Of a DNA stretch of 64,000 bases, positions 1 through 64,000 are shown one piece after another. The first letter of the stretch is position 1. Every line of letters begins with the position of its first letter. The stretch is from Candidatus Bathyarchaeota archaeon (GTDB lineage: Archaea; Thermoproteota; Bathyarchaeia; Bathyarchaeales; Bathycorpusculaceae). The notes under the pieces were generated by a model. That model saw nothing but the letters and a program-made list of their open reading frames with translations, ran no database searches and was not told the DNA's origin. Both the position numbers and the translations under genes were made by a program. Location: NCBI GenBank assembly GCA_026014725.1, contig JAOZHV010000044.1, positions 154,272-218,271 of the forward strand. The letters are read 5' to 3'.

Positions 1-2
1 CA

Positions 3-2387
3 CCACAAATGTCAGGAAGTGTATATACACCAATATTTTCAGTCTACGATGTCGCTGATGCAACAACAACTCATGTGTATAATGGCACTAATGGGGTTTG
101 GGTTACTGGTGGTAACTGGGTTAACGGAACCATACCGTTGACTTCAAGCGGAGGCAATCATTACATCAAAGCAGTCGACCAAATTGGCTCGGCAGTTGCT
201 GTAACAGATACATACATCGTTATCACCCCCATACTTTATGATTCAACACTAACCGTTTCACCCTCTTCGGGGCCAGGCGGCGTTCCAATTACCTTCACGG
301 GTTCTAACTACCCACCTGGGCAACCAGTCACAATTTCATATCGTGACCCAACCTTTGGCACATGGCATTATTTGACATCAGTGACCGCTGACTCGACGGG
401 AAAAATTTCGGTAACTTCGGAAGCTCCTGATTTAAAGAAAGCTATGGGCGCTTATGACTCTTCGGAAATATACACTGAAATTTCCTATCGCGCAGAGCGA
501 AGTAATTACATTTATGGCTATGCCAATTACCTACAATATCAGCGAGGGCTAAAACAAGTTGGTAATTCAGTTGCCTACGGATTGTACGGTAATGGCACAA
601 ATTTAGTTTCAAATGTTAGAGTTACGCCTGACGATGAAATTGTAATCTCCGGTAAGTGGTTCCACTCTAATGATGCAATTTACATCCGCTGGGATGGTGT
701 CAACGTTGTTGGCACCGTCACAAGCGATCAGTGGGCGACGGCGAATATCATTGGAACAACGACTGCTAATTCAAACGGAGCGTTCAGTACCTCTGTGACC
801 ATTCCAAACGCAAATGCAGGTGAACATTATGTTGCGGTTGAAGATTCTCAGACCCGTGTCATCGTTAAAATCTCTGTGTCTTCTGCCTCATTGCAACTCA
901 CGCCCTCATCTGGTCCAGGTGGGGCAATAGTACAATTCACGGGTTCAGGTTACCCAGCCTCAACACCTGTTACAATTTCATACCTCGATTCTTTCTTTGG
1001 CGGATGGAACGTTTGGACTACTACAACTTCAAACTTGCAAGGTCAAATTTCCGTTTCAACAGAAATCCCTGACTTGATGAAAACTTCTAATGGTGAATTT
1101 GCGAACGCTTCCTCAACGCTCTCATTTAGAACAGAAGTCGGCGGAGTTCCGCACTCTTATGTCGATTATACCCAGTTCTGGAGAGGATTAAGTCGAGTAG
1201 GAAACCAATTTCCAACCTACGGTCTGTACGGTAACGGTACAAATCTGTCCTCAAGCGTAAGTGTTGCGCCTGGAAGTAGCTTGGTGATTTCTGGCAATTG
1301 GTTCCATCCAGGCGTCGTTTATGTGCGTTTTGATGGTTTTAATGTAGTGGGCACAGTCACAGGGGACGAATGGTTAAACGCTCAGGTCATCGGTACAACA
1401 ACCGCCAGCACCTCGGGCTCCTTCTCAACAACCGTTACCATTCCATCAGCCAGCGGCGGGCAACACTTTCTAGCGATTGAAGATTCCCAAACTAGGCTGA
1501 TTGTTATAATAAACGTTAATGCCCCAGTAGTTGAACCTACCCCAACTCCAACTCCTACTTTGGCACCGACTACTAGTCCTAGTCCAACTCCAACAGGTAC
1601 TCCTGCTCCAACTGCTTCGCCAACACCAACCCCGATACCTACAGCAAATCCTTCTCTGCCAACACCTACTATTGATGTTTCCTGCAAGAGCAGTGCTGTA
1701 GGGAACGGTTTTAAAGTTGAAATCAACGGCGAATTAGCACTCAATGGAGCCCCTCTTGTAGACCATCCAGTCCTAATCTCCTACAGTGTAACAGGCGGCA
1801 CTGAATGGAAAAGCTTGACCTTAGTACGGACGCTCTCCAACGGCGGTTTTTCAGCCGTTTGGATACCTGATGTCACAGGCGATTTCCTAGTTAAAGCCAC
1901 AGTAGAAGCGACATCAACGATTAATACTGCTACAAAAACTGTTAATCTTGCCATTACACCTGACCCTGAAAATAACTTGTTTACCATTAATTCTAACTCG
2001 ACAATACGCCAATTCGAATTCGACCCAGAAAGTAAAGAATTAAGTTTCACCGTAGAAGGCGCAACAGGCACAACAGGATACGTTGACATCTTCATTCCAA
2101 AGGCAATTCTAGGCGATGTTTCAGAACTCAAAGCTTTCATGGATGATACGGAAATTTCGTTTAACAGCCAATCAGTTTCAGATTCTTGGCTAATTTCATT
2201 CGCCTACTCGCATAGCATACACAGAGTAACCCTAACAATCGGTAGTGCTGTAGAACCAACCGACCACAGTCCCGACGATACATCCAATAGGCAGTGGCCA
2301 ATCTACATAGCGATTGTGGCAACCGTAGTGGCGGTGGCAACGATTGCGGCAGTGACGCTTAAACTAAAAAGCAAACACACATATTAA
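3..2387 (+). CDS. Repeat-bearing surface protein, C-terminal anchor (5' end outside window)
   Basis: The frame is open to the first base of the window, so the true start and any signal peptide lie upstream. Two homologous units of about 210 residues (roughly residues 78-287 and 295-505 counted from the ATG at position 9) each begin with an SPSSGPGG-type segment followed by FTGS.YP and contain GLYGNGTNL; they resemble immunoglobulin-like surface modules. A Pro/Thr-rich linker (about residues 510-555, likely cell-wall spanning and glycosylated) leads to a further beta-rich region. The C-terminus has a hydrophobic segment (IAIVATVVAVATIAAVTL) and a basic tail, so it should sit on the cell surface anchored by one helix. 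No enzymatic motif is visible. Function unknown; structural or adhesive role inferred. Confidence 0.8.
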   Translation, partial: PQMSGSVYTPIFSVYDVADATTTHVYNGTNGVWVTGGNWVNGTIPLTSSGGNHYIKAVDQIGSAVAVTDTYIVITPILYDSTLTVSPSSGPGGVPITFTGSNYPPGQPVTISYRDPTFGTWHYLTSVTADSTGKISVTSEAPDLKKAMGAYDSSEIYTEISYRAERSNYIYGYANYLQYQRGLKQVGNSVAYGLYGNGTNLVSNVRVTPDDEIVISGKWFHSNDAIYIRWDGVNVVGTVTSDQWATANIIGTTTANSNGAFSTSVTIPNANAGEHYVAVEDSQTRVIVKISVSSASLQLTPSSGPGGAIVQFTGSGYPASTPVTISYLDSFFGGWNVWTTTTSNLQGQISVSTEIPDLMKTSNGEFANASSTLSFRTEVGGVPHSYVDYTQFWRGLSRVGNQFPTYGLYGNGTNLSSSVSVAPGSSLVISGNWFHPGVVYVRFDGFNVVGTVTGDEWLNAQVIGTTTASTSGSFSTTVTIPSASGGQHFLAIEDSQTRLIVIINVNAPVVEPTPTPTPTLAPTTSPSPTPTGTPAPTASPTPTPIPTANPSLPTPTIDVSCKSSAVGNGFKVEINGELALNGAPLVDHPVLISYSVTGGTEWKSLTLVRTLSNGGFSAVWIPDVTGDFLVKATVEATSTINTATKTVNLAITPDPENNLFTINSNSTIRQFEFDPESKELSFTVEGATGTTGYVDIFIPKAILGDVSELKAFMDDTEISFNSQSVSDSWLISFAYSHSIHRVTLTIGSAVEPTDHSPDDTSNRQWPIYIAIVATVVAVATIAAVTLKLKSKHTY

Positions 2388-2672
2388 CCCCCCCATAAAA
2401 CTACCCCCAACTCTATTTGACAGTAGATTCAAATCCTTTTTAACCGTGCTACTTGTGCATCATCCACAACCAGCAAGCAACCTAACAAACAAATAGAAAA
2501 CAAAAATCAACGCTCCACACAAATCACTGCTTGTTGTTGTAAGAGGGAAGGGGACTCACACACAACAACTACCAAAAAAACAAACCAAGCTCACACAAAA
2601 CGGCATTTTCTCAAAACATCGCTTGTAGGTAAATTTAAAGGAGAGTAAACCTCTGTTTATTATAGAAAAATT
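2388..2672. other. Intergenic region, A/C-rich tract on the plus strand
   Basis: No credible ORF. From about 2450 to 2640 the plus strand is rich in A and C and poor in G, like two other tracts in this window (9780-9960 and 47340-47540). It ends just before the secreted protease gene and may be its long untranslated leader. No clear hairpin or RNA family recognised. Confidence 0.4.
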
Positions 2673-3584
2673 ATGCGAAAACTTCTTTTGCTACTTCTGT
2701 TGGTTTCAAGTTTATTCTTATCATACGATTTTTTAAATAACAATCAAGCAAAGGCACAAACCGAAGACCAGTATATCCTGCAACTTCAAGGATTCGCTTG
2801 GAACCAAACAACACTCAATGTTCTAATAGTCACCCCTACCAACGAATCATGGTGGAACCCAGTTTACTCTAATTGTGTGCTCCGCGCCATCGGCCAATGG
2901 AACGACGCTATTACTGTTTTTGCCTCAAATTACTCGGACTACGCCTACTTATCAAGCCTAAGCATTCAATCAGCGATCTCTAATGAAACCCAACCTGGGT
3001 TTGATATATACATTAATTGGACTCAAAGTCCATTGATTGAAACCGAAGACCAAGTAGGATTATCAAAAATTGTTGTCGATAAGGGGGGAGCAATTATAAA
3101 TTCCACCATTAACCTTGCAGCAAGCACCAATCATGGTGTTGCTATAAGTGAGGGAGACGCTCAAAATATTGCTCTCCATGAGTTGGGGCATAGTTTAGGG
3201 TTAGGTCACTGCAATTACACCGCAGATTTGATGTACCCCGTGTATACTTTGCAAGGTTCTGCTCAAGACATCTCAACGCTTGACGCTTATGGCGTAGCCA
3301 CAGTTTTTGTATGGAAACTTGAATCTAGCTTTTATCCGATTAGGGCATGGCTGAAAGAAAAATCTGTTAGTTTACCTGCAACTGTGCCTTATGGGTATTT
3401 ACCAGTGTCATCTGAGAACGTTAGACCCGCAACACTTGCCGACAATCCAGTTGTTCAATTCTTAATTTTGATTGGGCAAATTCTTATTCACCCGGAGGTT
3501 TTAGTCAGCGTTATCGTGGTAATTGTTATTTTTGTTATCATTGCATTTATTCCGACTAAAAAGAGACCTAAGGTTGCCGCATAA
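2673..3584 (+). CDS. Secreted membrane-anchored metzincin/matrixin-like metalloprotease
   Basis: The N-terminus is a typical signal peptide (basic MRK, leucine run, cleavage near AKAQ about residue 29). The zinc-binding metzincin signature HELGHSLGLGH starts at H169 (ligands H169, H173, H179; catalytic E170), and a DLMYP segment follows as the Met-turn expected in matrixins. A hydrophobic helix near residues 262-292 followed by KKRPK anchors the C-terminus, so the catalytic domain should face outside. The 3' end overlaps the convergent hydrolase gene by 17 nt. Substrate unknown; turnover of surface proteins is a plausible role. Confidence 0.85.
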   Translation: MRKLLLLLLLVSSLFLSYDFLNNNQAKAQTEDQYILQLQGFAWNQTTLNVLIVTPTNESWWNPVYSNCVLRAIGQWNDAITVFASNYSDYAYLSSLSIQSAISNETQPGFDIYINWTQSPLIETEDQVGLSKIVVDKGGAIINSTINLAASTNHGVAISEGDAQNIALHELGHSLGLGHCNYTADLMYPVYTLQGSAQDISTLDAYGVATVFVWKLESSFYPIRAWLKEKSVSLPATVPYGYLPVSSENVRPATLADNPVVQFLILIGQILIHPEVLVSVIVVIVIFVIIAFIPTKKRPKVAA

Positions 3585-4182
3585 ACTCGATGAAATCGTC
3601 AAGGCTTCTTGGTTTTAGGGTGTAGTTGGTTTTTCTTTCCTCGCCAATTGTCGAGGATGGCTTAGCGCCGTAATCGTGTCCTGGGTAAACCTTCACGCTA
3701 TCATCGAGTTTCAAGAGTTTATTGAATAGGCTGTCGTACATGCTTTTAGAGTTGCCAGTTGGCAAATCTGTTCTTCCGCATTCGCCGACAAATAGCGTGT
3801 CGCCTGTCAGGACGATTTGGTTATCGATTAAGAGGCAGATACTATCGCTTGTGTGTCCTGGCGTGTGAATTACTCGTATGGAGATTCTGCCGATGGTTAC
3901 GGTGTCGTTGTTTTCGACTGGCAGGTCTGGGTTTAATCTGGAAAGCTTGTGCGCTACTAGTTTGGCTTGGAAGGTTGAGAGGAGTTCTGTGTTGCCAGCG
4001 GTGTGGTCAGAGTGCCCATGAGTGTTTATAACATATTTTAGTTGGAGGTCTTCTGCTTTGAGGAGGCGGCTTATTTCTCCAGCGTTATAGCTTGGATCAA
4101 CAACCGCTGCTTCTTTGGTTTTTTCATCTGCGATTATGTATGAAAAGTTGTCGCCGTGCTGTTGTATCTGCTTAAAAAACAT
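3568..4182 (-). CDS. Metallo-beta-lactamase-fold hydrolase, persulfide dioxygenase/glyoxalase II-like
   Basis: Full-length compact MBL-fold protein of 204 residues. The metal motif THGHSDHTAGN gives H55, H57, D59 and H60; later ligands are in HTPGHT, GDTLF and PGHDYG. The segments GRTDLPTGN, VYPGHDYG and TIGEERKTN match the ETHE1-like persulfide dioxygenase branch better than classical glyoxalase II, but the two are hard to separate by eye. Likely cytosolic and involved in sulfide/persulfide or thioester metabolism. It lies 11 nt downstream of the glycosyltransferase gene on the same strand, so the two are probably co-transcribed. Confidence 0.85.
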   Translation of the reverse strand: MFFKQIQQHGDNFSYIIADEKTKEAAVVDPSYNAGEISRLLKAEDLQLKYVINTHGHSDHTAGNTELLSTFQAKLVAHKLSRLNPDLPVENNDTVTIGRISIRVIHTPGHTSDSICLLIDNQIVLTGDTLFVGECGRTDLPTGNSKSMYDSLFNKLLKLDDSVKVYPGHDYGAKPSSTIGEERKTNYTLKPRSLDDFIEFMRQP

Positions 4183-4193
4183 GATTTGCTCCC

Positions 4194-5441
4194 TTAGTAT
4201 CTCTCAATGAGATAGGGTTTTAGTTTTTGGAAGACCTTTGCTTCTGTCGTTATCAGTTGTTCGCATTCTTCGCGGCTTAGTGTCCAAGTGTCCTTTAGAA
4301 AAACTGCTACTCTTCCAATCCAGAGAATTCGCAGTGCATCAAGGAGTTTCTCTCTGCCGTTGGCTTTTTGTTTGTGGAATTCTGCGATGAAGGAGTAGAC
4401 TGTTTTTGCCCATATTTCCGATGAGAAATCAACTTTTTTGTTTTCAATTTCCTTTATTTGCTCAAAGGCGTTTTGGATTTCTTGGTCTAGAAATGACTTG
4501 TATATGGGTCGGTGTTTGTCGTAGTTGTCTTTGAAGGCTTGTACAGTTGCTGGTAGTGAAACCTGAATAGGTTCAGGTGTTTCACTGTAGATTGCCTCCC
4601 CGAACATTTGAGTGGGGACAACGCCGCTGATTTCTTTCCATACAGATTCATATTGCTCTATACATGTGAACATTACGTTCATGACTTGGCGAAACATTGA
4701 GGCTAACTGGCTTGTTGGGTCTTTGGCGTCGTGATTTTTGACTCCTAATAATGCTTGCTTAATTTTGTAGTCCTTCGCGACAGCGGTGATAGTTTCGAAG
4801 ATGTCGATGCCGAAGCGGCAAACATCTGGGTGCTTCCACATTGGTGAAGCTAACAAGTCTTCCACTAGTTCAATGGAGAGTCCGAAGTCTCCGCCTATTG
4901 GCTGTCTGATATCTTTGCCAAAAAGGCTGGTGATGACGGGGTAGCATAGGAAGTTTGTTATGGTTCCATCGTATTTGCGGCGGTTATAGTAGGGCGCTAC
5001 AAAGCCTGTTCCCGCCAGTGCGGGGCTGATTAGAAGGCGCATCCATTCAGGAGTTATGCTGCGAAGGTCAGAATCGACCAGTGCTACGCTCTTGACTTTT
5101 AGGTAGCTGGCTGCCTCAAATATGGCTCGAATGGCTCTTCCTTTACCTGATAACCCCATGTAGATGGCTGGAATCAGCTTCACAGCTGAGGGTAAGTTAA
5201 CTTTCTTTACTGAGGTCAAGGTTTGGTCAGTGGAGTTCCCGTCGGAAACAAAAATTACTGACCTCATGTTTGGAAAATAGGTGTCTAAGCCTTTGACTAC
5301 TTGGGAGAGAACATAACTTGCTGTAAGCACATTATTGAACGATGGGATTCCAACAAGGATGTCGGCTTTTTCGATGTCATGCAGGTAAACACGAGCATCA
5401 AGTGATAACGCGGATTCACAGCTGGGGTCGCAACACGCCAT
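4194..5441 (-). CDS. Family 2-like glycosyltransferase (glycerate/mannosyl type)
   Basis: The N-terminal half carries a GT-A Rossmann-like nucleotide-sugar domain: DILVGIPSFNN near residue 29, FVSDGNSTDQT, then GKGRAIRAIFEAA and ALVDSDLRSI, whose DSD is the probable metal-binding motif. Length (415 residues) and the alpha-helical C-terminal half recall archaeal mannosylglycerate/glucosylglycerate-synthase-like transferases; acceptor and sugar cannot be read from sequence. No membrane segment. It precedes the MBL hydrolase gene in the same direction. Confidence 0.75.
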   Translation of the reverse strand: MACCDPSCESALSLDARVYLHDIEKADILVGIPSFNNVLTASYVLSQVVKGLDTYFPNMRSVIFVSDGNSTDQTLTSVKKVNLPSAVKLIPAIYMGLSGKGRAIRAIFEAASYLKVKSVALVDSDLRSITPEWMRLLISPALAGTGFVAPYYNRRKYDGTITNFLCYPVITSLFGKDIRQPIGGDFGLSIELVEDLLASPMWKHPDVCRFGIDIFETITAVAKDYKIKQALLGVKNHDAKDPTSQLASMFRQVMNVMFTCIEQYESVWKEISGVVPTQMFGEAIYSETPEPIQVSLPATVQAFKDNYDKHRPIYKSFLDQEIQNAFEQIKEIENKKVDFSSEIWAKTVYSFIAEFHKQKANGREKLLDALRILWIGRVAVFLKDTWTLSREECEQLITTEAKVFQKLKPYLIERY

Positions 5442-5561
5442 TTTTTTTGCACTTCTTCATTTTAATGTTTTTATGGTAAAAAAATGATTCGCTTTCTAAA
5501 ACAGAATTCCAACTATAGACAGTGCAATTTTTGGACTAAAGTTTAGGCTAATCAAAATAGT

Positions 5562-6992
5562 TCATTGCTCTTTGCCCTTGAGAAGTAACCAGTCCTTTGA
5601 GTCTTCCGTCTTCTTTAGCCGCACAAGAATATAGCGTCCTTTCAAGCGTTCACCATCAAGCGTGAATTCGATTTTATCTTTCTCCCAAACTTTCGGCTTG
5701 TAATGCCCTTTATCCCAGATTTTTACGGTGCCAGCGCCATATTGCCCTTTAGGAATTTCGCCTTCAAAGGTGGCGTAATCGTAGGGGTGGTCTTCGGTTT
5801 CTACGGCAAGCCGCCGTTCTTTGGTGTCTTCAGGGATTCCCTTAGGCACCGCCCAACTTTTCAAAACGCCTTCGTTTTCGAGTCTTAAGTCATAGTGGAG
5901 CCTGCGGGCGTGGTGTTCTTGAATGACGAAGATTAGTTTTTCTTGTTGTTGAACCCCGCCTTTTGGCTCTGGCGTTTGCTGGAAGTCACGTTTTGATGTG
6001 TACTCTGAAAGCTTGTCCGTCGATGGTGTACTTGCTTTTTTGTCCTCAATTATTTGGTCAATGGTACACTCTTTCGGCGGTTTATCTTCCCTTAAACGCT
6101 TAAAACGCGCCATTCGCAACTTAACATCTGCTGTTACCGCTTGGTATGTAACTTCGCAAACGAGTCTGGGTTCAAGCCAAGTTACCACGTCACCAGCTTC
6201 AGGCTTGAAAGGAGCAACAGCGGTCTTTATTTTTTCGAACTTGCCAGTTAAGATTCCAAGTATTTCTTGTGTGAAGCCTGTGCCAACCTTGCCAACGTAA
6301 ACTGGCTGACCAGTTTTGTCATAGAGCCCCAAAAGTAGGGCTCCAAAAGTTGCCTCTCTGGATTCGCTACCTCTTGTGTAGCCGAAAATTACGCAATCAC
6401 ACGTTTTGAGTTTTTTGATTTTTACCCAACTCCCGCTCCGTAAACCTTCCTCGTAGTGGCTATCCTTTTTCTTAGCAACTATGCCTTCTAAGCCTTTTTC
6501 TATAGCTGATTCAAAGTAAGCCTCACCCTTATCCTCTATAAAATCGCTCAAAAGCACATTTGTGCCTTCTTTTAGTGAATCCGCCAAGATTTTTTTGCGC
6601 TCCATCAAGGGCAATGAAGTCAGCGGTTTTCCATCTTTCTCTAAAATGTCAAACACTACATAGATTGCTGGTGCACGGTTGGTTTGCCTTTGGATTTCGC
6701 CTTTTGAGACTGCTTGACCTCGCTTGAGGAGTGTTTGGAAGTCGGGTTTACCTTCGCGCATGACCACTATTTCGCCGTCAACCACTATGTTAGTGCCCAA
6801 CCGTGTTAGTTCGCTGAATTCTGGGAAGTTGTTTTTTAGCTCTTTTTGGTTTCTGCTCCTCAGACTGTAGAGCCCCTCTATGTAGCCGATTGCTCTAAAC
6901 CCGTCCCATTTAACCTCAAAAATCCAGTCCTTATCGGAAAAAGGTTCAGGGGCAACCCGTGCAAGCATGGGTTTGTAGATGCGGCGATTCAT
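5562..6992 (-). CDS. ligD: LigD-type ATP-dependent DNA ligase fused to 3'-phosphoesterase domain
   Basis: Residues 1 to about 310 form an ATP-dependent DNA ligase: nucleophilic lysine in EVKWDG (K28), EIVVMREGKPDF, LEGIVAKKKDS, SGSWVKIKK and an OB-fold part. After a linker, about residues 345-476 match the LigD 3'-phosphoesterase (HHARRLHYDLRLE, AVPKGIPED, YGAGTVKIWD). The protein should seal breaks and clean 3' ends during non-homologous end joining. The order ligase then phosphoesterase differs from the common Pol-PE-Lig and PE-Lig-Pol bacterial orders. It is the last gene of the operon and overlaps ku by 4 nt. Confidence 0.9.
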   Translation of the reverse strand: MNRRIYKPMLARVAPEPFSDKDWIFEVKWDGFRAIGYIEGLYSLRSRNQKELKNNFPEFSELTRLGTNIVVDGEIVVMREGKPDFQTLLKRGQAVSKGEIQRQTNRAPAIYVVFDILEKDGKPLTSLPLMERKKILADSLKEGTNVLLSDFIEDKGEAYFESAIEKGLEGIVAKKKDSHYEEGLRSGSWVKIKKLKTCDCVIFGYTRGSESREATFGALLLGLYDKTGQPVYVGKVGTGFTQEILGILTGKFEKIKTAVAPFKPEAGDVVTWLEPRLVCEVTYQAVTADVKLRMARFKRLREDKPPKECTIDQIIEDKKASTPSTDKLSEYTSKRDFQQTPEPKGGVQQQEKLIFVIQEHHARRLHYDLRLENEGVLKSWAVPKGIPEDTKERRLAVETEDHPYDYATFEGEIPKGQYGAGTVKIWDKGHYKPKVWEKDKIEFTLDGERLKGRYILVRLKKTEDSKDWLLLKGKEQ

Positions 6993-7810
6993 TTCTTTTC
7001 CAACTGCTTGATGGTTTCGCGCAGGGCAACCATGAGGCTTTTGGCTTCTATTTCTGGGGGCTTCTCAACTTTTATTATTTCGCCTTTCGTTTTTTGCGCT
7101 ATGAGTTGTTCAACCTTTTTCATATACGTGTCTTCGAATTCTGTTATGTCAAACTCGCCTGAAAGTTGCGAGACGATTTTTATTGCCATGTCCAACTCGG
7201 TTTTATCTGGCTCCTCTAGCTTTTGGAGCACTTCGAAATCCTGCGGGTCCACCACATCATAAGCATAACGTAAAGTTGTAAGAACTAGCGCGCCTTTGTA
7301 CGGATGTAGCAGTGCTGGGTACTCTTTGGTTCTCAGAGTTATCCGTGCAGCACCTGCCTTGTTTTTTCGCTCTAAAGCGTTTAACAACAGACTGTAGGCT
7401 TCTTTGCTTTTGTCAGGGAGTAGTGCGTAGGTTTTGTCAAAGTGAATTGGGTCAACACTAAAGTAATCAACGAATTTGCTGATGCGAATGCGCTTGTCTG
7501 ACTCTGGCTTAATAGCGTCAAGTTCCGCTTTATCAAATGTGATGTACTCGTTTTTTGCCACCTCATATCCTCTGATTACTTCGTTCCATGGAACGATTTT
7601 GTCCTCTTTAGTGCATACTTTAACGTATTTTAGAGGGTGTCCGTCAGTTTTGTGCAAAAAATGAAATGAAATGCCCTTGTCATAAACCATCGAGTATAGC
7701 TTAACTGGAACGTTAACTAGCCCTATTGTGATGCTTCCAGACCAGATAGACCTGCTTGGTGCAGGGGCACTTGCTTTTTTCATTTCATTTCTTTCAAGGT
7801 TTTGAGTCAT
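6989..7810 (-). CDS. ku: Prokaryotic Ku, DNA-end-binding protein
   Basis: Homodimeric Ku core of 273 residues: SRSIWSGSITIGLVNVPVKLY at the N-terminus, then FHFLHK, KVCTKEDKIVPWNEVIRGYE and YALLPDKSKEAYSLL are diagnostic. Length is standard for bacterial-type Ku, without a long basic C-terminal tail. It binds double-strand ends and recruits the LigD activities encoded on both sides (2-nt gap to the polymerase, 4-nt overlap with the ligase). Translation could also begin at MKKASAP, nine codons in. Confidence 0.95.
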   Translation of the reverse strand: MTQNLERNEMKKASAPAPSRSIWSGSITIGLVNVPVKLYSMVYDKGISFHFLHKTDGHPLKYVKVCTKEDKIVPWNEVIRGYEVAKNEYITFDKAELDAIKPESDKRIRISKFVDYFSVDPIHFDKTYALLPDKSKEAYSLLLNALERKNKAGAARITLRTKEYPALLHPYKGALVLTTLRYAYDVVDPQDFEVLQKLEEPDKTELDMAIKIVSQLSGEFDITEFEDTYMKKVEQLIAQKTKGEIIKVEKPPEIEAKSLMVALRETIKQLEKK

Positions 7811-7812
7811 AA

Positions 7813-8715
7813 CTATATCTCCAGTTTACATCTTTTTTCAAAAATATTCTCCCATGGATTGACTTTTCGCTTAACTACACTGAAAATGTTGTAGTCCGTG
7901 GGGTTTATCCCTTTCTTAACTTCACTCCACTCCAAAGGCGTTGAAACTGTGGCCTGAGGCGTAGGTCGGAGGCTGTAGGGTACCACCATTGTCCTTAAAG
8001 GTGAGTTCTGCAGGTAATCGGTGAAAACCTTGCCTGGTTTCTTGGTGTCTTTGAATTCAGAAACCACTATGTCGTTTTCTTTTGCCAGGGCTTTTCCGAT
8101 TTCATGAACAAATGCTCTGGTTTTTTCAAACGTGTGTTCGGGCACGATTGGGGTAATTACGTGTAAGCCTTTTTTGCCTGAGGTTTTTATGAAGGGTGTG
8201 AGTCCTAAATCGTTTAGTTTGTCTTTTAGTAAAAGTGCGACTTCTGCTGCGTCGCTTAATGTGGCTGGCGGTTCAGGGTCAACGTCAAAAAACAAAAAAT
8301 CAGGGTGGTCTAAGTTGTTTATCTGGGAGAAGGGCATGTGGATTTCTAGGGCTGCCATGTTTGCAAGCCAGATGAGCGTGTCAAGGTCGTTACAAACGAT
8401 GTAGTCGACATCCCGTTTTGAAGTTGGCGAGTAAATCGTTGTTGTTTTTACCCAGTCAGGGGTGCCTTCAGGAGCGTTCTTTTCAAAGAAACTAGTTTTG
8501 CCTAGTTCAGGGTCTTGTGCGCCCTCAGGGTATCGAGTCAAGACGAGCGGCCTGTTTGCTATGATTGGCAATAATTTCGGAGCGATTTTAATGTAGTATT
8601 CAATTACTTGGCCTTTGGTTACGTTAATTTCGGGGTAGAAGCATTTATCGAGGTTTTTCAGTTCAACTTTTGTTAATTCCTTGAGTTCTGTCATTACTTT
8701 GTCCCAAAAGCGCAT
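7813..8715 (-). CDS. LigD-type primase-polymerase (NHEJ polymerase)
   Basis: Stand-alone archaeo-eukaryotic primase-like polymerase domain of 300 residues. The catalytic acidic pair is in FFDVDPEPP (D144, D146), and SGKKGLHV and PYSLRPTPQATVSTP are conserved LigD-polymerase motifs. It would fill gaps and add (ribo)nucleotides at broken ends. First gene of the pol-ku-ligase operon. A TATA-like element about 30 nt upstream of the ATG suggests a leaderless mRNA, supporting this start over the internal ATG (MTELKEL). Confidence 0.92.
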   Translation of the reverse strand: MRFWDKVMTELKELTKVELKNLDKCFYPEINVTKGQVIEYYIKIAPKLLPIIANRPLVLTRYPEGAQDPELGKTSFFEKNAPEGTPDWVKTTTIYSPTSKRDVDYIVCNDLDTLIWLANMAALEIHMPFSQINNLDHPDFLFFDVDPEPPATLSDAAEVALLLKDKLNDLGLTPFIKTSGKKGLHVITPIVPEHTFEKTRAFVHEIGKALAKENDIVVSEFKDTKKPGKVFTDYLQNSPLRTMVVPYSLRPTPQATVSTPLEWSEVKKGINPTDYNIFSVVKRKVNPWENIFEKRCKLEI

Positions 8716-8737
8716 TATTTACGAAAGCAATCCACAT

Positions 8738-8750
8738 ACTATTATATAGT
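8738..8750 (-). promoter_or_regulatory. TATA-like promoter of the end-joining operon
   Basis: The minus strand reads CTATATAATAG around 8741-8748, about 30 nt upstream of the polymerase ATG at 8715. The spacing would place transcription initiation at or next to the start codon, as in leaderless archaeal mRNAs. Inferred by inspection only. Confidence 0.45.
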
Positions 8751-8970
8751 CTAGTCTTTTTCCTTTTTGGATTCACGAACCATATATCGTGTTTGCATGT
8801 TGAAAAAGTCGTTTTCTTGCAGTTACACCTATATAGTCAACATGTCATAAATAATGAGTTGTCGGAATTAATCAAGAAAAAGTAAATTTTGACTTATCAG
8901 TTTGCTTTTTTCGAGGTAATTCGCTAGATTAAGAAGGAGGGTAGTTAAAATCAAGTCAAAAAAACCAACA

Positions 8971-9573
8971 TTGGAAGATCAACTTTCAATTATTGCCGCT
9001 CAGAATGACATCTACCCAGCGGAGTTGTTTAATGCGTTAATAGAGGCAAAAAACCACGGTAAAGCTAGGTGTCTAGATTTAACGGTTGAATACCGTGGAA
9101 ACATGAATGAGCAAGCTATATTTTTGATAACACGAGACGGGAAAGTTGTTGCACAATTTAGAGTACCTGAACAAACATTGGCAAGTAAGGATGTTTCTTT
9201 TGATAACTGGCTCGACAGCGGCAGAGTCCAAAAAGAAATCGCTAAACAGACTCCTGAACCGTCACATATAAAGATAGGTGATTTGCGGTCAGGCATGAAA
9301 AAAGTAAATGTGCATGCGGAGGTGCTGGAGACTTCTGAACCATCTAAAGTTCACACGCAGTTTAGGGATAACGCCTTGGTTTCTAACGCGCTAATTGGTG
9401 ATGAAACAGGACAGGTTCTGCTTTGCCTCTGGGACAACCAAGTAAACGCCGTGTCCGTTGGCGACTGCATCGAAGTCAAGGGTGCGCACGTGGCTACGTT
9501 TAAGGGTGAAAAACAACTCAGACTGGGCAAGAACGGAACCATCATTAAACTTGAGAAACAACTAGAAAACTAA
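8971..9573 (+). CDS. RPA/SSB-like single-stranded nucleic acid binding OB-fold protein
   Basis: The C-terminal half (about residues 95-195) is an archaeal RPA-type OB fold: KIGDLRSGMKKVNVHAEVLE, LIGDETGQVLLCLWDNQ and GDCIEVKGAHV...LRLGKNG. The N-terminal part is an uncharacterised small domain. Probable role in ssDNA protection in replication or repair; it stands divergent from the NHEJ operon. The annotated start is TTG at 8971, but a strong ribosome site (AAGGAGG, 8934-8940) lies 30 nt upstream; the in-frame codon at the right distance is ATC at 8950, so the real start may be earlier or non-canonical. Confidence 0.8.
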   Translation: MEDQLSIIAAQNDIYPAELFNALIEAKNHGKARCLDLTVEYRGNMNEQAIFLITRDGKVVAQFRVPEQTLASKDVSFDNWLDSGRVQKEIAKQTPEPSHIKIGDLRSGMKKVNVHAEVLETSEPSKVHTQFRDNALVSNALIGDETGQVLLCLWDNQVNAVSVGDCIEVKGAHVATFKGEKQLRLGKNGTIIKLEKQLEN

Positions 9574-9996
9574 ACCTCATACTTTTTTGAAGCAACATCA
9601 TTTTCTGAAAATAAATCACCATCAACGATTAGCTAAATTATACAGCATATTTGGATGCTATTAGTGGTTCTATGTTGAAACCTATAGGGGGTAGGTGCTA
9701 GTGGCGGTTTCTCAAGCCAATAGCATGCCGAAAATTCAGTTCTTTTTATAGGGGGATAGGGTCTAACGCAGAGCAACAATCACTTTAGAAACAAGAAAAA
9801 CCAAACCCCAAACCAAAAACAATGCCAATCCTCACAAACCAAAGTCGATGTTGTACAAACAAATCGCCTTTCAACAACTACTAAACAGAAAAATCACCAA
9901 AAAAATAACTCAGAACAAGCAACAGACAAGCCCCTCAGCCACAAATCCTAAAAGGCTTCACCACAGACTATAGCATATAACGGAGGTCTATGCCAA
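9574..9996. other. Intergenic region with dispersed repeat and A/C-rich tract
   Basis: About 420 nt without a credible gene. 9645-9788 holds a copy of the dispersed composite repeat (separate entry). From about 9780 to 9960 the plus strand is A/C-rich and G-poor, ending near the ATG of the next gene; it may be a long unstructured leader. Confidence 0.5.
9645..9788 (+). repeat. Dispersed composite repeat, copy A
   Basis: 9645-9700 reads like the reverse complement of the tandem units at 58985-59110 (shared cores CTATTAGTGGTTCTATGTTG, then AAACCTATAGGGGGTAGG). 9747-9788 matches the beginning of the 85-nt block found at 40971-41055 and, inverted, at 58851-58934 (TATAGGGGGATAGGGTCTA, then CAGAGCAACA). 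The order of sub-blocks is the same as in the minus-strand reading of the 59-kb locus, so this is a shortened copy of the same composite element. Confidence 0.75.
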
Positions 9997-10467
9997 ATGA
10001 AACGCATCGAAGCACACATCAAAACAGGCTTCGGAGAAGTTGTGATCCAAGGCGAAAATCCACAAGAAATCCTCGAAATGCTAGAAGGCATGCCTGAAAA
10101 CTTTGTAGAAAAACTATCCGACTTCGTATCCAACAGACTAACACCTTCAGGAGCACAACTCAAAGGCATCATTGAACCCACAACAGAAGGACCAGTCATA
10201 GTCACACGAGAAAACCTAACCCACTACGAAGCCGTAGGTTTAGTTCTATACGCCTCAGACGACCGCAAAAACACAGCAGCCCAAATCCAGAAACTGCTCG
10301 AATCCAGCGGCATAAAAAGTATGGTTCCTGCAAGACTAAACGAAATGACTAAACGCGGACAAGTTTTCAAACCAGACCCAAACAAACCCGAGTTTAAACT
10401 TACGATTCAAGGCGAGAAATGGGTCGAAGAAGAAGTCCTCACCAAACTCAGAGGCAAAATGAGTTGA
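9997..10467 (+). CDS. Uncharacterised protein with C-terminal winged-helix-like domain
   Basis: 156 residues with no recognised family. The N-terminus (HIKTGFGEVVIQGENPQEI) looks like a small beta/alpha domain; the C-terminal half (VGLVLYASDDRKNTAAQIQKLLE...MTKRGQVFK...TIQGEKWV) looks like a winged helix ending in a wing and recognition strand. It aligns along its whole length with the next gene, so the pair arose by tandem duplication. An AACGGAGG-like ribosome site precedes the ATG. The two genes overlap by 4 nt and are probably co-translated; a heterodimer is possible. Confidence 0.7.
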   Translation: MKRIEAHIKTGFGEVVIQGENPQEILEMLEGMPENFVEKLSDFVSNRLTPSGAQLKGIIEPTTEGPVIVTRENLTHYEAVGLVLYASDDRKNTAAQIQKLLESSGIKSMVPARLNEMTKRGQVFKPDPNKPEFKLTIQGEKWVEEEVLTKLRGKMS

Positions 10468-10973
10468 CCGAAAAAACTCCAAAAGTCAACGTTCAAATAA
10501 AATACAAAGACACTGAACAACAGTTCACCGCTGAACCCCAAGAAGCATGGCTTCTACTAAACAAATTCTTCAAAGAACTCATCCCTTCTTTTGAAATCGC
10601 CCAAAAACTCACCCTCAACATTGACCTGCAACAGCTTGCAAAAGACCTGCAGGGCATAATTGCCTTCTCAGATGGCGGCATCAGTTTGCTTGCGCCTAAA
10701 AATAAGTTAACTGATAATGAGACTTTAATGATTTGGCTTACAGCTCACTTTCTTGGAAACAAACTATGTTTAGTAAACAACGATTCTCTTTCAAAAGAGG
10801 AACTACAAGCAAAACTTGGCAAAAGCGGCAAAATTACCAGCACTCGTCTGGGCGAATTGATAAAAAACGATTTTGTGGCAAGAACGGCTGCCGATAAGTA
10901 CAGAATAACTAACCTTGGAATTGTTCAGAGTCAAAAAGAAGTTATCCCGAAAGTAAAATCAAAAATTAACTAA
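10464..10973 (+). CDS. Uncharacterised protein, tandem paralogue of the preceding gene
   Basis: I place the start at the TTG at 10464, overlapping the upstream stop (TTGA), with GAGGCA just upstream; a longer frame from 10419 only adds a shadow of the previous gene. Shared plan with the upstream protein: N-terminal VQIKYKDTEQQFTAEPQEAW, a helical middle, then GGISLLAPKNKLTDNE and a winged-helix-like tail (LSKEELQAKLGKSG, STRLGELIKNDFVAR, YRITNLGIV). No catalytic motif. Function unknown; DNA binding or protein pairing inferred from the fold guess. Confidence 0.65.
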   Translation: MTEKTPKVNVQIKYKDTEQQFTAEPQEAWLLLNKFFKELIPSFEIAQKLTLNIDLQQLAKDLQGIIAFSDGGISLLAPKNKLTDNETLMIWLTAHFLGNKLCLVNNDSLSKEELQAKLGKSGKITSTRLGELIKNDFVARTAADKYRITNLGIVQSQKEVIPKVKSKIN

Positions 10974-11043
10974 ACTATTGAGCCCTAAGTTGATAGGAAA
11001 AATATATTACCTTCTTACTCCAGTTTTTTCTTGAGGAGAAAGC

Positions 11044-11298
11044 ATGAACTTAATGCTTTTAATGGCTATAGTTTATTCAATTCTTGACAGTTTAGGTCTT
11101 GGCGGACTTGATCTAACATTCCTAATCGTCTTGGTCATCATTGGCTTGATAATAATAGTCCTCATAAAACTGTTCTTAGTGCTGATTCCCGCAATAATCG
11201 TTGCCATCATAGTTTATTTCCTCACATCAGGTGACCTATTCTGGACTGGCGTGGCCTTCCTGGTGGTTGCAGCATTATCAATACTGGCTAAACTCTAA
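11044..11298 (+). CDS. Small hydrophobic membrane protein
   Basis: 84 residues, almost entirely hydrophobic, with about three membrane helices (LTFLIVLVIIGLIIIVLIKL, FLVLIPAIIVAIIVYFLTS, a C-terminal one). A GAGGAG ribosome site lies six nt before the ATG, which supports it being translated. No family recognised. Confidence 0.6.
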   Translation: MNLMLLMAIVYSILDSLGLGGLDLTFLIVLVIIGLIIIVLIKLFLVLIPAIIVAIIVYFLTSGDLFWTGVAFLVVAALSILAKL

Positions 11299-11423
11299 TC
11301 CTTTCTTATTTACTACTTTTTTGTTTCCAAAAAGCCAAGTTTACTGCTTGATTTTCTCAAATAACCCCCTCTTCATCGTTTAATATGCTTCTCTATCAAA
11401 TTAGAGAAGCCATCTTTTTCACA

Positions 11424-11440
11424 AGACTTTTATATGGCAT
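11424..11440 (+). promoter_or_regulatory. TATA-like promoter of the LSm gene
   Basis: GACTTTTATATGG at about 11425-11437 is a good archaeal TATA box about 50 nt upstream of the LSm start; transcription would begin near 11460 and leave a short leader. Confidence 0.4.
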
Positions 11441-11482
11441 TCAGGGTTTTGGATATTACACTAATATTACGAGGACACGGCT

Positions 11483-11728
11483 ATGATGATGGAACCAAGT
11501 AAAAAACCGTTGAATGTACTGATCAAACAATTGCACGGAAACATCGAAGTTGTTTTAAAAAACGGCTACGAATACAAGGGAAAAATGATAAAATGCGATG
11601 GCCACATGAATCTCCTCTTGGAAGGCGCAACAGAATGCAAAGAAGACCAACTAATGACTAACTATGGCAACGTGTTGCTTCGCGGAAACAACATCCTCTA
11701 CATAGTGCTGGATGCCAACAAGCACTAA
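11483..11728 (+). CDS. Archaeal Sm-like (LSm/SmAP) RNA-binding protein
   Basis: 81-residue Sm fold. The Sm1 motif is LKNGYEYKGKMIKCDGHMNLLL and Sm2 is GNVLLRGNNILYIVL, with the usual inter-motif distance. LSm rings bind U-rich RNA and take part in RNA processing. Three consecutive ATG codons begin the frame; any could be the start. The stop overlaps the convergent RIO2 stop by 4 nt. Confidence 0.92.
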   Translation: MMMEPSKKPLNVLIKQLHGNIEVVLKNGYEYKGKMIKCDGHMNLLLEGATECKEDQLMTNYGNVLLRGNNILYIVLDANKH

Positions 11729-12624
11729 AACGGCAAGCTTAGATTTTCTCCAGTCACATAAGCACAGGCTTCTTCAATAGCCAATTTTATGTCAAATTTC
11801 CGCCTAAAAAAAGCAAGCACATTCTTTAAGTCACGCTCCAACAATTCACCAGCGTTGATGTGATCTGTTTTAACATATTGCGGCCAATCAATGATGAGAA
11901 TGTGCCCATCAGGCTTGAGGATTATGTTGAATTCGCTGAGGTCTGCGTGGATAACATGGGCTTTCAAGTAAGCTTTTCTAACGTTTTGCAGTATTTCTTT
12001 TAGAACTTTCTCGGGCTCGCCTATGTCTTTGTATTTAGATAGTTCTCCGCCCTCAATCATCCCCATAGCTATAACATGACGGTTTTGACTTATCGGCTCA
12101 GGCACTGCAACACCTTTTTCGTAAACTAACTTCATGGCTTGAAATTCTTTCTCTGCAGCTAAGTGCGATTGAAAAAGCCATGTGGAGTGTTCGCGTATGT
12201 AGCCTCTTTTGCGTCTGGTTTGCCTAAAACTGACTCTGCCCAACCTGTGAAATTTTACGGCTATACGCGTTCCCGATGGGCTCAATGCATCGTAAACATC
12301 AGCTTCTTTTCCTACACCTAATGGTTGCCCAAAAGATGCAATTACTCCAGCCTTGAATAGGGCATTTATTGCTAGACAGTCATATCCTGCATAGTTCAAA
12401 GTATGTCCAATGTAGGCGCCTTTTGTTTGGTAGATTAACCCAAGCTTGTTTAGTTTTCCAAGGGTGAAATGTATGCGTTCCATGGGAACTTTTGCGTATT
12501 TTTGTATCTGTTCAGTTGGGACGAATTCGCGTTTACTCATTGCGGCTTCGATGATGTTGAGAATTCTAAAGTCTTCGCTTTCTAGTTGGCGAAATATTTT
12601 TACTGCTTGATCAGCACTTGACAT
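11725..12624 (-). CDS. rio2: RIO2-type serine/threonine kinase
   Basis: 299 residues: an N-terminal winged helix (residues 1-85) diagnostic of RIO2, followed by the RIO kinase domain with GVGKEADVYDA (nucleotide loop), IAVKFHRLG (catalytic lysine), HADLSEFNII (catalytic loop) and LIIDWPQYV (metal-binding DFG equivalent). Family members act in small-subunit ribosome maturation. Convergent with the LSm gene. Confidence 0.93.
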   Translation of the reverse strand: MSSADQAVKIFRQLESEDFRILNIIEAAMSKREFVPTEQIQKYAKVPMERIHFTLGKLNKLGLIYQTKGAYIGHTLNYAGYDCLAINALFKAGVIASFGQPLGVGKEADVYDALSPSGTRIAVKFHRLGRVSFRQTRRKRGYIREHSTWLFQSHLAAEKEFQAMKLVYEKGVAVPEPISQNRHVIAMGMIEGGELSKYKDIGEPEKVLKEILQNVRKAYLKAHVIHADLSEFNIILKPDGHILIIDWPQYVKTDHINAGELLERDLKNVLAFFRRKFDIKLAIEEACAYVTGENLSLPF

Positions 12625-12792
12625 ACAGTATGGATAGAACGCCTTCAGCTATTAAGACTGTTTCCCGTGGGTATTATCGGGGTTTTTTCGGTTGGACTTA
12701 TATGGGAGAAGGTATTTTGTAATGGGCTATATGTCAAAACCGTATAATAAATTAGAATCATTAATTAGTAAAGCGGATGGTTTGGCATCACC

Positions 12793-13515
12793 ATGGCAGT
12801 AGATCAAGGAAACGTCTCGAAAGTACTTTCGGTACTATCACATCCGTTGCGAAGAGAAATACTGCTTGATCTAAGTGAAAATGGCGAGTCATCGTTCACT
12901 GACCTGCTTAACCTGCTAAAAGTTGACACGGGAAAACTCAGTTTCCACCTTCGCTCACTAGCACCTTTCATTGAGCAAACACCTAACGGCAAATACAAGC
13001 TAAGCAGAGCAGGCGAGAGTGCAGTTAGAGTAATCCATGATGTTGAAGGTTGGGCAGAAGTAGCTGATATGCAAGGAAAAGCAAGCCAGCTTCCGCTTGC
13101 TCCTTTTAAAAAGAGAATTGCAGCATTTTTCGTTGATTTTGCAATGATGGCGGCGATTACACTGGCTATTACTCTTGTCCCTCAACTTCTGTCGCTGTCT
13201 ATGGCGGATTTCTTTAGCACTGGCATCAGCACCATGCTTTTCATCACGGTTGGTCTTCTCTGGCTCTACTCAACGTTGCTTGAGGGATTTAACGGACAAA
13301 GCTTAGGCAAACGCATCATGGGATTAAAGGTCGTCAGAACAGATGGGAAGAAAATGTCCTATGACCATGCCGCAGTGAGGAATTTCGGAAAGGTTTTGCC
13401 TTTGTTGCCCTTTGACTTGATTGTTGGGTGGCGACTGAAAAACTGCACGTTCCTTAGATACTTTGACAAGTTCGCAGGAACAACCGTTATTGACTTACGT
13501 TTTCATTTCCCATAA
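12793..13515 (+). CDS. ArsR-like HTH domain fused to RDD membrane domain
   Basis: Residues 1-80 are a winged-helix regulator-like domain (VLSHPLRREILLDLSENGES, KVDTGKLSFHLRSL). From about residue 105 an RDD-family membrane domain follows (FKKRIAAFFVDFAMM, GFNGQSLGKRIMGLKVVR) with three to four helices. The architecture suggests a membrane-tethered transcription regulator or sensor; ligand unknown. Confidence 0.8.
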   Translation: MAVDQGNVSKVLSVLSHPLRREILLDLSENGESSFTDLLNLLKVDTGKLSFHLRSLAPFIEQTPNGKYKLSRAGESAVRVIHDVEGWAEVADMQGKASQLPLAPFKKRIAAFFVDFAMMAAITLAITLVPQLLSLSMADFFSTGISTMLFITVGLLWLYSTLLEGFNGQSLGKRIMGLKVVRTDGKKMSYDHAAVRNFGKVLPLLPFDLIVGWRLKNCTFLRYFDKFAGTTVIDLRFHFP

Positions 13516-13572
13516 GTAATTTTTTAACTAAAATCTTATTTGCTAAAGTTGCATAGCTGTAGTGGCGAGAGT

Positions 13573-14037
13573 ATGAATGCTACCGAGCTGAGGGTTTCAA
13601 AAATTAAGGATGGCACAGTTATCGATCACATCCGAGGAGGATTTGCACTAGATGTTGTCAAAATTTTGGGGGTAACAGGCAAGGAAAAACGTGTTATAAC
13701 TATTGCCATCAATGTTCCCAGCAAACGTTTTGGGGTTAAGGATATTGTAAAGATTGAGGGCAGAGCGCTCAGTTCGCGCGATGTTAATAGGATTGCGCTT
13801 GTTGCGCCTCATGCATCAATTAATATAATTCATGATTATGCGGTTGTGGATAAATTAGAGGTAAAGTTACCTAAAATCGTCGAAGGCATAATTAGATGCA
13901 CCAACCCTTGCTGCGTAAGCAACAGTGATGAACCTGTAATCTCCAAGTTCTACGTGCAAAAAGAGGAACCCTTACTGCTGAAATGTCACTACTGTGGCCT
14001 CACTCTTGAGCAAACCGAAATTTTACAGCAACTCTAG
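13573..14037 (+). CDS. pyrI: Aspartate carbamoyltransferase regulatory subunit
   Basis: 154 residues from the ATG at 13573, the normal PyrI length; the upstream TTG at 13540 would add an unconserved tail. LRVSKIKDGTVIDHI, LGVTGKEKRVITIAINVPSK and LPKIVEGIIRCTNPCCVSN are diagnostic, and four cysteines (CTNPCC, CHYCG) form the zinc site that contacts the catalytic subunit. It mediates allosteric control of pyrimidine synthesis. No pyrB lies next to it in the window. The stop overlaps the convergent gene by 4 nt. Confidence 0.9.
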   Translation: MNATELRVSKIKDGTVIDHIRGGFALDVVKILGVTGKEKRVITIAINVPSKRFGVKDIVKIEGRALSSRDVNRIALVAPHASINIIHDYAVVDKLEVKLPKIVEGIIRCTNPCCVSNSDEPVISKFYVQKEEPLLLKCHYCGLTLEQTEILQQL

Positions 14038-14492
14038 CCTAGTCGTTCTTGGGCGAGCAAAAAGAGTTCTTCGAAGTCTTTTTTGGTCATTAGTTTGCCC
14101 TTGTTTATTGCTGGGCATTCAAGTGTGAAACTGAAAACATGTTTTCCTTTATCTTCTGAATACTTCAGTTCGAAGGGATAAAACCTGCAGATTAGTGGTC
14201 TTAGGTTATAGATTGTGCATTGATTGTTTTTTAGAAAGAAACATTTGCCTTGGTTGGGCTTTTTCATCTCGAAGACGTAAGGCTTGCTATTTGTTTCTGT
14301 GGAGAATTCTTGGATTGGTATGACAGTCGCTTTTGAGATTTGGTCTGCTTCAGCCTGCAGGAGCAGAATATGTCTTGTTTTTTCTTTTGTGTCACCACAG
14401 CATAAGCTGCATCTGTTGCATTCGAAGCTGATGTTTGCAGGATAAGTAAAGTTCACTGGTGTCAACATCGTATATTCGTGTGGTCGTGCCAT
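14034..14492 (-). CDS. YkgJ-family cysteine cluster protein
   Basis: 152 residues with the YkgJ Fe/Zn cluster arrangement: FECNRCSLCCGD near the N-terminus, then CFFLKNNQCTIYNLRPLICRFYPF. The family is widespread and uncharacterised, probably metal-binding. A 14-nt gap separates it from the upstream MazG-like gene on the same strand, suggesting an operon. Confidence 0.85.
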   Translation of the reverse strand: MARPHEYTMLTPVNFTYPANISFECNRCSLCCGDTKEKTRHILLLQAEADQISKATVIPIQEFSTETNSKPYVFEMKKPNQGKCFFLKNNQCTIYNLRPLICRFYPFELKYSEDKGKHVFSFTLECPAINKGKLMTKKDFEELFLLAQERLG

Positions 14493-14506
14493 AAAAGCTT
14501 CATTAG

Positions 14507-14836
14507 TTATCTGGTAACTTTTTCAGGTGTTTTGTTGCGGTGTCCTTCACCGTACTGGAAGGGGCGGTTGAGGTTTTTTTCAAGTTTTTTCTTGAATACT
14601 TCGTCCATGTTCATGTTTGGGCATGCTAATCGGCTTGCGTCCAAAACGTAAAAGATGACATCGATTAGTTCTTCAGCGATTTTCTCTTGCGGCAACCCTT
14701 TTTTCCATGCGTCACTGGCTTCGCCGAGTTCGATGAAGGCGAAAAGTAATTTTTTAGGTATGTCTTCAGGTTTGTTGTAGAATCCTTTGGTTATCACGAG
14801 GTTTTCGATTTCTTTTTTCATCTCTTCTAGCTGCAA
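14507..14836 (-). CDS. MazG-like nucleotide pyrophosphohydrolase
   Basis: 109-residue all-helical protein. The acidic motifs ELGEASDAWKKG and EELIDVIFYVLD are the EExxE...ExxD-type metal site of the MazG/dUTPase superfamily. Probable house-cleaning hydrolysis of non-canonical NTPs. First gene ahead of the YkgJ-family gene. Confidence 0.8.
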   Translation of the reverse strand: MQLEEMKKEIENLVITKGFYNKPEDIPKKLLFAFIELGEASDAWKKGLPQEKIAEELIDVIFYVLDASRLACPNMNMDEVFKKKLEKNLNRPFQYGEGHRNKTPEKVTR

Positions 14837-14860
14837 CTCTTTTGCCTCCTATGTGTTCTC

Positions 14861-15031
14861 AGAAGCTATAGCCCCCTTATTTAAAGGCGATTAGGCGAGA
14901 TTGATTAGCTATTACGTTTCTACCACGTACATTATAAGTGCTTGCCAGGGTGCTCTGTTACTACGTGCAACCAAGGGTTCCATGTACGTAGTAACCTCAA
15001 AAACAAAGCCTCCTTGTGTGTAGTAAAGAGA
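14861..15031. repeat. Dispersed composite repeat, copy B, with ACGTAC palindromes
   Basis: 14865-14889 (CTATAGCCCCCTTATTTAAAGGCG) matches one end of the 85-nt block in the orientation of 58851-58934. It is followed by TACCACGTACAT (14921-14932), TTACTACGTGCAA (14958-14970) and the inverted ATGTACGTAGTAAC (14982-14995), the same motif set that builds the nested hairpin at 40855-40958. Intergenic, between the MazG-like gene and a secreted-protein gene. Confidence 0.7.
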
Positions 15032-15092
15032 AGGGATGGCTAAACAAGCATTATCTTAAAAGATAAAAAAAGTGGCAAGAGTTCTTTTTGGT

Positions 15093-15455
15093 TTACCAGA
15101 AGCGGCTATTCATGCTCCATCTGCCCATCATGCCGCCGTACCCGTACTGGTACTGGTTTTGGCCTTGCGCTCCGTACCCGTAACCGTGGCATCCAAATCC
15201 GTATCCTTCGTTATAGCGGTAAGGCGAGCCTTGGTTTGTGCCGTTGTAGCAGTACGGTGGAGCCGAGTTTGTGCCGTTATAGCAGTAGGGCGCAGAGACA
15301 TCAGGATTGCCGTTAATGCACCATGGCGCCGCAGACGGGTTGGCAGGTGTTGCAGTATGGTTTGGTGTTGCAAGCTGCGCGTAAGTTACGCCTGCTAGTG
15401 CCGTGGCAAGCAGGGCGATTCCAACGATGGCAAGAATGACTGTTGCTTTATTCAT
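15093..15455 (-). CDS. Small secreted Tyr/Gly/Asn-rich repeat protein
   Basis: A clear signal peptide (MNKATVILAIVGIALLATALA, cleavage near TYAQ) leads to a low-complexity mature chain of about 90 residues with repeated CYNGTN units (N-glycosylation sequons N-G-T) and a Tyr/Gly-rich tail (GYGFGCHGYGYGAQGQ). Five cysteines may form disulfides. Probably a structural surface or matrix protein. Three direct GAAACRGTT repeats lie upstream of its start. The overlapping plus-strand frames are GC-rich shadows. Confidence 0.7.
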   Translation of the reverse strand: MNKATVILAIVGIALLATALAGVTYAQLATPNHTATPANPSAAPWCINGNPDVSAPYCYNGTNSAPPYCYNGTNQGSPYRYNEGYGFGCHGYGYGAQGQNQYQYGYGGMMGRWSMNSRFW

Positions 15456-15511
15456 TCTGTTTTTTCACCTCAATAATACATATGCGCTTGCGGGTGGTTT
15501 GAGAGTTGGCT

Positions 15512-15544
15512 GAAACAGTTTTGAAACAGTTCTGTGAAACGGTT
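15512..15544. repeat. Three direct GAAACRGTT repeats upstream of the secreted-protein gene
   Basis: GAAACAGTT at 15512-15520 and 15523-15531 and GAAACGGTT at 15536-15544, spaced 11 and 13 nt, roughly one helical turn. They lie 57-90 nt upstream of the minus-strand start, in a position suited to an operator. Function inferred. Confidence 0.45.
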
Positions 15545-15666
15545 TTTTCAAGGCAAACTGATAGTCAAAATTAACGCAGAGACGGTTTGTCAAGAGAATT
15601 TGACTTAACCCAGTCAAGAAAGCTTTACGAGAACCCTTATAACTTAAACATCAACCAACTTTAATC

Positions 15667-16467
15667 ATGGGCACCAAATGCAAAACGGTTACAGTGCTAT
15701 TTGTAATCATTTTGGCAGTTTCCAGCATATCAATCCTACAATCTGCATTCGCCCAGTCAAAACCAGTTATCCCAGAATTCACTGTACAACTAACTGACCG
15801 CTCTTACGATGAACCGCCCACCTATCAAACAGACCCCTATACTGGACAGACTATGCTCATTTGGGCTGGTGGTCGTGTAGACAACAAAACGTTTGATTTT
15901 ACGATTAAAAACCAACCGTTTACACCTTACAAAAACCCTGACGGCAAAGACGTGGAACTGTATTATAAAATACGCCACAAAGGCAATTTTGAAGAATGGA
16001 GCACTATCTTTGCACCAAAGGAGGACATAGTCCGATCCTCCGACTCTGGAAACACCTTTGTTTCTTTCATTGTAGGTGAGGGCACTTGGGGAATATCGCC
16101 TAACGGCATAGTTGACATTCAGGTTAAGGCACTAATCGGTTACTATTCACTTGTTGACGATCCTTATAACAGGCCCTGGGATAAAAGTGCTGTTTTTACC
16201 ACTATCGAGGAAAGCGATTGGAGCAACACACAAACAATAACCATGCCTTTAAGCTCAACTTCACCTGATCCAACCTGTCCAATAGATTCAACGATGAGTC
16301 CAACTGTAACACCAACAGCCACGGCGACTCCGATTGACTCAAACAGCGATACAATCTCCCTGCCCATGACCACTTCTGTACTAATAACCGCAGTCTTCTT
16401 AGTTCTAATCATTGCCCTATCGCTGTTGCTCTTAACAAGGCGCCGAAATATCCAGAAAAAGCCCTAG
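15667..16467 (+). CDS. Secreted protein with C-terminal membrane anchor
   Basis: Signal peptide (VLFVIILAVSSISILQSAFAQ), a beta-rich ectodomain of about 190 residues (EFTVQLTDRSYDEPPTY, WGISPNGIVDIQVKALIGYY), a short Thr/Pro/Ser spacer and a C-terminal helix (VLITAVFLVLIIALSLLLL) ending in RRRN. This plan recurs among the surface proteins of this window. No catalytic motif; function unknown. Confidence 0.75.
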   Translation: MGTKCKTVTVLFVIILAVSSISILQSAFAQSKPVIPEFTVQLTDRSYDEPPTYQTDPYTGQTMLIWAGGRVDNKTFDFTIKNQPFTPYKNPDGKDVELYYKIRHKGNFEEWSTIFAPKEDIVRSSDSGNTFVSFIVGEGTWGISPNGIVDIQVKALIGYYSLVDDPYNRPWDKSAVFTTIEESDWSNTQTITMPLSSTSPDPTCPIDSTMSPTVTPTATATPIDSNSDTISLPMTTSVLITAVFLVLIIALSLLLLTRRRNIQKKP

Positions 16468-16579
16468 TCAACGGCTCTCAATCTGCTATTGTAAAATGAA
16501 ATCTTTTCAGCACTTTTTCTCTTTACCTTGCAGGTTTTTATTTTAGCGCGCCATCAATACATAGGAAGAGAGAGGCTAC

Positions 16580-17761
16580 TTGGGTTTGAATGGAAAACCA
16601 TTAGTCAGCATAATCAGCGCAGGCATGTCCAAATTCGGCAAACGAGACGGCTTACTTGCAAGAGAAATCTTCTCAGAAGCAGCCAGTGAAGCATTCAGCC
16701 GATGCCCCAAACTGGAGCCAAAAAGAGACATTAAAGCCATGTTCATCGGGCACATGGGCGAAGCCTACGAACACCAAGGACACACTGGAAGCGCCATCGC
16801 TGACTGGATAGGATTAACAGGTATCCCAGCTACCCGAACAGAAGCCGCATGCGCATCATCGGGCGCAGCACTGCGAACAGGAATTTACGCGGTTATGTCT
16901 GGGCTTGCTGATGTGGTCGTAGTAGGCGGCGTGGAAAAAATGACTCACCGCACCACGGCTGAGGTTACCGAATACTTGGCTATGGCGTCAGATTACCCCT
17001 TTGAACAGTGGCACGGAATCACCTTCCCAGGCTTATTCGCTTTGATGGCGACCGCGCATATGAACGCTTACGGCACAATCCAAGAGCAGATGGGTTTGGT
17101 CGCAGTAAAAAATCACTACCACGGAAGCCTCAACCCGAAAGCCCACATGCAAAAACAAATCACGCTTGAAACCGTAATGGCTTCGCGTTATGTTGCTTGG
17201 CCACTAAAACTCTACGATTGCTCGCTTATAACCGATGGGGCAAGCTGTATTATTTTAACTAAACCTGAACTCGCAAGCAAATACACTGACCAGCCAGTGC
17301 ATATTGTTGGCAGTGGACAAGCAAGCGACACCATAGGACTCTATGAACGCAAAAGCCTCACTTCGCTGGCATCATCAAGGCTGGCGGCGAAAACAGCCTA
17401 CGAAATGGCACAAATTACCCCACAGCAAGTGGACCTAGCTGAGGTGCACGATTGTTTCACTTTCGCAGAACTCATGGACTACGAAGACCTTGGCTTCTGC
17501 AAAGAGGGTGAAGGCGGAAAACTCATCGAAAGCGGCGAAACCAAATTGGGTGGGCGAATCCCAGTTAACACTAGCGGCGGCTTAAAAGCCAAAGGTCACC
17601 CAGTAGGCGCAACAGGCACAGCACAAGCTTATGAGATTTACTTGCAGCTTACTGGTCAAGCGGGAAACCGCCAAGTAAAAGACGCTAAAGTCGGCTTAAC
17701 TCATAACGTGGGCGGTTCAGGCGCCACCGCAGCGGTGCACATTTACAGGAGAGACGCATAA
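16580..17761 (+). CDS. Thiolase (acetyl-CoA C-acetyltransferase-like)
   Basis: 393 residues with the thiolase catalytic set: C91 in EAACASSGAAL, the HDCFTFAE segment, HPVGATGTAQAYE and NVGGSG at the C-terminus. The form is the archaeal SCP-x-like thiolase that pairs with DUF35 proteins to make acetoacetyl-CoA, usually for the mevalonate pathway. The TTG start is preceded by GAGAGAGG. The stop shares one base with the next ATG. No HMG-CoA synthase gene is adjacent, unlike the usual three-gene set. Confidence 0.9.
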   Translation: MGLNGKPLVSIISAGMSKFGKRDGLLAREIFSEAASEAFSRCPKLEPKRDIKAMFIGHMGEAYEHQGHTGSAIADWIGLTGIPATRTEAACASSGAALRTGIYAVMSGLADVVVVGGVEKMTHRTTAEVTEYLAMASDYPFEQWHGITFPGLFALMATAHMNAYGTIQEQMGLVAVKNHYHGSLNPKAHMQKQITLETVMASRYVAWPLKLYDCSLITDGASCIILTKPELASKYTDQPVHIVGSGQASDTIGLYERKSLTSLASSRLAAKTAYEMAQITPQQVDLAEVHDCFTFAELMDYEDLGFCKEGEGGKLIESGETKLGGRIPVNTSGGLKAKGHPVGATGTAQAYEIYLQLTGQAGNRQVKDAKVGLTHNVGGSGATAAVHIYRRDA

Positions 17762-18159
17762 TGAGCACTCAAGAGCCTTTCATCATAGAGCAGTTCTACA
17801 AGTTTTTGCAAGATGGCAAGCTGATGGCGGCAAAATGCCAGAAATGCGGCAAAATCCATCTGCCACCACGACCATTATGCGACAACTGCTTCTCACAACA
17901 ATTCGACTGGATACAAGTTTCTGGAAAGGGCAAACTGCTCACCTACACCGTAATTCATGTTGCACCACAACAATTCCAAACCCTGACACCATACGCCGTT
18001 GGCATCGTGGAGCTAGAAAACGGCTTAAAAATTCCCGGTATGATACAGGGCGTAACTCAGGAGCAGTTAAAAATCGGCATGGAACTAACTGTAGACTTCG
18101 CTTCGTGTAGCACGCCTCAGCAGTGGCCGCAATGGGGAAGGTACTGTTTTAAACCTTGA
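17761..18159 (+). CDS. DUF35 zinc-ribbon OB-fold protein, thiolase partner
   Basis: 132 residues: an N-terminal helix, a zinc ribbon (C26, C29, C40, C43 in KCQKCGK...PLCDNC) and an OB fold (GKGKLLTYTVIHV, TPYAVGIVELENG). In archaea such proteins bridge thiolase and HMG-CoA synthase and channel acetoacetyl-CoA. Its one-base overlap with the thiolase gene supports the partnership. Confidence 0.9.
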   Translation: MSTQEPFIIEQFYKFLQDGKLMAAKCQKCGKIHLPPRPLCDNCFSQQFDWIQVSGKGKLLTYTVIHVAPQQFQTLTPYAVGIVELENGLKIPGMIQGVTQEQLKIGMELTVDFASCSTPQQWPQWGRYCFKP

Positions 18160-18193
18160 ATGTACAACGCTGATGTAACCGCAGAAATCCAGC

Positions 18194-18207
18194 GTAGCTT
18201 TTTATAA
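18194..18207 (+). promoter_or_regulatory. TATA-like promoter of the inositol-phosphate synthase gene
   Basis: GCTTTTTATAAGG at 18197-18209 is a strong archaeal TATA box. Transcription would start near 18230, downstream of the TTG at 18225, which argues for the ATG at 18246 as translation start. Confidence 0.5.
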
Positions 18208-18245
18208 GGCAACAGCAAATACCATTGCCAAGCAAGGTGCCACAA

Positions 18246-19289
18246 ATGCCCAAAGTTAAAGTTGCATTAATCGGCGTTGGAAACTGCGCCTCATCCTTCA
18301 TCCAAGGAATCCAGTACTACACAAAAGCGCAAGATTATGTGGGACTGCGCAACCCTACTCTGGCAGGGCTAAGCCCAAAAGACATCGAAGTGGTTGCAGC
18401 CTTCGACGTAGACGCGCGTAAAGTTGGATTAGACCTCTCACAAGCCATTTTTGCAAAGCCAAACAACGCTCCAAAAGTATGCGACGTACCCAGCCTGAAC
18501 GTTAAAGTCAACAAAGGGCCACTCTTGGACGGCGTAGGCGAATCAACCAAAAAGATAATCCAAATCAGCAACGCACCAGACGCTGACGTAGCGAAAGTCC
18601 TGAAAGCCTCAGGTGCTGAAATTGTGATTAATTTGCTTCCAAGCGGAGCCTCACAGGCGACAGAATGGTACGCCCAACAAGCCCTCACAGCAGGATGTGC
18701 CTTCGTTAACGCCACACCAAACTTTATCGCAAGCGACCCCGCATGGGCAAAACGCTTCGAAGCGGCAGACCTGCCACTCGTCGGCGATGACCTTGTTGAC
18801 CAAGTAGGCTCAACCGCGCTGCACAAGACACTGCTCAAACTGCTCTCAGACAACGGCGTGAAAATAGACGAAACCTACCAGCTTGACGTTGGCGGCGGAA
18901 CTGAATCTATTGACACCCTTGACCGCACGCGGGATACTAAACGGGCAATCAAAACCGAATCAGTAGCTTCCTCATTGCCGTATAAAACTGAAGTTGTGGC
19001 TGGCTCAACAGACTACGTTGACTTCTTAGAGAACAAGCGTGACAGCTACTTCTGGATAAGCGGCGTCTACTTCTGCAACACACCCATGAAGATTGACCTT
19101 AAATTTCAAACCGTTGACGCACCAAACGCAGGCAGCGTGCTCTTTGATGTGGTGCGAGCCGCCAAATTGGCTTTAACCAGAAAGCAGAGTGGCGCGATAG
19201 AGCCGATTTGTGCTTACGCGTTTAAGCATCCACCCAAGCTGGTTTCGCTTGAGGCTGCAGAAGCGGAATTCGCCAAGTTCACTGCTTAA
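18246..19289 (+). CDS. myo-Inositol-1-phosphate synthase
   Basis: 347 residues from the ATG at 18246 (AAGGTG site nine nt upstream). KVALIGVGNCASSFIQGIQYY is the NAD-binding glycine motif; GDDLVDQVGSTALHKTLL and NTPMKIDLKFQTVDAPNAG are diagnostic. It converts glucose-6-phosphate to inositol-1-phosphate for archaeal phosphatidylinositol lipids or compatible solutes. The PGI/PMI gene 0.7 kb away acts on the same hexose-phosphate pool. Confidence 0.93.
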   Translation: MPKVKVALIGVGNCASSFIQGIQYYTKAQDYVGLRNPTLAGLSPKDIEVVAAFDVDARKVGLDLSQAIFAKPNNAPKVCDVPSLNVKVNKGPLLDGVGESTKKIIQISNAPDADVAKVLKASGAEIVINLLPSGASQATEWYAQQALTAGCAFVNATPNFIASDPAWAKRFEAADLPLVGDDLVDQVGSTALHKTLLKLLSDNGVKIDETYQLDVGGGTESIDTLDRTRDTKRAIKTESVASSLPYKTEVVAGSTDYVDFLENKRDSYFWISGVYFCNTPMKIDLKFQTVDAPNAGSVLFDVVRAAKLALTRKQSGAIEPICAYAFKHPPKLVSLEAAEAEFAKFTA

Positions 19290-19378
19290 ACAGTTTCTTC
19301 TTTCTGTTTCTTCAGAAACCTTTTCTATTTAGAATACTTCTATTAGGAAGTTATTATGCCTGAATTGTTGGTGAAGTA

Positions 19379-19912
19379 ATGGAATTTATGGATGTTGTGA
19401 CGGCAAGGAAAAGCGTAAGAGACTACACAGATAAACCAGTTGAGGAAGAAAAATTAACCCAGTTACTGGAGGCTGCAAGGCTTGCGCCTTCATGGGCTAA
19501 CAAGCAATGCTGCCGATACATCGTTGTTAAGGATAAAGCTAAAATCCAAGAGGTAGCAGGCGGCTTTATCGGTTGGCTCAAACAGGCGCCAGTCCTTGTT
19601 GTCGCCTGTGCTGACCCTAAAGATTCTGGTTCAAGAAACGGCATGGACTACTACCTTGTGGATGTGGGCATTTCGATGCAGCAGTTGATTTTGGCTGCAA
19701 CGGATTTAGGATTAGGAACCTGTTGGATTGGTGGATTTGACGAGGGAAAAGTAAGGAAAGCCCTGGGGATTCCTGAAAACGTGCGAGTTGTCGCTTTGAC
19801 TCCTATAGGTTACCCAGCTAACGCAGGCTTGAAGAGCAAATTAATAAAAAAGCTGGCTGGAACTGACAAGCGAAAACCCCTCTCAGATATAATCCACAAA
19901 GAAAAATGGTAG
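19379..19912 (+). CDS. Nitroreductase-family FMN oxidoreductase
   Basis: 177 residues: MDVVTARKSVRDYTDKPVEE (FMN phosphate site with R-S-V-R), APSWANKQ, and DLGLGTCWIGGFDE followed by RVVALTPIGYPA. FMN-dependent NAD(P)H oxidoreductase; physiological substrate not readable. Stands alone between inositol-phosphate synthase and the convergent PGI/PMI. Confidence 0.9.
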   Translation: MEFMDVVTARKSVRDYTDKPVEEEKLTQLLEAARLAPSWANKQCCRYIVVKDKAKIQEVAGGFIGWLKQAPVLVVACADPKDSGSRNGMDYYLVDVGISMQQLILAATDLGLGTCWIGGFDEGKVRKALGIPENVRVVALTPIGYPANAGLKSKLIKKLAGTDKRKPLSDIIHKEKW

Positions 19913-19939
19913 CCAACTGACCATTCAATGGGCTCGCAG

Positions 19940-21034
19940 CTAAAGCTTTTCCAACTCGCTTCCAATCTTCTCTTTTATCCCGCTGAGATTCAGTGTGTCC
20001 TTTAAGTGGTTGATGGTTTTAACAGGCGTAGGGTCAACGCCATGCAGCACTGCCGAGTACACGCTTGTAAAATCGCCTATGAGTATGGTCGAGAGCATCC
20101 TTGCCAACGCGCTCTTGCCTTGCGCTTGAATCTCCAACATCCTCAAGCCTTCTTGCTTTAGGATTTGTTTGGTTGTTTCGATTCGACTTTTGATTTCCAC
20201 AGGCTCATCTTGGTCGCGGATAAAGATAACTGAGAAGCACTTGCCCAATTCACCGATGCCCTCCCAACCGACAATCTCATTGTGGTTTAGTTCGGAGAAA
20301 ACCTCCGCCTTTGCAGGCAATTTACTGTTCTCGTTAAACTGTTGCTTAAATCGCTTGGCAACGCCACGGTAAAACCCAAACCCGTAAGTCACAGGAGCAG
20401 TCTTACCAATGTTTACGGCTAGCGTTTTGGCAAAGTTATCCTTAACTTCAGGAGAGTTTTCCCTGCTAATTTTTTCTAAAAGCACCAACGCTTCGTTGAG
20501 TTCTTCAGAAACGCCTGAAACCAAACCAGCCTTTTCCATAAAAAACAGCAAAGGAACAAACAAATACGGCAACGCTGCACGCGGAGGCATGCCACCCACA
20601 ACACGGACAAAGGGAACATGAAGTTTTTCAGCATACTTTAGGAGTATACCGCCACTGCTTATACAAAAAACCATGCACTTGCGCCGTAAAGCATCAAGAA
20701 AAGCGCTAAGCGATTCTTCAGTGTCTCCTGAGTAGCTCATGATTACTACGAGGGTGTTTTTGCCTGCATAGTTGGGCAGTTCATATCCGCGGTTAACCTC
20801 AATTGGGACATCTGTTTTGTTTCTTGCCCAGTCTTTTAGGAGGTCTCCACTGATGCCTGAACCTCCCATCCCAGTGATGATGGTGTTGTCAGGCTTAGGA
20901 TAGTTAACGGTGATTTTTTTGGCTATTTCGGCGGCTTCGCGGTAGTGCTTGGCAGAATTAACGCAGAAATTTATCATTCCACTCTTGTCAACCGCTCTAA
21001 TCTTTTCGATGTTGTTTAAAATGGCTGTTGCCAC
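19940..21034 (-). CDS. Bifunctional phosphoglucose/phosphomannose isomerase
   Basis: 364 residues of the archaeal PGI/PMI family: a double SIS fold with ITGMGGSGISGDLLKDW, VIMSYSGDTEESLSAF and FSELNHNEIVGWEG. It interconverts glucose-6-P, fructose-6-P and mannose-6-P. Divergent from the SPOUT methylase gene with about 90 nt between the starts and TATA-like elements in both directions (minus GATATAAAAC near 21062-21071; plus ACTTTTAAG near 21079). Confidence 0.92.
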   Translation of the reverse strand: MATAILNNIEKIRAVDKSGMINFCVNSAKHYREAAEIAKKITVNYPKPDNTIITGMGGSGISGDLLKDWARNKTDVPIEVNRGYELPNYAGKNTLVVIMSYSGDTEESLSAFLDALRRKCMVFCISSGGILLKYAEKLHVPFVRVVGGMPPRAALPYLFVPLLFFMEKAGLVSGVSEELNEALVLLEKISRENSPEVKDNFAKTLAVNIGKTAPVTYGFGFYRGVAKRFKQQFNENSKLPAKAEVFSELNHNEIVGWEGIGELGKCFSVIFIRDQDEPVEIKSRIETTKQILKQEGLRMLEIQAQGKSALARMLSTILIGDFTSVYSAVLHGVDPTPVKTINHLKDTLNLSGIKEKIGSELEKL

Positions 21035-21124
21035 TTTTTAGTTCCTCCGATAACCCGCAGTTTTATATCTCATCCCCCACTTTTAAGTTCAACGCAGACA
21101 AGGTAACGTTAAGAGGCAAGCGTC

Positions 21125-21976
21125 ATGAATAAAAAGAAGCTTTCAATTGCCATCCCTGCATCTGTGATATCTGATACGCCCCACTTGCGGGAAAAAACAT
21201 CCAAAATCGGGTTAATTGGTCGCTCAGCGGCGATTTTCAGAGTTGGTGAAATCATAATTTACCCCGACAACCCTAAAGCTGACCAGCGCAAAGACATGAG
21301 CTTTATCGCATTGCTACTGAATTATCTTGAGACGCCTCAGTACCTTCGCAAGAACCTCTTTAAAATTGAGCCAGACCTACAGTACGCTGGAATCCTGCCG
21401 CCGTTACGCACGCCCCATCATCCCTTGAGCGGTAAAACTAAACATCTCAAAGTTGGTGAGTACCGTGAAGGCATAGTCTTGTCGGAAACTAAAGAGGGTT
21501 TGCTTGTAGAGATTGGCGTACAGCAACCTGCACTTTTAAGGCAGAAACAGTTTGGCATTGGCGAACGCTTAACTTTACAGGTGATCAACATCGGCGAGAA
21601 AGTGGAGGTTCAGGTGGTGAATCGTGAAGAAGTCCCCGTCTACTGGGGCTACAGGGTTAAAATTGAGAGGAGACCGATTGGGCAAATCGTCAAAGACGAC
21701 AGCTTCGATTTGAAAATTGCCACCGCCAGAGTCGGCGATAACTTCCCTGATGTGGCTGACAAAATTAGAGAGAAATGGCTTGGCAGTCAGAGTGTTTTAG
21801 TGGCGTTTGGCGCTCCCTCTTGTGGTTTGCATGAAATTGTGGGGGCTGACGGCGAAGAACTGGTCACCATTTTTGATTTCGTAGTCAATACCATACCTGA
21901 TCAGGGAACTGCTACAGTTCGAACAGAAGAAGCGCTTTTGGCAACTTTGGCGGTTTTTAACGTAAGCTTTTCATGA
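21125..21976 (+). CDS. SPOUT-fold RNA methyltransferase with OB insert (DUF171/MTH1 type)
   Basis: 283 residues. N-terminal KLSIAIPASVISDTPHLREKT and IGLIGRSAAIFRV start the alpha/beta-knot fold; the middle (VGEYREGIVLSETKEGLLVEIG) is an OB-like insert; FGAPSCGLHEI and VNTIPDQGTATVRTEEALLATLA build the SAM-binding knot. The family methylates RNA, probably rRNA; the specific target is not known from sequence. Confidence 0.88.
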   Translation: MNKKKLSIAIPASVISDTPHLREKTSKIGLIGRSAAIFRVGEIIIYPDNPKADQRKDMSFIALLLNYLETPQYLRKNLFKIEPDLQYAGILPPLRTPHHPLSGKTKHLKVGEYREGIVLSETKEGLLVEIGVQQPALLRQKQFGIGERLTLQVINIGEKVEVQVVNREEVPVYWGYRVKIERRPIGQIVKDDSFDLKIATARVGDNFPDVADKIREKWLGSQSVLVAFGAPSCGLHEIVGADGEELVTIFDFVVNTIPDQGTATVRTEEALLATLAVFNVSFS

Positions 21977-22018
21977 GCTTTTCTGCTTGTTTTCAGGGAG
22001 TTTTTGGTAAAGAAATAA

Positions 22019-23158
22019 ATGTTTCATTTGGGTATTGTGCTGGACATGCCGACTCTTGATCTCGCTATGCCAGCTGCGTTGCTGTTTGTGGTACTAGTTG
22101 CCATGTTCTTAAACAAGCGAGCGGAAGGCAAACTGATGGCGACGGTTGAGCAGAAAGAGTTCAAAACACGAGACGTAGTGCTCCTTATAGTATTTATCGC
22201 CATTGTAATTTCAGTCATAGCTTACACTACAATAATCAGCCCCGGAGAAGTCTTCTCCAACGTGCTTATGGTGATTTTCCTCTCCTCATACGCCACGCTC
22301 CTATTCACTTTTTCATTCGTGTTCTCAAACCTGCGAAAGCGACGTGCACAGTTGCTGTCGGTCGGCTTCGGTATAGCAAGCTTAATTGCTGGGTCAGTAA
22401 GCCTCATTGGTTCATTCACTGACGCATACACTATCATTAGGGCAGGCGCGTTCTTTGTTCTAGCAGTAGGCTGTTTTGCTGTTGTTGTTTTTGAGCAGAA
22501 AAAAGCCGTTTTTAAAGAGCGATGGTACATTGCTGCCCAACCGCCTGCATTGTTCGTGCTCCTATTCGTATTCTTTAACGTTGTCTACGGTGGAACTGCC
22601 TCTGTTTGGTTCCCTGTTTTGATGGGCATCTTTGGGTTCACATTCGCAATCCTAATTATCATGTATCTTTCATCAATGTTTAATTGGAAAACAGTCGGCA
22701 TTTTTGCTGTGCTCTTAACAATGCTTGATATTATACTGGTTTTCACTGGGCCAATGGTTGCGGCAGCCCAAACTTTCACAGGGCTTGGTTTGCCAGTTCT
22801 GATTTACTTGCCAAACATCCCTATTCTTTTAACGCAAACAGGCGCTATCGCTTTCAGAGGGCTTGGGCTTGGCGACTTCTTCTTTGCAGGAATACTGGCT
22901 GTTCAAACATACAAAAAGTTCGGCAAAAAAGCAGGTATCATCTCCGCTGTGGCGATGACTGTTGCTTTTGGAATTTGGGAAGCGTACCTGCCTGAGATAA
23001 CAGCGTTCTTCAAGATTGGCGGGTTCCCAGCAACCGTGTGCATAATCAGTGGTTGGTTGCCCGTCGCGGCATATTACTTGCTAACGAACAGAAGACAGAT
23101 TCCGCGACTCAGTGAGCAAATGACAATACAACCTGATAATTCAGCCTTGATTGAATAA
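22019..23158 (+). CDS. Presenilin/signal-peptide-peptidase-like intramembrane aspartyl protease
   Basis: 379 residues with about nine to ten membrane helices. The two candidate catalytic aspartates are in TMLDIILVF (D237) and GLGLGDFFF (D286, the GxGD motif), with LPVLIYLPN between them as in archaeal presenilin homologues. The third family motif, PAL, appears as PAT (P337-A338-T339) in GGFPATVCIISGW. The normal helix-1 (Y/W)D is LD here. The helix order matches the A22/archaeal SPP family, but the substitutions make activity uncertain. Substrates would be membrane stubs such as cleaved signal peptides. Confidence 0.7.
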   Translation: MFHLGIVLDMPTLDLAMPAALLFVVLVAMFLNKRAEGKLMATVEQKEFKTRDVVLLIVFIAIVISVIAYTTIISPGEVFSNVLMVIFLSSYATLLFTFSFVFSNLRKRRAQLLSVGFGIASLIAGSVSLIGSFTDAYTIIRAGAFFVLAVGCFAVVVFEQKKAVFKERWYIAAQPPALFVLLFVFFNVVYGGTASVWFPVLMGIFGFTFAILIIMYLSSMFNWKTVGIFAVLLTMLDIILVFTGPMVAAAQTFTGLGLPVLIYLPNIPILLTQTGAIAFRGLGLGDFFFAGILAVQTYKKFGKKAGIISAVAMTVAFGIWEAYLPEITAFFKIGGFPATVCIISGWLPVAAYYLLTNRRQIPRLSEQMTIQPDNSALIE

Positions 23159-23207
23159 GTTAAAAGATTTTTTGGGAAAAATGGTTAAAAATAGAGAGAG
23201 GCTTATT

Positions 23208-23534
23208 TTACCCGAATAGGGCGCCTAATCCTTCTAGCGCTGCTTCTTCTTTGGCTTTTTCATCTTCAGCTTTCTTCTTCTTGTCTTCTGCTGGTGCTGC
23301 TGGCTTTGCTTCTGCACCTGCTGCTGGTGCTGCTGCTACTGGAGCGGCTGCCATCATGGTTGGCGCGGCTTTGATTGCCTCATCAATGTTTACTTCGCTA
23401 AGTGAAGCTACGAGTGCTTTAACTTGAACTGCGTCAACATTGATTCCTGCTGCTTTGAGAACGTTTGTTACGGAATCTTCGTTAATTTCTTTTCCTGCCT
23501 TGTGAAGGAGCATTGCTGCGTAAATGTTTTCCAT
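23208..23534 (-). CDS. rpl12: Ribosomal protein P1 (archaeal L12, stalk)
   Basis: 108 residues: MENIYAAMLLHKAGKEINED dimerisation domain, an Ala/Pro hinge (AAPVAAAPAAGAEAKP), a Lys/Glu-charged linker and the conserved GLGALFG tail that binds elongation factors. Stand-alone here, not next to rplJ/P0 or rplA. Confidence 0.96.
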   Translation of the reverse strand: MENIYAAMLLHKAGKEINEDSVTNVLKAAGINVDAVQVKALVASLSEVNIDEAIKAAPTMMAAAPVAAAPAAGAEAKPAAPAEDKKKKAEDEKAKEEAALEGLGALFG

Positions 23535-23649
23535 ACCTTTTCACCTCTTCATCCGACTATTTTAACCTTTTTCAGTTCGTCAGACCGCCTTTCTGTTAAA
23601 AGCTGGTCGTTACCTGAATTGGCGATTTTTCGCCGTTATTGCCGTTTAG

Positions 23650-24312
23650 ATGAATACCCAATTACTTAAGAACCTTTCGTCACGGGTTCTGGTCTTATCG
23701 TACACTTTCAATTCCCGTTTCTTGGGATTTTCCCTTGCACCAAGTGGTTTTGAAGCTGGCGATCTCATTTACACAACAGACGGCGTTGAGCATCTTGGAT
23801 ATTATAGCACTTACTTAAAGAATTCAATGGCTTGGATTAAAAGTAACACGCCTGAAAATGCTGTTTTTTTGAATTGGTGGGATTATGGTCATTTGATAGT
23901 AGCTGTTGGAGAAAGAGAGTCAATGAGCAAGAATCCATCGGAGCAAGCTCTTTTTAGCGTAGTTGGTTCTCCAAACTTGGAAGTTGATCCACATGAAAGA
24001 ATTGCTGATGTAGCAACCACTCTAACGACAACGGATGAAAGCACAACAAAGAGCATCATGCAAAAGTATTCCGCTGATTACCTAATTGTTACGTTTGAGG
24101 ATGTGAGTAGTAAAAGTCATCGGATATTCCACTTCGCAGGATTAAATTCGACTGACCATGCATCAGATTTTTGGTATGCTGGTGATGATAAATTCTCAAA
24201 TCCAGCATATACAGACTTAGGGAAACAAACAATGATCTATAGACTGTACACAAACTCTAACCTCACCGATTTCACACAAGTCTATTCAGACCAATACATA
24301 AAAAAACTTTAA
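23650..24312 (+). pseudogene. STT3/AglB oligosaccharyltransferase, C-terminal stump
   Basis: The frame contains the STT3 catalytic signature WWDYG in FLNWWDYGHLI, preceded by GVEHLGYYSTYLKNSMAWIKSNTP, and continues to a natural stop. A real STT3 has an N-terminal membrane domain of 400 or more residues with about 13 helices; none is present. The homology appears to begin right after a CRISPR-repeat-like 38-mer (23704-23741), which is read through in the first 30 codons. I interpret this as a gene cut by recombination or insertion. Expression is unlikely to give an active transferase. Confidence 0.7.
23667..23741 (-). repeat. Solitary CRISPR-repeat-like unit, copy 1 (permuted)
   Basis: 23704-23741 is a 38-mer identical to 28111-28148. 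Read on the minus strand it contains ATCCCAAGAAACGGGAATTGAAAG, with an inner palindrome (ATCCC/GGGAAT) and the ATTGAAAG 3' end typical of archaeal CRISPR repeats. The 16-mer TAAGAACCTTTCGTCA at 23667-23682 lies 21 nt before it, whereas in copy 2 the same 16-mer directly follows the 38-mer. No cas genes or regular array are nearby. Confidence 0.5.
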
Positions 24313-24482
24313 ACCAAATGACTAAAAATGGGCAGGATGTACAATGGCTATTCCTCTATTTTAAATCTGCAAATACTCTAAACTTCAAAAAAGAGAACCA
24401 TAGTAGAGTGGTAGTTAAACGGGGAAGCTAAGCCTTAATTATTTTTCCACAAGACTTCTTAATGCTACTATAGAGGTTTTTT

Positions 24483-24863
24483 ATGGGCTTTTCTGCGGTC
24501 AAGGATGAAGTAACTAAGCTAATCAATGGAGAGAGCAAAATTAACGCGGAAGATTGTTGCTGACAAAAAGGTTTCGAGGCGAGGAGTCGAGCTCTACAAG
24601 CAAAAATCGTCAACGATGAAAAAATTAAACCCCTTATAGTGGTTAAGCATCCAAGAAAAGATTTGTATGCTGTACTGGATGGTCATCGCAGATTTTATGC
24701 TTTTCTTGAAATGGGAAAAAAGGAAATTGATTGTTCTTTGGCTGGTGATTACTCAATTGTCATTTTCTATCTGACAGAGCACGGCTATTTTCAACCGAGC
24801 ACTGAAGTTACTGAGTGCATAAGACAACCAGCGATAAGACTGCACAAACCAAAGCCCTTTTAG
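24483..24863 (+). pseudogene. Frameshifted ParB-like nuclease/partition domain
   Basis: An ATG at 24483 opens MGFSAVKDEVTKLINGES and ends at a TGA; a second frame gives VSRRGVELYKQK, and a one-base shift then continues IVNDEKIKPLIVVKHPRKD and YAVLDGHRRFYAFLEMGKKE. Joined, these read as one ParB-like domain with its LDGHRR signature. At least two frame disruptions make it a pseudogene, unless the assembly has base errors. The intact last frame alone spans 24639-24863. Confidence 0.6.
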
Positions 24864-24872
24864 TGATTCAAC

Positions 24873-25076
24873 GTGCAAGAGATATGCCTTTTGTCATCTG
24901 CAGGGTATCATGATGATGTGTTCTGGGCTACTACACTAGCTGTTTATGCTACTATGGAGATGGCACCCGAACCATTTTTGGCTGTTGTTCCTGATGACGA
25001 GCCGTTAGCATTCAAATATATCTGGGAAGCAAAAGACAGTAATCTAACCATAAGAAAACGTTTAATTGAATTTTAA
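24873..25076 (+). pseudogene. Gene fragment, possibly terminase/RNase-H-like tail
   Basis: A 67-codon frame from GTG encodes YHDDVFWATTLAVYATMEMA followed by PEPFLAVVPDD. The HDD...ALAVYA pattern recalls the end of a terminase-type RNase-H nuclease domain, but this is a loose resemblance. Being short and next to two other broken genes, it is best read as a remnant of an inserted element. Confidence 0.35.
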
Positions 25077-25248
25077 CACATTTACTTTAAACAGGTAAAC
25101 GGTACTTAGCTAGCATAGATTGTTTTGGGCTGAACGGAGTAGAGGATTATAACGAATACGTTCACTTGGATGATGAGTTATCGGTTGGATGTCTTCTAAG
25201 GCCAATTTGAGATTCATGTAAAGCTATAGAAAATGAATAATTCGAGGC

Positions 25249-25950
25249 TTAATTTGTTAAACCGCACGTCGGACTCTTGCGCACTAATTTTTGTTGTTGT
25301 CTTCGCAAGAACAAAGCTATAGTTATAATAGTAAAAACTATGAAAGTAACTGCTATTATGATAACCCCTACTGGAATTGGGTCCATCGGAGAAAAGGGTG
25401 TGGGTGAGGATGTCAATGGGATAGTTTGTTCTTCGACTGAAAATACATAGGGATAGGTTGTAATATTGAAATAAAAGTGTTCAGGAGGAAAGTTATTATG
25501 ATGGTAAAGGCTTGCATTTATTACAATATCATGGTATCCAGGCTTCAGGTGAGAAATATCCACTGTATATGCAAAAGACGGATTGATTAAGAAATTGTCT
25601 TTTGAACCCACAATGGAGTCGCTTGCAGATGGCGTAGGTAGAAGTCTAACAAAAGGACCGTTATCTATACTATAAGCATAATATCCGTTTAAAGGAATCG
25701 GCAAAAGAAACTTTGGGTATTGCATCCATTTTATGCTGAAATTAAGAGGCATTATTTTGCTGTAGACCGTTTGATTGTTTGGGCTATTCATTGTTAGATT
25801 GAAGGAACAGTAGTTAACAGGAGAATTTGCTCCATAATATCCTCGGCCAAAAGAACTTGTAATCTGTGCATTAGTTATTGGTAAATGCTGTGTCATGGTT
25901 AATAGGATGACTATAAGCACTAATGTTAATCCTTTGCCTAAAGGACTCAT
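25249..25950 (-). CDS. Secreted protein with C-terminal membrane anchor
   Basis: Signal peptide (LTLVLIVILLTMTQHLPITNAQ), a beta-rich ectodomain with many N-x-S/T sequons and Ig/CARDB-like phrasing (FAYTVDISHLKPGYHDIVI), a Thr/Ser/Pro stem and a C-terminal helix (VGVIIIAVTFIVFTIITIALFL) ending in RRQQQK. Unknown function; surface glycoprotein inferred. Same strand as the next two secreted-protein genes. Confidence 0.7.
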   Translation of the reverse strand: MSPLGKGLTLVLIVILLTMTQHLPITNAQITSSFGRGYYGANSPVNYCSFNLTMNSPNNQTVYSKIMPLNFSIKWMQYPKFLLPIPLNGYYAYSIDNGPFVRLLPTPSASDSIVGSKDNFLINPSFAYTVDISHLKPGYHDIVINASLYHHNNFPPEHFYFNITTYPYVFSVEEQTIPLTSSPTPFSPMDPIPVGVIIIAVTFIVFTIITIALFLRRQQQKLVRKSPTCGLTN

Positions 25951-26052
25951 GTATTAAATATTAATTTATTTGATGAGATAAGCTTTTTGCAATTAGTGCT
26001 TTCTTTAGTTTATTTCTCGAAATAAAAAAGGGGGATTGTTTCTTCGAATGCT

Positions 26053-26892
26053 TTATCGTATGGGATGAAATAGATCAACTTCCGCTAACTGTTCCGCTGG
26101 AAGTATTTTATTGTATATAAAGCCGTCTTCATACTTATTCAGTTGAGCCTCAGCTAATGGTTTGTCTGTTATTGATTCTTTGTATACTGTGATCGAGCCA
26201 TTTGACATCGTTAAGTATCCAAGCCTATAGATAGTAACTGAGATTGAGTTTGGTGCACCTGCGCTCAATAAGCTGGTATCAATATATTTGTTAGGGCGAT
26301 ACCCTGTGTAAATACCCACAGAACCTATTTTTTTGCTTAAGCGGCAATCATTGTCTGTCCAATTATAGCTGAAGGTACCACCACTGCTTCGATAGCGATT
26401 CTTATCTATTATTTCGTTTGAATATTGAACCAAAGTCATTTGTTGATCTAAGGTAAATGAAGTATAATTGATTCCAGCACTCCATGCATGATACTCAGTT
26501 ATTCCTGTGTCAGTGGCAACTTGTATACCGTACACCTCAATAACGGCGTCGCAAGACTTAATTTGGATAGAGGGAGCACGTGTGAAGTTCAAGTAAACTG
26601 CCGATGGGTATTTACTGGCGTGAATCATTGTGACATTGTGTTTAGGATCATAATAAGAGATTTTATCGGATGGTGGCGGACCGACATAAGCATATGCTAT
26701 ACCAACCTGGAACTGAGATTCCGGTCCAGCTGACTTTTTGGCGACGGATGTAACCACAGTGGCTATTGGTAGTCCTGATTGAGAAGTGCTATTTGTGTCT
26801 GGAAGCTGGGTAGAAGCAGATAACATGGAAAGCATCGGTATAAACAAGATTGTAATAACTGTAGCACAAAGTATCGCATAGGCTTTTTTTAT
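26053..26892 (-). CDS. Secreted protein of unknown function (start uncertain)
   Basis: About 279 residues if the frame starts at the codon at 26890-26892. From there the protein begins K-K-A-Y-A-I-L-C-A-T-V-I-T-I-L, an ideal signal peptide, but the first codon is ATA, not ATG; the first standard alternative is the TTG at 26847, which loses the basic end of the signal. A stop lies two codons upstream of the ATA. The mature part (IAYAYVGPPPSDKISYYDP, SIQIKSCDAVIEVYGIQV) is beta-rich with no recognised motif. Possibly ATA initiation, a mutated start or a base error. Confidence 0.55.
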   Translation of the reverse strand: MKKAYAILCATVITILFIPMLSMLSASTQLPDTNSTSQSGLPIATVVTSVAKKSAGPESQFQVGIAYAYVGPPPSDKISYYDPKHNVTMIHASKYPSAVYLNFTRAPSIQIKSCDAVIEVYGIQVATDTGITEYHAWSAGINYTSFTLDQQMTLVQYSNEIIDKNRYRSSGGTFSYNWTDNDCRLSKKIGSVGIYTGYRPNKYIDTSLLSAGAPNSISVTIYRLGYLTMSNGSITVYKESITDKPLAEAQLNKYEDGFIYNKILPAEQLAEVDLFHPIR

Positions 26893-26931
26893 TTTCTATT
26901 CTATGCTCTGTCAAACTTTCACATCTCCCTG

Positions 26932-27549
26932 TTACCAGTGTGCACTTAAGTAGCCCCAACCATAACCGTAAGGATCATATGGCGGATTCTGAGTAAATGC
27001 TTGTACATACCAATTCTCCCACGGGTTGTCATTGGCATAGAAACATTGTGCTGTGAGTCCTTCAACAGAATAGCAGGGATCCATAGAGGCTGCTACTTCA
27101 TAGTAATGATAATAACAGGAATAAGGTGGTGGTGGGTTCCATGGTGGTGGACCCCAATCTTGCGCACAGTAGTAATAGTAATAATGGTGGTCGTTGCCAT
27201 TAACGCAGGGGTCAATGATCAAGACATTGTACATATCGAGCTCTATACCGCATTCACCTTCGAAACACCATCGTGCCCAGTCAAACATGGGATTTTGTGG
27301 ATATCCAACAAGACAGTATCTTGCGTCTACGCCAAGTCCTGCCTCGCTGTCTTCTGGATCAGCTTCCCAAATAAGATGGTTGCATTCGCAGTACCAGGGA
27401 TTATAGCCTAGGCTTATCGATTCATTATATCCAAGATCTTCTCCATCAATATGATGTTGTTGTGCAAGTACCGTTTGTAGGTTTGGCATCGTTAAGATAA
27501 CCGTTACCATTATAGCAATAAGAAGGCTGGCTATCGATTGTTTCATCAT
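26932..27549 (-). CDS. Secreted Tyr/Cys/Pro-rich protein
   Basis: I start it at the ATG at 27549 (second ATG three nt later), preceded by a GAGGAAG ribosome site; the longer frame from 27669 has a non-signal N-terminus. Signal peptide MMKQSIASLLIAIMVTVILT, cleavage near VLAQ. The mature chain of about 175 residues has at least a dozen cysteines and aromatic runs (HHYYYYYC, PPPYSCYYHYYEV), and ends in YGYGWGYLSAHW. Disulfide-rich extracellular protein; no family recognised. Confidence 0.65.
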   Translation of the reverse strand: MMKQSIASLLIAIMVTVILTMPNLQTVLAQQHHIDGEDLGYNESISLGYNPWYCECNHLIWEADPEDSEAGLGVDARYCLVGYPQNPMFDWARWCFEGECGIELDMYNVLIIDPCVNGNDHHYYYYYCAQDWGPPPWNPPPPYSCYYHYYEVAASMDPCYSVEGLTAQCFYANDNPWENWYVQAFTQNPPYDPYGYGWGYLSAHW

Positions 27550-27669
27550 TTTTCTTCCTCTAAATTGGTTTTGCTTTACCTTTTTTCTGTCCTCTTTTGG
27601 CCCTTCACTTAGGGCTAGGCGGTTACACGCCCGATATGCAATCAGCATATCAAAATACATAAGATTCAA

Positions 27670-28254
27670 CTCTTCTTTTTAATTTTTGAACATATTTATC
27701 AATAAATGGTTTCACTTTTTTCAGATGTTTAATATTTTCAGCTAAAGACACTTATCGTAAAACACGCTAAGATACCGCAATATGCACGCATTTTAAAAAT
27801 AGGGCTTACTTTAGGGTATTTCTATATCTCTTACGTAATTTTGGGTTCTTGTGAATGTCAAAGAATTTCAGGTGAAATCTTTCTTGGCTTTTGAACTTTT
27901 TTCGTGTAAGAGATCGGCGGTGGGTAGTAAGCTATTTTTAAATAGAATTATATTCTATAACAAAAAGCTACATAACGCTCTTATTCTAAACAACCAACAA
28001 ACAACCATGACAGGGCAAACTGTAAAAACGAAAAAATGCAGTGGTAAATGCCACCACAGCAGCAAATGTACGCAACATATCCAACAAAAAGATTACAAAA
28101 CAAAATGCCTACTTTCAATTCCCGTTTCTTGGGATTTTCCCTTGCACCTAAGAACCTTTCGTCAAATAATGATTGCATGTAAAATTCCAAATTACTGTTT
28201 TAATGCCTGTTTGTTTTCTTAAATTAGAAGAAAAGAGGTTGTTTGCCGTCCTAT
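27670..28254. other. AT-rich intergenic region containing a CRISPR-like repeat
   Basis: About 585 nt. A 123-codon frame (27851-28222) runs through the repeat and has no protein-like pattern, so I do not call it. Apart from the repeat at 28111-28164 I see no RNA gene or clear hairpin. Confidence 0.45.
28111..28164 (-). repeat. Solitary CRISPR-repeat-like unit, copy 2
   Basis: The same 38-mer as 23704-23741 (no mismatch seen), here followed immediately by the 16-mer TAAGAACCTTTCGTCA (28149-28164). On the minus strand this reads 16-mer, 13 nt, then an ATCCCAAG...ATTGAAAG repeat, compatible with a spacer-repeat junction of a lost CRISPR array. No further copies are visible. Confidence 0.5.
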
Positions 28255-28575
28255 TTATCGCACCATTCTCTTGTTGTCCTGTGAACTAGTTGAGCGTCTG
28301 AACGCTGTTTGCTTTTGCATTTTCTTGTATTCTTCATAGCTCCAAGTGCTGTAAGGATAGAGTTGCTTGAAACGCCGATACGGCAGTCTCATGTCAAGTT
28401 CCATTTGCTTGCTGAATTCACCTGACCTGTACCTGACGTTGCCGATAACGCTTGTATACCTTGGTCTTAGACCGAGTTTTCTTCTTTCATTGCTTAATAT
28501 TATCGCAACTGCAATCAAGGCTACTATGCCAAATAAGACGATGGTAATTGCGGGGAAGACTGTGACTGAAGCCAA
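28255..28575 (-). CDS. Small single-helix membrane protein, SPFH operon
   Basis: 106 residues with one N-terminal helix (TIVLFGIVALIAVAIILS) and a basic, tyrosine-rich cytosolic tail. TTG start preceded by GGTGAT. It follows the SPFH gene by 15 nt on the same strand and is probably its partner. No family recognised. Confidence 0.65.
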   Translation of the reverse strand: MASVTVFPAITIVLFGIVALIAVAIILSNERRKLGLRPRYTSVIGNVRYRSGEFSKQMELDMRLPYRRFKQLYPYSTWSYEEYKKMQKQTAFRRSTSSQDNKRMVR

Positions 28576-28590
28576 GCTATCACCCGCTTT

Positions 28591-29520
28591 TTACCTACTT
28601 GTCGCTGATTGGCCTTGTTTTTGCTCCGTTTTTACTGGTAGCACTGTGGCGCCTTCAAGCCCGATTACGTTTAAGATGTCTGATGTCGCTGGAACGATAA
28701 GCTTAGTTTGTTGCGAGAATGTATCGCGGACAACGTCGAGTTTTTTGTTTAGTTGCGCGTTCTCTTTAAAGTAGGCGTTTGCTGCTTCTGACACAACTTT
28801 AACTGCTTTTGCTTGTGCCTCTGCAACTAGTTCAACAGCTTTTGCTTCGCCTTCAGCGCTGAGGATTGCGGCTTGCTTTTCACCTTGTGCTTTGAGTATG
28901 GCTGCTTGTTTTTCTTGTTCGGCTGCTTCTTTTCTTCCTGTGGCTAGTAAGCGTAGTTGGCGTCTTTCCTGTTCAGCTGTTTTTTGCTTGTGCATGGCTG
29001 TTTGTATATCGTGTGGGGGGTCGATTCTTTGTAGTTCGATGCGGTTTACTTTTGTGCCCCATTTATCTGTAGCTTGATCAAGGACGCTTCTGAGTTCAAC
29101 GTTAATTTTTTCTCTGGATGTTAAACATACGTCAAGGCTCATTTCGCCGACTATGTTTCTGAGTGTTGTTTGCGCTAGTTTTACTATGGCTAGCTCGAAG
29201 TCTTCTACTTCATAGATAGCTCGTCTTGCATCAACCACTTGATAGTAGATTACAGCGTCAATTGTTACGACGACGTTGTCTTCGGTGATAATCTCTTGAG
29301 GCGGCACATCTATGACTTGCTCTCGCATGTTCACACGGAGAATTCTTTCAATGAATGGTGTTATCAAGCGTAGTCCAGGCTCAACGGTTTTTTCGTAAGC
29401 GTTGAATCTTTCCACTAAGCCCTTTTCGTATTGATTGACTTTTTTTACGGACATTGATAATAAGAGCAGTACTACTGCTGTTATGGTTACGCCAATTATT
29501 GTTATTTCTAACTCGTACAT
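28591..29520 (-). CDS. SPFH-domain (stomatin/prohibitin-like) membrane protein
   Basis: 309 residues: one N-terminal helix (ITAVVLLLLSMSV), the SPFH domain (YEKGLVERFNAYEKTVEPG, REQVIDVPPQEIITEDNV, LRNIVGEMSLDVCL) and a long Ala/Glu/Lys coiled coil (EQEKQAAILKAQGEKQAAIL). Such proteins oligomerise into membrane scaffolds with NfeD partners. Its start overlaps the upstream NfeD-like gene by 13 nt. Confidence 0.93.
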   Translation of the reverse strand: MYELEITIIGVTITAVVLLLLSMSVKKVNQYEKGLVERFNAYEKTVEPGLRLITPFIERILRVNMREQVIDVPPQEIITEDNVVVTIDAVIYYQVVDARRAIYEVEDFELAIVKLAQTTLRNIVGEMSLDVCLTSREKINVELRSVLDQATDKWGTKVNRIELQRIDPPHDIQTAMHKQKTAEQERRQLRLLATGRKEAAEQEKQAAILKAQGEKQAAILSAEGEAKAVELVAEAQAKAVKVVSEAANAYFKENAQLNKKLDVVRDTFSQQTKLIVPATSDILNVIGLEGATVLPVKTEQKQGQSATSR

Positions 29521-29972
29521 TCTTTCTCAGTTTCTCCTTCCACTATAAGGCTAACCCCTTCTACCCGAATCACCCTTACCTTAGACCCTTCTTTAATAAC
29601 TTTGCAATCATCAGGTTTAGCCATCCAAAGCTCTCCACCTATCTTGACTATGCCGCCATCGATTACGTCCACATCTGTTTTTGCTGTTGCCTCCTTGCCA
29701 ACTAAGGCATCCACGTTTGTTCTTAGCAGGCTTACGTTGAAGCGGTCAAGCAAGCCGCCGCCTCGCATTTCTTCAATGTTGTAGGTTGTGTCTTTTAGGT
29801 GGTTTAATCGTCTTATGAATTCTCCAAAGTCTTCACTGTTTAGTTCCACTTCGAGCTGGTAGCCGTTGGGTTTTCTGTTTAGCTTGTAAGTCATGCGGTA
29901 TTTCTCGGCGAACTTTGAGAGTAACTGTGCAAGTTTGAGTTCGTCTGCCTTTACGGTTAGAGTGACCTTCAA
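29508..29972 (-). CDS. NfeD-like OB-fold protein, soluble form
   Basis: 154 residues from a TTG. The C-terminal part (LVGKEATAKTDVDVIDGGIV, GGELWMAKPDD, EGSKVRVIRVEGVSLIVE) is the NfeD OB domain. The N-terminal 80 residues (VKADELKLAQLLSKFAEKY) replace the usual membrane segments and are unfamiliar. It leads the SPFH operon, the classic NfeD/SPFH pairing. Confidence 0.8.
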   Translation of the reverse strand: MKVTLTVKADELKLAQLLSKFAEKYRMTYKLNRKPNGYQLEVELNSEDFGEFIRRLNHLKDTTYNIEEMRGGGLLDRFNVSLLRTNVDALVGKEATAKTDVDVIDGGIVKIGGELWMAKPDDCKVIKEGSKVRVIRVEGVSLIVEGETEKECTS

Positions 29973-30147
29973 GGGTATCGCCTATTGTTGATATAATATT
30001 GTTAAGTATTTAACATTATCGATGCTTATTGATTAGTATTGATATATCCGCCCACTTTCACGGTTTCTATCTTAAAAACACCCAATCGCCTTAGCAAAAC
30101 TTATCTTCAAGCCCGCCTTTCACTGCGGAAAACTAAGGCATGATAAC

Positions 30148-31116
30148 ATGGGAAATATCACAGTAGCCATCTTGGGCGCTCTTGACTACGGCACCAATCT
30201 CGGTAAAAAAGGAACAGCCACAGACATAACATTCTACAACTTAAAGAGGGGCGAAGACACGGTAACTTTTCTCGAGCCTTCACGGTACCCTGAACGGTTA
30301 GCTCCATTGTTCTATGCTGTTTCATTATCAAAAAAAGCAATAATCATCGTAGATGAGCTAAACGCAATCTTAGGCGAAATCCTCGTCATGCTTCAGTGCT
30401 CAGGGATTCAAAGCGGCTACTTTGTCTTGAGAAACTACATTCCCAAAGAAAAAATCCAACCTCTCATACAGGGAACAAGCTTAGAAAAATTCGAAATCAT
30501 AAATGATGACCCCAACTTCCTAAGAGAGCAACTCTTACAGGAAGTCGCACAGCAAAAACCAACCGAACCACAGGCTGAGCAACAAGCAATTGGCACAGTT
30601 CCAGTAGACCATGCTTTCAACGTAAAAGGGGTCGGCACCGTAATACTTGGCATAGTCGTAAACGGCGTCATCCAAAAACACGCTGCCCTCACCGTTTTTC
30701 CCGCGGCAAAAACAGCGCAGGTTCGCTCCATCCAAAAGCACGACGATGAATTTGACTTTGCAAGCGAAGGCGCCCGCGTTGGACTGGCACTCAAAAACGT
30801 TTCTGTTGAAGATTTAGACCGTGGAGCTGTTTTGACAAACGATTCTTCAGTTAAGGCTGAGACGGTTCTGAAAGTTGCGGCTTCGCTGGTTAAGTATTGG
30901 CAGACGCCGATAAAGCAGGGCATGGTCGTGCATCTTGGTCACTGGGCACAATTCATAACTGCAAAAGTGGAAGCTATCGAGGATTCAGGCGACTGGAGAA
31001 AACCCACCCTAACCTTAGCATTGGATAAACCACTAGTTTATCGTCCAAACGATAAAGCAGTGCTTATGTATCTTGAGGGCGCTAAACTCCGAGTTGCTGG
31101 AACAATCCAGCTCTAG
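30148..31116 (+). CDS. EF-Tu/SelB-like protein with degenerate GTPase domain
   Basis: 322 residues. The N-terminus (ITVAILGALDYGTNLGKKGT) sits where the GTPase P-loop should be, but the GxxxxGK[ST] motif and the DxxG and NKxD motifs are missing. From about residue 150 a translation-factor beta-barrel domain is clear (VDHAFNVKGVGTVILGIVVN, RSIQKHDDEFDFASEGARVG, VEDLDRGAVLTNDS). Likely a nucleotide-free paralogue of SelB/EF1A; the role on the ribosome or tRNA is not known. Confidence 0.75.
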   Translation: MGNITVAILGALDYGTNLGKKGTATDITFYNLKRGEDTVTFLEPSRYPERLAPLFYAVSLSKKAIIIVDELNAILGEILVMLQCSGIQSGYFVLRNYIPKEKIQPLIQGTSLEKFEIINDDPNFLREQLLQEVAQQKPTEPQAEQQAIGTVPVDHAFNVKGVGTVILGIVVNGVIQKHAALTVFPAAKTAQVRSIQKHDDEFDFASEGARVGLALKNVSVEDLDRGAVLTNDSSVKAETVLKVAASLVKYWQTPIKQGMVVHLGHWAQFITAKVEAIEDSGDWRKPTLTLALDKPLVYRPNDKAVLMYLEGAKLRVAGTIQL

Positions 31117-31197
31117 CTACCCACACAAATCACTTCTTATTAATCAGAGCGAAAGCTGAAATAGTATCACACATTATTCTAATCGGAAAACAACCGC

Positions 31198-32295
31198 ATG
31201 TCTATGGCTCAAACACCCGTTCCCCTTTCTGTCAAAAAATGGATTCTAATCTCAGCTGCTATAGGCTACGCGGCACTTATCATTTACCTACTCTACTTCG
31301 TAGGTATCTGGGATATAGCGGAAGCCCTACTAAAGGTAAACTTGGCCGTGTACCTCTTCGCAATTGCGGCAGTAATAATCTCCATTACCCTTCATACTCT
31401 CGTTTGGTTTCAGCTCTTAAATTTCGTTAACATTAAACTGAGTTTTCGTCGAACCTACATATTGTATTGGCTGGGTATTTTTGTAGACAACCTCATTCCT
31501 GGAGGGTGGTCTGGCGACTTGTTCAAAGCGTATCTTTTGGGCAGAGAACCAGACATTGACAGTGGCAGAGCAGTTGCTTCAGTTGTTGCAAAAAATATGT
31601 ATGAAGCGATTTTCAATTTAGGAAACATGGTTTTGGGTTTAGTTCTGCTTTTGCTAAACTACACGTTGGAAGGTGCTATTTTTATCGGCATAGGCGGAAT
31701 CATGCTTCTTCTTACACTGCCATTGATTATCTTGATGATTGTTAGCTTTAGACCCGATGGCGCAAAGCGGATAGTTAATCTATTCATACGCGGCACTGCA
31801 CGCTTAACTCGAAACAGAGTGAACCTATTAAAATTTGAGAGCGCAGCCAACAAGCTTTTGGATGATTATCATGATGGCATGAAAATCCTAATTGAAAACC
31901 CACGGATGCTTGTGAAGCCGATGGCGCTGTCTTTTTTTGCTTGGGCGTTTGAAATCTTAACGCTCTACCTTGTCTTTGTATCACTGGGGTTCTTTGTTCC
32001 AGCAGATAAAGTGATAATTGTGCGTTCCATCGCAGGCAACATTGAAGCCCAAGGATACGCCTTCGCAGGATACGCCCAAATAGTCACTACAGCACTCTAC
32101 ACAGCTTTAGGGATTCTTCCAGCCGTAGCAGCGTCAGTTGGTTTGCTTGGAGGAGTGGTCATCTTCTGGCTTAAAACAGGCATCTCATACACAGCGTTCC
32201 ATTGTGTGATCTTTGCCGATTGCGCAAGCTACGTATGCAACCTTGTCAGGGAAAAAGAAAATAAGTGCCCAGAAAAAGAAACTGAAAACGGCTAA
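31198..32295 (+). CDS. UPF0104/lysylphosphatidylglycerol-synthase-type flippase-like membrane protein
   Basis: 365 residues, about eight membrane helices. The core segment FVDNLIPGGWSGDLFKAYLLG and the late VASVGLLGGVVIFWLKTG are typical of the AglD/LPG-synthase transmembrane family. In archaea relatives act in lipid-linked glycan handling, for example protein N-glycosylation. Substrate not readable. Confidence 0.82.
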   Translation: MSMAQTPVPLSVKKWILISAAIGYAALIIYLLYFVGIWDIAEALLKVNLAVYLFAIAAVIISITLHTLVWFQLLNFVNIKLSFRRTYILYWLGIFVDNLIPGGWSGDLFKAYLLGREPDIDSGRAVASVVAKNMYEAIFNLGNMVLGLVLLLLNYTLEGAIFIGIGGIMLLLTLPLIILMIVSFRPDGAKRIVNLFIRGTARLTRNRVNLLKFESAANKLLDDYHDGMKILIENPRMLVKPMALSFFAWAFEILTLYLVFVSLGFFVPADKVIIVRSIAGNIEAQGYAFAGYAQIVTTALYTALGILPAVAASVGLLGGVVIFWLKTGISYTAFHCVIFADCASYVCNLVREKENKCPEKETENG

Positions 32296-32376
32296 CTACA
32301 TAACAAAAACCCGACATGATTCAAGTGCAATACCGTTAAATAATTCTCTTAAACTAGCTTAATTGAGGAAAATGTT

Positions 32377-32739
32377 TTGTCTGAACAAATTGTTTGGAAA
32401 AAGCCTGTATTGTCTCTGTATAGAGAAAACGATGAACAGCCCGAAACAGAAGCTTTCGCGGTCATAAAAGCTCAAAAACTAACCGTTTCCAAATCGGAAA
32501 GCGAAGGGTTTAGTGGTGCCATAAGTGACTTTTTCTGTTTAATGGGCGACGTTGATGCTGTTAAATCAGACAGCAAGTATGTTGTATGCTGGTTTGACGA
32601 TTCCGTAGAGGACTTTTATGCGGGATTTAGACGGCTGTCAGGAGTGACTTTTCCCTCTGACGTCAGCTACTCTATAGATAGGCGCAACAAGAGAACTTAC
32701 AACACTGCTTTCCAAGCAAAACACGCCAAACTGAAATAA
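32377..32739 (+). CDS. Uncharacterised small soluble protein
   Basis: 120 residues from a TTG preceded by TGAGGA. The composition is protein-like and acidic to neutral (FSGAISDFFCLMGDVDAVKS, KYVVCWFDDSVEDFYAGFRR). No motif or family recognised. It lies about 180 nt before the formylmethanofuran dehydrogenase operon with its own spacing. Confidence 0.55.
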   Translation: MSEQIVWKKPVLSLYRENDEQPETEAFAVIKAQKLTVSKSESEGFSGAISDFFCLMGDVDAVKSDSKYVVCWFDDSVEDFYAGFRRLSGVTFPSDVSYSIDRRNKRTYNTAFQAKHAKLK

Positions 32740-32871
32740 TAAATCCACTTTCACTGATACATAGCTCGTTTGGTTTGAGCAAAGTCCACTTGACAATATT
32801 TAACTATCAAAAAACTTTCTTCTAAATTCCTCTCTCTTTAACCTTGAATTTTACAGTTTTCTTGAACTTAC

Positions 32872-32884
32872 TCTTAAATATAAC
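32872..32884 (+). promoter_or_regulatory. TATA-like promoter of the fmd operon
   Basis: CTCTTAAATATAACT around 32871-32885 lies about 35 nt upstream of the fmdD ATG (32916), the expected place for an archaeal TATA box with a very short leader. Confidence 0.4.
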
Positions 32885-32915
32885 TACATAAACTACAATT
32901 GTAAGGTCGGGAATC

Positions 32916-33317
32916 ATGGAAGAGCAAAAGTTAAAGGTAACTTTGCTTACAGGTCGCACGATAGAGCAGGGTGTCGGCAAAGAGAAAGGAAAAAGCTCCA
33001 AAGAATACTTTGATGCATGTTCAATGTGTTATATGGATGCAGAGGATATGCGGAAGCTTGGAGTAAAAAATAACACTAACGTTTTGGTAACCACTGCTAA
33101 CGGCTCAGTTGTACTCAAAGCAGTTAAATATCCTCGCGCCGCAACACCTGGCTTGATTTACATTCCCTACGGACCATGGGCAAATGCTGTATGCAGCGAC
33201 AAAACCACCAGCATCGGCATGCCCTCATTTAAGGGAACTCCCGCCGAAGTAGAACCAGCCCCTGACAAAAAGGTTCTGAGCATGGAAGAGTTATTGATGA
33301 GTGAATTTGGGAGGTAA
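32916..33317 (+). CDS. fmdD: Formylmethanofuran dehydrogenase subunit D
   Basis: 133-residue molybdopterin-dinucleotide-binding domain (DACSMCYMDAEDMRKLGVKN, VLVTTANGSVVLKAV, TPGLIYIPYGPWANAVC). In the enzyme it completes the tungsto-/molybdopterin pocket of subunit B. First gene of the D-B-A-C operon; its stop sits inside the ribosome site of fmdB (GGGAGGTAA). Confidence 0.92.
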   Translation: MEEQKLKVTLLTGRTIEQGVGKEKGKSSKEYFDACSMCYMDAEDMRKLGVKNNTNVLVTTANGSVVLKAVKYPRAATPGLIYIPYGPWANAVCSDKTTSIGMPSFKGTPAEVEPAPDKKVLSMEELLMSEFGR

Positions 33318-33324
33318 AAATACA

Positions 33325-34794
33325 ATGTCAATAGTAACCTCTGTAACATGTCCAATTTGCGGTTGCTTATGCGACGACATCGAACTCACGATTGAAAACA
33401 ACGAAGTCGTCAAAGTGAAAAACGGCTGTGCAATCTGCGAATCAAAATTCCTTGGCTACCGTGGAGAACACAGAATCAAAACGCCGTTAATGAGGAAAAA
33501 CGGTAAACTTGTTCCAGTAACAATGGACGAAGCAGTCCATGCTGCTGCTGAAGTTTTAGCAAACTCGAACTACCCGATTCTTTACGGTTGGAGTTCTACC
33601 AGTTCTGAAGCTCAACGTGTAGGAGTGGAGCTAACGGAAGAAGTCGGCGGCATTATGGATAACACGGCTGTTGTATGCCATGGTCCCTCAATTCTCGGGG
33701 TTCAAGAAGTCGGCATCCCAACATGCACGCTGGGACAAATTCGGCACCGCGCAGACTTAATCATATATTGGGGCTGTGACCCTTGGAGTGCACACCCAAG
33801 GCACCTTGAAAGATACACCAGTTTTGCAGAAGGCAGATTTGAGAAAAGCGCATGGAAAGATTACATGCAAAAGCTAAAAGCTCAGGCTGGACAAAAGAAA
33901 ATCCAAAGCCTCGCCAGAAGCGGTTTTGTAAAAGCCCGAACGCCCCGACCGCAATCGTGCAGTTTACCAGGTGTTCCAGCTTCCATATCCAAGCGCGGAC
34001 GAAAACTAATTGTAATCGATGTTAGGAAAAGCATGTCTGCGGAGATGGCTGACTTCTTTATTCAAGTGGAACCAAACAAAGACTACGAGTTGATGCAGGC
34101 ATTGCGAGTGCTAATTAAGGATGGCGAACTTGACGTTGACAAGGTTGCAGGCGTTCCAGTAGAATACTTAAAGCAAGTTGCCGACGCCTTAGTAAACTGC
34201 GAGTTCGGCGTCATCTTCTTCGGCATGGGTTTAACTCAAACTGCTGGCAAATTCCGAAACATCGAAGTCGCAATATCGCTTGTCCGCGATTTGAACATGC
34301 GCACAAAGTTCCTAATCATGCCCATGAGAGGACACTTCAACGTCACAGGAGCCAACGTAGTTTCCGCGTGGCAAAGCGGCTATCCCTACGGCGTAGACTT
34401 CTCGCTTGGCTACCCACGCTACAATCCAGGAGAAACTACCTGTATGGACGTGCTCTTGCGGGATGAACATGATGCTTCACTGGTAATCGCTGCTGACCCT
34501 GGCGCAAATTTCCCCAAGCAAGCCGTTAAAAACATGGTTAAACATCCTTTGATTGTGATTGACCCGCACATGAATGCTACCGCCATGTTGGGTGACATTG
34601 TGTTTCCAGCGGCGTTTGTGGGCATAGAGGTTGAAGGCACAGCCTACCGTATGGATCATGTGCCTTTGCCGCTAAAGAAAGTTGTTGAACCGCCAAAAGG
34701 GGTTCTTCCTGACGAGGAAATACTTCGAAGAATCCTTGAGGAAGTTCGAGTTATCAAGAAAAAGAAAGCAACCAAAAAAGCGGAGGCTCAATAA
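33325..34794 (+). CDS. fmdB: Formylmethanofuran dehydrogenase catalytic subunit B
   Basis: 489 residues from the ATG at 33325. CPICGCLCDD (C9, C12, C16 plus C35 or C38) binds the [4Fe-4S] cluster, and C118 in VVCHGPS is at the position known to ligate Mo/W in FwdB. It reduces CO2 to formate, which is then condensed to methanofuran by subunit A. A stretch of about 45 residues (roughly 168-225, rich in K/R/S, including KAQAGQKKIQSLARSGFVKA) is inserted between RHLERYTSF and KLIVIDVRK compared with the usual family length. Confidence 0.93.
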   Translation: MSIVTSVTCPICGCLCDDIELTIENNEVVKVKNGCAICESKFLGYRGEHRIKTPLMRKNGKLVPVTMDEAVHAAAEVLANSNYPILYGWSSTSSEAQRVGVELTEEVGGIMDNTAVVCHGPSILGVQEVGIPTCTLGQIRHRADLIIYWGCDPWSAHPRHLERYTSFAEGRFEKSAWKDYMQKLKAQAGQKKIQSLARSGFVKARTPRPQSCSLPGVPASISKRGRKLIVIDVRKSMSAEMADFFIQVEPNKDYELMQALRVLIKDGELDVDKVAGVPVEYLKQVADALVNCEFGVIFFGMGLTQTAGKFRNIEVAISLVRDLNMRTKFLIMPMRGHFNVTGANVVSAWQSGYPYGVDFSLGYPRYNPGETTCMDVLLRDEHDASLVIAADPGANFPKQAVKNMVKHPLIVIDPHMNATAMLGDIVFPAAFVGIEVEGTAYRMDHVPLPLKKVVEPPKGVLPDEEILRRILEEVRVIKKKKATKKAEAQ

Positions 34795-36489
34795 ATGACT
34801 GAGTTGTTGATAAAAAACGGCTTCGTCTTTGACCCCTTAAACGGGATTAACGGCGAGAAAATGGATATAGCCGTTAAGAACGGCAAGATTGTTGCGAAGG
34901 TGAATGAGCATAAGGCTAAGGTGATAGACGCTTCTGGCTTGATCATTATGCCGGGTGGTGTGGACATTCACACTCATATTGCAGGCGGAGAAGTTAACAC
35001 TGGCAGAATGGTTCGCCCCGAGGACCACGTTAAAGATGCTGTCCGCAAGACAGCTATAACAAGGTCAGGCACAGGTTATTCGATTCCATCGACTTTCGTT
35101 ACTGGCTACCGCTATTCACAAATGGGTTACACAACCGTCATGAACCCGTCAATGGCGCCTCTGGAAGCCAAGCACACTCATGAAGAATTAAACGACATAC
35201 CGCTTCTTGACAAGGCAACTTACCCCTTAATCGGCGACTGGTGGTTTGTTCTTGAATACCTGCGGAAAGGCGACATAGAAGGATGCGCAAGGCACGTTGC
35301 TTGGATGCTTTCCACCACAAAAGGTTACGCCATAAAAATTGTGAATCCTGGCGGATTGGAATCTTGGGGTTTCGGCAGAAACGTTCACAGCATTGATGAT
35401 GAAGTTCCGAACTTTTGCATTACACCAAGAGACATTATGTGTGGTCTAGCAAAAGTAAACAAACTGCTTAATCTGCCGCATTCAATTCACCTGCACACCA
35501 ACAACCTTGGCTTACCAGGCAATTACACTACAACGCTTGAGACAATGAAAGCATTAGAAAGCATACCTTATGAAGGCAGACCTGTGGGTCACATCACTCA
35601 CTTGCAATTCAGCAGTTTCGGAGGCGACGGCTGGGGCAACATGTGTTCAGCTGCAGAGCCAATTGCCAAATACATCAACAATCACAATCACATGACCTTT
35701 GATATGGGGCAGGTAATTTTCACTGATACTACGACTATGACTGCTGATGGACCATTCGAATACACGCTCTACCAGTTAAGCGGACACAAATGGGTAAACA
35801 GCGATGTGGAAACCGAGACCAGCGGCGGAATCATTCCGTTCCACTACAAGAAAAACAATGCTGTAAACGCTACTCAATGGTCAATAGCTTTAGAACTTGC
35901 GTTGCTTGTTGAAGACCCGTGGAAGATGTTCATGACAACTGACCACCCCAACGGTGGGCCATTCTTTGCTTATCCAAAGATTTTAGCGTGGTTGATGAGC
36001 AAAAAGGCACGCATGGCAACGCTAAAGAAGTGCCACAAGAAGGCGCAAAAGAAGAGTTTGTTGCCTTCGATAAAGCGTGAGTTAAGCCTCTATGAACTAG
36101 CTATCGTTACTCGCGCTGGGCAAGCTAAAGCGTTAGGATTAAAGAATAAAGGTCACTTAGGCGTGGGCGCAGATGCTGACATAGCCATTTACAACATTAA
36201 CCCTGAAACAACTGATATAGCCAAGAAGTACAAGGCAGCGCGTAAAGCCTTTGGTAATGCATCCTACACAATCAAGGATGGGCAAATAGTTGTTAAGGAC
36301 GGCGAAGTAGTCCAGCATGCTGACGGCAGAACCATGTGGCTTGACGTGCAAACAGAAGAACCATGCGTGATTGACGAGGAGATGAAGAAACGATTTAGAG
36401 ACTACTGGACGGTTGACTACGAGAATTATCCAGTATATGATCATTACATAAAAGTTAAAGACCCAATAACTGTGAAGGCGAGCGTTTAA
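34795..36489 (+). CDS. fmdA: Formylmethanofuran dehydrogenase subunit A (amidohydrolase)
   Basis: 564-residue amidohydrolase: GGVDIHTHIAGGE (H59, H61 binuclear metal site), IKIVNPGG with K181 as the expected carboxylated lysine, HSIHLHTNNLG and MTTDHPNGGPFFAYP. It condenses formate with methanofuran's amine. The ATG directly follows the fmdB stop. Present with B, C and D, while iron-sulfur subunits F, G and H are absent from the window. Confidence 0.94.
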   Translation: MTELLIKNGFVFDPLNGINGEKMDIAVKNGKIVAKVNEHKAKVIDASGLIIMPGGVDIHTHIAGGEVNTGRMVRPEDHVKDAVRKTAITRSGTGYSIPSTFVTGYRYSQMGYTTVMNPSMAPLEAKHTHEELNDIPLLDKATYPLIGDWWFVLEYLRKGDIEGCARHVAWMLSTTKGYAIKIVNPGGLESWGFGRNVHSIDDEVPNFCITPRDIMCGLAKVNKLLNLPHSIHLHTNNLGLPGNYTTTLETMKALESIPYEGRPVGHITHLQFSSFGGDGWGNMCSAAEPIAKYINNHNHMTFDMGQVIFTDTTTMTADGPFEYTLYQLSGHKWVNSDVETETSGGIIPFHYKKNNAVNATQWSIALELALLVEDPWKMFMTTDHPNGGPFFAYPKILAWLMSKKARMATLKKCHKKAQKKSLLPSIKRELSLYELAIVTRAGQAKALGLKNKGHLGVGADADIAIYNINPETTDIAKKYKAARKAFGNASYTIKDGQIVVKDGEVVQHADGRTMWLDVQTEEPCVIDEEMKKRFRDYWTVDYENYPVYDHYIKVKDPITVKASV

Positions 36490-36490
36490 T

Positions 36491-37306
36491 ATGATAATTT
36501 TAACTCCACTAAAAAAATTCACTTTCCCAGTAACAGCTGAATGCATAAACCCCGACGTATTCCAAGGCAAAAACACTTCCGCAATAGCAAACTTGACAGT
36601 CTTTGAAGGCAACAGACAAAAGAAACTTGGCGACCTCTTCAAAATCGAAGAAGTCAGTGCTGAATCACCAAACATAACTATTAACGGTGATGTTAGCGAA
36701 GTCCGCAGAATAGGCATGGGCATGAAAAACGGAGAAATAATCATCAACGGCAACGCAGGCATGCATCTGGGCGAGAAAATGGCAGGCGGCAAAATCACTG
36801 TTAATGGCAACGCAGGTCAATGGACAGGCAGTTCAATGAAGAACGGCTTGATTGAAATCCACGGAGACGCAAGTGACTACTTAGCATCTCCATATCGAGG
36901 AAGCACTGAAGGAATGAAGGGTGGAAAAATAGTCGTTGACGGCAACGTTGGAAGTGATTCAGGATGCTATTTACGCGGCGGATTAATCAAAATAAAAGGC
37001 AGCAATACAGGGCAATTCTTGGGCTTCCACATGAGCGACGGAACAATCCATGTTGAAAAGGACGCTAGCACAAGAGTGGGCACAAACATGACAGGCGGAA
37101 AAATCATAGTATCAGGCAAAATAGAGGAAATGATGCCCTCCTTCACCATCGACAGCGTAAAAGTCAAAGTCAAAGTTGACGATACCGAATCAGCAACAGG
37201 TCCATTCTACGTGTTCTTAGGCGACCTTGCAGAAAACGGTACAGGAAAAATCTTCGTTTCAAAAGCAAACAATCCGCACCTGAAAACCTACGAAAAATAC
37301 CTCTAA
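36491..37306 (+). CDS. fmdC: Formylmethanofuran dehydrogenase subunit C
   Basis: 271-residue right-handed beta-helix with repeated GxxGxxxG/MKGG units (NGNAGMHLGEKMAGGKITVN, MTGGKIIVSG), homologous to the glutamate synthase C-terminal domain. It scaffolds subunits A and B. Begins one base after fmdA. The operon ends here; fdhD follows after 79 nt. Confidence 0.92.
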   Translation: MIILTPLKKFTFPVTAECINPDVFQGKNTSAIANLTVFEGNRQKKLGDLFKIEEVSAESPNITINGDVSEVRRIGMGMKNGEIIINGNAGMHLGEKMAGGKITVNGNAGQWTGSSMKNGLIEIHGDASDYLASPYRGSTEGMKGGKIVVDGNVGSDSGCYLRGGLIKIKGSNTGQFLGFHMSDGTIHVEKDASTRVGTNMTGGKIIVSGKIEEMMPSFTIDSVKVKVKVDDTESATGPFYVFLGDLAENGTGKIFVSKANNPHLKTYEKYL

Positions 37307-37385
37307 ACCCTAAGCCAACCCTTTTTGGGTTGCTAAACTCTATATTCTTATCACAACTAATCAAGATGCAGATAGGTGACTACTG

Positions 37386-38168
37386 ATGGTACGCCAAGTT
37401 GACATAACAAAAATCAATCTCTCAGCTAAAAGCGTCGAAAAAATTACCGATTACGTTGCCGAAGAGAGCCCCTTGCAACTGTTTGTAAACAGCACTTTTT
37501 GGGCAACCATACTGTGCACACCCACCAACATAAAAGAACTCGCAGTAGGTCACCTCCTATCCGAAGGCATCATTAAGTCAATTGAGGAAATAGTCGAAGT
37601 CACCGAAAAAGAAAATGCTTGCACGGTTAAGCTAAAACCAAACGTTAACGTTGAAGACCGCATTAGCATTTCACGGCTCCACGCCCGTGTGATTCCTTCC
37701 GCCTGTGGAAGCGGCTCACCCTACCAGTACAAAGGCAAAATCCCAATAGTTACCTCAAACTTGACAGTAGCCGCCAAGATTGTTTTTGAGAGTGTCAACC
37801 AACTTAACTTTAAGGCGCAGGTGTTTCGGCAAACAGGCGGTGTGCACGCTGCGGCAATCTACAAAGGCGACGGTTCACTGATTGCAATGGCTGAAGATGT
37901 CGGCAGGCACAACGCAGTTGACAAGGTTATCGGGATGGCGGCTTTAGGCAAGATTGATTTTGCAGAGTGCTTTCTGGCTTTAAGCGGGCGCATATCGGGT
38001 GATGTTGCGTTCAAGGCGGCAAAAGTCGGCTTGCCAATTGTGGCATCTCTCTCAGCAGCCCTCTCCTCAGGCATCACCACAGCCAAAGAATCAAATGTAA
38101 CCATAGCAGGATTCGTAAGGGGCAAACGATTAAACATCTACACAGTACCCGAAAGAATTATCATTTAA
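37386..38168 (+). CDS. fdhD: FdhD-like sulfurtransferase for Mo/W-bisPGD enzymes
   Basis: 260 residues: KELAVGHLLSEGIIKS, FRQTGGVHAAA, AEDVGRHNAVDKVIG and LSGRISGDVAFKAAKVGLPI are diagnostic. FdhD transfers sulfur to the bis-guanine-dinucleotide cofactor before insertion into formate-dehydrogenase-like enzymes, here presumably FmdB. The usual CxxC is reduced to one cysteine: C107 in SACGSGSPY, with G where the second Cys is expected. Confidence 0.93.
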   Translation: MVRQVDITKINLSAKSVEKITDYVAEESPLQLFVNSTFWATILCTPTNIKELAVGHLLSEGIIKSIEEIVEVTEKENACTVKLKPNVNVEDRISISRLHARVIPSACGSGSPYQYKGKIPIVTSNLTVAAKIVFESVNQLNFKAQVFRQTGGVHAAAIYKGDGSLIAMAEDVGRHNAVDKVIGMAALGKIDFAECFLALSGRISGDVAFKAAKVGLPIVASLSAALSSGITTAKESNVTIAGFVRGKRLNIYTVPERIII

Positions 38169-38277
38169 TGTTTTTTCTTGTCAGGTTTGGCTAATCCAAT
38201 TTATCTAATTTAACTGTTCAGCATTTAGGCAAGCTATGCAAAAGCTTAAAAATTTCTTATGCTGAATGGGAGTTAAC

Positions 38278-38733
38278 ATGACAGCTAAAGTTAAATGTGA
38301 ATATTTTGAAAATGGGAATTGTTTTTCAATCCTCGAAAACGCTGAAGCTAAGGAAGCGAGGTCATTAAATTGTAGCAATGATAACGAGCAAGCTTGCTGT
38401 TATCTTTGTTCCTACTATCATGGATGCGAAATTAGCTGTAATTTTTTAGGGGAAAATAAGGGAAAAATCAAAAAGCAAAAGTTTGTTGAGAGTTCCAATG
38501 AATATAAAATTCGAATATTAAGATGCCCTTTATGTGAATCTAAAATGCTCCATAGTGACGCTAATTTAAGAATTGGGGGTTGGACAGGTCTTCTGAAACT
38601 TGTCCCGTTTGGTAGCTTAGGGGAGTTAGGGGAAGAATTACTCCCCGTTACATTATTTATCTGCCCTAAATGCGGCAAGATAGAGTTTATGGCTCAAGAA
38701 AAGACTAAGCAAAGGATAATCAATAGAAGCTAA
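38278..38733 (+). CDS. Uncharacterised cysteine-rich zinc-ribbon protein
   Basis: 151 residues from the ATG at 38278 (GGGAG five nt upstream; a longer start at 38266 is possible). Three cysteine groups: CEYFENGNC near the N-terminus, CCYLCSYYHGCEISC, and a C-terminal ribbon with CPLCES paired with CPKCGKIEF. The protein probably binds two or more metals. No family recognised. Confidence 0.65.
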   Translation: MTAKVKCEYFENGNCFSILENAEAKEARSLNCSNDNEQACCYLCSYYHGCEISCNFLGENKGKIKKQKFVESSNEYKIRILRCPLCESKMLHSDANLRIGGWTGLLKLVPFGSLGELGEELLPVTLFICPKCGKIEFMAQEKTKQRIINRS

Positions 38734-38780
38734 GTATCAACATAATTGCAGAGGGGCAATCTGAGCCAACCTATTGGGGT

Positions 38781-38867
38781 ATATTAGAAACTCATTGCAG
38801 AAACCTTAAGAGAGGTAGGTCGATATTGGCTGTTTTCAGCTTAATTAGCATGTTGAAAAATTTCTTT
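38781..38867 (+). repeat. Dispersed composite repeat, degenerate copy C1
   Basis: ATATTAGAAACTCATTGCAGAAACC, then AGAGGTAGGTCGATATTGGC and CATGTTGAAAAAT follow in the same order as the reverse complement of 58960-59036. About 80% similar by eye. The small frame over it (38826-39020) is not protein-like. The surrounding gap 38734-39061 holds no gene. Confidence 0.6.
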
Positions 38868-39061
38868 AACATTTTATCATTTCCTGTTTTTGATTTTCAA
38901 CTTGAGGGTTCAGCCTCAACCTGCCTGCAACCCGAACCAGACGCAGAAGCAAAAAAAGTCGCCTGCATTGACGAATGGAAGATGATGAATAAGGGCGCAG
39001 TTCTCTTCTTCTTAAACTAGAAAAAATAACTTTACCAAGCAATACCATGTTGAAAACAAAT

Positions 39062-40093
39062 TCATTGCTTTATTTGCGATAGGCACCATGCCTTGTCGGC
39101 GGTTGCCCTTTTTGCCAGCAGGTAGCAGCCGTTTTCCATATACTGGGCGGCTTCGGCAGAGTAGTTTTGGGCGGCTTTTTGGAAAGCGTCTTTTATTTGT
39201 CTGGTTAACTGCGGTATTGTCATGTTTAGGAGGGTTTTGGCTTGATGCTCTCGGCTCAGAGCTGCCCAAAAAAACAAGTGTTCCCTCTCAAAAGTGGAGG
39301 CACATTGGGCAAATACTTCTGATGCTTTTAAATAATCGGTACTGTTGTATCTCTCAGATACCTCTACTAGAAGCGTTAACGCGCCACTCGGCAGAGTGCC
39401 AAGATTCAACCTAATGTTTTCCACAACTGGTCCTTGAGCTTGACGAGGCTGCAATCGTGCTAAGTCTTCTTGTGAGTTGATGTTTACAAAGCTCTTTAGC
39501 TCTGGGTCTAAAACTTTAATCTGCCCAAGGGGTGAAACAAAAAGGGCATGTAGCAAGCCTCTTATTATGTCGTCAGGGTGCGAACGCCCAAGCTGAGCGA
39601 GCACGTCGGTAACTTCCAAGGCTTTGACGCGGTCAAGAACCATGAGTAATGTTTCAAGCCTGCCGTTGGGCCACACTGGAACAGCAACATAGGAGCCGTC
39701 AATTTCATTAAACATGTAATCTGCCACTTTTTCGCTGAGCAAAGGCACATCACAAGGAACCGTCAGACAGTAATCTGCATTGGCTGATTTTAGCCCTGTT
39801 AAAATCGCAATCAGTGGCCCACTAAGACGGTTAATTTTTAGGTCAGTAACTATTCTTGCATCATTAATCCCGTACCTTTGCATGGCATCATTATAAACTG
39901 ACTTACGCCCCTCATTATCATTGACCACAACAATAACTTCATCCACAACGCTTTGAACGTTCTCGATAGCATGAACTATCAAGGGTTTACCATCAAGCAT
40001 TGCAAGAGCCTTGTCCTGCCATTTCCCCTCTGCGGTCTGAAACCTCTGCCCTCTTCCGCCAGCAAGGATTATCGCCGCTCGCTTTGTCATCAC
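39062..40093 (-). CDS. mobA: Molybdopterin guanylyltransferase (MobA) with C-terminal helical extension
   Basis: 343 residues. The first 205 form the nucleotidyltransferase: AAIILAGGRGQRFQTAEGKW (GTP loop), KALAMLDGKPLIVHAIENV, CLTVPCDVPLLS (metal site) and PVWPNGRLETL. It attaches GMP to molybdopterin/tungstopterin. Residues about 225-343 are an additional mostly helical domain (YNSTDYLKASEVFAQCASTF, EHLFFWAALSREHQAKT) not found in ordinary MobA (about 200 residues). It lies 57 nt downstream of mobB on the same strand. Confidence 0.88.
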   Translation of the reverse strand: MMTKRAAIILAGGRGQRFQTAEGKWQDKALAMLDGKPLIVHAIENVQSVVDEVIVVVNDNEGRKSVYNDAMQRYGINDARIVTDLKINRLSGPLIAILTGLKSANADYCLTVPCDVPLLSEKVADYMFNEIDGSYVAVPVWPNGRLETLLMVLDRVKALEVTDVLAQLGRSHPDDIIRGLLHALFVSPLGQIKVLDPELKSFVNINSQEDLARLQPRQAQGPVVENIRLNLGTLPSGALTLLVEVSERYNSTDYLKASEVFAQCASTFEREHLFFWAALSREHQAKTLLNMTIPQLTRQIKDAFQKAAQNYSAEAAQYMENGCYLLAKRATADKAWCLSQIKQ

Positions 40094-40150
40094 AAGTATT
40101 CTCGCAACAATAAAAAACGCAAGCTGTTTATCTAATTTTCTTGCCGATTA

Positions 40151-40693
40151 CTATTTTTTAACCGATGCTAAGTATTCTTTGACAAGTTCAAGGAGTTTTG
40201 GTCCTTCATCGGGCAGATTAAGGTAAGGTACTTCGCTTGGGGGCAACTTGGTTTTAGCTATTAGACCCGTAACCGCCAGCACGGGAGGAACAGACTCGCT
40301 TAGCGTCTTGTTTAAGTCCTCGGCTGTTTTTGCGGTTACTATCTTGAGGATATCTGGTCTTTTTGAAATGAAACTGTGAAATCCCTCGATAAAGACGATA
40401 TCGAGCTGCTTGTGTTCCAACTCGCTAATTATTCTATCCAAATCACTTAAGGCAACCTTCGTCTTTTCGATTACCGCAATTTCCTCAGCCGAGACAGCAA
40501 CTGTAACTTTTGACCCAGCCTTGCTGAACCGCCACGTGTTAGTGCCTTCTTTGTCTATGGTGAAGTTTTCTCGGTGAATGTGCTTTATGGCTCCGACTTT
40601 GAACCCTTCAGCTGTGAGCTTTGAAATCAAATATTCAAGAGTAGTGGTCTTGCCTGAACCGCTCACTCCGAAGGCAGCAATCAACACAACCAT
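40151..40693 (-). CDS. mobB: Molybdopterin-guanine dinucleotide biosynthesis adaptor MobB
   Basis: 180-residue P-loop NTPase: FGVSGSGKTTTLEYLISKL at the N-terminus, VGAIKHIHRENFTIDKEGT and DIVFIEGFHSF. It assists MobA in MGD synthesis or delivery. Co-oriented with mobA, and close to fdhD and fmdDBAC which need the finished cofactor. Confidence 0.9.
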   Translation of the reverse strand: MVVLIAAFGVSGSGKTTTLEYLISKLTAEGFKVGAIKHIHRENFTIDKEGTNTWRFSKAGSKVTVAVSAEEIAVIEKTKVALSDLDRIISELEHKQLDIVFIEGFHSFISKRPDILKIVTAKTAEDLNKTLSESVPPVLAVTGLIAKTKLPPSEVPYLNLPDEGPKLLELVKEYLASVKK

Positions 40694-40817
40694 GACAGCG
40701 ACGCCTCTTGTAGTAAGTATTTTGTTGCTTAATTAATAAACTCCATGGCAACCGTTTAACCTCGAAAAATGTTCTCTGGAGAATTCACATAAACAAAGAA
40801 ACGTAGCTCACCTACTT

Positions 40818-40852
40818 TTATAAGGGGAGGGGGTTACGGCAGAGCAGCAAGT
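40818..40852 (+). repeat. Degenerate partial copy of the 85-nt block
   Basis: TATAAGGGGAGGGGGTTAC then GGCAGAGCAGCAAG resembles the beginning of the block at 40971 (TATAGGGGGATAGGGTCTAC, GGCAGAGCAACAG) in the same orientation, about 150 nt upstream of it. Confidence 0.5.
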
Positions 40853-40854
40853 CG

Positions 40855-40958
40855 TGGTTTACTACGTACATTTAGGGTTCTCTCTTTACCACGTACATCT
40901 AGGGTTTGGTTGTACGTAGTAACGGCGCACCAACCCCATGTACGTAGTAAACAAACCA
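40855..40958. repeat. Nested palindromic ACGTAC array
   Basis: Outer arms TGGTTTACTACGTACAT (40855-40871) and ATGTACGTAGTAAACAAACCA (40938-40958) are complementary over 13 bp plus a slipped end; inner arms TTACCACGTACAT (40886-40898) and TGTACGTAGTAAC (40911-40923) are complementary too. AGGGTT follows the left arms. The whole could fold as a hairpin within a hairpin or bind a dimeric protein at four sites. The same motifs recur at 14921-14995. Confidence 0.7.
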
Positions 40959-40970
40959 GTTTCCCGCCTT

Positions 40971-41055
40971 TATATAGGGGGATAGGGTCTACTGGCAGAG
41001 CAACAGAACTTTAGCGGCGCAGCGTTAAACCGCCTATAAATAAGGGGGGCTATAG
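40971..41055 (+). repeat. 85-nt conserved block, copy C2
   Basis: TATATAGGGGGATAGGGTCT at the start, GGCAGAGCAACAGAACTTTA in the middle and AAATAAGGGGGGCTATAG at the end. It matches the reverse complement of 58851-58934 with only about three differences. No ORF. With 40694-41196 it occupies a 500-nt gene-free gap between mobB and the histidine kinase. Confidence 0.85.
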
Positions 41056-41196
41056 ACAAAATCACAATAGCTTCTCTGGTTGCTCTGGTTGCTATAGGCT
41101 CTATCCTGCTTGCGGCAAGCATGCGTACGTACTGTATATAAGATATTGGAAAGTTATTTATGCCATTTGAACCCATTATCTTCGGGGGGTCAGATA

Positions 41197-43206
41197 GTGA
41201 AATCTGATGTTACCCCGCTAAAAACTGAAATTGAGACTGCTTCATTGACCACTTCTTCCAAAAAACCAGATAATAGAGTTTTTTTTGGAAGTTTAGGCAT
41301 AACCAAAAAACAATTCAGAATGCTATTCAACAATATGCCTCATGGTTTAGCATTACATAAAATACTCTACGACGAAAAGGGTACACCAGTTGATTTTGTT
41401 ACTCTTGAAGGAAACAAGGCTTATAAGCGGATGTTAGGCGTAAAAAAAGCTGATGTGGTTTTTAAGAACATGGCGAAATCTTACCCGCTCACCATTTTAG
41501 GTCCTGCAAGCTGGTTAGAAATCTACGGCAAGGTTGCGTCAACTGGTAAACCAAAACTTTTTGAAGCCTATTCCGAAACAAAAGGTAACTATTATCAGGT
41601 TTACGTTTACAGCATGAAGAAAGATTATTTTGTTTCAGTGTTTTTAGACGTAACTGCCCAGCGGAAAAAGAGCCAACAAGAATTGGCAGAACTAGCGAAA
41701 GCTGAACAACAGCTTGTGGAGAACGCAAAAAAATATGAGTATCTCTCCAAACATGCGCCCATGGGCATTTTTGAAATCGATTATAACGGTCCAAAATTTA
41801 AGAGCGTAAATAATGCGATATGCAAAATGCTTGGTTACTCCGAACAGGAACTTTTGGCAATGAACCCCTTTGACCTCCTTTATGATGGAAGCAAAAAACG
41901 CTTTCAAGAACGGATAAACAGCCTCTTAAATGGGAAAAAGGTTGACAAGCCAATTGAGTACTACGCCAAAACTAAGGATGGACGCGGAATCTGGGGCATC
42001 ATGAATATCAAGTTGAATTATAAAAACGGCAAAATCGACAGCGCGTTAGTTATTGCACACGACATTACAGCAAGAAAGAAAACTGAAGAAGAATTATTAT
42101 CAGCAGAAAAGAAGTATCGAAGGCTCTACGAGACAACCCAAGACGGCATCATGGCTCGAGATGTAGAGGGAAAAATGATTGACTGCAACAAAGCGTACGC
42201 AAGAATGCTGGGGTACAGCAAAAAAGAGCTCAAAAATCTTTCTGTTCAGGGGCTTTTGCCTGAAAAATGGCATGAGCAACGCGAAAAAATAGTTAATAAA
42301 ATACTGCAAACTGGGCGTTCTATTGTTTTTGAAAGAGAATATCGTCGTAAGGACGGCTCAATTTTTCCCGCATCAGTTAGGTCTTGGCGATTAACCGATG
42401 GAAAGGGCAAGGTAATCGGGACATGGTCTATCGTTAGGGATATTACTGAACAAAAAGAACGGCAAAAAAATCTTGAAAAAAACACCGACATGCTTCAAAA
42501 AATTATTGAAGAGAGAACAAAACAGCTTAAGAATTCTGAACGGTTAGCCGCTATTGGCCAAACGGCAGGGATGGTTGGGCATGACCTCCGCAATCCATTA
42601 CAAACAATCACTGGCGAATTATATTTAGCAAAATCTGAAGTTGACTCACTTGAGGCTGGCACGACTAAGATGAACCTGCAGGAGAGCCTTCGTGTAATAG
42701 AAGAGCAAGCAACCTACATGGATAAGATTGTTTCTGACCTACAAGCATTTGTGCAACCTATCAAAATAGATAAAACACCCTTCAGCCTAAAAGAGCTAGC
42801 CAGCGCCGTAATTGAATCAATCGCAATACCAGCCAATATAACGGTAAAAATTCAGATTCCAAAAGATTTTCCTCAAATAAAAGCTGACTTCCAACTTCTA
42901 AAAAGAGTTCTTATTAACCTAGTAACTAATGCAGTGCAAGCAATGCCTGAAGGCGGAAAACTGGCCCTGACCTCAAAGGTCGACAGTGAAGGACACGTAT
43001 TCATTAGTGTACAAGACACTGGCATAGGAATTCCAGAAGAAATTAAACCACAAATATTCACACCCTTATTTACAACTAAACCTCGCGGGCAGGGTTTCGG
43101 CTTAGCCGTTTGCAAACGTGTAATTGAAGCGCACGGTGGAGCCATCAGCTTCGAAAGTAAAAAAGGCAAGGGCACAAAATTTACAATTCGATTTACAGCC
43201 AGCTAA
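41197..43206 (+). CDS. Multi-PAS sensor histidine kinase
   Basis: 669 residues from the GTG at 41197, preceded by GGGGGGT; the ATG at 41110 would add an unlikely cysteine-rich leader inside repeat DNA. No membrane helix, so cytosolic. Three PAS-like domains (about residues 35-150, 180-300, 305-425; e.g. APMGIFEIDYNGPKFKSVNN), then HisKA with the phospho-acceptor H462 in GMVGHDLRNPLQTI, and an HATPase with DTGIGIPEEIKPQIFTPLFT and GFGLAVCKRVIEAHGG. No response regulator is adjacent. Signal unknown. Confidence 0.9.
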   Translation: MKSDVTPLKTEIETASLTTSSKKPDNRVFFGSLGITKKQFRMLFNNMPHGLALHKILYDEKGTPVDFVTLEGNKAYKRMLGVKKADVVFKNMAKSYPLTILGPASWLEIYGKVASTGKPKLFEAYSETKGNYYQVYVYSMKKDYFVSVFLDVTAQRKKSQQELAELAKAEQQLVENAKKYEYLSKHAPMGIFEIDYNGPKFKSVNNAICKMLGYSEQELLAMNPFDLLYDGSKKRFQERINSLLNGKKVDKPIEYYAKTKDGRGIWGIMNIKLNYKNGKIDSALVIAHDITARKKTEEELLSAEKKYRRLYETTQDGIMARDVEGKMIDCNKAYARMLGYSKKELKNLSVQGLLPEKWHEQREKIVNKILQTGRSIVFEREYRRKDGSIFPASVRSWRLTDGKGKVIGTWSIVRDITEQKERQKNLEKNTDMLQKIIEERTKQLKNSERLAAIGQTAGMVGHDLRNPLQTITGELYLAKSEVDSLEAGTTKMNLQESLRVIEEQATYMDKIVSDLQAFVQPIKIDKTPFSLKELASAVIESIAIPANITVKIQIPKDFPQIKADFQLLKRVLINLVTNAVQAMPEGGKLALTSKVDSEGHVFISVQDTGIGIPEEIKPQIFTPLFTTKPRGQGFGLAVCKRVIEAHGGAISFESKKGKGTKFTIRFTAS

Positions 43207-43499
43207 GAATCAGGCATTTCTTTTTTGATTTTTAATTTTTGCCTAAGACTATAAACGAAAACTAAAAACCAGAATACGACTGTTACCCAACCCAAAGCAA
43301 AGCCAATTATGTTCCCTAAAAGGTGATAGGCAAACTCGAAGCCGAGGATGGAGAGAAAAGTCAGAAAAGAGCCGACGATGCTGAAGCCGCGGAGGACATT
43401 TCTGTTTTTTATAACTGCCCTCAGCAACCATAGAAGGGCGACGAAGTTTATGATGCTGGCTACATCTAAAATCAGGTTTGCAAGCGCTAGAGTATCCAA
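43203..43499 (-). CDS. Small three-helix membrane protein
   Basis: 98 residues from a TTG, with helices LILDVASIINFVALLWLL, FSIVGSFLTFLSILGFEFAY and ALGWVTVVFWFLVFVYSL, then a basic tail. Convergent with the histidine kinase with a 4-nt stop overlap; it could be a membrane partner, but orientation does not support an operon. No family recognised. Confidence 0.6.
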   Translation of the reverse strand: MDTLALANLILDVASIINFVALLWLLRAVIKNRNVLRGFSIVGSFLTFLSILGFEFAYHLLGNIIGFALGWVTVVFWFLVFVYSLRQKLKIKKEMPDS

Positions 43500-43748
43500 A
43501 GTTTACCCCTTACCTAAGCCAAACACACTACGCCAAAACTTAAGGTTACCGCAGCCCCAAGACCCAAGACAAGCGGTACATAAACTAAAAACGTAACAAC
43601 ATTCTCTTTACTCTATTTAACACCTAAAAAGTAATAGTATTTGTTTGGGTTAAAGCTGCTGTCTTTCCTTTGATAGTTGTATGGAAGCAATTTGGTAAAA
43701 AACATATATAGTATTGGAAAGATTACTGAGAATTAATGGGTGATAAAA

Positions 43749-44399
43749 ATGTTGGGAACTAGAAAAATTACACTTGTACTAACATCTATTATGATTATTG
43801 CTCTTTGTAGCGGTTTAGTTTCTGCATTACTACCTGATGATGTATCAGTATCTGTGGTTTGGATGGATCAGTCAGTTCAGCGAGGAGAAACAGTAACGCT
43901 TAGAATAAATTTCGGTAGCAACAGCGACAACCAAATTGTAATAGAAAAGTTAGGCTTGCACTTTGATTGGATGGAGAATAATCAATTTTACACTTACGAT
44001 TTAAGCGCTAATCCTGTAACTGTTCCAGCCCGAGGTAGCTATGTTTTTAGTTCTGTAACTATTCAAATTCCACCGTACGCAACCACTGGCTCCCACACTT
44101 ATTATGTTGCCATTGACGGAAAAGAAGGAACAGACCTCACTAGTTTCGGTTGGGACTCAGATGAATTTACCATGGAAGTCGTTCCTTCTAGCACACCTAC
44201 AGCTACTCCAAAATCAAGCCCAAGTGGCAACGGCGGAGGCGGTACAGGCAGTTCTTCAGACTTGTTATTAATTGTTGCTGTTATAGCTGCTGTCGTAATT
44301 GTTGCATTGCTAATAGTCGTGTTGATGATGCGACGAAAGCTAAAGCAGGTCACTGCTCCCGCAGCTTCCAACCCAGTGACGCCGCCTAGTACAGAATAA
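43749..44399 (+). CDS. Secreted CARDB/DUF11-like domain protein, C-terminal anchor
   Basis: Start at the ATG at 43749 with GGTGAT five nt upstream. Signal peptide LVLTSIMIIALCSGLVSA; an Ig-like domain (VSVVWMDQSVQRGETVTLRI, YVFSSVTIQIPPYATTGSHT); a Pro/Ser/Gly spacer (SSPSGNGGGGTGSSS) and a C-terminal helix followed by MRRKLKQ. Precedes a second secreted-protein gene and the polyferredoxin gene on the same strand. Function unknown. Confidence 0.7.
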   Translation: MLGTRKITLVLTSIMIIALCSGLVSALLPDDVSVSVVWMDQSVQRGETVTLRINFGSNSDNQIVIEKLGLHFDWMENNQFYTYDLSANPVTVPARGSYVFSSVTIQIPPYATTGSHTYYVAIDGKEGTDLTSFGWDSDEFTMEVVPSSTPTATPKSSPSGNGGGGTGSSSDLLLIVAVIAAVVIVALLIVVLMMRRKLKQVTAPAASNPVTPPSTE

Positions 44400-44402
44400 G
44401 GA

Positions 44403-44425
44403 CGATTTTTTTCTTTCTTTACCTT
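44403..44425 (+). terminator. T-rich transcription stop candidate
   Basis: GATTTTTTTCTTTCTTTACC just downstream of the secreted-protein stop (44399) is a pyrimidine/T tract of the kind that ends archaeal transcripts. By inspection only. Confidence 0.3.
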
Positions 44426-44476
44426 AGTTGATAAATTAGTTGTGACTTTGAAAAGGCTTATAGCCAATCAAAATAC

Positions 44477-45163
44477 ATGAATCATCATTGCTGTGAGACG
44501 TTGGCGATTCATCGTAAACTAATCTGGGCAGGAATAATACTATTTATTGTATTAGGCTTGTTTTCCCCAATCAACTCTAGTGCCAAGGCTGAAAATAGTG
44601 TAACCTTCACACCTGCTGATAAATTCAGTATTCCAGCACTGAATGGCTCCATCAGTTTTTCAGTGAACGGTACCTGCTCAGAAGCAACACTGGAAAACAA
44701 CACTTGGCACTTTAAGGATTTGGCACTCAACAATTCCCAACCACTTGGAAATCTTAAAATTTCAACACAGGACTCCAACGTTACAATATTGTTTTACAGA
44801 GCTTACAATGCCACTTTGCGGGCAGTGGCAATAAGATACTCGGTTGAAGGGCATGGAAAACAAACCATAAATTTTGGGTTTAATGAATCTCAAAAAACAC
44901 GACCCGATGAGTGGAGCGTAGTTATACCAGACAGCATTTTCCTCGCGGAAGGAGACGGTTGGAATCTTTTGCCTGACAATACAGTGGTTATTCATTGCGT
45001 GGAAAGCAGGGTATCCATCGTACATTATGTGTTTGATTATCCATCCGACGAGCACCTTCCCTTCTATCAAAGACATTCCATAGCTATAGTTACTGCACTT
45101 GTAGTTGCAGCCACGATTGCTCTTGCGGTACTCATTAAAGTTAAAGGGAGAGGATTAGATTAA
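44477..45163 (+). CDS. Membrane-anchored secreted protein linked to the polyferredoxin
   Basis: 228 residues: N-terminal helix (LIWAGIILFIVLGLFSPINS) as signal, an extracellular beta-rich domain (VTFTPADKFSIPALNGSISF, YSVEGHGKQTINFGFNESQ) and a C-terminal helix (AIVTALVVAATIALAVLIKV). Its stop shares one base with the next ATG, so it is translationally coupled to the ferredoxin protein and may be its extracytoplasmic partner. Confidence 0.72.
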   Translation: MNHHCCETLAIHRKLIWAGIILFIVLGLFSPINSSAKAENSVTFTPADKFSIPALNGSISFSVNGTCSEATLENNTWHFKDLALNNSQPLGNLKISTQDSNVTILFYRAYNATLRAVAIRYSVEGHGKQTINFGFNESQKTRPDEWSVVIPDSIFLAEGDGWNLLPDNTVVIHCVESRVSIVHYVFDYPSDEHLPFYQRHSIAIVTALVVAATIALAVLIKVKGRGLD

Positions 45164-46404
45164 TGTCTTGGGAAAACTCTCCCGCTTTAGTGTTACCGAT
45201 TTATGCAATAATAGTGGTAGTCGGCATCGTTATTATACTTAAACTAACAAAAGATAAGACGAAACGGTTTAGCTCACTTAGGCTCTTTATCCAAGCAGTC
45301 GCTGTTGTTGCAATATTTATGGGACTTATACTTGGGCCCTTCAACTTGCCTCTGTGGCAACCTTTAGGCATTACGCCCAGAGAGCGCTTAATCGGCGCTG
45401 ACCTTTTAGGTACGCAACTGCCTGACGGAATCCCTTTGCCAATTTTAGCATGCTACTACCCTAACGGACGAACCGTCACCTGCACGCTCTGGCAACTGCA
45501 AGCCTACATCTTCCCATTCTGGAACTACCCAAGAGGCTATGAGGTCTTCTACACCACAACAGGCTTAGAAAAAATAGCCATAGTTATAGGCTTAACAATC
45601 GTTGCTGCGATAATTTTAGGCAGAGCGTTCTGCGGTTGGCTATGCCCTTTTGGGCTCTATCAAGACGTCTTGACAAGAATACGCAAAGCAGCTAGAAAGC
45701 GGCATCTGAACTTTTCTGAAAAAACAAACGTCAAGCTGGGGCAGTCACGGTACATCATAATCGCCGTTTTTCTAATTCTAAGCGTCATTTTCGGTTCTTA
45801 CTCCATCTTCGGCACCGAACTTATTCCTGGTACAAAACCAGGCGGACCAGAAGGAACAGAAGCAGGCATTGTTGGGTGGATTAACGAGCCGTTCTGTCTA
45901 GTTTGCCCCATGAGACCGCTATGTGTATTGGCACAATGCGGTGTCGGCGCGATGAATTATGATTACGTTTCACAAATAACGTATGGACCGTTCTGGATAG
46001 CAGGCGGTTACGTCTCATCGATAAACATCACCATCCTTATCATAATCACAATTTTAGCGTTAGCATACCGAAGGGTTTGGTGCAGAATCTGCCCTTTAGG
46101 AGCACTAACAGCGCTGTTTAGTACTTTTCCTCCATTCAAACAAATCGCCCTTACCAAACTACAGAAAAATGAAGAAAAATGCACAAAATGCGGTATCTGC
46201 AAGCGTGTTTGCCCAACCCAAGCGACGGACGTGTACGAAAAGAAAGGCGGTGACGTTACAGAATCAAGATGTATCCTGTGCGCTCGATGCGTCGAAATTT
46301 GCCCTTACGACGATACCCTCAAAATGACGTTTGCAAACAAAACCATAGTTAAATCAAGAAACTGGTTGCCTGAAAACAAAACTGCAAACATCCAAACAGA
46401 CTAA
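45163..46404 (+). CDS. NapH/MauN-type membrane polyferredoxin
   Basis: 413 residues with about five to six helices. Cysteine motifs in order: FCGWLCPFGLYQD, FCLVCPMRPLC, WCRICPLGAL, and two [4Fe-4S] ferredoxin motifs (CTKCGICKRVCP, CILCARCVEICP). The plan matches NapH/CcoG-like membrane electron-transfer proteins, moving electrons across or along the membrane. The extracellular partner encoded upstream is unfamiliar; no nap, nos or mau enzyme is nearby. Confidence 0.88.
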   Translation: MSWENSPALVLPIYAIIVVVGIVIILKLTKDKTKRFSSLRLFIQAVAVVAIFMGLILGPFNLPLWQPLGITPRERLIGADLLGTQLPDGIPLPILACYYPNGRTVTCTLWQLQAYIFPFWNYPRGYEVFYTTTGLEKIAIVIGLTIVAAIILGRAFCGWLCPFGLYQDVLTRIRKAARKRHLNFSEKTNVKLGQSRYIIIAVFLILSVIFGSYSIFGTELIPGTKPGGPEGTEAGIVGWINEPFCLVCPMRPLCVLAQCGVGAMNYDYVSQITYGPFWIAGGYVSSINITILIIITILALAYRRVWCRICPLGALTALFSTFPPFKQIALTKLQKNEEKCTKCGICKRVCPTQATDVYEKKGGDVTESRCILCARCVEICPYDDTLKMTFANKTIVKSRNWLPENKTANIQTD

Positions 46405-46524
46405 ATAACCGCTTATAATGTTTAACTGCATCCTTATGCGGTCATTTTTGTGGATATTACCAAATTCGTAATATCGTTTATAACAAGCAGCCGTGTATGA
46501 TGCCTTGAGAAAGGAGAAGGCTAC

Positions 46525-47109
46525 TTGCAAGTATCAGTGGAACAGATTGAACGCCAAATAATAGAATATGCAGAACACTTCTTGAAAACAGAGTATGGCG
46601 GGGGAGCTGTAAAAAAACTTGTAGAGTACACTATAAAGGCAATTTACGCTTACGACACCAGTCTCTCAGAAGTCACAGGCAACATCATCAAAATAGCGGC
46701 TAAAAGAGACATGGACATCGGCAAACTTACAGAAGCAACTAAACTAACTATAAGACATGAACTTGGCCACATCCTTGACGAAAACTTGCCTGACTTTCCT
46801 AATTTTGAAGAGTTAATAGAGCATGAGCGAATCGCTTGGGCAAACGCAAAACCGAAGACCCCAGCAGAACAATGGCGCAAAAACCTAGCCATACGAACAC
46901 ACCTTGACCCCCTAAAAATGCAAGCATTAGGCTTTCCATGCCCAGAAAAAAAAGTTTCTCCAGCACAGCTAAAGCGGGGAATCAACATGGAGCTTGAGCG
47001 CATGGGAAAATACAGCCCCTTTGTTGACGAGCACTTGGCGGAAAGATACGCAATGGCAAACCTAATCGAAAACCCCAGTTACTATGGACCAAACAAGAAC
47101 TTTGCTTAA
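46525..47109 (+). CDS. HExxH zincin-like protein of unknown family
   Basis: 194 residues from a TTG preceded by GGAGAAGG. HELGH (H78-E79-L-G-H82) is a gluzincin zinc motif, and EELIEHERIAWANAK nearby offers a third glutamate ligand (E99 or E101). The N-terminal half is helical. No signal peptide, so cytosolic. IrrE/ImmA-type or SprT-like proteases are comparisons, not identifications. Confidence 0.6.
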   Translation: MQVSVEQIERQIIEYAEHFLKTEYGGGAVKKLVEYTIKAIYAYDTSLSEVTGNIIKIAAKRDMDIGKLTEATKLTIRHELGHILDENLPDFPNFEELIEHERIAWANAKPKTPAEQWRKNLAIRTHLDPLKMQALGFPCPEKKVSPAQLKRGINMELERMGKYSPFVDEHLAERYAMANLIENPSYYGPNKNFA

Positions 47110-47237
47110 CATCAAGTAAGCCACATCACAGCTACAGATTCTCAGCAATAAACAGAGCAGGGCTTAACTACTGGGTTTTCTTTTGTTTTCAGATGCATAA
47201 TCCTTAAATGTTTTCTGTTTATGCTTAGTGTGGCTGA

Positions 47238-47312
<75 letters not shown>

Positions 47313-47315
47313 CCA

Positions 47316-47818
47316 TCCCATAAACAACCTTTTTATAATTTAACAGAAAATCAAAGAATTTTCTATCCCAACTGCTTGTGGCAACTGCACAACCAACAGG
47401 GACTCAAAACACAAACAAAACACTAAAAAGCAACGTCTTAAGCAACCTGTAAGGTTGATGTGGTTCTAAGGCACGGACTTTCAACAACAACTAAGAAAAA
47501 ACAAAACCCCAACAAGACATTAATCCACTGGCACATAAACGGTGAGCCCCTACACAACTGAAAAAGACCCCAATTCAGGAAGAGAGGGGAAAATACTCAG
47601 CCTGTAGGTTGCTCACCAAACAAGCAAGTACTCAACAGGTTAATTTAAGCCTTTAAGAAGCACCCGCAACAAGTTGTTTATTCAACCGAGTGCACATCCA
47701 GAATCAACTGACTCTTTTGCCAATTCAAAGTTGACTAATTGATTGTTTAACCATTCTGGGAACAAGCGTAAATATTAAAGTATCATACAACAATAATGCT
47801 AAAATAACTCTCGCGCGG
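47316..47818 (+). other. 500-nt non-coding region upstream of the giant helicase
   Basis: No credible ORF in either direction. The first half (to about 47540) is A/C-rich and G-poor on the plus strand. The second half has a strong hairpin at 47541-47617 (separate entry). The ATG of the helicase gene at 47819 lacks a ribosome site, so regulation through this leader is plausible. Confidence 0.45.
47541..47617 (+). ncRNA. Candidate structured RNA hairpin
   Basis: GGTGAGC (47541-47547) pairs with GCTCACC (47611-47617) and CCTACA (47549-47554) with TGTAGG (47603-47608): 13 Watson-Crick pairs around a small internal loop. Inside, CTGA (47558-47561)/TCAG (47597-47600) and CCCC/GGGG extend the stem. 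AGCAACCT at 47441-47448 could instead pair with AGGTTGCT (47606-47613), opening the hairpin. No known RNA family recognised; it may be an independent RNA or leader element. Confidence 0.4.
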
Positions 47819-50800
47819 ATGTGCCCTCTAATGACCGAAACTCTTGCTTCCTCAGCTATGAAACGTGTCGAAGATTGGAAATCCCGACTAATCGACCTAT
47901 CAAAACGAAACAACCTCCTCTACTTCCGCAAAACAAAACGCGGCAACCTCCCAATCACACAACCAGACCAACAAAAAATCTTCACAGCCCTTGTGGTAAG
48001 AAAGAACCGCCTAGAATTTTTTATTCCACTCCAAGAACCCAAATCTGAAAAGACAAACGAAAAAGAAAACGGCAAAAACAAGAACAAAACAAAAACTAAA
48101 CCCAAAACAGCAAAACCTCAAGTCACCTCAGCCATCACACAAGAACCCAAACGCCCCACAGCAAACCAACTCGTCTGCGGCAAAATACCCTGTAGCGACC
48201 TTGAAAACACCCTCAAAAGTCTCCAGCGACGCTCACTCCTTGATTACCGTGAACGAGGCGTCCGTATCCTGCATGCGGCATTCGGCACTTTAAACTGGGT
48301 AGACCTTGAAACCAAAGAAAACGTCCAATCGCCACTGATTCTTGTGCCGTTAGAGTTAACGCGAGAAACAATCCGCCAACCCTACACCATTGCAGTCCCG
48401 CCAGTAGAAGATGAAGCGGTGCTAAACCCTGCTTTGCAAGTAAAATTGAAAAATGATTACAAAATTGATTTACCAGCCCTACCTGAAGAATGGGAAAATC
48501 AAAGTTTAGATGATTACTTTAACTCGGTGGAACAGGCAGTTTCTGAAATGGGCTGGAAAGTCGAGCCATCTGTTGATCTGGGACTTTTCTCTTTCCAAAA
48601 ACTCGTCATATACAAAGACCTTGAATCTAACGCTGCCTTGGTTACTCAGCACCCAATCATCAAAGCAATCGCTGGTGTTAGAGACGAGAAACTAATCTTA
48701 GATAACTTACCAGACGAAAAAGATGTGGACAAAATTCAGCTACCCGCAAAAACCTACCAAGTCCTCGACGCCGACAGCAGCCAACGAGTCTCAATAGAAT
48801 ACGCCCTGCGAGGACAAAGCTTCGTCATGAAAGGACCACCTGGCACTGGCAAAAGCCAAACCATCGCCAACATCATCGCTGAATGCATCGCCAACGGCAA
48901 GAGCGTACTCTTTGTAAGCGACAAAATGGCTGCACTAGAAGTGGTATACAAACGCTTAAGTGAGGTGGGATTAGCTCATTTCTGCCTTGAACTCCACAGT
49001 AGCAAGGCTAACAAGCAAGAGGTCGTGGCGGAACTTAAACGTAGCTTAGATGAAAACTTGGTTCCACGCAAACTTCCTTCACCTCACGAATTTGACAGGT
49101 TAATTGAGTATCGTGAAGCCTTAAACGGCTATGTCACGGCACTCCACGAGAAGCACCAGTACCTGCAGAGGAGCGCTTATGAGGTTTTGAGCATAATTTC
49201 CAGTTTGGAGCGGGTACCCTTCGTTCCAGTTGGCTTAACAGAAATAGGAACGCTGACACCTCAAAAAATGCGCGAACTCGAAGAACTAACCATGCAACTG
49301 AGCAAGGTTTGGCAAGTAATCGAGGAACCAGACTTTCCATGGCTCGGATACCACGCTGACAAATACAACCTTGAAATCCGCTCCGAACTCCTCACAACAC
49401 TCGAAAACATTAGCGCAACATTGAGAGCGCTGGAACAGGAAACTGAAGAGTTTGCCGCAGTTTTGGGCGTGTTTCCACCTGAAACTTTTGCTAGAATACA
49501 GTGGCTCATTGAAACAAGCAACCTGCTCCATGAGAGCCCCAAACCAGAAGTTTACTGGCTAACGAACCCAGACCTTGAGAAACTGATAACTGAAGCCAAA
49601 GCCTACAACGAGATGAGCATTTGGATAAAAGAAACACGCGCCAACCTGATGCAACGCTATCACCCTACCCTCTTTGAGTTGGCTCTAACAAGGTCAACGG
49701 AAATGAAGCATGCACTTGCAGCGTTAAGCAAGATGCTTCCAGCAGTCAACATTGAAGAGAGCGAATTCTTAAAGAAGCGAGAGACCTTTTTAGCATTCAT
49801 AAAAAACACACAAGTCGCCGCAAAGAAATGGAATGAAACAGCGCAAGCTCTCGCGCCACTGCTTGGATTAGACGGAACGGACTTAACGGTTACACAGTTA
49901 AAACAGTTATCCCGCATCGCACTATTGTGTTTTGCTGATGATAAACCTGAACCCCAATGGTTCGACGCAAAATATCTAGAACAAGTCCAAGAAACAGTAG
50001 AGAAAGCAAAACTGCAATATCAAGAGTACAACTTGCTCAAAAGCAGATTAGAAGAAACTTACAGCGACGGCATCTATGAATTAGACCTCGACGAACTCAT
50101 AACACGATACAGTGGACCCTACCAGAGTGGGCTTAAAATTTTCAACTCAACCTACCGTAAAGACCAAAAACAAATTGCAAAGATAACAAATGACGGTAAA
50201 GTTCCAAAAGCAATACTGAACGATTTAATTGATGCACGAAGAGTCAAAAAACTGCAGGCAAAAATTGAGGCTTCAGCTGAAACCGTCCGCTCGTTACTTG
50301 GTCACTATTATCACAAAACCCGAACAGACTTCAAAGGCGCCGAAAAAGCCATAGAGTTAACAAAAGAAGTCAGAAACCTGTCATGGGCAACGCAGATACC
50401 TGAAACCTTACTTAAGATACTAACCACACCCACAAATCCTTCACCGATGATCAAGAATCTAGGTCAAGAGCTACAGGCATCTATTGAGAAGTGGGAACAG
50501 CAAATCAAAGACATAGAATTCCTCTTACCAGCGAAACTGTCAAAAGCAGATGCCGCTGTTACTCAGACGCCCATATCAGTGCTGGATGAATGGGTGACGG
50601 AAACAGAAAAGCACCTCAATCACCTATGCGCTCTAACTAAAGAAACGCTAGCGACAAGCAAACAAGAACCCGAAAACTACAAGCAACTTTTAGATGACCT
50701 CAAGAACGCTGAAGACATGCAAAAGAAAGAAGCAAAAATCATAGGTGAAAAAGCTCAACTGCAAGAAAAATTCGGTAGCCGCTTCCAAAGCCTTGAAACA

Positions 50801-53488
50801 AACTGGCAAGACATACTAACTGTGCTTGAATGGTGCAGAAAGGTTCAGGGAGTATTCGGCGATATCCCTGTGCCAGAGGCATTCGCAAGTATTGCCGCAA
50901 AAGGACCAACAGCCGCACCTTCGAATGAGGAGTTATCCAAAAAACGGGACATAGCACTAACTGTTTTGGCTGATTTTGGAAAACGCTTTGAAAGTGAAAT
51001 GAAGTATCAAAACCAGTTATTGAAAGACTTGGAAATCCAAGTTATAAGTGAACGAATCCAAGCCTTCCGTGACCGCGTGGATGACTTGCAGGTTTGGATT
51101 GACTTTAAAGACATAAAAAACCGTTTTGCACTGCGAGGTTTAGATCAGTTCTTTAACCGTCTAGTTGAACAGAAGATTCCAGCAACTGATTTGGTGCCTG
51201 TTTTTCGACGAGGTGTCTATCAGGAATGGATAAACAACCTCTACAATGAGGACCCTAAACTGGGCAGGTTCCGCAGAGAGAACCATGAGCAACTAATCGC
51301 TGACTTTAGAAAACTTGACCAAGAACTTATCCGTCTTACCTCAAGCATGGTTATTGAAGCAGCCAACAGCAGAAAACCCCAAGACATCCTAATCCAAGCC
51401 GCTGACACAGAAGCAAATATCCTGTCAAAAGAGGCAGCCAAGAAGAGGCGATTGATGCCAATCCGCACGCTCATGCAAAAGATACCAAACTTGCTAGTTA
51501 AGCTCAAGCCATGTCTGCTGATGAGTCCAATTTCAGTCAGCCAGTTCCTTCCGCCTGACGCGAAGTTTGATTTGGTTCTCTTTGATGAGGCTTCACAACT
51601 TGTTCCAGAAGATGCCATCGGCGCAATCTATCGGGGAAAAGCCGTTGTTGTAGCAGGCGATAATAGGCAGTTGCCGCCCACGTCGTTCTTCCAAAAGAAC
51701 CTGCTTGATGACGTTGACTGGGATGAGCTAAGTGATGAAGACGTAGAAGTCTTCGACAGCATTCTAGACGAGTGTTTAGGTATCGGCTTGCCAGTTAAAA
51801 CTCTTCGTTGGCACTACCGCAGTAAACATGAAGGGTTAATCGCGTTCTCAAATCACCGTTTCTACGATGACACACTGATTACATTCCCAGCGGCAACAGC
51901 GCAACATGACAGTTTAGGCGTAAAACTTGTCTACGTACCCGACGGAATCTATGATAGGGGCGGCAAAAGAGACAACCCAAGAGAAGCCGAAAAAGTAGCT
52001 GATTTAGTCTTTGAACACTTCAAAAACTACCCAAAGAAAACATTAGGTGTCGTAACATTCAGCATTGCACAAATGAACGCAGTTGAAGAAGCCATCGACC
52101 GCCGACTAAAAGAAGAACCAGAATTTGAGCAGTTCTTTAAGGAAGACCGCTTGGAAGGCTTTTTCGTTAAGAACTTGGAAAACGTGCAAGGTGACGAAAG
52201 GGATGTCATATTCTTCAGTGTTGGGTATGGTTATGATGAAAATGGCAAAATCACTATGAACTTTGGTCCACTAAATAAGCCAGGTGGAGAACGACGGTTA
52301 AATGTTGCAGTAACACGGGCACGCGAGAAAGTATTGTTGATTACTTCGATTAAAGGTTCAGATATTGATCCAGATGCTCAAGCGCTAGGCGTTCAAACAC
52401 TACGCACCTACCTTGATTATGCCGAGCAAGGACCTGAAACTTATTCAGCCAAACGCAAAGATGGAGAGTTTGACTCAATGCTAGATGAAGACATCGCCGC
52501 TGAAATTAAAAAGATGGGCTATGATATTGTTCCGCAAGTAGGTTGTAGTGGATACAAGATAGACATAGGTGTGGTTGATCCTGTTAATCGGGGCAGTTTT
52601 CTGCTTGGTGTAGAATGCGATGGTGAAACATACAGGTCAATCAATAGCGCACGGGACCGCGACAGATTACGCGAACAAGTACTGAGGCAACTGGGCTGGC
52701 GTATTCACCGCGTTTGGTCTCCAGCTTGGGTTGCACGCCGCGACTCTGAAATCCGAAGATTAAAAGAAGCGCTTGAGCAAGCCCAAAAACAGCAGATAGA
52801 AAAGTTCTCTCAAATACCAATCGTTGACAAAGGTTCTGCGCCCTCAGTTGATGTTCAGAAAATCCAGTTTGCAGGAATCGAAAAGATTGGAGTGCCCTAC
52901 AAAGTTCACCCGCTTAAAGCAACTTACAGTCCCTACATCAAGGTTACCACAGCAAAATCCACATACGATTCAAAACAGAAAAACCAATTCCACTTCCCGG
53001 AGAACCGTGCAAACCAAACCAAACTTCTATATGAACTCATACAAAACGAGGGACCAGTTCACTTTGATTATGCTGTTGAACGTTTAGCTGCCACATGGGG
53101 TATAAAGCAGGTTACTCCGAAAATTGCGCATGCCGTCAAAGAGGCATTAAACAATCTGATTCGGGAGCAAAAAGTTGTAATTAAAGGCAGGTTCCTCTGG
53201 CCCCCGCAACTTAAAGAAACTCCTATTCGTGTTCCGATACAGGGCGTTCCAGAGTCTAAACGTAAGGCTCAGTACATTCCACCCGAAGAGATTGAGGCAA
53301 CTATGAAGATAATAGCGCAATATGCTTTAGGCATAAGCGACGATTCATTGATTAATGAAACAGCCAAAGTGTTTGGAATCAACCATTCAGGCAGTGAAGC
53401 TAAAGAAGTGTTCTCTGAAGTTCTAAAGAGGCTGATTAGGGAAAGAAAACTCGTCTGCAAAGATGACGGCGTAATTACCGCCGCTTAA
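47819..53488 (+). CDS. DUF4011-superfamily I helicase-Vsr-like nuclease-DUF3320 protein (candidate antiviral)
   Basis: 1,889 residues. In order: an N-terminal DUF4011 region (WKSRLIDLSKRNNLLYFRKT); SF1 motif I GPPGTGKSQT (residues 339-348); a long helical middle; motif II VLFDEASQ (about 1251), AGDNRQLPP, and the late motifs TLRWHYRSKHEGLIAFSN, NVQGDERDVIFFSVGYG and LNVAVTRAREKVLLI; a Vsr/MTES_1575-type nuclease domain near 1555-1660 (IVPQVGCSGYKIDIGVVDP, GVECDGETYRS, LGWRIHRVWSPAW); and DUF3320 near 1715-1775. Such single-gene helicase-nucleases are known in bacterial defence islands. A/C-rich codon use near the 5' end. Stop overlaps the convergent HAD gene by 4 nt. Confidence 0.88.
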   Translation: MCPLMTETLASSAMKRVEDWKSRLIDLSKRNNLLYFRKTKRGNLPITQPDQQKIFTALVVRKNRLEFFIPLQEPKSEKTNEKENGKNKNKTKTKPKTAKPQVTSAITQEPKRPTANQLVCGKIPCSDLENTLKSLQRRSLLDYRERGVRILHAAFGTLNWVDLETKENVQSPLILVPLELTRETIRQPYTIAVPPVEDEAVLNPALQVKLKNDYKIDLPALPEEWENQSLDDYFNSVEQAVSEMGWKVEPSVDLGLFSFQKLVIYKDLESNAALVTQHPIIKAIAGVRDEKLILDNLPDEKDVDKIQLPAKTYQVLDADSSQRVSIEYALRGQSFVMKGPPGTGKSQTIANIIAECIANGKSVLFVSDKMAALEVVYKRLSEVGLAHFCLELHSSKANKQEVVAELKRSLDENLVPRKLPSPHEFDRLIEYREALNGYVTALHEKHQYLQRSAYEVLSIISSLERVPFVPVGLTEIGTLTPQKMRELEELTMQLSKVWQVIEEPDFPWLGYHADKYNLEIRSELLTTLENISATLRALEQETEEFAAVLGVFPPETFARIQWLIETSNLLHESPKPEVYWLTNPDLEKLITEAKAYNEMSIWIKETRANLMQRYHPTLFELALTRSTEMKHALAALSKMLPAVNIEESEFLKKRETFLAFIKNTQVAAKKWNETAQALAPLLGLDGTDLTVTQLKQLSRIALLCFADDKPEPQWFDAKYLEQVQETVEKAKLQYQEYNLLKSRLEETYSDGIYELDLDELITRYSGPYQSGLKIFNSTYRKDQKQIAKITNDGKVPKAILNDLIDARRVKKLQAKIEASAETVRSLLGHYYHKTRTDFKGAEKAIELTKEVRNLSWATQIPETLLKILTTPTNPSPMIKNLGQELQASIEKWEQQIKDIEFLLPAKLSKADAAVTQTPISVLDEWVTETEKHLNHLCALTKETLATSKQEPENYKQLLDDLKNAEDMQKKEAKIIGEKAQLQEKFGSRFQSLETNWQDILTVLEWCRKVQGVFGDIPVPEAFASIAAKGPTAAPSNEELSKKRDIALTVLADFGKRFESEMKYQNQLLKDLEIQVISERIQAFRDRVDDLQVWIDFKDIKNRFALRGLDQFFNRLVEQKIPATDLVPVFRRGVYQEWINNLYNEDPKLGRFRRENHEQLIADFRKLDQELIRLTSSMVIEAANSRKPQDILIQAADTEANILSKEAAKKRRLMPIRTLMQKIPNLLVKLKPCLLMSPISVSQFLPPDAKFDLVLFDEASQLVPEDAIGAIYRGKAVVVAGDNRQLPPTSFFQKNLLDDVDWDELSDEDVEVFDSILDECLGIGLPVKTLRWHYRSKHEGLIAFSNHRFYDDTLITFPAATAQHDSLGVKLVYVPDGIYDRGGKRDNPREAEKVADLVFEHFKNYPKKTLGVVTFSIAQMNAVEEAIDRRLKEEPEFEQFFKEDRLEGFFVKNLENVQGDERDVIFFSVGYGYDENGKITMNFGPLNKPGGERRLNVAVTRAREKVLLITSIKGSDIDPDAQALGVQTLRTYLDYAEQGPETYSAKRKDGEFDSMLDEDIAAEIKKMGYDIVPQVGCSGYKIDIGVVDPVNRGSFLLGVECDGETYRSINSARDRDRLREQVLRQLGWRIHRVWSPAWVARRDSEIRRLKEALEQAQKQQIEKFSQIPIVDKGSAPSVDVQKIQFAGIEKIGVPYKVHPLKATYSPYIKVTTAKSTYDSKQKNQFHFPENRANQTKLLYELIQNEGPVHFDYAVERLAATWGIKQVTPKIAHAVKEALNNLIREQKVVIKGRFLWPPQLKETPIRVPIQGVPESKRKAQYIPPEEIEATMKIIAQYALGISDDSLINETAKVFGINHSGSEAKEVFSEVLKRLIRERKLVCKDDGVITAA

Positions 53489-54165
53489 TCCTCATTTAGT
53501 TTCTTTATTAAAGTCGGCAAATCAGTCATTACTGTGATTATATAGTTTGCGCCGCTGGTTTTTAGTTGCTCAACAGTAGAGAAACCAGTCGGAAAACCGA
53601 CAGCGACGGCTTTGAGGTCTTTAGCACTCTGCATATCTGCGGTACTATCTCCCACAATCACAGTAGCTTGTGGTTCCACACCTAAAGTTTTAAGCGCTAA
53701 TTCAAACTGTTCAGTGTTAGGCTTAACATATTTCACTCGGTCTCTTGGAACCGTAATGCTGAAATACTCATTAATTTTGAAACGTTGCAGAATGTAGTTG
53801 GCTGCTTTTTCGCTATTGGAAGTGCATAAGCCCATTTTGAGATTCATGCGCTTTAACTCTTTTAACGTTTCAACTGCTCCTGGCAGCAAACTTGTAGTTG
53901 AGGCGGATTCAATTTCATACGTCTCTGCAATAGCCAATGTTTGATTGCGGATTTGCTCGAATGTTTCGGCTGATTTTCCTTTATTTTTCATCAAGATTTC
54001 TGCTTTTTTCAGCATTTCAAAAATACTTTCATTAACGTTTAGAACCGAAGCGGGAACGCCTATCCGCATCAAGTAGTCTCTGACTTCTGCGCGCAAAGCT
54101 TTGTAGTCTAGGTTAAAATGGGCAAGGGTTCCATCTAAATCGAATATTACTGCTTGAATGGGCAC
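53485..54165 (-). CDS. HAD-superfamily phosphatase (phosphoglycolate-phosphatase-like)
   Basis: 226 residues: the nucleophile motif VIFDLDGTLAHF, the helical cap, motif II CTSNSEK, the lysine in KPNTEQFELAL and the acidic motif IVGDSTADMQSAKDLKAV. Substrate unknown; small phosphometabolite hydrolysis likely. Convergent with the helicase gene. Confidence 0.88.
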   Translation of the reverse strand: MPIQAVIFDLDGTLAHFNLDYKALRAEVRDYLMRIGVPASVLNVNESIFEMLKKAEILMKNKGKSAETFEQIRNQTLAIAETYEIESASTTSLLPGAVETLKELKRMNLKMGLCTSNSEKAANYILQRFKINEYFSITVPRDRVKYVKPNTEQFELALKTLGVEPQATVIVGDSTADMQSAKDLKAVAVGFPTGFSTVEQLKTSGANYIITVMTDLPTLIKKLNED

Positions 54166-54311
54166 TATTTGTTAGCTCCGTTTTGTGTTGTTCGCGGGTT
54201 TACACTTCGCTTACAGAGATATACTTTGTGGTTCGTCATCGTTTTTATGGAGTTATTGTAATAACAACTTTTAGGGGCTTCCGCTGGATTACAGGTAGCT
54301 TCACGGGTTTT

Positions 54312-54350
54312 GTTATTAGTTCTCTTGTGTTTTTGCGGTAAACTAATAAC
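54312..54350. promoter_or_regulatory. 10-bp perfect inverted repeat, possible operator
   Basis: GTTATTAGTT (54312-54321) and AACTAATAAC (54341-54350) are exact complements separated by 19 nt, 30 nt before the start of a small HTH-like gene. It could bind a dimeric regulator (possibly the small protein itself) or form a hairpin. Confidence 0.4.
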
Positions 54351-54379
54351 TGAAATAGCGTATTCACCGTTGATACAAA

Positions 54380-54613
54380 ATGAATTTAGATGAGTACACA
54401 AAAGAGAAGCTCTGGCAATTACTCGTCGAAGCCGTTCATGCATCAGTGATGTACCCAACCCACAAAGCCTACGTTCGAGACTCAATTCTACCTACCAATG
54501 TTGAAGTTACACCGGATGAACTTGTGCAGAGACTCGGTATGCCGCTTGGCGAAGCATTAGTGATTTTGAGTGAGTTGCAGCCAGACCGAAAAATTCAGCT
54601 TAGAGGACACTGA
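54380..54613 (+). CDS. Small HTH-like protein
   Basis: 77 residues. The C-terminal half (VTPDELVQRLGMPLGEALVI, LSELQPDRKIQLRG) reads like a small winged-helix domain; the N-terminal part is helical. No family recognised. Its last 14 nt overlap the convergent transporter ATPase gene. The opposite-strand frame over it is not protein-like. Confidence 0.55.
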   Translation: MNLDEYTKEKLWQLLVEAVHASVMYPTHKAYVRDSILPTNVEVTPDELVQRLGMPLGEALVILSELQPDRKIQLRGH

Positions 54614-55661
54614 CGCTCGAAGCTTTAAATGCGATATAAACTTCAGAGGCCAAGTTGAGGCCCATCTCTTTAAACGACCTCTTAGTAATCTGAACCACAA
54701 AAACTCTGCCCACATTCACTTTAATCTTAACAAGAGCACCCGAATCGGTTATCTCGCTGATTTTGCCCCTAAACACGTTTCTGGCGCTTGATTGAATAGG
54801 GCTCATTGAGAGGATGATGTCTTGCGGGCTGACAAAAATCGATGTTTCGCCGTGGCTTTGAGTTGTAACCTCAATATGCACGCCGTTACCGATGTCCACT
54901 ATCGTTGTCCCTTCTGCTGATGACTGAGCGACTCCCCTGAAAGTGTTATCGACAGCGGCAAAACTTGCCAAGTTCCTTGAAAGCTTCCCGAAAATATCCA
55001 CTGGCAAACCCACCTCGGTAATTCTACCATTATTTATCAAAGCGATGCGACTGGGCAGAACCTTGGCTTGAAACATATTGTGGGTTGCTACGACAATTGT
55101 TGTTTTTAGCTCCTGATTGATTTTTACTATTGCTTCTTCGATTATCTGAGCGTTTTTCGGGTCCAAGTTTGCTGTGGGCTCATCCAAAAGCAAAAGTTTA
55201 GTTTTCAACACCAACGCTCTGGCTATGGCGACTCTTTGCTGTTCTCCGCCTGAAAGCTTTTTCGCCGAGCGCTTCTCAAAACCCTCCAGCTTCACAATTT
55301 GAAGCGCTTCTTTGACTGCCTCATCGCACTGTGATTTCGGAATTTTTCTAATTTTTAACCCGTAAGCCACATTATCGTAAACTGAAGCATCAAAGAGAGC
55401 GGTCTTTTGGAATACTAAAGTGCTTTGACGGCGGAACTCTTCAGCATTTTTCTGGTTGACATTTATGTTTTCGAAGGTTACTTCTCCCCCAGTCGGGTGC
55501 TCAAGGAAGGCGAGAATTTTTAGTATTGTGGATTTTCCTGAACCGTTGGGACCAAGCAAAGCCAGGATTTCACCTTGGTGAACCTGCAAGTTGACATTAT
55601 CCAACGCCACAGTATCAGCGAATAATTTGGTTACATTTTTTAATTCAGCGATTACACTCAA
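54600..55661 (-). CDS. Tungstate/molybdate ABC transporter ATPase
   Basis: 353 residues from the TTG at 55661 (AAGGAGAG eight nt upstream, over the end of the permease gene); an upstream ATG at 55694 would overlap the permease. Walker A GPNGSGKST, signature LSGGEQQRVAIARAL, Walker B LLLDEPTANLD, then a C-terminal TOBE oxyanion domain (RNVFRGKISEITDSGALVKI). With the permease and binding protein it forms a Tup/Wtp-type importer. Confidence 0.9.
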   Translation of the reverse strand: MSVIAELKNVTKLFADTVALDNVNLQVHQGEILALLGPNGSGKSTILKILAFLEHPTGGEVTFENINVNQKNAEEFRRQSTLVFQKTALFDASVYDNVAYGLKIRKIPKSQCDEAVKEALQIVKLEGFEKRSAKKLSGGEQQRVAIARALVLKTKLLLLDEPTANLDPKNAQIIEEAIVKINQELKTTIVVATHNMFQAKVLPSRIALINNGRITEVGLPVDIFGKLSRNLASFAAVDNTFRGVAQSSAEGTTIVDIGNGVHIEVTTQSHGETSIFVSPQDIILSMSPIQSSARNVFRGKISEITDSGALVKIKVNVGRVFVVQITKRSFKEMGLNLASEVYIAFKASSVSVL

Positions 55662-55675
55662 TCTGAACACTCTCC

Positions 55676-56395
55676 TTACTGAGGCGACCTCCAAACAACC
55701 AGAGCCATTTTGATTCGGCGAGCACCAATTACTACAATGTTAATTAAGAAAACAATTATCATCAATAGTATTCCTAGCGCAATTGCGAAACCAATATCGT
55801 TTGTTTGCGTGTATCTAGAAATAGCTGTTGTCAAGACATCAGTTAACCCTGCTATGTTACCGCCCACCAGCAACGCCACGCCTAACTCAGCAATGGCTCG
55901 GTTAAAGCTAGCAATGTTTGACAGTAACACTCCGTTCACTGCTTCTTTTAAAACGACAATTGAGGCATGTGATTCTGAAGCACCGAGCGTTTTTGCAAGA
56001 GTCAGGATTTCTGGGTCAACTGATTCTATTGCGGTTATCAAAATACTAATCAGTATTGGAGTTACAAGAACGGCTTCGCCGATGATAATGGCGGCTGGTG
56101 TATAGAGCAAACCCAAAAAGCCTAGTGGTCCGCTCTTTGAGAATATTAGAAAGAGAACCAAACCCAACACTACCGTGGGTATGGCTATTAATGAGTTAAA
56201 GAAACCTTTCACGATGGTCTTGCCGCGGAAGTCTCTTAAGCCGATTAGCATAGCGATTGGGGTTCCCCATAACGCAGCCAAGATGACGGCGACTCCTGAA
56301 AAAAGCAGTGAGCGATAGACTATTCCGTAAAGCGTTGGGTCTCCTGTTATGATTAAGCGTCCAGCTTCTATTATACCGCCAAGTACATCGACCAA
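55676..56395 (-). CDS. tupB: Tungstate/molybdate ABC transporter permease
   Basis: 239 residues with about six helices and the permease EAA-like loop (ILTLAKTLGASESHASIVVL then AVNGVLLSNIASFNRAIAELG). The extended TupB-like form (LLVGGNIAGLTDVLTTAIS) favours tungstate over ModB. A 12-nt gap separates it from the binding-protein gene. Confidence 0.88.
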   Translation of the reverse strand: MVDVLGGIIEAGRLIITGDPTLYGIVYRSLLFSGVAVILAALWGTPIAMLIGLRDFRGKTIVKGFFNSLIAIPTVVLGLVLFLIFSKSGPLGFLGLLYTPAAIIIGEAVLVTPILISILITAIESVDPEILTLAKTLGASESHASIVVLKEAVNGVLLSNIASFNRAIAELGVALLVGGNIAGLTDVLTTAISRYTQTNDIGFAIALGILLMIIVFLINIVVIGARRIKMALVVWRSPQ

Positions 56396-56407
56396 ATTTG
56401 TCGTCCT

Positions 56408-57421
56408 CTAAGTGTAGAGTTCTGGGTAGCCATTTCTGTATTGCTGTGGACATTCGGTGCCGTTAAAGAAAGCGGCGCTTTGTATCCAACTTACGATTGG
56501 TTGTGGCGCGTTATCTTTTAGTGGTTGCACTGCACCGTAGAATAAGCTTTGACCGTAGTCTGCTTTGCCGTAGTTTTCTATGAACTGTTGCGTTTCAGAC
56601 GAAACCAGGTACTTTATGAAATCCATTGCATCAACATAGTTTATCTTGTCGTGAATGGTTTGGTTTGCTGGCACCGTCTGGTTTACTGCCATGACGCTGT
56701 AGACATTAAGTAAAGATTTTTCTTCAGTTAATAGGGCAGTTAACGAAATTGAGTTGTCTTTTTCGAATTTGAGGAATGTACCTATGTCTGATAATGTGTA
56801 AGCGTTTTTTTGGTCAGCCACAGTTAAGGTTGCTCCCATACCTTGACCAACGTTGGCGTACCATGGTTGCGTTGAGATTTCGGTATAGTTGTAACCTGCG
56901 GCTTTCCAGAGGGCTTGCTCTTTGCTGTGCGTGCCTGAGTTGTCGCCTCTTGAAATCCAGATTTTGGTTTGTCCTGACTGGTCAGTAAGGTTTCCTCCGT
57001 AGTTGGCTATGGCTCTGAGTGCTTGGTTTGTGGCTTTGCCCTCTATTCGTGCGGGGTCGTTTTCTGGCCCAACTATAGTGAAGTAGTTGTAGGCGATGAT
57101 TTTGCGGTTTAATCCCCAGCCTTGCTCGAGAAAGGTTAGTTCTTGGGCGGGTGCATGGACAAGGATGAGGTCTGCGTCGCCGTTTTTGGCGTGTTGTATT
57201 GCGATTCCTGTTCCTGCGGCTATGATGTTTATGTCTATGTCTGTGTGTTTAGTTTCGTAGTCTTTTTCGAGTAATTCGAGGAGCCCTGTATCGTATAGGC
57301 TTGTGGTGACGGATATTATTAGACGCCTTTTGGGCGATAGCTCAAAATATGCTATTGTTCCCGCTATAACAACGATTGTTGCAAGAACTGCTGCGGCGAG
57401 TAGTTTTTGCCATGTTTTCAT
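56408..57421 (-). CDS. tupA: Tungstate-type ABC transporter substrate-binding protein
   Basis: 337 residues: an N-terminal helix (LLAAAVLATIVVIAGTIAYF) as signal or lipid-free anchor, then the TupA core. VTTSLYDTGLLELLEKDY resembles the TTS-DSGLL oxyanion loop of tungstate-binding proteins, with AAGTGIAIQHAKNGDADLIL and RGDNSGTHSKEQALW as further conserved segments. First gene of the importer operon, divergent from the ModE-like regulator. Confidence 0.9.
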   Translation of the reverse strand: MKTWQKLLAAAVLATIVVIAGTIAYFELSPKRRLIISVTTSLYDTGLLELLEKDYETKHTDIDINIIAAGTGIAIQHAKNGDADLILVHAPAQELTFLEQGWGLNRKIIAYNYFTIVGPENDPARIEGKATNQALRAIANYGGNLTDQSGQTKIWISRGDNSGTHSKEQALWKAAGYNYTEISTQPWYANVGQGMGATLTVADQKNAYTLSDIGTFLKFEKDNSISLTALLTEEKSLLNVYSVMAVNQTVPANQTIHDKINYVDAMDFIKYLVSSETQQFIENYGKADYGQSLFYGAVQPLKDNAPQPIVSWIQSAAFFNGTECPQQYRNGYPELYT

Positions 57422-57451
57422 GTTAAGCTACCGTTGTGTTTGCTCATACAT

Positions 57452-57476
57452 ATCATTAACCTTATAAACCTTACCA
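57452..57476. promoter_or_regulatory. Near-palindromic shared TATA region of tupA and the ModE-like gene
   Basis: AACCTTATAAACCTTA (57459-57474) reads TAAGGTTTATAAGGTT on the other strand, giving a TATA box in both directions. It lies about 30 nt from the TTG of the regulator (57495), consistent with a leaderless mRNA, and about 45 nt from the tupA ATG (57421). An operator for the regulator may overlap it. Confidence 0.5.
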
Positions 57477-57494
57477 CAAATAACTTAAATTGAA

Positions 57495-58052
57495 TTGTTA
57501 GCCAACAAAAAACATAAACTTTCATGCAAGGCGTGGATTGAATATAAAGGTAAACCCCTAATTGGTAAAGGCGGGGCAGAAATTCTGCAAACAATTGATG
57601 CTGAAAATTCGATTTCTAAAGCGGCTGAAACGTTGGGTATGTCTTACCGTTACATGTGGAACTACATACAAGAAATCCAAAGCGCCATGGGCCAGCAGAT
57701 TGTTGAAACCTATAAGGGTGGAAAAGCTGGCGGTGGCGGTGCGCGGTTGACTGCTTTGGGCAAAAGTTTGCTTGATGAGTATAAGCAAGTGGAGGATTAT
57801 TTGGATAAGGTTTTGTCTGCTAGTGGTGTTTTGGAGTTGGAAGGTTTGAAGTTGAGTGCGCGGAATCGTTTGAAGGGTAAAGTTGTTGCCGTTGAGAAAG
57901 AAGAAATAACGGCGAAAGTTAAGGTTGAAGTCGCAATGCCTGTAACCATAACATCAGTGATAACTAAAGATGCAGTTGAGGATTTAGATATTAAAGTAGG
58001 CGATGAAGTTACTGTAATCGTGAAATCAACCGAAATCATGATTGCGAAGTAG
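57495..58052 (+). CDS. modE: ModE-like molybdate/tungstate-responsive regulator
   Basis: 185 residues: a LysR/ModE-type HTH (GGAEILQTIDAENSISKAAE, LGMSYRYMWNYIQEIQS), the GKAGGGGARLTALGKSLL wing, and a C-terminal Mop/TOBE domain (SARNRLKGKVVAVEKEEITA, PVTITSVITKDAVEDLDIKV) that binds the oxyanion. It likely represses the divergent tup operon when the metal is plentiful. Confidence 0.9.
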   Translation: MLANKKHKLSCKAWIEYKGKPLIGKGGAEILQTIDAENSISKAAETLGMSYRYMWNYIQEIQSAMGQQIVETYKGGKAGGGGARLTALGKSLLDEYKQVEDYLDKVLSASGVLELEGLKLSARNRLKGKVVAVEKEEITAKVKVEVAMPVTITSVITKDAVEDLDIKVGDEVTVIVKSTEIMIAK

Positions 58053-58057
58053 GTTTC

Positions 58058-58609
58058 TTATTCTACTACGTACCTGTAGGTTACGTGTTCGCCTGCTGTT
58101 TGGCTTTGTCGTGTGATTTTGAGGACGTCGCCGGGTTTTGCGCCTATTACTTTGACTGCGGGGTCGCCTGATTTTATTTGTGGCATTTGGTAGGGTTTGA
58201 CTTTGAATTGTGCGAGGAGTTGGTTTTTCTCTTTTTCGCTTAGGATTTCGTGGAAGGGCACTAGTGCATGTTCAAAGATGTCGAAGACGGGGAAGGATTT
58301 TGGTAGCAATTCGACGTTTTTCTTTTTTGCGCCAAGTTTGACTGCGTGGGTGTAGCGTCCTTCTGTGACTACGATGGCTCGGTCGATTTCTTTTTCTTTC
58401 ATTATTTTGTAGAGGGTATTCATTGCTGCGATACCGACTGTTGCCTCGCCTAGAATGCACCAGACTAGTGCTTTTTCTTTGTCTTGTGGAATTTCGATGA
58501 TGTAGGCGTATGCGCCTTCATATTTTTGTTTTTCAATTAGCTTGTACTTTCTAAGCTTGATTAGGACTTCTGCTTTGCGTTCTTCGATTGTTTGAACTTT
58601 CGTTTTCAA
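58058..58609 (-). CDS. rpo5: RNA polymerase subunit Rpo5/RpoH with N-terminal Rpb5-like jaw domain
   Basis: 183 residues from the TTG at 58609 (GAGGT seven nt upstream; an ATG at 58654 would add 15 residues). The last 75 residues are classical Rpo5: HALVPFHEILSEKEKN, QMPQIKSGDPAVKVIGAKPG, KITRQSQTAGEHVTYRYVV. Archaeal Rpo5 normally has only this part (about 75-85 residues). Here another 105 residues precede it and align in order with the eukaryotic Rpb5 jaw: ALVWCILGEATVGIAAMNTL, MKEKEIDRAIVVTEGRYTHA, FDIFEHALVP. The gene is not next to rpoB/rpoA; it is convergent with the ModE-like gene. Confidence 0.85.
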   Translation of the reverse strand: MKTKVQTIEERKAEVLIKLRKYKLIEKQKYEGAYAYIIEIPQDKEKALVWCILGEATVGIAAMNTLYKIMKEKEIDRAIVVTEGRYTHAVKLGAKKKNVELLPKSFPVFDIFEHALVPFHEILSEKEKNQLLAQFKVKPYQMPQIKSGDPAVKVIGAKPGDVLKITRQSQTAGEHVTYRYVVE

Positions 58610-58850
58610 ACCACAAACCTCAAGGTGAGAATACTCGCAACCTAAAACAAACATTTACCCTTAAACTTTTCTCTTTAAAAGTACGGCGAAATCAACGAAA
58701 AACGTTCTATTTCTAAAAATTAAATGTTTTACTGATTTTTTGTATGTTTTTTGAGAAAAACTAGCCGTTCTGGGGTTTAGGGCATTTTTAGTGGTCTATA
58801 ACAAGGGCTTCTATTAGAAAGAGGGGAGCAATAACGGTTGCGATTTTTTT

Positions 58851-58934
58851 CTATAGCCCCCTTATTTAGGGGCGGTTTAACGCTGCGCCGCTAAAGTTCT
58901 GTTGCTCTGCCAGTAGACCCTATCCCCCTATATA
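58851..58934 (-). repeat. 85-nt conserved block, inverted copy D
   Basis: CTATAGCCCCCTTATTTAGG at the start and CCTATCCCCCTATATA at the end: the reverse complement of 40971-41055 with about three differences. On the minus strand it is followed by the ACTTTAG/CGGCGC section shared with that copy. Part of a 540-nt gene-free gap (58655-59196). Confidence 0.85.
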
Positions 58935-58959
58935 AAGAGCGGAATTTTCAGGGATTTTT

Positions 58960-59135
58960 CAACATATCTTTGGAGCGAAAAAGCCGCCAATATAGCCTAC
59001 CCCCTATAGGTTTCTGCATAGAGTTTCTAATAGGCGGCAAATAGGTTCGCGCAACCTACCCCTCTATTAGTTTCAACATAGAACCACTAATAGGCTCCAA
59101 ATATGCCCGCAAAACAATAGCCCCCCTATAGGTGT
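58960..59135 (-). repeat. Dispersed composite repeat, tandem units of copy D
   Basis: Two tandem units of about 58 nt on the minus strand: TTGGAGCCTATTAGTGGTTC...GGGGTAGG (59043-59104) and TTGCCGCCTATTAGAAACTC...GGGGGTAGG (58985-59040). A third CTATAGGGGGGCTATTG-like edge lies at 59117-59134 and a CATATGTTGAAAAATCCC-like segment at 58950-58972. Copies A and C1 carry shortened versions. Confidence 0.75.
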
Positions 59136-59196
59136 AGGGCATAGGTTGACAATTAGGATACTTATATGCCGATTACAACAAAAAATAAAATGGGGT

Positions 59197-60204
59197 TTAG
59201 AGGTTCTTTTTTTGAAGCTTGTTTTGGATTATCAGTGCTGCGCCTAAGAAGACAAAGCTGAATGCCCACAGGTTAGGGTTGTGCAGTGGACCAATAACTT
59301 CGTACCATACGCTTGGGTGTGCTTCGTAGCCGCCTGTGACGAAGTAGAAGATTGTGTTGAAGATGAAGTAGCTTCCAAACGCTATCATGACCGCGCCGAG
59401 CCATGTGAGGTTGACTTTGAAGGGTTGTTTTTTGATTGCTGGAAGCAGGGTTACCAGCGCCGCTATTGCGATGGCGAGTAAGCCAAAGAGGGTTACGGCG
59501 AAACTGACAAAGTTTGTTGGGTTGAGTATGAAGTCCCAGCCAAAGAGTTGGTTTGGTCGCTCGTAAGGCACTGTGGATGCTGCCCAAAGCATTGAGTAGT
59601 CAAACCAGAAAACCACAAACACGTAAGCTAAGCCTGTTAGGGCGCTCCATTTGAGAATAACTTCCTTTGACACGTCACGTTTTATTGATGCTCGAAGTTT
59701 AAGCAGTAACGGCGGGACCACAAGCGCGATTATAAGACAAGGGATTGCTGTACCGTAGAGTAGAATGCGTTCGGGTGTGTGGTCAAAGTAGAATAGGTAT
59801 TCAGTGGTTGGCAGGTTGTATGCGAAAGCTGCAATTACTGATGGAATAAGCATTAAGAAGAATGCCGCTTCTATCAGGAGCGCTCGGCTAACATTTTTGC
59901 GTATAGTCGGCATGGCAGTGTCTTTTTTCTTCCAAAACAGGTAAGCAGCATAAACCGCTAGCACTCCTGCGATTGGGCGAAGCCAAGTTGCTATGCCGCC
60001 AGCTACGCCTTCGCTCCCGTAGTAGAGTACACCCCACCACCAAGGGTTCTGCGAGATTAGGTTGTAAACGTATTGGCTGGTTGCTAAGTGCACTAAGAAG
60101 CCTATTCCGTAAATTGCAAAGTATAATCCGTATGCAAGGTAAATTGTTGCTGCCACTAAAATCCAGAAACGTATGGAGCCAATTCTTTCTAGCCATTTTC
60201 CCAT
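59197..60204 (-). CDS. Multi-pass membrane protein of unknown function
   Basis: 335 residues with about eight helices (FWILVAATIYLAYGLYFAIY, AALLTLLPAI-type segments, FSFVFLGAALIIQ). The start ATG follows GGTGA. Several tryptophan/tyrosine-rich loops (WWWGVLYYGSEG, DYSMLWAAS) are distinctive. No family recognised. Confidence 0.7.
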   Translation of the reverse strand: MGKWLERIGSIRFWILVAATIYLAYGLYFAIYGIGFLVHLATSQYVYNLISQNPWWWGVLYYGSEGVAGGIATWLRPIAGVLAVYAAYLFWKKKDTAMPTIRKNVSRALLIEAAFFLMLIPSVIAAFAYNLPTTEYLFYFDHTPERILLYGTAIPCLIIALVVPPLLLKLRASIKRDVSKEVILKWSALTGLAYVFVVFWFDYSMLWAASTVPYERPNQLFGWDFILNPTNFVSFAVTLFGLLAIAIAALVTLLPAIKKQPFKVNLTWLGAVMIAFGSYFIFNTIFYFVTGGYEAHPSVWYEVIGPLHNPNLWAFSFVFLGAALIIQNKLQKKNL

Positions 60205-60505
60205 CGGTTTTCACCGTGTCATGAGTTAGCTGGCGGTTATTTAGTTCTACAGTAGGAACGTTTCGTTCCAAATCTGGAACAACGTACCAAGGAAGATTGG
60301 TGATTTGGACTCGGTAGCGGAAAAAGCACTCACTAGCCTCCAGCTTAATTTCCCCGCCTTCAGCCTCAGCGTACCTCGATTTCCTCATTGTCCGAACCAA
60401 TAGAAAACCTACAAACTTATTTGCGTTTTCCCATCTAATCACGTTAAATAAGATAACACCTGACCCCCCTCAAAAAATTTAAGTAAAAAAAGATGGCAAA
60501 ATTTT
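60205..60505. other. Intergenic region with a possible small remnant frame
   Basis: On the minus strand 60442 to about 60210 reads MIRWENANKFVGFLLVRTMR and then about 55 protein-like residues before running over the next gene in another frame. It may be a small gene fragment or chance; no homology recognised. No RNA gene seen. Confidence 0.25.
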
Positions 60506-61006
60506 CTATACTGGTTTTAATGTTACATGGAATGTTGCTGGTCCGCCGGGTGGGATAACAAAGAACACAGTGTAGCTCTGTTGTGTTGAGTCACTGAAAG
60601 TTTGTGTGTATGGTGCGTTGGCGCGTATTTCGAAGTCAGCGCTTTGTATGTCACTTATAATTGGATATAGGTCGCCTGACTTGCAGATGTTGTTGGTTCC
60701 CTTATCCCAGTAGCCCTTATAGATATAGACATCTGTCCAACCGTTGGCGCCACCAGGCATCTTTGTGGCGTTAATGGTTAATTGCCATTTTTCGTTTGCA
60801 GCTATCGTAAAAGGCACATAAACGGTAGGTACTGAACTGTTGAGGAATCTCAAGCAATCACTTGTTCCGCTAACCGTGAAATCAAGTTGCCCAGTAGGTG
60901 TCCGAGGCGCTTGACTTGCAGGAGTTAATAGAAAAACCCCGGCAACGATAGCTAAAGCACATATGACCACTGCAATAGCGAGCAAGCCTATTATCTTCTT
61001 ATTCAT
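60506..61006 (-). CDS. Small secreted/membrane-anchored protein
   Basis: 166 residues: an N-terminal helix (IIGLLAIAVVICALAIVAGV) and a beta-rich domain of about 130 residues (LDFTVSGTSDCLRFLNSSVP, WQLTINATKMPGGANGWTDV, YTVFFVIPPGGPATFHVTLK). Two cysteines could pair. No family recognised; probably extracellular. Confidence 0.7.
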   Translation of the reverse strand: MNKKIIGLLAIAVVICALAIVAGVFLLTPASQAPRTPTGQLDFTVSGTSDCLRFLNSSVPTVYVPFTIAANEKWQLTINATKMPGGANGWTDVYIYKGYWDKGTNNICKSGDLYPIISDIQSADFEIRANAPYTQTFSDSTQQSYTVFFVIPPGGPATFHVTLKPV

Positions 61007-61208
61007 TCTCTGCCTCCATCACATTATATTTTCTTTAAGGGACTTGAAGCCATCCTAAATGAACCTTTGCCAAATCTTACTTAAAGCTGGCAACGCTACA
61101 TATTATTCACATAATTAATAAATCATATCGCTAAATGCTTTTTGAACTTTAACAAACTCCAGAGAGCATGTCTCTAAAACTCTTCGAAATTTGAAATGCA
61201 ACAAACGC

Positions 61209-62024
61209 CTACTTTTCTTTTTCAAAGCTGTAGTAGGCTATTCCTTCTTTGTAGTCAGAGCTGTAGTGAAGAAGCTTCTCTCTGTAACTTAAATTATTCA
61301 TGTACTGTATAATTTGGTGTGCGTCTTGGGTCAAGACTTCGACCATAACCCTAGGAGACCCAGCCCTGAGTGTGTTTGCTAACCCTTGTAATACAGCGTA
61401 TTCTGCGCCTTCCACATCTATTTTAATCAGGTTCACATGTGTTATCCCTGCTTCTGCCAACACGTTATCTAACGCTCGCGCCTGCACCACACAGTAGCCT
61501 TTTCCTGAATCCTCTTTAACGCTGTTCTTCGCTGAATCTGCACCTATAAACAACTCAAGCTCAGTATCGTAAGCAAAAGCAGCAATGTTTAGCGGAATGC
61601 AATTTTGTATTAAGTTTAGTTTAATGTTTTCTAAGAGTAAATTGTAATTGTCAGGGTTTGCCTCGATTGCTACTACTTTACCTTTATCGCCAACTTTCAC
61701 ACCAGCTCTGATTGTGTAACGTCCAATATGTGCTCCAACGTCAAGAAACGTCATGCCCTTCTCCCACTCAAAAAAATCAGCCAGTTCCCGCTCCCATACA
61801 TTCGAAAAAACAAAAAAGTCAAAGACTGTTCTAATACGGAATTTAACATCTGTCTCTAACGTCAATCCCCTAACAGGCAGGTCAAATATTGACCTAAGCC
61901 TCAGGGGACTACGATTCCTAAAAAAGCTTAGAATAAATATACCAAAAATTTTTGCTACATCTTTGAACGTTTTTCCACTTCTAGCAAAAACAAACGCTGA
62001 CTTAAAATCAGTGTAGAATTTCAA
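61209..62024 (-). CDS. FkbM-family SAM-dependent methyltransferase
   Basis: 271 residues. SAM-binding motif FLDVGAHIGRYTIRAGVKVG, then VVAIEANPDNYNLLLENIKL and INLIKIDVEGAEYAVLQGL-type FkbM segment (LIKIDVEGAEYAVLQG). The family O-methylates sugars or small molecules, often in polysaccharide loci. Divergent from an adenylate-forming enzyme. Confidence 0.88.
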   Translation of the reverse strand: MKFYTDFKSAFVFARSGKTFKDVAKIFGIFILSFFRNRSPLRLRSIFDLPVRGLTLETDVKFRIRTVFDFFVFSNVWERELADFFEWEKGMTFLDVGAHIGRYTIRAGVKVGDKGKVVAIEANPDNYNLLLENIKLNLIQNCIPLNIAAFAYDTELELFIGADSAKNSVKEDSGKGYCVVQARALDNVLAEAGITHVNLIKIDVEGAEYAVLQGLANTLRAGSPRVMVEVLTQDAHQIIQYMNNLSYREKLLHYSSDYKEGIAYYSFEKEK

Positions 62025-62186
62025 CTCTGCGGCTCTCCTGGTTCTTGGAACGCAGAAAAAACTGTTTAACTCTATTTTAGTTGCTAGTCAAACAACTATT
62101 AAAACATGCTTGAAAGCTACCGCAGTAATGGTTACCAGTAGGGAAAGTTAAAAAGTAAGGATGAGTAGTTACAAAATGGTATATTT

Positions 62187-63518
62187 TTGCCAAATCCATG
62201 GTTGACTTATATTCTTCTTTTAAATGCTATGAACAGACTAAAGTGGAACGAAAAGAAACTGAAAGATTACCAAAATCTGCAGGTTCGCCGAGTAATTTAC
62301 AACGCATTTGAAAACGTGCCTTTTTATCGCCGCATATTCCAAGAAAAAGGCATTCATCCCTCAGACATTCGGGGAATAAACGACCTACATAAAATCCCCA
62401 TCTTTAAAAAATCTGATTTAAAAAAGCTACCCTCTCAAGATTTAATCTCAATTAAGAAAAATCTCAGTAGCCTCAAAAAAATTACAACAGGCGGATCTAC
62501 AGGAAAGCCCTTCTCTATATACTTAGACAGCAATGAAGATGCATGGCGTAAGGCAATTTATTTACGTGCAAACATTGCATGCGGACAAAAAGCGAAGGAT
62601 AAATGGTTTACTATTATTGATGTCCAATACTCTAGTGGAAGAAGCAAGCTCCAAGAACTCTTTGGTTTCTACATTCGGAACATTGTTCCAATCACTCTAG
62701 ATAGAGATACAAGATTAAAAATTATTCAAAATCAAAAACCCGATGTATTGGACGGTTTCCCAAGTGCATTATTTCTTCTGGCTAAAGACTACGAACAGAA
62801 AGGCGGCGCACCGATTGAGCCTCGGTTGATATTTGGGTCAGGGGAATTAGTGGATAAACACAAAATTTCTTTTCTTCAAAAAATATTCAAAGCACCCTAT
62901 CTGGATCAGTTTGGATGCACAGAAATCGACAGGGCAGCTTGGCAATGCGTCAAGCAAGGTGGGTACCATATGGACGTAGATTCAGTAATCATGCAGTTTG
63001 TAGACGAAGAAGGCAACGAAGTTAGTGCTGGTGAAGAAGGAGAAATCGTTTACACAAGCCTTTTCAACTATTCATTTCCCATTCTCAGATATAACATCGA
63101 AGATGTCGGGGTTTCGATTAATGAAAAATGTAGTTGCGGAAATAAACTTCCATTGATGAAGTTGATGATGGGAAGGCAGAACTCGTATTTGGTGTTTCCT
63201 GGTAACCAGATTGTTTCTCCGATTGATTTTATCGAAGTCCTTGGCGCGTTCAAACTTGAGCGGGAAATCGAACAGTACAAGGTTATTCAAGAAAAAATCG
63301 ATTACTTGCGTATAATCATACAAAAAACGAATCCTAACGTAGACGAGAGGAAAATTCGAGAAACTCTCACGGAAAATTTGAAGAAATTCTCAGAAAATCC
63401 ACTGTTAAGAGAAGCGAAATTTTCTTTTGATATAGATTTCGTTGAAGAAATACCTCGGACTTCTAGAGGAAAATTGAATGTAATTTCCTCTAATGTTCCA
63501 ATATCATTCGCTATGTAA
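62187..63518 (+). CDS. PaaK/CapK-type adenylate-forming enzyme
   Basis: 443 residues from a TTG. The phosphate loop TTGGSTGKPFS, FGSGELVDK, DQFGCTEIDRAAW and TSLFNYSFPILRYNIEDVG fit the phenylacetate-CoA ligase/CapK (coenzyme F390 synthetase) group. Several cysteines (CSCG) near residue 320 recall the zinc site of that group. Next to the FkbM methyltransferase, a role in polysaccharide or lipid modification is possible. Confidence 0.85.
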   Translation: MPNPWLTYILLLNAMNRLKWNEKKLKDYQNLQVRRVIYNAFENVPFYRRIFQEKGIHPSDIRGINDLHKIPIFKKSDLKKLPSQDLISIKKNLSSLKKITTGGSTGKPFSIYLDSNEDAWRKAIYLRANIACGQKAKDKWFTIIDVQYSSGRSKLQELFGFYIRNIVPITLDRDTRLKIIQNQKPDVLDGFPSALFLLAKDYEQKGGAPIEPRLIFGSGELVDKHKISFLQKIFKAPYLDQFGCTEIDRAAWQCVKQGGYHMDVDSVIMQFVDEEGNEVSAGEEGEIVYTSLFNYSFPILRYNIEDVGVSINEKCSCGNKLPLMKLMMGRQNSYLVFPGNQIVSPIDFIEVLGAFKLEREIEQYKVIQEKIDYLRIIIQKTNPNVDERKIRETLTENLKKFSENPLLREAKFSFDIDFVEEIPRTSRGKLNVISSNVPISFAM

Positions 63519-63642
63519 ACAAAACAGCTTACGTTTCATTGCTGCATAAAATCAATTTTTTCAGGCAAAACTTTTACGTGAATAATTTCGTCGCGTCTTG
63601 GAAGATTTTTAAGCAGTCAAGTCCTATTAATAATGAACAACA

Positions 63643-64000
63643 ATGGTATTCAATCACTTTAAATTTTTACACGATTTTTCGGGTAGAAAGGGGTTCGCTG
63701 CCAAGTTTGCCACTATTGCTGTTTTAATATTATTGATTGGTTTGCTGGTTTGGCAGCTTCCTGCAATAACCTCTTTTTTTGAAGAAGTGATTGGAGGGGG
63801 CGCTGAGGACGGGTATTCTACGTTGAGTTTAGTGCCGGGTGTATCCGTTACGTATTCTTATGCCAATGATGCATTTGTTTTTAGTTATCGTATGACACCA
63901 ACAGATGAATCAGGCTTGTTTTACGTAGCCAAAAATGTTGAGCAGACCCGTTCTTTTCCAGCAGTAGCAGGAGCCAAATACTCGGCGCTCGGCTTAGAGA
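63643..64000 (+). CDS. Membrane-anchored protein, cut by the window end
   Basis: An ATG at 63643 opens a frame running past the last base (119 codons visible). The N-terminus has a basic stretch (GRKGFAAKF) and a helix (ATIAVLILLIGLLVWQLPAI), then an extracytoplasmic domain (YSTLSLVPGVSVTYSYANDA). Looks like a surface or S-layer-type protein. No ribosome site is seen. The short frame at 63539-63727 is in another frame and rejected. Confidence 0.6.
   Translation, partial: MVFNHFKFLHDFSGRKGFAAKFATIAVLILLIGLLVWQLPAITSFFEEVIGGGAEDGYSTLSLVPGVSVTYSYANDAFVFSYRMTPTDESGLFYVAKNVEQTRSFPAVAGAKYSALGLE

Follow-up and report, generated by a model that had tools for sequence, protein, structure and literature searches.

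Two permuted repeat units beside rpl12 in a Candidatus Bathyarchaeota archaeon can be read, at a probability we place at about 0.5, as the separated halves of a mini-CRISPR array with a single spacer and neither leader nor cas genes, borne by a virus or plasmid whose 4.48-kb circle would have recombined with the chromosome at 16 bp. The 4.5-kb patch that the units bound is most likely decayed mobile DNA, the scar of the mobile element that carried the mini-array. All coordinates below refer to the window, the whole stretch of 64,000 nucleotides that was analyzed.

Layout of the Repeat Pair

The 38-mer ACTTTCAATTCCCGTTTCTTGGGATTTTCCCTTGCACC is present in two copies, at 23704-23741 and 28111-28148, which are 100% identical and spaced 4407 bp apart. 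The 16-mer TAAGAACCTTTCGTCA lies within 23664-23682, preceding repeat copy 1, and again within 28146-28164, after copy 2, its exact spans (23667-23682 and 28149-28164) thus being on swapped sides relative to the 38-mer copies. This confirms the exact pair and accompanying 16-mer described in the first-pass annotation of this DNA. Read on the minus strand, both copies yield one 37-nt repeat, GGTGCAAGGGAAAATCCCAAGAAACGGGAATTGAAAG. From the end of copy 1 to the end of the 16-mer that follows it there are exactly 38 nt. The features concerned are as follows.

23705..23741, minus strand: CRISPR repeat copy 1, 37 nt, 37/37 to the cas-linked repeat of G020 (L068 4680-4716)
28112..28148, minus strand: CRISPR repeat copy 2, the same 37-nt repeat as copy 1
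23667..23704, minus strand: spacer-like segment S1, 38 nt, after repeat copy 1, its last 16 nt being the rpl12 promoter core
23667..23682, minus strand: rpl12-side copy of the 16-bp direct repeat, equal to the rpl12 promoter core that is conserved
28149..28164, minus strand: distal copy of the 16-bp direct repeat, directly abutting the first base of repeat copy 2
23683..28164, no strand: block of 4,482 bp, putatively inserted and enclosed by the 16-bp direct repeats, with low GC and a gene order altered relative to relatives
23208..23534, minus strand: rpl12 (ribosomal P1/L12; PF00428, 60.7 bits), its promoter the putative insertion site

A search with 30 nt of the 38-mer (up to 3 mismatches) returns two matches in the window, both of them these copies, and none in 100 shuffles, which rules out a chance repeat. 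The imperfect palindrome noted earlier is present but weak: the repeat RNA (28111-28147) folds at −4.8 kcal/mol with a z of −0.43 relative to shuffles, so that structure by itself is no evidence for a CRISPR repeat. Rfam models find one tRNA in the window and nothing else. An array has several regularly spaced repeats, while here there are two, and their spacing becomes regular only once the block is taken as circular; under SRUFinder-like rules each copy is solitary, with no second or partial repeat within 100 bp.

CRISPR Identity of the Repeat

Judged by its sequence relatives, the 37-nt core is a genuine CRISPR repeat, near-identical to repeats of cas-linked arrays. It is 37/37 identical to a repeat adjoining csa1-cas1-cas2-cas4, Cas5a and a Csa2 fragment in a genome of the same genus (Bathyarchaeota BE326-BA-RLH, QYYE01000150.1; G020, L122), and it matches cas-linked arrays in two further genomes (G018 and G028) at 35/37 positions. 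The Cas5a of G020 is typed as I-A and the effector of G018 as I-B. The proposed CRISPR nature of the units is therefore borne out, as an identical 37-mer adjoins cas genes in one genome of the genus and near variants of it make up true arrays; the check suggested in the first-pass annotation, a search for arrays in relatives, did find them, so that the result named there as fatal, the lack of such an array in every relative, was not obtained. In the same-family arrays of G018 and G028 the 27 spacers measure 36-41 nt (38 nt in 7/27), and S1, at 38 nt, falls inside this range, although its repeat-spacer-repeat unit is reconstructed by argument and is not contiguous.

A third, imperfect copy of the repeat (2 mismatches in 30) occurs elsewhere in the genome at C44:252454, between a tRNA-Ala gene and its 35-nt 3' fragment, and so inside another apparent integrated element. 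On contig C8 degenerate repeat pairs persist near a type I restriction gene. The genus has further stand-alone repeats, among them repeats next to rad50 in two genomes.

Cas Genes, Leader, and Spacer Targets

The genome yielded no cognate cas genes. The sole cas1 found, on contig C53, is a solo gene only 25-26% identical to the cognate, array-linked ones; Csa2 has no match in the genome (with a model that also missed the I-B Cas7), and the only match to Cas3, on C31, is a PLD/SNF2 helicase whose neighbors are an AIPR/AbiU-like gene and a large methylase; we rejected it as not CRISPR. The earlier description of the units as lacking cas genes thus holds for the cognate system in this genome. The leader, sought as one motif with up to 2 mismatches, is absent from the window.

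These results bear on whether a type I-A array once stood here and was reduced to two repeats by insertion of an element and by deletions. Relatives do retain arrays of this repeat, and the pairs on C8 show that degenerate repeats can survive in this genome. Against such decay stand the missing leader motif, the permuted order, which simple decay does not produce, and the rpl12 loci of relatives (n = 29), where no repeat appears among the matches listed. We therefore hold this history to be improbable. The first-pass annotation had offered fragments of a lost chromosomal array as one of its readings, and with neither leader nor cognate cas genes this is less likely than a mini-array borne by an element.

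The solo Cas1 of C53 might have acted in a casposon-like insertion with a 16-bp target duplication. This is a weak idea, as inverted ends were not seen by eye and the protein is as distant from array-linked Cas1 as given above. Capture of the whole stretch as a giant spacer by Cas1-Cas2 (repeat, 4.37 kb, repeat) suits the two exact repeat ends and was rejected on length, since to our knowledge the limits known for spacers exclude 4.37 kb.

Within 90 genomes, the unique 22 nt of S1 (up to 3 mismatches) were found in this genome only, with no protospacer or second copy, and IMG/VR holds 0 exact matches to S1; across these collections there is no spacer match to a related element outside this locus. 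The exact repeat is likewise in no IMG/VR contig, and a repeat-profile search of 80 terminase-bearing viral loci gave one weak partial match (14/37 positions, 13.6 bits).

The Block and Its Putative Insertion Site

The GC content of the block is 38.4%, compared with 45.8% and 44.4% in the flanks, which places it in the bottom 1% of all window segments of its length. Its genes are listed here.

23650..24312, plus strand: ORF, genuine from about 23742 onward, AglB/STT3-core-like (PF22627, 27.8 bits, just over the cut-off)
24564..24863, plus strand: ParB N-terminal-like fragment (phrog_1033, E 3.4e-5; ParB_N below the cut-off)
24873..25076, plus strand: viral terminase large subunit, C-terminus fragment (21/30 to TerL on G000:C31)
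25249..25950, minus strand: predicted secreted or membrane protein, accessory cassette, with relatives in several family genomes
26053..26847, minus strand: accessory protein of the same cassette (52% identity to a paralogue on own contig C22, and 59% to a relative in G025)
26932..27669, minus strand: Cys/Tyr-rich predicted secreted protein of the same cassette

The terminase query has 80 matches to loci from IMG/VR, the best at 83% over 30 aa. The viral evidence in the block consists of one 30-residue match and a weak domain match. A motif scan of viral loci found no ParB upstream of terminase. The genes at 26932..27669 and 26053..26847 are also neighbors in G025:C106, G070:C89 and on own C22; domain and phage-family searches gave no function for the protein at 25249..25950, and none of the three accessory proteins has relatives in IMG/VR. 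No integrase, capsid or replication gene and no complete viral gene was recognized in the block, a transposon was set aside with no transposase recognized there, and no similar plasmids or phages were found.

The 16-mer belongs to the native chromosome, a point that the first-pass annotation did not make: it is no repeat but the rpl12 promoter core conserved in relatives, present within 2 mismatches in 28/29 of their rpl12 loci. Homology upstream of rpl12 reaches 23679-23682 in 20/29 of these loci; beyond the 16-mer the upstream sequence is unconserved among relatives too, which means that the break in homology alone proves nothing. Gene order is altered here, in that the gene which in this genome stands at 30148, past the block, lies within the examined flank of rpl12 in 13/29 relatives. 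The block has 16-bp direct repeats at both ends that match an intact site in relatives, as expected of a site-specifically integrated element. The earlier suggestion of recombination scars bracketing an accessory zone stands in part: the zone is foreign-looking and holds a terminase fragment, but the chromosome junction is the 16-mer and not the repeat.

The AglB/STT3-core-like ORF is without the N-terminal part of its relatives and begins right at repeat copy 1. A gene cut so exactly at the repeat is what a chimeric assembly would give, had the 38-bp repeat joined unrelated metagenome sequences, and CRISPR repeats do tangle assemblies (this genome comprises 63 contigs). On the other hand, the chromosome joins at a 16-bp match, which is probably below usual assembly k-mers, and two other repeat sites in the genome resemble ordinary loci, so we give a chimera little credence.

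Origin of the Permuted Order

Under the mini-array reading, a small mobile element or remnant (virus or plasmid) would have carried repeat, 38-nt spacer and repeat, with no leader and no cas genes, and the block 23683-28164 does contain repeat-spacer-repeat with a 38-nt spacer when closed as a circle. This 4.48-kb circle would have crossed over at the 16 bp common to the spacer end and the rpl12 promoter core. Opened inside the spacer, the circle would end in repeat 2 plus 16 nt of spacer on one side and in repeat 1 plus the whole spacer on the other, and opening it at the 16-mer gives exactly the permuted order observed; next to rpl12 the promoter core would be complete again. As long as the element was free, its mini-array could have supplied crRNA to a type I-A host and thereby competed with other elements. 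It would be inert in this genome as it now stands, where no cognate cas genes were found.

Counting against this reading, besides the sparse viral evidence and the negative searches given above for integrase, capsid and replication genes, for spacer and repeat matches and for IMG/VR relatives, 16 bp is short for homologous recombination, and a target-site duplication would explain the 16-bp copies equally well. We also consider, as a doubtful extension, that the element used its CRISPR spacer as an attachment site, the spacer ending in the rpl12 promoter core having provided homology for integration of the entire element at the promoter of an essential ribosomal-protein gene and rebuilt that promoter, so that mini-arrays would be landing sites.

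A better substrate is offered by the repeats themselves. Homologous recombination at their 37-38 identical bases could have joined a chromosomal 16-mer/repeat/22 nt/16-mer at the rpl12 promoter to a circle made of the 4.37-kb block and one stand-alone repeat. Each block end meets the repeat exactly, and stand-alone repeats exist on archaeal plasmids and viruses (PMC6858448). This route requires a prior, unexplained insertion of repeat and 22 nt with a 16-bp duplication, and it reduces the 38-nt spacer length to coincidence. We regard it as unlikely. A literature search on repeat-mediated rearrangement listed no paper to the point.

Each copy could instead be, or have been, an RNA anti-CRISPR (Racr) gene of an integrated element, as both are solitary and lie within or next to DNA that looks mobile. 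A copy of the rpl12 promoter core immediately precedes copy 2, and solitary repeat units (SRUs) often lie just downstream of a predicted promoter (PMC10651486). The cognate system to be inhibited was not found in the host, and the repeat-spacer-repeat fit would be an accident. In addition, given archaeal promoter spacing, a TATA box at the 16-mer would probably put the transcription start inside the repeat. A Racr origin is accordingly one we find hard to credit.

Comparison with Known Systems

To judge from this locus, CRISPR repeats that stand alone in an archaeal genome may be traces left by mobile elements and need not be remains of an immune system of the cell itself. It also provides a worked case in which mini-array, insertion scar and ribosomal-protein promoter coincide to the base. 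If integration through spacer homology did take place, mobile elements would have put parts of CRISPR systems to yet another use. At the type I-A locus of Bathyarchaeota BE326-BA-RLH the identical 37-nt repeat stands beside its cas genes with a leader-like sequence upstream, whereas the locus here has neither.

Mini-arrays with host-identical repeats have been described on viruses of Bathyarchaeia (PMC10848311), and stand-alone repeats with no leader on plasmids and viruses of archaea (PMC6858448). The arrays of the Bathyarchaeia viruses Chiyouvirus and Fuxivirus (PMC10848311) and of SPV1/SPV2 of Saccharolobus (PMC6858448) resemble our locus in having few repeats, identical to those of cellular arrays of the host group, and in that cognate cas genes are mostly absent from their surroundings; a mobile context, too, is probable for our locus. 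The SPV1/SPV2 arrays have leaders and the Chiyouvirus arrays four repeats, neither of which is the case here. Unlike the virus mini-arrays, our locus appears to be a one-spacer array split and permuted by integration; it is leaderless and sits in a decayed 4.5-kb block with no virion genes past the terminase fragment.

Solitary repeat units and Racr (PMC6858448, PMC10651486), the latter being small RNAs that inhibit a CRISPR-Cas system of the matching type, are likewise leaderless lone repeats of host-type sequence in mobile DNA. The locus here differs in having a pair of identical copies with flanks that can be joined into one repeat-spacer-repeat, and in a cognate host system that was not found. 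Leaderless mini-arrays are already known from archaeal and Bathyarchaeia viruses, and the locus is close to these; what is unusual is the scar.

Identity of the repeated unit

The features considered here are as follows (window coordinates).

23208-23534, minus strand: rpl12
23667-23682: 16-mer, copy on the rpl12 side
23667-23704: 38-nt spacer-like segment following repeat copy 1
23705-23741, minus strand: repeat copy 1
23683-28164: 4,482-bp block, putative insert
28112-28148, minus strand: repeat copy 2
28149-28164: 16-mer, distal copy

A sequence check bore out the first-pass annotation in that two identical 38-mers lie at 23704-23741 and 28111-28148 with the 16-mer on swapped sides; 30 nt of the 38-mer, allowing up to 3 mismatches, gave no further match in the window and 0 in 100 shuffles. 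Common to both copies on the minus strand is a 37-nt repeat with the 3' end ATTGAAAG; the palindrome also claimed for it is weak. On sequence grounds, this unit is a CRISPR repeat. Its core is present at no more than 1 mismatch in 16 of the 90 genomes of the family, several of which carry true arrays with a spacing of about 75 nt, and comparison to cas loci places the repeat or a close variant beside cas genes in three relatives (G018, G020, and G028). G020 (Candidatus Bathyarchaeota archaeon BE326-BA-RLH, QYYE01000150.1) carries an exact copy of the whole 37-mer at a contig end, adjoining csa1, cas1, cas2, cas4, a Cas5a, and a Csa2 fragment, a type I-A gene set. Variants identical at 35/37 positions occur in arrays of G018 and G028, adjoining cas1 genes; the cas1 proteins of all three relatives share 92-95% identity, and the effector genes in G018 are I-B-like. 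A sequence-profile search matched 11 of 32 genus genomes at E ≤ 0.01, with a profile that has the window's own repeats among its 15 source sequences and therefore does not test the window independently. In two same-genus genomes (G018:C52, L065 5019-5129; G015:C117, L070 6508-6545), a pair or single repeat of this family stands within about 50 bp of the rad50 3' end, in the same relative orientation in both.

Cas genes and other repeat loci in the source genome

The window covers bases 154272-218271 of contig C44 in the source genome (2.56 Mb, 63 contigs, 97.4% complete). This genome lacks the cognate CRISPR system as far as tested, and the description of the units as being without cas genes holds to that extent. 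Its sole cas1, on contig C53, shares 25-26% identity with the cognate cas1 proteins and has no cas neighbours among the ten ORFs scanned there. DevR/Csa2 was not found in this genome by a model that also missed the I-B Cas7 of G018. The 15.8-kb contig of this solo cas1 (L079 6615-7730, G000:C53) also carries TrmB-like and PQQ-propeller genes. The sole Cas3-like match was rejected as a PLD/SNF2 helicase beside a large methylase and an AIPR protein. On contig C31 (L199 89-12806), genes for a terminase large subunit and an ABC-ATPase adjoin the helicase, large methylase, and AIPR/AbiU-like gene, a viral packaging gene next to a likely defence cluster.

The window's contig (C44) carries a third, imperfect repeat copy some 70 kb away, flanked by a tRNA-Ala gene and its 35-nt 3'-end fragment, which are 3.9 kb apart (L004 5724-9698). 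Such an arrangement usually marks integrated DNA, and the repeat thus accompanies insertion scars at two of three loci in this genome. The tRNA-Ala gene and fragment also bound a TrmB-like gene and a PQQ-propeller gene. The remaining locus, on contig C8, has two degenerate repeats 77 nt apart (L078 8410-8523, G000:C8:20410-20523), and a type I restriction HsdR gene stands roughly 1.4 kb from them. Contig C59 gave a further weak profile match (21.9 bits).

The 16-mer and the rpl12 promoter

Judging from alignment with relatives, the 16-mer is chromosomal sequence and not part of the repeat. Upstream of rpl12 (identified by PF00428), 20 of the 29 loci of relatives align as far as 23679-23682, where the 16-mer ends, and the core CTTAAGAACCTTTCGT occurs in the relatives' rpl12 loci with 0 mismatches in 13/29, 1 in 7/29, and 2 in 8/29. 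On the minus strand this core reads ACGAAAGGTTCTTAAG, which we take to be archaeal BRE and TATA elements.

Gene order around rpl12 (window 19940-31116) is shuffled within the genus. A homologue of the 30148-31116 gene falls within the fetched rpl12 flank in 13/29 loci; in the window the two are separated by the block and NfeD/stomatin genes. In G028 this homologue adjoins the stomatin gene on a contig other than that of rpl12, and the region has thus undergone more than one rearrangement; rpl12 there is apart from rpl10/rpl11, which stand near the stomatin gene.

Content of the block

The block looks foreign and decayed. Its GC content is 38.4%, compared with 45.8% and 44.4% in the adjoining 10 kb on either side; among stretches of this length in the window, that value lies at the lowest 1%. 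Recognizable content is as follows.

AglB-core-like ORF: begins at repeat copy 1, without the N-terminal membrane part present in relatives
ParB-like fragment
Terminase large-subunit C-terminus piece: 30 residues, 70% to a terminase of the source genome (contig C31)
Three accessory genes: recur as a cassette in other family genomes

The terminase piece has 80 matches in terminase loci of the viral collection IMG/VR (80 loci kept of 145 confirmed), and a diverged pair from the accessory cassette is also found elsewhere in the source genome. Neither an integrase nor a capsid gene could be recognised in the block.

Origin of the permuted order and comparison with known systems

In the direction of the repeat, 38 nt come after copy 1, the final 16 being the promoter core, and the same 16 nt stand directly before copy 2, flush with it. 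Closing 23683-28164 into a circle gives the junction repeat, 38 nt, repeat, and spacers in the G018 and G028 loci measure 36-41 nt (n = 27), 7 of them 38 nt. A crossover between such a circle and a chromosome carrying the 16-mer would yield precisely the order seen, and would keep the promoter core next to rpl12. An exact 16-mer match of a 38-nt spacer to a genome of this size has a chance expectation of 0.027, and a promoter-derived spacer or an earlier insertion should therefore be kept in mind. The unique 22 nt of the spacer-like segment have no second occurrence in the 90 family genomes (up to 3 mismatches) or in IMG/VR (exact).

We consider the two repeat units most likely to be what remains of an integrated mobile element bearing a one-spacer mini-CRISPR, with a probability of about one half. 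The estimate is no higher because the circle, the crossover, and a possible former function are all inferred, the viral signal is short, and misassembly is a possible alternative. A mini-array split through integration at a promoter was not found described in the literature searched. Bathyarchaeia viruses with mini-arrays have been published, the repeats of one being identical to those of its host (PMC10848311), and leaderless stand-alone repeats are known from archaeal viruses and conjugative plasmids (PMC6858448). Single repeat units function in bacteria as RNA anti-CRISPRs (PMC10651486), and a 2024 review treats both stand-alone repeats and RNA anti-CRISPR repeat units (PMC11656645). With these precedents, the units in the window join a known kind.

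Follow-up and report, generated by a model that had tools for sequence, protein, structure and literature searches.

The locus raised the question whether an archaeal RNA polymerase (RNAP) can carry, on its own subunit 5 (Rpo5, also RpoH), the N-terminal jaw of eukaryotic Rpb5, and from where such a domain was obtained. According to the literature, archaeal Rpo5 lacks the jaw, which is found in eukarya only (PMC2675907, PMC3906176), in line with the preliminary description of this DNA, which had called the jaw a eukaryotic feature. The window is the whole stretch of 64,000 nucleotides that was analyzed. It belongs to a Bathycorpusculum-like genome, the named relatives being Candidatus Bathycorpusculum and other Bathyarchaeota MAGs. 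The answer put forward here, held at a probability of about 0.8, is that the sole Rpo5 of this archaeon is a two-domain protein, the N-terminal domain of which would act as a lower jaw at the downstream DNA and would descend from an Mrr-type nuclease fold that has lost cleavage.

The gene was located in a single open frame of 198 codons (58058-58654, minus strand), previously taken to start at ATG 58654. This start was rejected based on the comparison of relatives. TTG was the start codon in 55 of 70 distinct long homologues, and in 56 of the 70 the start fell in the column of the window TTG, corresponding to residue 16 of the longer frame. GAGG or a close variant was kept ahead of the start codon in nearly all of 26 aligned relatives, and several relatives carried stop codons within the 15 extra upstream codons. 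With translation starting at TTG 58609, the protein therefore counts 183 rather than 198 amino acids, and the extra domain about 106. Coordinates are collected in Table 1. The TATA-like element ACTTTTAAAG possibly directs a transcription start near 58650, at the rejected ATG.

Table 1. Features of the rpo5 locus, in window coordinates
Feature	Position	Strand	Basis or remark
rpo5 (rpoH), long form, 183 aa	58058..58609	-	TTG start 58607-58609, stop 58058-58060
N-terminal jaw-like domain, residues 2-107, predicted inactive Mrr/PD-(D/E)XK fold	58289..58606	-	Pfam, AF2, Foldseek, jaw-only profile
C-terminal assembly domain RNA_pol_Rpb5_C, residues 109-183	58061..58285	-	Pfam, NCBIfam
Shine-Dalgarno GAGG, 9-12 nt 5' of TTG start	58618..58621	-	alignment of relatives
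Possible TATA-like element ACTTTTAAAG	58673..58682	-	read from the sequence by eye, without statistical test
ATG start of the preliminary description	58652..58654	-	probably unused

Next to rpo5 (54600-58052), the open frames were read as likely tungstate/molybdate-type ABC transporter genes for an ATPase, a permease and a binding protein, accompanied by a ModE-like HTH and TOBE regulator assigned by Pfam. A 1889-aa helicase-like open frame (47819-53488), the sequence of which reads as superfamily 1 and includes a nuclease-like part, is possibly defence-related.

The presence of an Rpo5 C-terminal domain was confirmed. Residues 109-183 of the 183-aa protein matched Pfam RNA_pol_Rpb5_C with 102.5 bits against a curated cut-off of 23.5 (E 1.1e-29), and NCBIfam NF007129 (subunit H) was matched with 104.9 against a cut-off of 83. 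The whole domain (NF007129, PF01191) is shared with ordinary archaeal Rpo5/RpoH of 75-85 aa, which have no N-terminal domain, whereas the window Rpo5 is fused to one. In solved archaeal and eukaryotic RNAPs, this assembly domain binds Rpo1. Following a profile search of the 2.56-Mb genome (97% complete), the window gene was the sole RNA_pol_Rpb5_C match, and no second, short Rpo5 was found in the rpoB operon of the same genome. Being the only copy, the long Rpo5 is expected to sit in the RNAP of this archaeon.

The preceding residues, about 105 in the preliminary description, indeed lie in one uninterrupted frame and are conserved in 53 of 61 relatives. The dN/dS of this region was 0.03-0.12 where computable, much like that of the assembly domain; the region is thus under strong purifying selection and is real coding sequence. 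Pfam Mrr_cat and NA-iREase1 matched all of 27 representative N-domains with E-values no higher than 1, the best being 1e-11 and 6e-11, and the window protein scored above both curated cut-offs (Mrr_cat 28.0 bits against 21). PF03871 (RNA_pol_Rpb5_N) gave no match on the window protein at E up to 10, and a genome search with it returned nothing at the rpo5 gene.

The N-domain alone was modeled by AF2 with a pLDDT of 93.1, a pTM of 0.86 and the topology H-E-E-E-H-E-H-E. Using Foldseek against 350,542 PDB chains, this model retrieved eukaryotic Rpb5 first (2.4e-4), followed by matches including the restriction endonucleases (REases) MspJI (1.2e-3) and AspBHI. Similarly, a sequence profile of the jaw only, run against all PDB sequences, placed eukaryotic Rpb5 at the top (E 1.4e-4), the next unrelated chain scoring 0.2. 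The full-length model (pLDDT 86.7) matched eukaryotic Rpb5, its best structural match in the PDB, over both domains (E 3e-16, TM 0.72-0.79), a superposition to be read knowing that Rpb5 structures were in the AF2 training set and that no inter-domain error map was available. Profile-profile comparison gave E 6.8e-31 from the jaw through the C-domain and E 2.3e-6 for the jaw only. The predicted fold is thus of the Rpb5 jaw type, as proposed earlier, and not an unrelated one.

In the alignment, the catalytic D...(E/Q)xK is gone from the Bathyarchaeial jaw: WCI(L/P) replaces (E/Q)xK and no Asp is aligned. Both D and (E/Q)xK are retained in some of the archaeal nucleases included in this alignment (L120, L121). 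The N-domain of yeast RPB5 was published as a PD-(D/E)XK fold devoid of the residues for catalysis (PMC551604, PMC1185551); the Mrr and Rpb5 matches are therefore in agreement. The high-confidence prediction for the Bathyarchaeial N-domain is an Mrr/PD-(D/E)XK restriction-endonuclease fold that has lost its catalysis. In one long Rpo5 (L108, G060:C43, 5992-6633), a four-cysteine zinc-ribbon-like insert was observed in the jaw, just before the last strand.

Compared with eukaryotic Rpb5/RPABC1, the window protein has in common the domain order, the C-terminal domain, an REase-like N-terminal fold without catalytic residues, an aligned VG(I/V), a TPSA-type threonine and the junction (I)xEHxLVP. 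The Rpb5-like motifs quoted in the preliminary description are present; VG(I/V), however, is found as well in small Mrr-type proteins encoded by these archaea and is therefore not jaw-specific by itself. At about 106 aa, the Bathyarchaeial jaw falls short of the eukaryotic one (about 135 aa). The insert that follows helix 1 in eukaryotes is missing from it, as are the factor-contact lysines K81/K85 of Rpb5 (PMC8140126). Unlike the eukaryotic jaw, it is not matched by PF03871, and it carries a positive net charge, +8 in the window protein with a family median of +5, where five eukaryotic jaws have -3. With the Mrr_cat/NA-iREase1 families it shares the fold and an above-cut-off Pfam match; it differs from them by the missing D...(E/Q)xK and by its fusion to an RNAP subunit.

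Long forms (open frames of about 180-240 aa) were found throughout the Bathyarchaeia order comprising families f1-f9 and in families f16 and f21-f23, and short forms in families f10-f15 and f17-f20, most sampled families having the long form. The search of Thermoproteota genomes for long Rpo5 showed the fusion to be widespread in Bathyarchaeia rather than limited to the window contig; it recurred in independent assemblies from many projects (L033-L071). Among 397 Thermoproteota genomes sampled (about 310 non-Bathyarchaeia), no long form was detected outside Bathyarchaeia, and the jaw profile gave weak nuclease-like matches only. In some Bathyarchaeia, two or three divergent long copies were present (G176, with L252, L254 and L256; G043, G040, G094 and G137), which suggests alternative polymerase forms.

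Gene position differed between the two forms. In 14 of 14 short-form Bathyarchaeia inspected, rpo5 was immediately 5' of an RpoB-length open frame (split in one), whereas it directly preceded rpoB in none of 18 long-form loci. In the window genome, rpoB heads an rpoB-rpoA-like cluster without rpo5 upstream, and rpo5 lies about 93 kb off on the same contig. The open frame after rpoB (L151, G000:C44, 7316-11161) encodes 1282 aa, long enough to accommodate A' and A'' of Rpo1 in one unsplit chain. Since the short relatives keep the ancestral operon position and the long forms do not, the long form looks derived, and its gene has moved away from the rpoB operon. Long-form genomes were split into three groups in a quick RpoB tree. 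Holding them as one clade gave a better likelihood (AU p=0.62), and because this constraint was not rejected, one gain of the long form is compatible with the tree.

The restricted and apparently derived distribution points to a gain inside Bathyarchaeia, hence to independent capture or transfer; each account of the jaw's origin given below is compatible with a two-domain Rpo5 acting as lower jaw. Size-matched HMMs of six sequences each were scored on five eukaryotic jaws. L164, a truncated long Rpo5, was excluded from the nuclease set, and the Arabidopsis Rpb5 N-terminus was taken as printed in the PDB. Medians of 12-20 bits were obtained with Bathyarchaeial-jaw HMMs, against 0-7 bits for local nucleases, about 0-1 for the small Mrr-like family and 6-10 for the jaw paralogue family. 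In the domain tree, eukaryotic jaws, archaeal jaws and archaeal-jaw paralogues were separated from the nucleases with support 98/98, on a very long eukaryotic branch (2.8 changes per site). The phylogeny proposed earlier as a check thus groups the eukaryotic jaw with the archaeal ones, but the alternative tree with the eukaryotic jaw among the nucleases was not rejected (AU p=0.28). In the C-domain tree (75 columns), the long forms as one clade were not rejected; as the placement of the eukaryotic sequences inside or beside the long forms was likewise not rejected, this short tree is uninformative on the eukaryotic link. Taken from the sequences, jaw trees and profiles lean to kinship with the eukaryotic jaw.

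At about even odds, the Rpo5 N-terminus received two different Mrr-type nuclease-fold domains in separate fusions, one in Bathyarchaeia and one in the eukaryotic stem, the two jaws being analogous in origin despite their common fold. The confinement to Bathyarchaeia, the ancestral operon position kept by short Rpo5, the match to Mrr_cat instead of PF03871, the AU result and the other inactive-looking REase-fold proteins found in the same genomes all fit such separate events, which are opposed by the higher bit scores of the jaw-family profiles, by the side of the tree on which the eukaryotic jaw falls and by the rank of Rpb5 above REases in the jaw-only searches.

Somewhat doubtful, yet to be taken seriously, is the derivation of both jaws from a single fusion event in archaea, by which Rpo5 acquired a dead Mrr-type nuclease domain, or from a transfer between lineages, with loss or displacement elsewhere. 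It would explain the shared domain order, fold, loss of catalysis and junction, and agrees with the 98/98 grouping, with the long-plus-eukaryotic clade not rejected on the C-domain, and with the profile E-values for Rpb5 and for the jaw only. It also requires many losses or a transfer, finds no long form elsewhere in a sample that covered Thermoproteota only, and leans on a placement that may be an artefact of the long eukaryotic branch. The proto-jaw of the preliminary description, taken as ancestral to Rpb5, is accordingly a possible reading: Rpb5 is the top PDB match by fold and by sequence with the same domain order, but PF03871 does not match, the long form is Bathyarchaeia-only among the Thermoproteota sampled, and independent capture is not rejected.

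Related domains were observed in the same archaea. In a second family of about 175-205 aa, the jaw-like N-domain is followed by a C-terminal tail rich in Cys instead of the Rpo5 domain. One member is in the window genome (L171, G000:C29:158160-158678), others being L152-L156, L169 and L170; in 151 genomes searched, the family was confined to Bathyarchaeia. A small Mrr-like protein of about 115-140 aa with a motif like KDWKRTVGVN is conserved in many genomes (L141, L144, L148, L136, L146) and is a weak relative of the jaw.

As for function, the position of the Rpb5 jaw and its contacts with DNA and factors have been described for Pol II (PMC2675907, PMC8140126, PMC12368070). A literature search for the structure or biochemistry of Bathyarchaeial RNAP returned none. 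From the superposition of the full-length model, the N-domain most likely forms a lower jaw on the downstream DNA. It would brace this DNA and/or dock factors, occupying a position that is vacant in ordinary archaeal RNAPs. In the Sulfolobales RNAP, the corresponding place is filled by Rpo13. Direct DNA contact fits the positive net charge of the jaw. Its probable source is an Mrr-type nuclease fold from the archaeal pool, which would have lost cleavage.

That the N-domain is instead a regulatory or nucleic-acid-binding appendage fused to Rpo5, such as a defence-linked inactive REase, is improbable: the Pfam labels NA-iREase1 and Mrr_cat and the occurrence of a jaw-like domain with a Cys-rich tail and no Rpo5 would suit it, but most sampled Bathyarchaeia families carry the domain on their one copy of an essential subunit, and its position in the model corresponds to that in Rpb5. 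An annotation, assembly or gene-fusion artefact specific to the window contig, for which no supporting point was found, was dismissed given the same fusion in 53 of 61 relatives, in independent assemblies of many families and projects, and under purifying selection.

In the open-access literature searched for Rpo5/RpoH of Bathyarchaeota or Asgard archaea, a long archaeal Rpo5 was nowhere described, an earlier mention elsewhere being possible. The small subunits of archaeal RNAP were surveyed in May 2026 with respect to Rpo6 and Rpo8, and passages of this survey on Rpo5 and Bathyarchaeota make no mention of a long Rpo5 (PMC13257274).

In structure papers, the Rpb5 jaw is counted among the few large eukaryote-only parts of the RNAP core, and a jawed Rpo5 in a large uncultured archaeal group departs from this description. 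Either the archaeal subunit represents a source of the eukaryotic jaw, or this fold was installed at the corresponding position on two separate occasions. If a single archaeal fusion gave rise to both, the source of the eukaryotic jaw would be prokaryotic and nuclease-derived, and would survive in living archaea. The dead-nuclease fold in archaeal Rpo5 is a testable clue to the provenance of the eukaryotic jaw and lends support to the view that the jaw was at first a DNA-binding domain of the restriction-endonuclease type.
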